From contig USKL01000032.1 of NCBI GenBank assembly GCA_900555225.1, forward strand, positions 1 through 10,813: a stretch of 10,813 nt of DNA. The letters are read 5' to 3'. Positions within the stretch are counted from its first letter, which is position 1. Each line of letters opens with the position of its first letter. The translations under genes and the position numbers were made by a program. The DNA comes from an uncultured Collinsella sp. Lineage in GTDB: Bacteria > Actinomycetota > Coriobacteriia > Coriobacteriales > Coriobacteriaceae. Below the pieces are notes generated by a model. That model did no database searches and was not told the DNA's origin. It worked only from the letters and a program-made list of their open reading frames with translations. Positions 1 through 10,813 of this stretch are shown here, piece by piece.

Positions 1-7
1 AGCGAGG

Positions 8-835
8 CTATTCGCCGAGCTTGGGGTGCAGCAGCGACGGCGCAGCGCCGAGCAGCATCTTGGTGTAGGGGTCCTGGGGATGCTGGAAGACCTGCTTGGC
101 CTCGCCCTGCTCGACGATCTTGCCGCCATTCATAACGATGATGTCGTCAGAGATATAGCGGACCGTCTGGATGTCATGGCTGATGAACACCATGGCCAGG
201 CCGAGCTCCTTCTTAAGGTCGGTCAGCAGGTTCAGAATCTGCGCGCGGACCGAAACGTCCAGAGCCGAGGTGGGCTCGTCGGCGATGATGGCATCGGGGT
301 TCAGCGACAGGGCACGGGCAATTGCGACGCGCTGGCGCTGGCCGCCCGAAAGCTGACCGGGAAGAACCTCGGCGGCGGAGCTGGGCAGACCGGTGAGCTC
401 CAGGAGCTCTTTGACGCGCTTCTCCTGCTCGGCCTCGGTACCCAGGTTGTGGACGCGCATGGGGTCGAGCAGTTGCTCGCGAACGACCATGCGGGGGTTG
501 AGCGCCGTGGCCGGGTTTTGAAACACGACCGAGATGACGCGACCCATGTGGCGACGGTCCTCGGCGGTCCGTTTGGTAACGTCCTTGCCCTTAAAGTAGA
601 CCTTGCCGCTCGTGGGGGCCTGCAGGCCGCACATGACGTTGGCGGTGGTGGACTTACCGCAACCGGACTCGCCGACGATGCCGATCGTCTGACCGGGCAT
701 GAGCTTAATCGTTACACCCTGGACGGCGTGAACCAGGTTGGGGTGCAGAATCGAGCCGGTACGGGTCCTAAAGGTGACGTGGACGTCATCAAGGAAGATG
801 ATCGGCTCGACGCCGTTGACTGCGGTCTCGCTCAT
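8..835 (-). CDS. Peptide-type ABC transporter ATPase (OppF/DppF-like)
   Basis: This is the second nucleotide-binding subunit of the peptide-type importer encoded just upstream; it should pair with the ATPase half of the neighbouring fusion protein on the inner face of the membrane. The 275-residue protein has all ABC motifs: Walker A GESGCGKST (55-63), Q-loop Gln106 in VVFQNP, signature LSGGQRQRV (162-170), Walker B IIADEP with Glu187, and switch His220 in ISHD. The segment QHPQDPYTKMLL (about 251-262) begins the C-terminal oligopeptide/dipeptide-transporter extension, but the protein ends soon after, so the long tail of OppD-type subunits is absent. The ATG directly follows the TAG of the upstream gene with no spacer, and a strong ribosome binding site lies in that gene's last codons, so translation is probably coupled. 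It ends in TAG seven bases from the window edge. The family is certain; the substrate (peptide, nickel or other) is not. Confidence 0.95.
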   Translation of the reverse strand: MSETAVNGVEPIIFLDDVHVTFRTRTGSILHPNLVHAVQGVTIKLMPGQTIGIVGESGCGKSTTANVMCGLQAPTSGKVYFKGKDVTKRTAEDRRHMGRVISVVFQNPATALNPRMVVREQLLDPMRVHNLGTEAEQEKRVKELLELTGLPSSAAEVLPGQLSGGQRQRVAIARALSLNPDAIIADEPTSALDVSVRAQILNLLTDLKKELGLAMVFISHDIQTVRYISDDIIVMNGGKIVEQGEAKQVFQHPQDPYTKMLLGAAPSLLHPKLGE

Positions 836-2851
836 CTACATCACCTCCGCGTGAGGGGTCAAACCATTTGCCTTGAGCACCTCGTCGGGGAGCTCGGAAT
901 AGAAGTGCTCGGTGCCGGGCACGCGCTTGAAGACCGGACGGGTGTCCAGGCCAATACGCGGATGGCTCGAGCGGGGCGCGAAGCGATCGCCCTTGGGGAA
1001 ATCGCGCGGACTCGGAACGGCGCCGGGCACCTGGTGCAGGCGGCCCGAACCGCTCTCGATGGACAGAACGGAACCCAGAAGACCGCGGGTGTACTCGTGG
1101 ATCGGGTTAGTGAGCAGCTCCTTGGTGGGTGCCTGCTCGATAACCTGGCCAGCGTACATAACCGTGATGTTGTGGGCGACCTCGGCGACCAGCGCCAGGT
1201 CGTGCGAAACGAAGATCATGGCAAAGCCGAGCTTGGCCTGAAGATCGTTGAGCAGCTTGATGACCTGCTTCTGGACGGTAACGTCCAGAGCGGTCGTGGG
1301 TTCGTCGCAGATGACCAGCTTGGGGTCGCGGGTAAGGGCCATAGCGATCAGGACACGCTGACGCTGGCCGCCGGAAAGCTCGTGCGGATAGCTCTCGAGC
1401 GTGCGCTTGGGATCGAGGCCGACGAGCTCCAGGAGCTCCTCGGCGCTGCGGGTTCCGCCGCGCTTGGTGAGCTGCTTCATCTGGGCAGAGATGAGCATGG
1501 AGGGGTTGAGCGAGGACAGGGCGTCCTGATAGACCATAGCGATATCGGTACCGCGCAGGCCGAACCACTCCTTCTTGCTCATCTTGAGCAGGTCACGGCC
1601 CTCCCAGAGGACCTCGCCGGAAAGGTGCTCGTCATCGTCGGTCAGGCCCATGATGGCCAGCGTGGTGATGGACTTACCGCAACCGGACTCGCCCACCAGG
1701 CCCATGGTCTGACCAGGACGGACGTCAAAGTTGACATGGTCGACGACGTTGATATCACCGTGATGCTCAAACTGGATGCAGAAGTCACGGACCGAGAGAA
1801 TCGGTTCAACAGACTCGTCGGGCACATGGCGATCGTCACGCTTGAGCTCGACATCGCGCAGGGCGCCAAGGCGAGCGGAGAGGGACTGGGCCTGCTCCTT
1901 GTAGGCTCGAACGGGGTCGGAGACCAGCAGGTCGGCCTCGCGACGCTTGGAGGAATCGGTGGGATCCAGGGCGGCGGAGGGAGCAGCGGCCATGGCGTCG
2001 GTAATGCCCTCGGAGAGGATGTTGAGCGCCAGGCAGGTGATCATGATGGCCAGGCCCGGGAACAGTGCCTGCCACCAACGGCCGGCGAGCACGCCGCCGC
2101 GGGCGTCGGCGAGGATGTTGCCCCAGGTAGCGGTGGGCTCCTGGATACCAGCGCCGATGAAGGTCAGCGAGGCCTCGAAGATGATGGCGTCGGCGACCAG
2201 GGTAACGGTGAAGACCATGATCGGGGCAATGCAGTTACGCAGAACATGCTTGATCAAAATCCACGGAGCCTTGGCGCCGGAAACGATGACCGCGCGGACA
2301 TAGTCCTCGCCGTACTCGGACACGATGTTGGCGCGCACGATACGGGCAATCTGCGGAGTGTACATAAAGCCGATGGCGAAGATGATCGACGGCACGGAGT
2401 TGCCCAGGATGGAGACAAAGACGGCCGCGAGGGCGATGCCCGGGATGGACATGATGATGTCCAGGATACGCATGATCGTCTCGGAGACGGCCTTGCGCGA
2501 AACCGCTGCAAGGGCGCCCACGACCGAGCCGCAGACCAGAGCCATGGCGGTGGCGCCAAAGCCGATAATCAGCGAGTAACGACCACCGTAGAGCATACGC
2601 GACAGAATGTCGCGACCCTTATCGTCGGTACCGAAGATAAATCCGTTGCCGGGAGCCTGGCGAGCCGTAAAGATCTCGACCGGGCTATAGGGGGCAAGAA
2701 GGGGCGCCAGAATCGCAGTCAGGGCGACCAGCACCAGCACGACGGCGGCAATCTTAGAAGACAACGTCATCTTCTTCCAGCCACCGAGCTTGAGCCCCTT
2801 GGAGGCAGCCTTCTCGAGCTGCTCGGTTTGCTTCTCTCGAATCTTTACCAT
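836..2851 (-). CDS. Fused ABC transporter permease and ATPase (OppC-OppD type)
   Basis: One 671-residue protein joins the second permease and first ATPase of the importer. Residues 1-30 are a charged cytoplasmic N-terminus and about 31-290 are an OppC/DppC permease: first membrane segment near 34-53, the family segment FGTDDKGRDILSR (73-85), and the cytoplasmic EAA-type loop around 184-210. A charged linker (about 290-350) leads to the ATPase: Walker A GESGCGKS (387-394), Q-loop Gln442, signature LSGGQRQRV (492-500), Walker B LVICDEP with Glu517, and His550. The tail aligns with the OppD C-terminal extension, but its usual cysteines are replaced (KGDRFAPRSS, 620-629). Fusions of this type are known from actinobacterial transporters, so this is not a sequencing artefact: the linker is open and in frame. 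The start ATG lies 3 nt after the oppB-like stop, with a modest AGGA (2863-2866) 11 nt upstream. It ends in TAG touching the next ATG. Confidence 0.94.
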   Translation of the reverse strand: MVKIREKQTEQLEKAASKGLKLGGWKKMTLSSKIAAVVLVLVALTAILAPLLAPYSPVEIFTARQAPGNGFIFGTDDKGRDILSRMLYGGRYSLIIGFGATAMALVCGSVVGALAAVSRKAVSETIMRILDIIMSIPGIALAAVFVSILGNSVPSIIFAIGFMYTPQIARIVRANIVSEYGEDYVRAVIVSGAKAPWILIKHVLRNCIAPIMVFTVTLVADAIIFEASLTFIGAGIQEPTATWGNILADARGGVLAGRWWQALFPGLAIMITCLALNILSEGITDAMAAAPSAALDPTDSSKRREADLLVSDPVRAYKEQAQSLSARLGALRDVELKRDDRHVPDESVEPILSVRDFCIQFEHHGDINVVDHVNFDVRPGQTMGLVGESGCGKSITTLAIMGLTDDDEHLSGEVLWEGRDLLKMSKKEWFGLRGTDIAMVYQDALSSLNPSMLISAQMKQLTKRGGTRSAEELLELVGLDPKRTLESYPHELSGGQRQRVLIAMALTRDPKLVICDEPTTALDVTVQKQVIKLLNDLQAKLGFAMIFVSHDLALVAEVAHNITVMYAGQVIEQAPTKELLTNPIHEYTRGLLGSVLSIESGSGRLHQVPGAVPSPRDFPKGDRFAPRSSHPRIGLDTRPVFKRVPGTEHFYSELPDEVLKANGLTPHAEVM
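840..848 (-). promoter_or_regulatory. Ribosome binding site of the OppF-like gene, inside the upstream gene
   Basis: The minus strand reads GGAGGTGAT, a full match to the 16S rRNA 3' end. GGAGG is 8 nt from the ATG at 835. It is embedded in the last sense codons of the upstream fusion gene, encoding its C-terminal Ala-Glu-Val-Met, so the same bases serve coding and initiation. Confidence 0.85.
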
Positions 2852-2854
2852 AAT

Positions 2855-3811
2855 CTACACCGTCCTGATGCGCGGGTTGATGAGCAGGTAGAGCATGTCA
2901 ACCACGATGTTGATGATGATGAAGGCGAGAGCAACGACGATAACGACGCCCTGAACCAGGTTCGCCTCGTTGCCCTGAACGCCCTGCAGAATCGCAGTGC
3001 CCATGCCGGGGAGGTTGAAGATAACCTCGATGACGACGGCGCCGCCCATGAGGTAACCGATCTTAAGACCGAGGGTGGTGACCGGGGTGATCAGCGCATT
3101 GCGAAGAACGTTGATGCCGACGACGACCTTCTCGGGAACGCCGGCGCCGCGAGCCATACGGACATAATCCTTGTCGAGCTCCTCGACCATGGCGGTACGC
3201 ACGATACGAGTCATCTGGCCCGTCAGCGGAAATGCCAAGGCGATAGCGGGCATGATCATACGTCCCAGATAGCCAACCGGATTCGTGGTGAAGTGAGGCA
3301 GAGCACCCGATGCCGGGAGCACCTTAAGGTAGGAAGAGAACAGCAGGATCAACAGAACGGCAAGCCAGAACGACGGGGTTGCCAAGCCGGCGATGGAAAA
3401 GACGCGGATCACTTGGTCCGGCCATTTGTCGCGATACAGTGCCGCGATGACGCCGAGCAAAAACGAAACGACCGCACCGATGGCAAGACCGATAAAGGTC
3501 AGCTGCATCGTGACGGGCAGGGCCGTGGAGATGCGCTTGGCAACGGAGTTGCGAGCAGCACCATAGGTGCCCATGTCGCCATGGATCAAATCGCCCATAT
3601 AGCGCACGTAGCGCACGGGCCAGGGGTCGTCCAGACCATACTTCTCATGGTACTCGGCAACCGCCTCGGGCGAGGCACCGTCACCCAACGCCGTGTAGGC
3701 GGGGTCGGTCTTGGAGAACGACATAAGGAAGAACACCAGGACGGTGACGCCCAATGCCATGATCGGCAGCGCCACAAGACGCCTTCCAATCAAACGTAGC
3801 AAGTTGTTCAC
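2855..3811 (-). CDS. Peptide-type ABC transporter permease (OppB/DppB-like)
   Basis: This is the first membrane subunit of the importer; with the permease half of the downstream fusion it forms the translocation pore. From the GTG at 3811 it has 318 residues, normal for the family. A hydrophobic segment (about 11-31) is followed by an extracytoplasmic stretch with the family pattern YHEKYGLDDPWPVRYVRY (54-71). Further membrane segments follow, then the EAA-type cytoplasmic loop at about 215-238 (DYVRMARGAGV), and the protein ends NPRIRTV, typical of OppB. The frame stays open upstream to a TTG at 3844, but the GTG has a good purine-rich ribosome binding site at the right distance and produces the usual N-terminus, so I prefer it. 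Codon 5 is CTA, a codon otherwise missing from this and the next two genes. It lies 157 nt after the binding-protein gene and 3 nt before the fusion gene. Confidence 0.93.
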   Translation of the reverse strand: MNNLLRLIGRRLVALPIMALGVTVLVFFLMSFSKTDPAYTALGDGASPEAVAEYHEKYGLDDPWPVRYVRYMGDLIHGDMGTYGAARNSVAKRISTALPVTMQLTFIGLAIGAVVSFLLGVIAALYRDKWPDQVIRVFSIAGLATPSFWLAVLLILLFSSYLKVLPASGALPHFTTNPVGYLGRMIMPAIALAFPLTGQMTRIVRTAMVEELDKDYVRMARGAGVPEKVVVGINVLRNALITPVTTLGLKIGYLMGGAVVIEVIFNLPGMGTAILQGVQGNEANLVQGVVIVVALAFIIINIVVDMLYLLINPRIRTV

Positions 3812-3816
3812 GTTCT

Positions 3817-3824
3817 CTCCCCTT
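3817..3824 (-). promoter_or_regulatory. Ribosome binding site deciding the OppB-like GTG start
   Basis: AAGGGGAG on the minus strand ends 5 nt before the GTG at 3811. The alternative TTG at 3844 has no comparable motif, so this site favours the shorter 318-residue product. Confidence 0.75.
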
Positions 3825-3851
3825 TCTTTTGTCGGTAGGACCAACTGGTAT

Positions 3852-3869
3852 ATGAGTACGGGTACTCAT
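3852..3869 (-). repeat. Short perfect inverted repeat upstream of the OppB-like gene
   Basis: ATGAGTAC (3852-3859) and GTACTCAT (3862-3869) are perfect 8-bp arms around two bases. It lies about 40 nt before the GTG start and 3 nt from the larger stem-loop at 3873-3906. It could be a second RNA hairpin or a protein-binding palindrome; nothing in the sequence decides between these. Confidence 0.6.
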
Positions 3870-3872
3870 TAC

Positions 3873-3906
3873 AAGACCCGAGCGACATCGTTGCCGCCCG
3901 GGTCTT
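3873..3906 (-). terminator. Stem-loop between binding-protein and permease genes (attenuator or mRNA-stabilising hairpin)
   Basis: Arms AAGACCCG (3873-3880) and CGGGTCTT (3899-3906) pair perfectly. In the minus-strand transcript the stem continues through a G-U pair (3898/3881) and GCG/CGC to give 12 bp with a 10-nt loop. On the plus strand the same position is an A-C mismatch, so the fold suits the minus transcript better. The following bases (GTAATG) are not a U-tract, so full termination is unlikely. Partial termination or protection of the binding-protein mRNA from 3' decay, as in other transporter operons with an abundant binding protein, is the likelier role. Confidence 0.6.
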
Positions 3907-3968
3907 TGTTTCAACTATGAGGATACGGCCCCAATGACCGACATCCTGCATACAGACTCAAGCGAGTC

Positions 3969-5582
3969 TTACGCCTTGACGGTCGCAACGCCCCTGAAGG
4001 ACATGCTCGTCGTGCCGATGCCCTTGAAGCCATCGAGGGCCTCGCCGTTGGGCGCAGTGGACGGATCGTCCCAGGAAGCGGAGACGGTCTTGACGTGGAC
4101 AACGGGGTACAGAACAGCGTTGTCGGCGATGATGTCGAAGCACTCGTTCCACTTCTTCTGCTGCTCGTCGCCCTCGGCGGCAAGAGCCTCGTCCATGAGA
4201 CCGTGGAGCTTCTCCCACTCAGCGGACTCCTTCCACGGGCAACGGGTCTGCATCCAGACGTTGTCGCCGTACCACCAGTTGAGCAGCAGGTCGGGGTCAG
4301 CGCCGAAGCAGGACGGATCGCCAGGGGCAAGGAGGATATCGTAGGCCTCGCCGCCGTCGATGGCAGCGTAGGTGGCCGGCGAGGTATCGGTCTGGATGGT
4401 CACCTCGAAGCCGAGAGCGTCGAGGTCGTTCTTGACCTGGGCGGCCATGCCCTTAATCTGCTCGTTGTCGGTGGTGCGCAGGGTGATGGCACCCGGGGTG
4501 ATGCCGGACTCCTCGATGAGCTTCTTGGCCTTCTTGGCGTCGGTCTTGTACACCGTGGAAGCCTCATGATAGTTGGTGAAGCTCTTGGGCAGGTAGCAGC
4601 TGGCAGCGGTGGCAAGGCCGGCGAAGGTGTTGGTGATCATCTTCTCGGTGTCGAGCGCGTACATGACGGCCTGACGGACCTTGACGTTGTTCCAAGGCTC
4701 CTTGGCGACGTTGAACATGATGAAGCGGGTGCCGAAGCCCTGGACGTTGTCGATCTTGCAGCCAGCGCTCTCGAGCTGGTCGACGGCGTCAGCGGTGACG
4801 AGCTCCATAACGAGCGTGGAGCCTTCCTGCTGGGCGGTAACGCGAGCGGTGGGGTCGGTCAGGATGCTGTACTGGATCTTCTTATCCTCGGCAGCATACT
4901 CACCGTTGTACTCGGGGTTGGGAACCAGGGTGATCTCGGTATCGGAGATAGAGTCGTACATCCAGGGGCCGGAACCGATCGGCTGCTTGGCGCGATCCTC
5001 CTCGGACTGAGTAGCCGGGGTAACACGGATGATGGCCAGACGATCCTTGAGCAGGGAGAAGTTGGGGACCTTGGTCTTGACCGTTACAGTGCTGGCATCC
5101 TTGGCCTCGATGGACTCGAAGGGCTGGAAGAACGGAGCATAGGTAGCGGAAGCGGCGCAAGCGGTGTAGGAGGCAACGACATCGTCAGCGGTGACCTCGG
5201 TGCCATCGGAGAACTTGGCGCCCTTGCGGATGGTGACCTCGAAGGTAGTGTCGTCCACGGACTTGGGATCGTCGGTGGCGAGCTCGTTGAAGGTGCTGTA
5301 GTCGTGGTAATCGATGCCGTAGAGGCCCTCGACGACGTGCCAGTTAGCACCCAGGCCCACAGCGGAGCCGGTGCTGGCGGGATCGAAGCTGGACGGAGCG
5401 TAAGCGGAACCAGCGGTGATCACGCCGCCGCCACGGTTGGCGGAATCGGTGGAGCCGGAAGCGGAACCCTCGTCGCTAGAGCTGCCACCGCAGCCAGTGA
5501 GACCAAGCCCTGCGACAGCAGCGACGCTGCCGGTGAGGCCGAGGAACGAACGCCTGGACATACCCTTGTTGATGATGGCCAT
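3969..5582 (-). CDS. Substrate-binding lipoprotein of peptide-type ABC importer (SBP family 5, OppA/DppA-like)
   Basis: This is the extracytoplasmic ligand-capture subunit of the importer, first gene of the operon. From the ATG at 5582 it has 537 residues, normal for the family. The N-terminus is a Tat-type signal: SRRSFLG (9-15) with twin arginines 10-11, a hydrophobic core, and lipobox LTGC with Cys31 as the expected lipidated residue. A Gly/Ser/Asp-rich tether (about 32-53) follows, then the mature domain. KGAKFSDGTEVTADDVVAS (120-138) is the SBP_bac_5 hallmark. The open frame reaches a TTG at 5597, but AGGAG stands 5 nt before the ATG, so I use the ATG. It ends in TAA. A 157-nt spacer with two hairpins separates it from the permease gene. 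Peptide binding is the default guess for the family; other ligands such as nickel or opines cannot be excluded. Confidence 0.93.
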   Translation of the reverse strand: MAIINKGMSRRSFLGLTGSVAAVAGLGLTGCGGSSSDEGSASGSTDSANRGGGVITAGSAYAPSSFDPASTGSAVGLGANWHVVEGLYGIDYHDYSTFNELATDDPKSVDDTTFEVTIRKGAKFSDGTEVTADDVVASYTACAASATYAPFFQPFESIEAKDASTVTVKTKVPNFSLLKDRLAIIRVTPATQSEEDRAKQPIGSGPWMYDSISDTEITLVPNPEYNGEYAAEDKKIQYSILTDPTARVTAQQEGSTLVMELVTADAVDQLESAGCKIDNVQGFGTRFIMFNVAKEPWNNVKVRQAVMYALDTEKMITNTFAGLATAASCYLPKSFTNYHEASTVYKTDAKKAKKLIEESGITPGAITLRTTDNEQIKGMAAQVKNDLDALGFEVTIQTDTSPATYAAIDGGEAYDILLAPGDPSCFGADPDLLLNWWYGDNVWMQTRCPWKESAEWEKLHGLMDEALAAEGDEQQKKWNECFDIIADNAVLYPVVHVKTVSASWDDPSTAPNGEALDGFKGIGTTSMSFRGVATVKA

Positions 5583-5587
5583 GTCTT

Positions 5588-5592
5588 CTCCT
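5588..5592 (-). promoter_or_regulatory. Ribosome binding site of the binding-protein gene
   Basis: AGGAG on the minus strand lies 5 nt before the ATG at 5582 and supports that start over the TTG at 5597, which would overlap the site. Confidence 0.8.
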
Positions 5593-5612
5593 ATCAATAG
5601 AGAATCTTACTC

Positions 5613-5633
5613 GGGAGCACCTAGACGTGCCCC
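5613..5633 (-). other. Small hairpin in the leader of the transporter operon
   Basis: In the minus transcript GGG-GCAC pairs with GTGC-(T)-CCC around a 6-nt loop (GTCTAG), giving 7 bp with one bulged base. It sits about 20 nt upstream of the ribosome binding site, close enough to influence initiation but not covering it. It is short and may have no function. Confidence 0.4.
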
Positions 5634-5651
5634 CGCGCAACTTGCGGACGA

Positions 5652-5679
5652 TATATACCTTACCTACCGACGAACCCAA
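5652..5679 (-). promoter_or_regulatory. Candidate promoter of the transporter operon
   Basis: On the minus strand TTGGGT (5674-5679) and TATATA (5652-5657) are separated by 16 nt, giving an expected start near 5645 and a leader of about 60 nt. The -10 is fair and the -35 weak. A competing candidate further upstream is TTGTCA (5752-5757), 17 nt, TAGTAA (5729-5734); it overlaps the palindromes and would put that structure partly in the promoter. I cannot choose between them from sequence. Confidence 0.35.
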
Positions 5680-5700
5680 CTGAGGTGCCGCGCTCGGCGA

Positions 5701-5783
5701 CCGATACATACATACGCTTGAACGGTATTTACTACCGTTCACCGAATTCATTGACAAATGATTCGCCAGACAGTATGTATCGG
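5701..5783 (-). repeat. Symmetrical cluster of three inverted repeats; candidate three-way-junction RNA or compound operator
   Basis: Outer arms CCGATACATAC (5701-5711) and GTATGTATCGG (5773-5783) are perfect 11-bp complements. Between them lie two hairpin-forming units of 23 bp each. The unit at 5719-5741 has 9-bp perfect arms TGAACGGTA / TACCGTTCA around 5 bases. The unit at 5743-5765 has arms CGAATTCATT / AATGATTCG around GACA, 9 bp with one bulge. Linkers are 7 bp, 1 bp and 7 bp, so the arrangement is symmetrical about 5742. Folded, it makes a closing stem with two hairpins, on either strand. It lies 119 bp upstream of the binding-protein start. I do not recognise it as a known riboswitch, RNA gene or insertion sequence. 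The repeats are directly visible; any function is inference. Confidence 0.7.
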
Positions 5784-5823
5784 CGAGGTGAGATATCAGT
5801 CTTCGTCAACCCGCAGGATAGCA

Positions 5824-5869
5824 GGGTTTTCGCTTGGGTTAGTCAAACGTTTTAGCGTTAATAAAACCC
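5824..5869 (-). other. Weak inverted repeat downstream of uvrC
   Basis: GGGTTTT (5824-5830) and AAAACCC (5863-5869) are 7-bp complements 32 nt apart. A second AACCC/GGGTT pairing at 5808-5828 competes with it. Neither is followed by a clear U-tract in the uvrC direction, so this is not a convincing intrinsic terminator, though it is the best structure after the uvrC stop. The rest of 5784-5946 is AT-richer, non-coding, and shows nothing else I can support. Confidence 0.3.
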
Positions 5870-5946
5870 GAAATCAGCAGGCAATCATGGCGAAATAAAT
5901 GGTTGAAAATCGCGCAATCATGTATATCAGTTGTTTAGGCTCGTGT

Positions 5947-7893
5947 TTAGCTATCGGAATGGCCAGCCGCCGCCTCGGCGCGCTCGGCATTCCATGCAAC
6001 GAGTGCCTCGTGGACCGCCTTGGCAACATCGGCAGGTATGCCGCGAACTTTCGCGATCTCTTGCTCGCTCGCCGCGCGCAAACGCTTCATCGAGCCAAAA
6101 TGGCGCATAAGGGCACGTTTTCTGGTGGGTCCCACGCCTGGAACGTCATCGAGCACCGAAACCGTCATGGCTTTATCGCGCAACTCACGGTGGAACGTGA
6201 TGGCAAATCGGTGGGACTCATCGCGTACCTGTTTAATTAGATAGAGCGAAGCAGACCCGGTCGGCAGCACGACAGGAGTCTCGTCCCAAGGCACAAAAAC
6301 TTCCTCGTCGGCCTTCGCCAAGCCACAAACTGGTATATCGAGCCCAAGAGCCTCAAGTTGCTTGATCGCAGCGGTCAATTGCGGCTTACCGCCATCGACA
6401 ACGAGCAAATCGGGGCGCGAGCCAAAGCGCTCGTCGGCCATGCGCTCGGGAGCATAGCGTCGTCCCAAAACCTCGGACATCGACACGAAGTCGTTTGCCT
6501 CGTCCAATTCGGCCTGAATTTTAAAACGACGGTACTGGCTCTTGTCGGCGCGCCCGTTGGTAAACACCACCATCGAGGCGACCGTAAAGGTGCCATGCAG
6601 TGTAGAGATATCGAAGCACTCGATACGCAACGGCGGCGATGGCAGCGCCAACGCACTTTCGAGCTCCAGGAGCGCTTGATTGGTGCGGTCGTCAGCGTAC
6701 CCCGTTCGCATCATGTAGCGCATGAGGGCATGGCGCGCATTTTTGGATGCCATATCGAGCAGACGGTGCTTTTCGCCACGCTGCGGCCTATGGAGATGGC
6801 AGGAACGCTCACGCTTGCCCGCAAGCCACTCCCCCAGCGCCTCCGCATCCTCAAGCTCGACGGAAAGGTTGACCTCAGCTGGAATATCAGCCGTCTCGTC
6901 GTAATAGCGCTTAAGAAAGCCCGACTGGAGCTCTTCCTCGTCAACATCAAGACCCTTGTCGAGAATGAACTCGCAGGTGCGAACTGTTCGGCCCTCGCGA
7001 ACGACGAAGACGCAAGCGGCGGAGATGGTCTCCTCGCGATAGAACCCGATGACATCGATATCGACACTGGAGGGAAAAACGACTTGCTGACGATCGTCCA
7101 GACCCCTGATGACCTCCAAACGACGTTTGACGCGTGCCGCGCGCTCAAAGTCGAGCGCCTCGGCGGCATCCGTCATCTCGGAGGTCAGCTCATCGACGAC
7201 ATCCTTGCGATGGCCCGACAAAAAGCGCTCGACACGCTTGACGTTCTTGGCATAGTCTGCCGGGGAAATCGCGCCGACACACGCACCCGGGCCGCGCCCG
7301 ACATGGTAGTCAAAGCAGGGACGCCCGTTTTGTGCGCAAATCATATTGACGATGTCTTCCTCGCCCTTGTGGAACTCGATGGTACGGCGACAACGACGCC
7401 ACTCCGCACAGGATGCAGAGCAGATGGGGATAACCTTGCGCAGCGTATCTATCGTCTCACGTGCCGCACGGCTATCGGTATAGGGTCCAAAATAGCGCGT
7501 TCCCGGCTTATGACGCTCACGCGTGTATTTGATCGCGGGATACAGGTCGCCCTTTGTAATGGCGATAAAGGGGTAGCTCTTGTCATCCTTGAGGTCGACG
7601 TTAAAGTACGGATGGTACTGGCCGATCAGGTTGCGCTCGAGTACAAGCGCCTCATGCTCGGTTTCGACAACGATGTAGTCAAAGCTCGCCACCAGCTGCA
7701 TCATCAGCGGGATCTTTTGACGCTCATCCTGCAGTGTCACGTATTGACGCATGCGGGCGCGCAGGTTTTTCGCCTTGCCCACGTAGATGACATCGCCCTT
7801 GGCATCCTTCCAAAGGTAGCATCCGGGCTGTGTGGGAACGCGCGAAACCTGCTCGGCAAGCGTTGGTATGTTGTCGTGACCGGCCACGCGCAC
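5947..7893 (-). CDS. uvrC: UvrABC excision nuclease subunit C
   Basis: UvrC makes both incisions around DNA lesions marked by UvrA and UvrB. The 648-residue protein is full length. It has the GIY-YIG nuclease domain for 3' incision (about 20-100: PGCYLWKD, IYVGKAKNLRAR, and the metal-site region LERNLI with Glu86), then a cysteine-rich region (158-205) and the UvrB-binding UVR motif (about 234-265). The RNase H-like domain for 5' incision follows (Asp428 in ECFDIS, Asp500 in VVDGGKPQL, His561 in RDESHRF), and a helix-hairpin-helix pair (about 578-635, DDVPGVGPTRKRAL). The start is GTG immediately after the murJ TAG, with no good ribosome binding site; a second GTG two codons on (7887) is equally possible. 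Translation probably depends on coupling to murJ. In the cysteine region, the usual third cysteine of the RPC..C..C pattern is Gly201, while extra cysteines stand at 162 and 168. Confidence 0.96.
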   Translation of the reverse strand: MRVAGHDNIPTLAEQVSRVPTQPGCYLWKDAKGDVIYVGKAKNLRARMRQYVTLQDERQKIPLMMQLVASFDYIVVETEHEALVLERNLIGQYHPYFNVDLKDDKSYPFIAITKGDLYPAIKYTRERHKPGTRYFGPYTDSRAARETIDTLRKVIPICSASCAEWRRCRRTIEFHKGEEDIVNMICAQNGRPCFDYHVGRGPGACVGAISPADYAKNVKRVERFLSGHRKDVVDELTSEMTDAAEALDFERAARVKRRLEVIRGLDDRQQVVFPSSVDIDVIGFYREETISAACVFVVREGRTVRTCEFILDKGLDVDEEELQSGFLKRYYDETADIPAEVNLSVELEDAEALGEWLAGKRERSCHLHRPQRGEKHRLLDMASKNARHALMRYMMRTGYADDRTNQALLELESALALPSPPLRIECFDISTLHGTFTVASMVVFTNGRADKSQYRRFKIQAELDEANDFVSMSEVLGRRYAPERMADERFGSRPDLLVVDGGKPQLTAAIKQLEALGLDIPVCGLAKADEEVFVPWDETPVVLPTGSASLYLIKQVRDESHRFAITFHRELRDKAMTVSVLDDVPGVGPTRKRALMRHFGSMKRLRAASEQEIAKVRGIPADVAKAVHEALVAWNAERAEAAAGHSDS

Positions 7894-9576
7894 CTACTTG
7901 CGACGAAGCAGCGCCGAGACCTCGGGCATCTTAAGGACGACGGCAAGGCCAAAGGTAACAACAAGCGAGGCGACACCCGCAACGCAAACGTAGCCAAGAG
8001 TAATCAGAATCGAGCCGCCAAGTGCCCCGACAAAGTGTTCAAGCGCCCACATGACGCCGGCGCCTGCGGCAGCACCTAGGCCACCGAGCAAAAGGCCAAA
8101 GAAACCGCCATGTAGGATAGATTTGACCTGAAGGCCACGCAGGCGACGACGCAGCCACCACAGCGAACAGCCGACCAAGATCACGTAGTCGACGACATAC
8201 GAAAGCGCGATTGCCGGCATACCGAAGCCCAGCACAACGCCAAACAGCAGAACCGAGCCGGCCTGGCCGATGGCGGAATACAGGCAATAGCGGCTATAGG
8301 GCTTCATGTCGAGCAAGGCAGAGAAGCTCTTCTGCATCAACACGACCACGCCGTAGAGCGGCAGCGAGAGCGCCAGGTAGACAAGGTACTCGGACACCAG
8401 CGCCACGCCGGATTCATCGAACTTGCCAGCACAGTAGATCATATTGAGCGGACGTGCGAAGACAATCAGGTACAGTGCGAACGGAATCAGGAAGAACAGC
8501 ATCTGGGCGACGCCACGCGAAATGCCCGTGCGAACGCTGTCGTAATCCTTCTCCTGTGCGTCATGAGAGAGCTCGGTATAGAGCGCCGTCGAAAGCGAGG
8601 CGGCAATCAGCGCGTAGGGCAGCGTGTACCACAGGCGCGCATAGGCGATGACGGAAGGACCCGTCTCGGGCTGGACCACCAGCGCGGCAGCGTTGGTGAT
8701 AGAAGTCGAGACAAACATGCACACCGTGGCGAGCAGCGTCGGGATACCGAGCGCAATCGTCTGGCGCAGCGCGGGGTCCTTAAAGTCGATATGGATATGG
8801 GGATGCACGCCGTGCTTGCCAAGCGCGGGAATCTGACATGCCATCTGAACAAAGACACCGAGGGTCGTACCGGCCGCAATCAAGATGATGCCGGCACGTT
8901 CGCCAAACTGTGCGGACACGGGCGCAAAACCCATAAAGCTCGCAATGACGATCACATTGTTGAGGACCGGGGCAAACGTCGACCAGAAGTAGTCGCGGTG
9001 TGCGTTGAGAACGCCCGAGAACACCGAGCCCAAACCATAAAACAGAATCTGGATGGCAAAGAAACGGAACATGAACGCAGCGGTATCCATGCTGCCGCCG
9101 TCACCCGAAAGGAACGATTGCGTCCAGATAAAGCCCGGGGCGAACACGGTCCCCAGCAACGAAATGCCACCCAGCACCAAAAGCAGAATGCCGAGCAGGT
9201 TGCCCACGTACTCGTTCGAGGCCTCGCGACCCTGCTCACGCCTCACGCCCATGTACACGGGCAAAAACGCCGTCACGAGCATGCCGCCCATCACGAGTTC
9301 GTAGAGCATATTGGGCAGGTTGTTGGCGACCTGATAGGAGGACGAGAGTAGCGACATGCCGATAGCGGCCGCCATTGCCCACGTGCGGATAAAACCGGTG
9401 ACGCGAGACACGATGGTCAGGATGGTCATAAGCCCGGCGGAACGACCAACCGTGGAGTAGTCCGACGAGCCCATGTCGTCAGTGTCATCTCGCGACGAAG
9501 AAGCTTCGGATGAGGGTGTCTGAGGCGCAGATTCTTTTGCAAAATGAGCTCCGCGCTTCAATTCTTCCTGCGGCAT
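7894..9576 (-). CDS. murJ: Lipid II flippase MurJ (MviN/MOP superfamily)
   Basis: MurJ moves the peptidoglycan precursor lipid II across the cytoplasmic membrane. The 560-residue protein is strongly hydrophobic after a polar N-terminal stretch of about 45 residues rich in Ser, Asp and Glu. Family features follow in order: SRVTGFIRTW (57-66), VANNLPN (83-89), GGMLVTAFLPVY (97-108), GVLNAHRDYFWSTFAPVLNN (188-207), and YARLWYTLPYALIAASLST (312-330). The pattern fits a 14-helix MVF-type transporter. No pseudokinase or other domain is fused to it, unlike mycobacterial MviN. Lipid II is the expected substrate; a different polyprenyl-linked cargo is possible, since only this family member is visible here. 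The ATG lies 3 nt after the ybaK stop with AGAGGA 7 nt upstream, inside the ybaK end. It ends in TAG touching the uvrC start, so it is the middle gene of a coupled trio. Confidence 0.93.
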   Translation of the reverse strand: MPQEELKRGAHFAKESAPQTPSSEASSSRDDTDDMGSSDYSTVGRSAGLMTILTIVSRVTGFIRTWAMAAAIGMSLLSSSYQVANNLPNMLYELVMGGMLVTAFLPVYMGVRREQGREASNEYVGNLLGILLLVLGGISLLGTVFAPGFIWTQSFLSGDGGSMDTAAFMFRFFAIQILFYGLGSVFSGVLNAHRDYFWSTFAPVLNNVIVIASFMGFAPVSAQFGERAGIILIAAGTTLGVFVQMACQIPALGKHGVHPHIHIDFKDPALRQTIALGIPTLLATVCMFVSTSITNAAALVVQPETGPSVIAYARLWYTLPYALIAASLSTALYTELSHDAQEKDYDSVRTGISRGVAQMLFFLIPFALYLIVFARPLNMIYCAGKFDESGVALVSEYLVYLALSLPLYGVVVLMQKSFSALLDMKPYSRYCLYSAIGQAGSVLLFGVVLGFGMPAIALSYVVDYVILVGCSLWWLRRRLRGLQVKSILHGGFFGLLLGGLGAAAGAGVMWALEHFVGALGGSILITLGYVCVAGVASLVVTFGLAVVLKMPEVSALLRRK

Positions 9577-9579
9577 CGC

Positions 9580-10080
9580 TCAGTCCTCTCTCGTAATCGC
9601 GGCAACCGTCGCCCCGCAAAATGCAATTAAATCATCGGGTGCAAGCTCGAGCTGATAACCACGCTTGCCTCCCGAAATAAAAATGGTATCCCAAAGGACA
9701 CATGTCTCATCAATGAGCGTCCGGTAGCGTTTTTTCATACCGACCGGGCTGCAGCCGCCGCGAACGTAGCCAGTCGCCGCAAGCAAATCCTTCACATGCA
9801 TCATGGCCAAGGACTTCTCCCCCGCGGCACGCGCGGCGGACTTTAGATCGAGCTCGTCGGCAACAGGGATACAGCACACGACATAGTCGTTGGACGGTGT
9901 CACGCAGACCAAAGTCTTAAATCCTTGACCGGGCTCCTCGCCAAGCTGCTCCGAAATCGCGACACCCAGGCCCACCGACTCATCACCATCGTCTTCGTAC
10001 GTATGTAGAACATAGGAAATGCCGGCGCTTTCCAGCTCGCGCATCGCATTGGTTTTTGGCGTCTTTACAGCCTTTGCCAT
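9580..10080 (-). CDS. ybaK: Cys-tRNA(Pro)/Cys-tRNA(Cys) deacylase, YbaK/EbsC family
   Basis: YbaK-type enzymes hydrolyse cysteine wrongly attached to tRNA-Pro, in trans to prolyl-tRNA synthetase. From the ATG at 10080 the protein has 166 residues, close to the usual length. It shows the family lysine in GFKTLV (Lys55), the stretch CCIPVADELDLKSAARAAG (69-87), and the hallmark GYVRGGCSPVGMKK (104-117). The open frame extends upstream to 10176, but that part looks unlike the family and contains the promoter region. The ATG has AAAGGA 6 nt before it, so I use it. It is the first gene of the ybaK-murJ-uvrC unit and ends in TGA three bases before the murJ ATG. Subtype within the family (YbaK, ProXp or another deacylase) rests on the GGCSPVGMKK motif and is likely but not proved. 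Confidence 0.92.
   Translation of the reverse strand: MAKAVKTPKTNAMRELESAGISYVLHTYEDDGDESVGLGVAISEQLGEEPGQGFKTLVCVTPSNDYVVCCIPVADELDLKSAARAAGEKSLAMMHVKDLLAATGYVRGGCSPVGMKKRYRTLIDETCVLWDTIFISGGKRGYQLELAPDDLIAFCGATVAAITRED
9584..9589 (-). promoter_or_regulatory. Ribosome binding site of murJ, inside the ybaK 3' end
   Basis: AGAGGA on the minus strand lies 7 nt before the murJ ATG at 9576 and within the final codons of ybaK, consistent with coupled translation and with the long N-terminal form of MurJ. Confidence 0.65.
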
Positions 10081-10086
10081 GACATA

Positions 10087-10092
10087 TCCTTT
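10087..10092 (-). promoter_or_regulatory. Ribosome binding site deciding the ybaK start
   Basis: AAAGGA on the minus strand lies 6 nt before the ATG at 10080 and supports the 166-residue form over the longer open frame starting at 10176. Confidence 0.7.
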
Positions 10093-10117
10093 CCCTCGCA
10101 TTCGGACGCAAGGATTA

Positions 10118-10148
10118 AGTATATGTCCAATTCGGCTGCATACGTCAC
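10118..10148 (-). promoter_or_regulatory. Candidate promoter of the ybaK-murJ-uvrC unit
   Basis: On the minus strand TATACT (10118-10123) matches five of six consensus -10 bases. GTGACG (10143-10148) is a partial -35 at a long 19-nt spacing. The expected start near 10111 leaves a leader of about 30 nt with the ribosome binding site. Its position just after the uvrA stem-loop fits a separate transcription unit. Confidence 0.4.
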
Positions 10149-10161
10149 TTCGGCACAGCAA

Positions 10162-10192
10162 GCGCCATCGAATCACAAGGAGTCGATGGCGC
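10162..10192 (-). terminator. Stem-loop after uvrA, probable terminator
   Basis: GCGCCATCGA (10162-10171) and TCGATGGCGC (10183-10192) form a perfect 10-bp GC-rich stem with an 11-nt loop, about 20 nt after the uvrA stop. In the uvrA direction it is followed by TTGCTGTG, a poor U-tract, so termination may be incomplete or factor-assisted. It is less suited to the plus strand, where CCATAAAC follows. Confidence 0.6.
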
Positions 10193-10212
10193 CCATAAAC
10201 TGAATCGCCTAT

Positions 10213-10813
10213 TTATTGAGCATCAAGTTGAGCCTGACGCTCCCGGTCACGCCTGAGCAACGGCGCCAAAAACTTGCCCGTATAACTCTGCGGACAGTCC
10301 GCAACCTGCTCCGGTGTGCCCGAAACCACGACGGTTCCGCCGCCGTTACCGCCCTCGGGACCCATATCGATCAGGCGGTCGGCAACCTTGATGACATCAA
10401 GGTTGTGCTCAATCACCAGCACCGTGTTGCCCGCATCGACCAAACGCTGCAGCACATCGAGCAGCTGGCGGACGTCCTCAAAATGAAGACCGGTCGTCGG
10501 CTCGTCCAAAATATAGAACGTCTTGCCCGTCTGGCGTCGATGAAGCTCCTTGGCGAGCTTCACACGCTGCGCCTCGCCGCCCGAGAGCGTCGTGCTCGAC
10601 TGGCCGAGCTTCACATAGCCGAGGCCGACGTCGTAGAGCGTCCTTATCTTGTTGAGTATTTTCGGCTGGTTTTCAAAGAAGGTGCAGGCTTCCTCGACGG
10701 TCATGTCCAGCACGTCGGCGATGGTCTTGCCCTTGTAGTGGACTTCCAGCGTCTCCCGGTTGTACCGGCGGCCCTTACACACCTCGCAGGGCACATAGAT
10801 ATCGGGCAGGAAG
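10213..10813 (-). CDS. uvrA: UvrABC excision nuclease subunit A, C-terminal part
   Basis: UvrA is the damage-sensing ATPase that loads UvrB in nucleotide-excision repair. Only about 199 C-terminal residues are inside the window; the frame is open to the right edge, and the first visible residues [14 protein letters not shown] are internal to the family, so the start lies outside. The visible part has the second CxxC of the C-terminal zinc module ([11 protein letters not shown]), then the second ATPase domain: signature LSGGEAQR, Walker B with [12 protein letters not shown], and the switch histidine in [29 protein letters not shown] is the usual UvrA C-terminal segment, and the protein ends soon after with TAA. 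It is followed by a stem-loop, so it is probably transcribed apart from ybaK-murJ-uvrC, although its partner gene uvrC is only two genes away. Confidence 0.97.

Follow-up and report, generated by a model that had tools for sequence, protein, structure and literature searches.

A conserved multi-site array, probably an operator, underlies a symmetrical inverted-repeat element upstream of a likely sialic-acid importer operon in Collinsella

The described systems that come closest to the locus considered here are of three kinds. Among sialic-acid genes, the GntR-type NanR operator of Escherichia coli is described as tandem GGTATA repeats standing as a compound operator before the genes it serves (PMC3658417), and the nan genes of Bifidobacterium are placed under NanR (PMC4746261). 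Among transporters, SatABCD is represented by the systems of Haemophilus ducreyi and B. breve, with the structure 5z99 being given as that of SatA, which binds sialic acid in H. ducreyi (PMC11364026, PMC10017367). Finally, there are the metabolite riboswitches built upon a three-way junction. How does the Collinsella locus compare with these? It shares with the NanR operators what is probably a compound operator ahead of probable sialic-acid genes, and with the Sat systems a binding protein whose sequence is closest to SatA structures, followed by nan-like genes. It resembles the riboswitches in having a predicted three-way fold upstream of an importer, but differs from them in that this fold is not conserved in relatives and has no Rfam match.

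The window, the whole stretch of 10,813 nucleotides that was analysed, belongs to the Collinsella aerofaciens group, as the best 19 loci in the genome collection share its binding-protein gene at 97-100% identity. On the minus strand the order of the recognised genes is uvrA (in part), ybaK, murJ, uvrC, a gap of 364 nt and then four importer genes (Table 1). For the binding protein, the best structural matches are 5za4, 5z99 and 5yyb, with E values of about 1e-92 as against 1.5e-28 for the next, such that the nutrient importer proposed in the sequence-only reading can be specified as SatABCD-like, SatA being the closest of the solved structures; the likely cargo is sialic acid (Neu5Ac). The continuation of the operon was followed in G016, where the gap DNA is identical to that of the window over the 278 bases compared. 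Behind the importer genes there (locus L192) come a pair of AXE1-family esterases, members of the DHDPS and ROK families, which are NanA-like and NanK-like, respectively, and NanE, and then RapZ and WhiA. The combination of a SatA-like binding protein with nan-like genes after the importer makes this most likely, by homology, an operon for the uptake and breakdown of sialic acid (sat/nan).

Table 1. Coordinates of the features in the window and its operon, with the observation on which each rests
Feature	Position	Strand	Remark
Second ATPase	8..835	-	
Fused permease and ATPase, 671 aa	836..2851	-	
Importer permease	2855..3811	-	
SatA-like solute-binding protein	3969..5582	-	
Hairpin a little upstream of the ribosome-binding site, possibly a leader structure	5612..5635	-	
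Tentative promoter: TTGGGT (5679-5674), 16 nt, TATATA (5657-5652)	5652..5679	-	by eye and alignment
Extent of the other-species profile match	5659..5756	-	28.3 bits
Site C, TCGGTCGCCGAG in the window	5693..5704	-	degenerate form of CCGTTCRCCGA
Outer arm adjoining site C	5701..5711	-	no counterpart seen in the relatives aligned
Site B, TACCGTTCA	5719..5727	-	CCG invariant in 12/12 rows
Site A, TCGGTGAACGGTA	5733..5745	-	aligned in relatives, and profile match
Upstream hairpin unit, one bulge, GTCAA box in its loop	5743..5765	-	
GTCAA box, in the loop of the upstream unit	5751..5755	-	GTCAA columns invariant in 12/12 rows
Outer arm, uvrC side	5773..5783	-	no counterpart seen in the relatives aligned

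The element that drew attention to the gap, 5701-5783, was described in the sequence-only reading as a pair of perfect outer arms enclosing two 23-bp hairpin units, and that geometry stands. The element lies within a gap of the length given, its 11-nt outer arms are fully complementary in the window and the linkers of 7, 1 and 7 nt are arranged about 5742. The downstream unit, 5719-5741, is a perfect hairpin of 9 bp with a 5-nt loop (TGAACGGTA/TACCGTTCA, plus strand 5719-5727 / 5733-5741); the upstream unit carries one bulged base and is thus not a perfect palindrome. When the 364-nt gap was shuffled 400 times with its dinucleotides preserved, a hairpin arm of at least 9 (loop 3-8) arose twice, as did an outer arm of at least 11 (40-80 nt apart), and the two together never arose, although these thresholds were chosen after the element had been seen. 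The earlier view that such regularity exceeds chance therefore holds for the two arm types taken together, the test having scored arm lengths and distances alone. Within the group the outer arms form all 11 bp in 7 of the 20 aligned sequences, the window included, and the other 13 have a T at the outermost arm base, leaving 10 bp and a possible U.G on the minus strand; in one sequence (L016) the upstream unit is one pair short and has an alternative fold.

The complete symmetry is seen only in the C. aerofaciens group and is therefore not the conserved unit. What divergent Coriobacteriaceae retain at the same position is an array of some 60-65 bp, composed of a GTCAA box and sites A, B and C, which is found upstream of the orthologous gene in other Collinsella, in Enorma and in relatives (60-67% protein identity for the rows used). 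GTCAA comes first and is separated by about 10-13 nt from the AACGG of site A, which in turn stands some 8-9 nt (further in L035) from the CCG of site B; site C comes roughly two helical turns after that. These spacings were counted by eye, and neither those inside the array nor that from site C to the tentative -10 are rigid. The perfect downstream hairpin is site A facing site B, and site C overlaps the end of an outer arm with most of its length outside 5701-5783. A profile of ten relatives, from which the window and its group were left out, and whose L044 row, trimmed at an earlier GTCAAC, is misaligned in part, has a single significant match in the window, 5756-5659 on the minus strand, with 28.3 bits in comparison to 8.6 bits for the best of 81 matches reported in 200 shuffled windows. 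A weak second match of 4.1 bits on the plus strand (5716-5745) reflects a resemblance between the complement of site A and site C. The end of site C lies 96-110 nt before the importer start codon in 13 loci; L035 and L152 yielded no start codon and are not counted.

Much of the element therefore coincides with a conserved array that stands, across the family, at a near-constant distance from the importer start, which supports the compound operator that had been put forward as one of two possibilities. That the element overlies a multi-site transcription-factor operator of the sat/nan operon is given a probability of roughly 0.77. A transcription factor is predicted to bind the related half-sites A, B and C, with A and B facing each other as a 23-bp palindrome that would be bound as an inverted pair, and with C, which points in the same direction as B, serving as a third site about two helical turns further on; the GTCAA box would lie upstream of these. 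Binding, for which sialic acid is the putative signal, would set the level of transcription from a promoter just downstream. With a start assumed near 5645, site C would fall at about -48 to -59, site B at -74 to -82 and site A at -88 to -100, and as the sites stand upstream of the tentative promoter this layout suggests activation or looping rather than simple blocking. If that promoter is right the element would not be transcribed. The two inverted 11-bp arms found in the group, 72 bp apart, complete the symmetry and could be extra sites, or else idle.

The promoter itself remains tentative, as a consensus promoter scan returned no promoter-like site on either strand. A promoter on the plus strand starting from TTGACA (5751-5756) was considered and dropped, the hexamer 17 nt further on being TATGTA and the scan having listed none. 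A divergent gene was likewise set aside: the three ORFs lying immediately upstream on the reverse strand in L041, L044 and L033 have no Pfam match, uvrC lies there on the opposite strand, and they are taken as antisense to it. A regulator gene was looked for between the importer and rapZ, in G016 and L001 (the first AXE1-family esterase being scanned at the equivalent place of L001), and among part of the genes of L193 and L194, and none was found among the genes scanned. The half-site of the array is TCGGTGAACGGTA-like, and where the NanR operator of E. coli has tandem repeats the uvrC-importer gap has a single GGTATA, at 5659-5654, which overlaps the tentative -10. No description of the array motif was found among the papers listed, as judged from their titles and abstracts. 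It may be that sialic-acid uptake in Coriobacteriia is under an undescribed regulator whose half-site, TCGGTGAACGGTA, is unlike that of E. coli NanR, and that the group arm 72 bp away forms a DNA-looping switch, but as a whole this extension is unlikely. What the array does provide is a defined regulatory sequence tied to likely sialic-acid use in a common gut commensal, with sites A to C as a precise probe for finding the regulator.

A minimal form of the operator explanation, and one compatible with it, is that the array alone acts, with both outer arms and the upstream-unit stem, as repeats peculiar to the group, being idle or due to chance; the odds on this are a little short of even. In the relatives aligned, no counterpart was seen for the arms or for this stem. 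Among the group sequences, which are very close kin, the two outer arms together vary at 1 of 22 positions and the whole element at 9 of 83, with 1 of 23 in the downstream hairpin, 4 of 23 in the upstream unit and none in the stretch scored for the GTCAA box (5751-5756, 20 sequences), but the rest of the promoter region, 5583-5700, is conserved equally (12 of 118 vary), so that the arms need no special cause for their conservation. Both the element and its flanks vary little by comparison with the third positions of uvrC, of which 138 of 298 vary, and it is thus the region that is constrained, with the fold not singled out. Nor is the array outstanding within the group, since its site C is degenerate and 5583-5857 is about evenly conserved. 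Against the arms being idle stand the rarity of 11-nt outer arms in the shuffled gaps and the single variable arm position, the latter tempered by the closeness of the sequences. The stretch from uvrC to the element, 5784-5857, is conserved like the promoter region, with 7 variable positions out of 74, and more short inverted repeats occur in it.

The second possibility that had been raised, a ligand-sensing leader folding as a three-way junction, would require a promoter upstream of 5783 and a riboswitch-like RNA confined to the C. aerofaciens group. Such a promoter is possible, as 5784-5857 is also conserved, and 5701-5783 does fold as drawn on both strands at -32 kcal/mol, with none of 200 shuffles equally good and z values of -7.47 (plus) and -4.78 (minus). 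Covariation was checked in the group alignment (20 sequences, 10 distinct rows). On the minus strand 99.7% of cells remain paired, and a pair of the upstream unit occurs as A-U, G-U and G-C, both of which favour RNA; against it, the covariation score was reached by 241 of 500 shuffles. Of 29 pairs, three vary on one side and one is broken in one row, and none has changed on both sides relative to its commonest form among the 10 distinct rows; because the other 25 never vary, variation within the group is too low for riboswitch covariation to be decided there. Outside the group the three-way fold is not seen. The consensus fold of 12 divergent rows reaches just -2.05 kcal/mol, and a single pair is altered on both sides, in one sequence. 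Of 13 relatives, 11 do no better than their shuffles (z between -0.99 and +0.61). The other two, L148 and L150, do fold well (z -4.43 and -4.11), which runs counter to the reading preferred here; the shape they form is a different one, a single long hairpin of sites A and C. Rfam returned no match at the gathering threshold, in keeping with the earlier remark that no known RNA family was recognised. A structured leader is thereby left as distinctly improbable, and on these data the locus is a genuine and conserved regulatory region, ordinary in kind, rather than a new RNA structure. It illustrates that behind a striking symmetrical fold found in one species there can stand a conserved operator on which the lineage has superimposed repeats of its own.

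A sequence-only model, R1, was built of 12 rows, including the window and L016, so that the genomes behind the rows match by construction; with these included, 37 of 65 family genomes carry the array at E<=1e-4. In the class it reaches E<=1e-3 in 34 of 296 genomes, of which 32 stand at E<=6e-11; the two genome sets overlap. Beyond the model rows and the C. aerofaciens group, strong or fair matches come from G041, G055, G056 and G059, and G033 also matched but is close to a model row. Across 43 genus genomes the array (E<=1e-4) accompanies the importer protein in 29 of 29 cases and occurs in 2 of the 14 genomes that are without it; in G036, which has the array without the protein, a contig end falls within the array. 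More distant loci carry the pair of sites B and C in 12 of 18 cases, 11 of them 128-131 nt before the start, as compared to a mean of 0.035 loci and a maximum of 1 in shuffles, with the qualification that the pattern was written after the sequences had been inspected and that some loci are near-identical (among them L031/L042, L036/L043 and L040/L045). Two weak array-like matches lie outside the family, at G210:C23:83974-84009 (E 1.2e-4) and G260:C1:894253-894302 (E 6.9e-4).

Could the element instead be part of the 3' end of uvrC, for example its terminator? In every locus examined the array does have uvrC upstream of it, and G041 has a copy (L186:3936-3996) after uvrC with the importer protein not detected in the genome, perhaps as a remnant of a lost operon. 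The distance from the array to the uvrC stop, however, ranges from 41 to 391 nt in 15 loci as against the near-constant distance to the importer start, and for this reason the array belongs to the importer and not to uvrC; its absence at E<=1e-4 from 12 of the 14 genus genomes without the importer also counts against a uvrC element, which is very improbable. A mobile or repeated element of the REP or MITE type, as nested inverted repeats might suggest, is scarcely credible given one strong array copy per genome, in the same place in every locus examined.

The copy counts of the individual parts are in need of some care. Allowing up to 3 mismatches, the 23-bp palindrome has one place each in G001, G002 and G005, that in G005 lying in front of the SatA-like gene (L041), and G003 and G006 have no match; its backwards control also matched, once each in G001, G003 and G006 (3 of the 5 genomes), and therefore at 3 mismatches it is position that carries evidence and not copy number. 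GTATGTATGTATCGG, at up to 2 mismatches, has 11 places in 5 genomes, with both perfect ones being this locus, and a stretch of 221 nt is matched over its full length in G001 and G002, the matches elsewhere being short and weak.

A number of smaller features accompany the locus. In L033, L034, L041 and L044 the array is preceded by palindromes or repeats resembling ACTGGTAT...ATACCAGT, which the window gap is without, and which are perhaps sites of a second regulator, possibly GntR-like. GGTATA occurs five times in the window against 1.43 expected, a number reached by none of 200 shuffles, and one of these (3847-3852) falls within AACTGGTATAT in the gap between the binding protein and permease genes. 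That gap, 3812-3968, contains, as seen by eye, a long G+C-rich inverted repeat, AAGACCCG...CGGGTCTT, as well as ATGAGTAC-GG-GTACTCAT, and may have a part in trimming the mRNA between these genes or in protecting it. Further along the operon, the two adjacent AXE1-family esterases between the importer and the NanA-like gene (L192:4244-6080) are perhaps sialate O-acetylesterases, since E. coli NanS is described as resembling an acetyl xylan esterase (PMC3658417).
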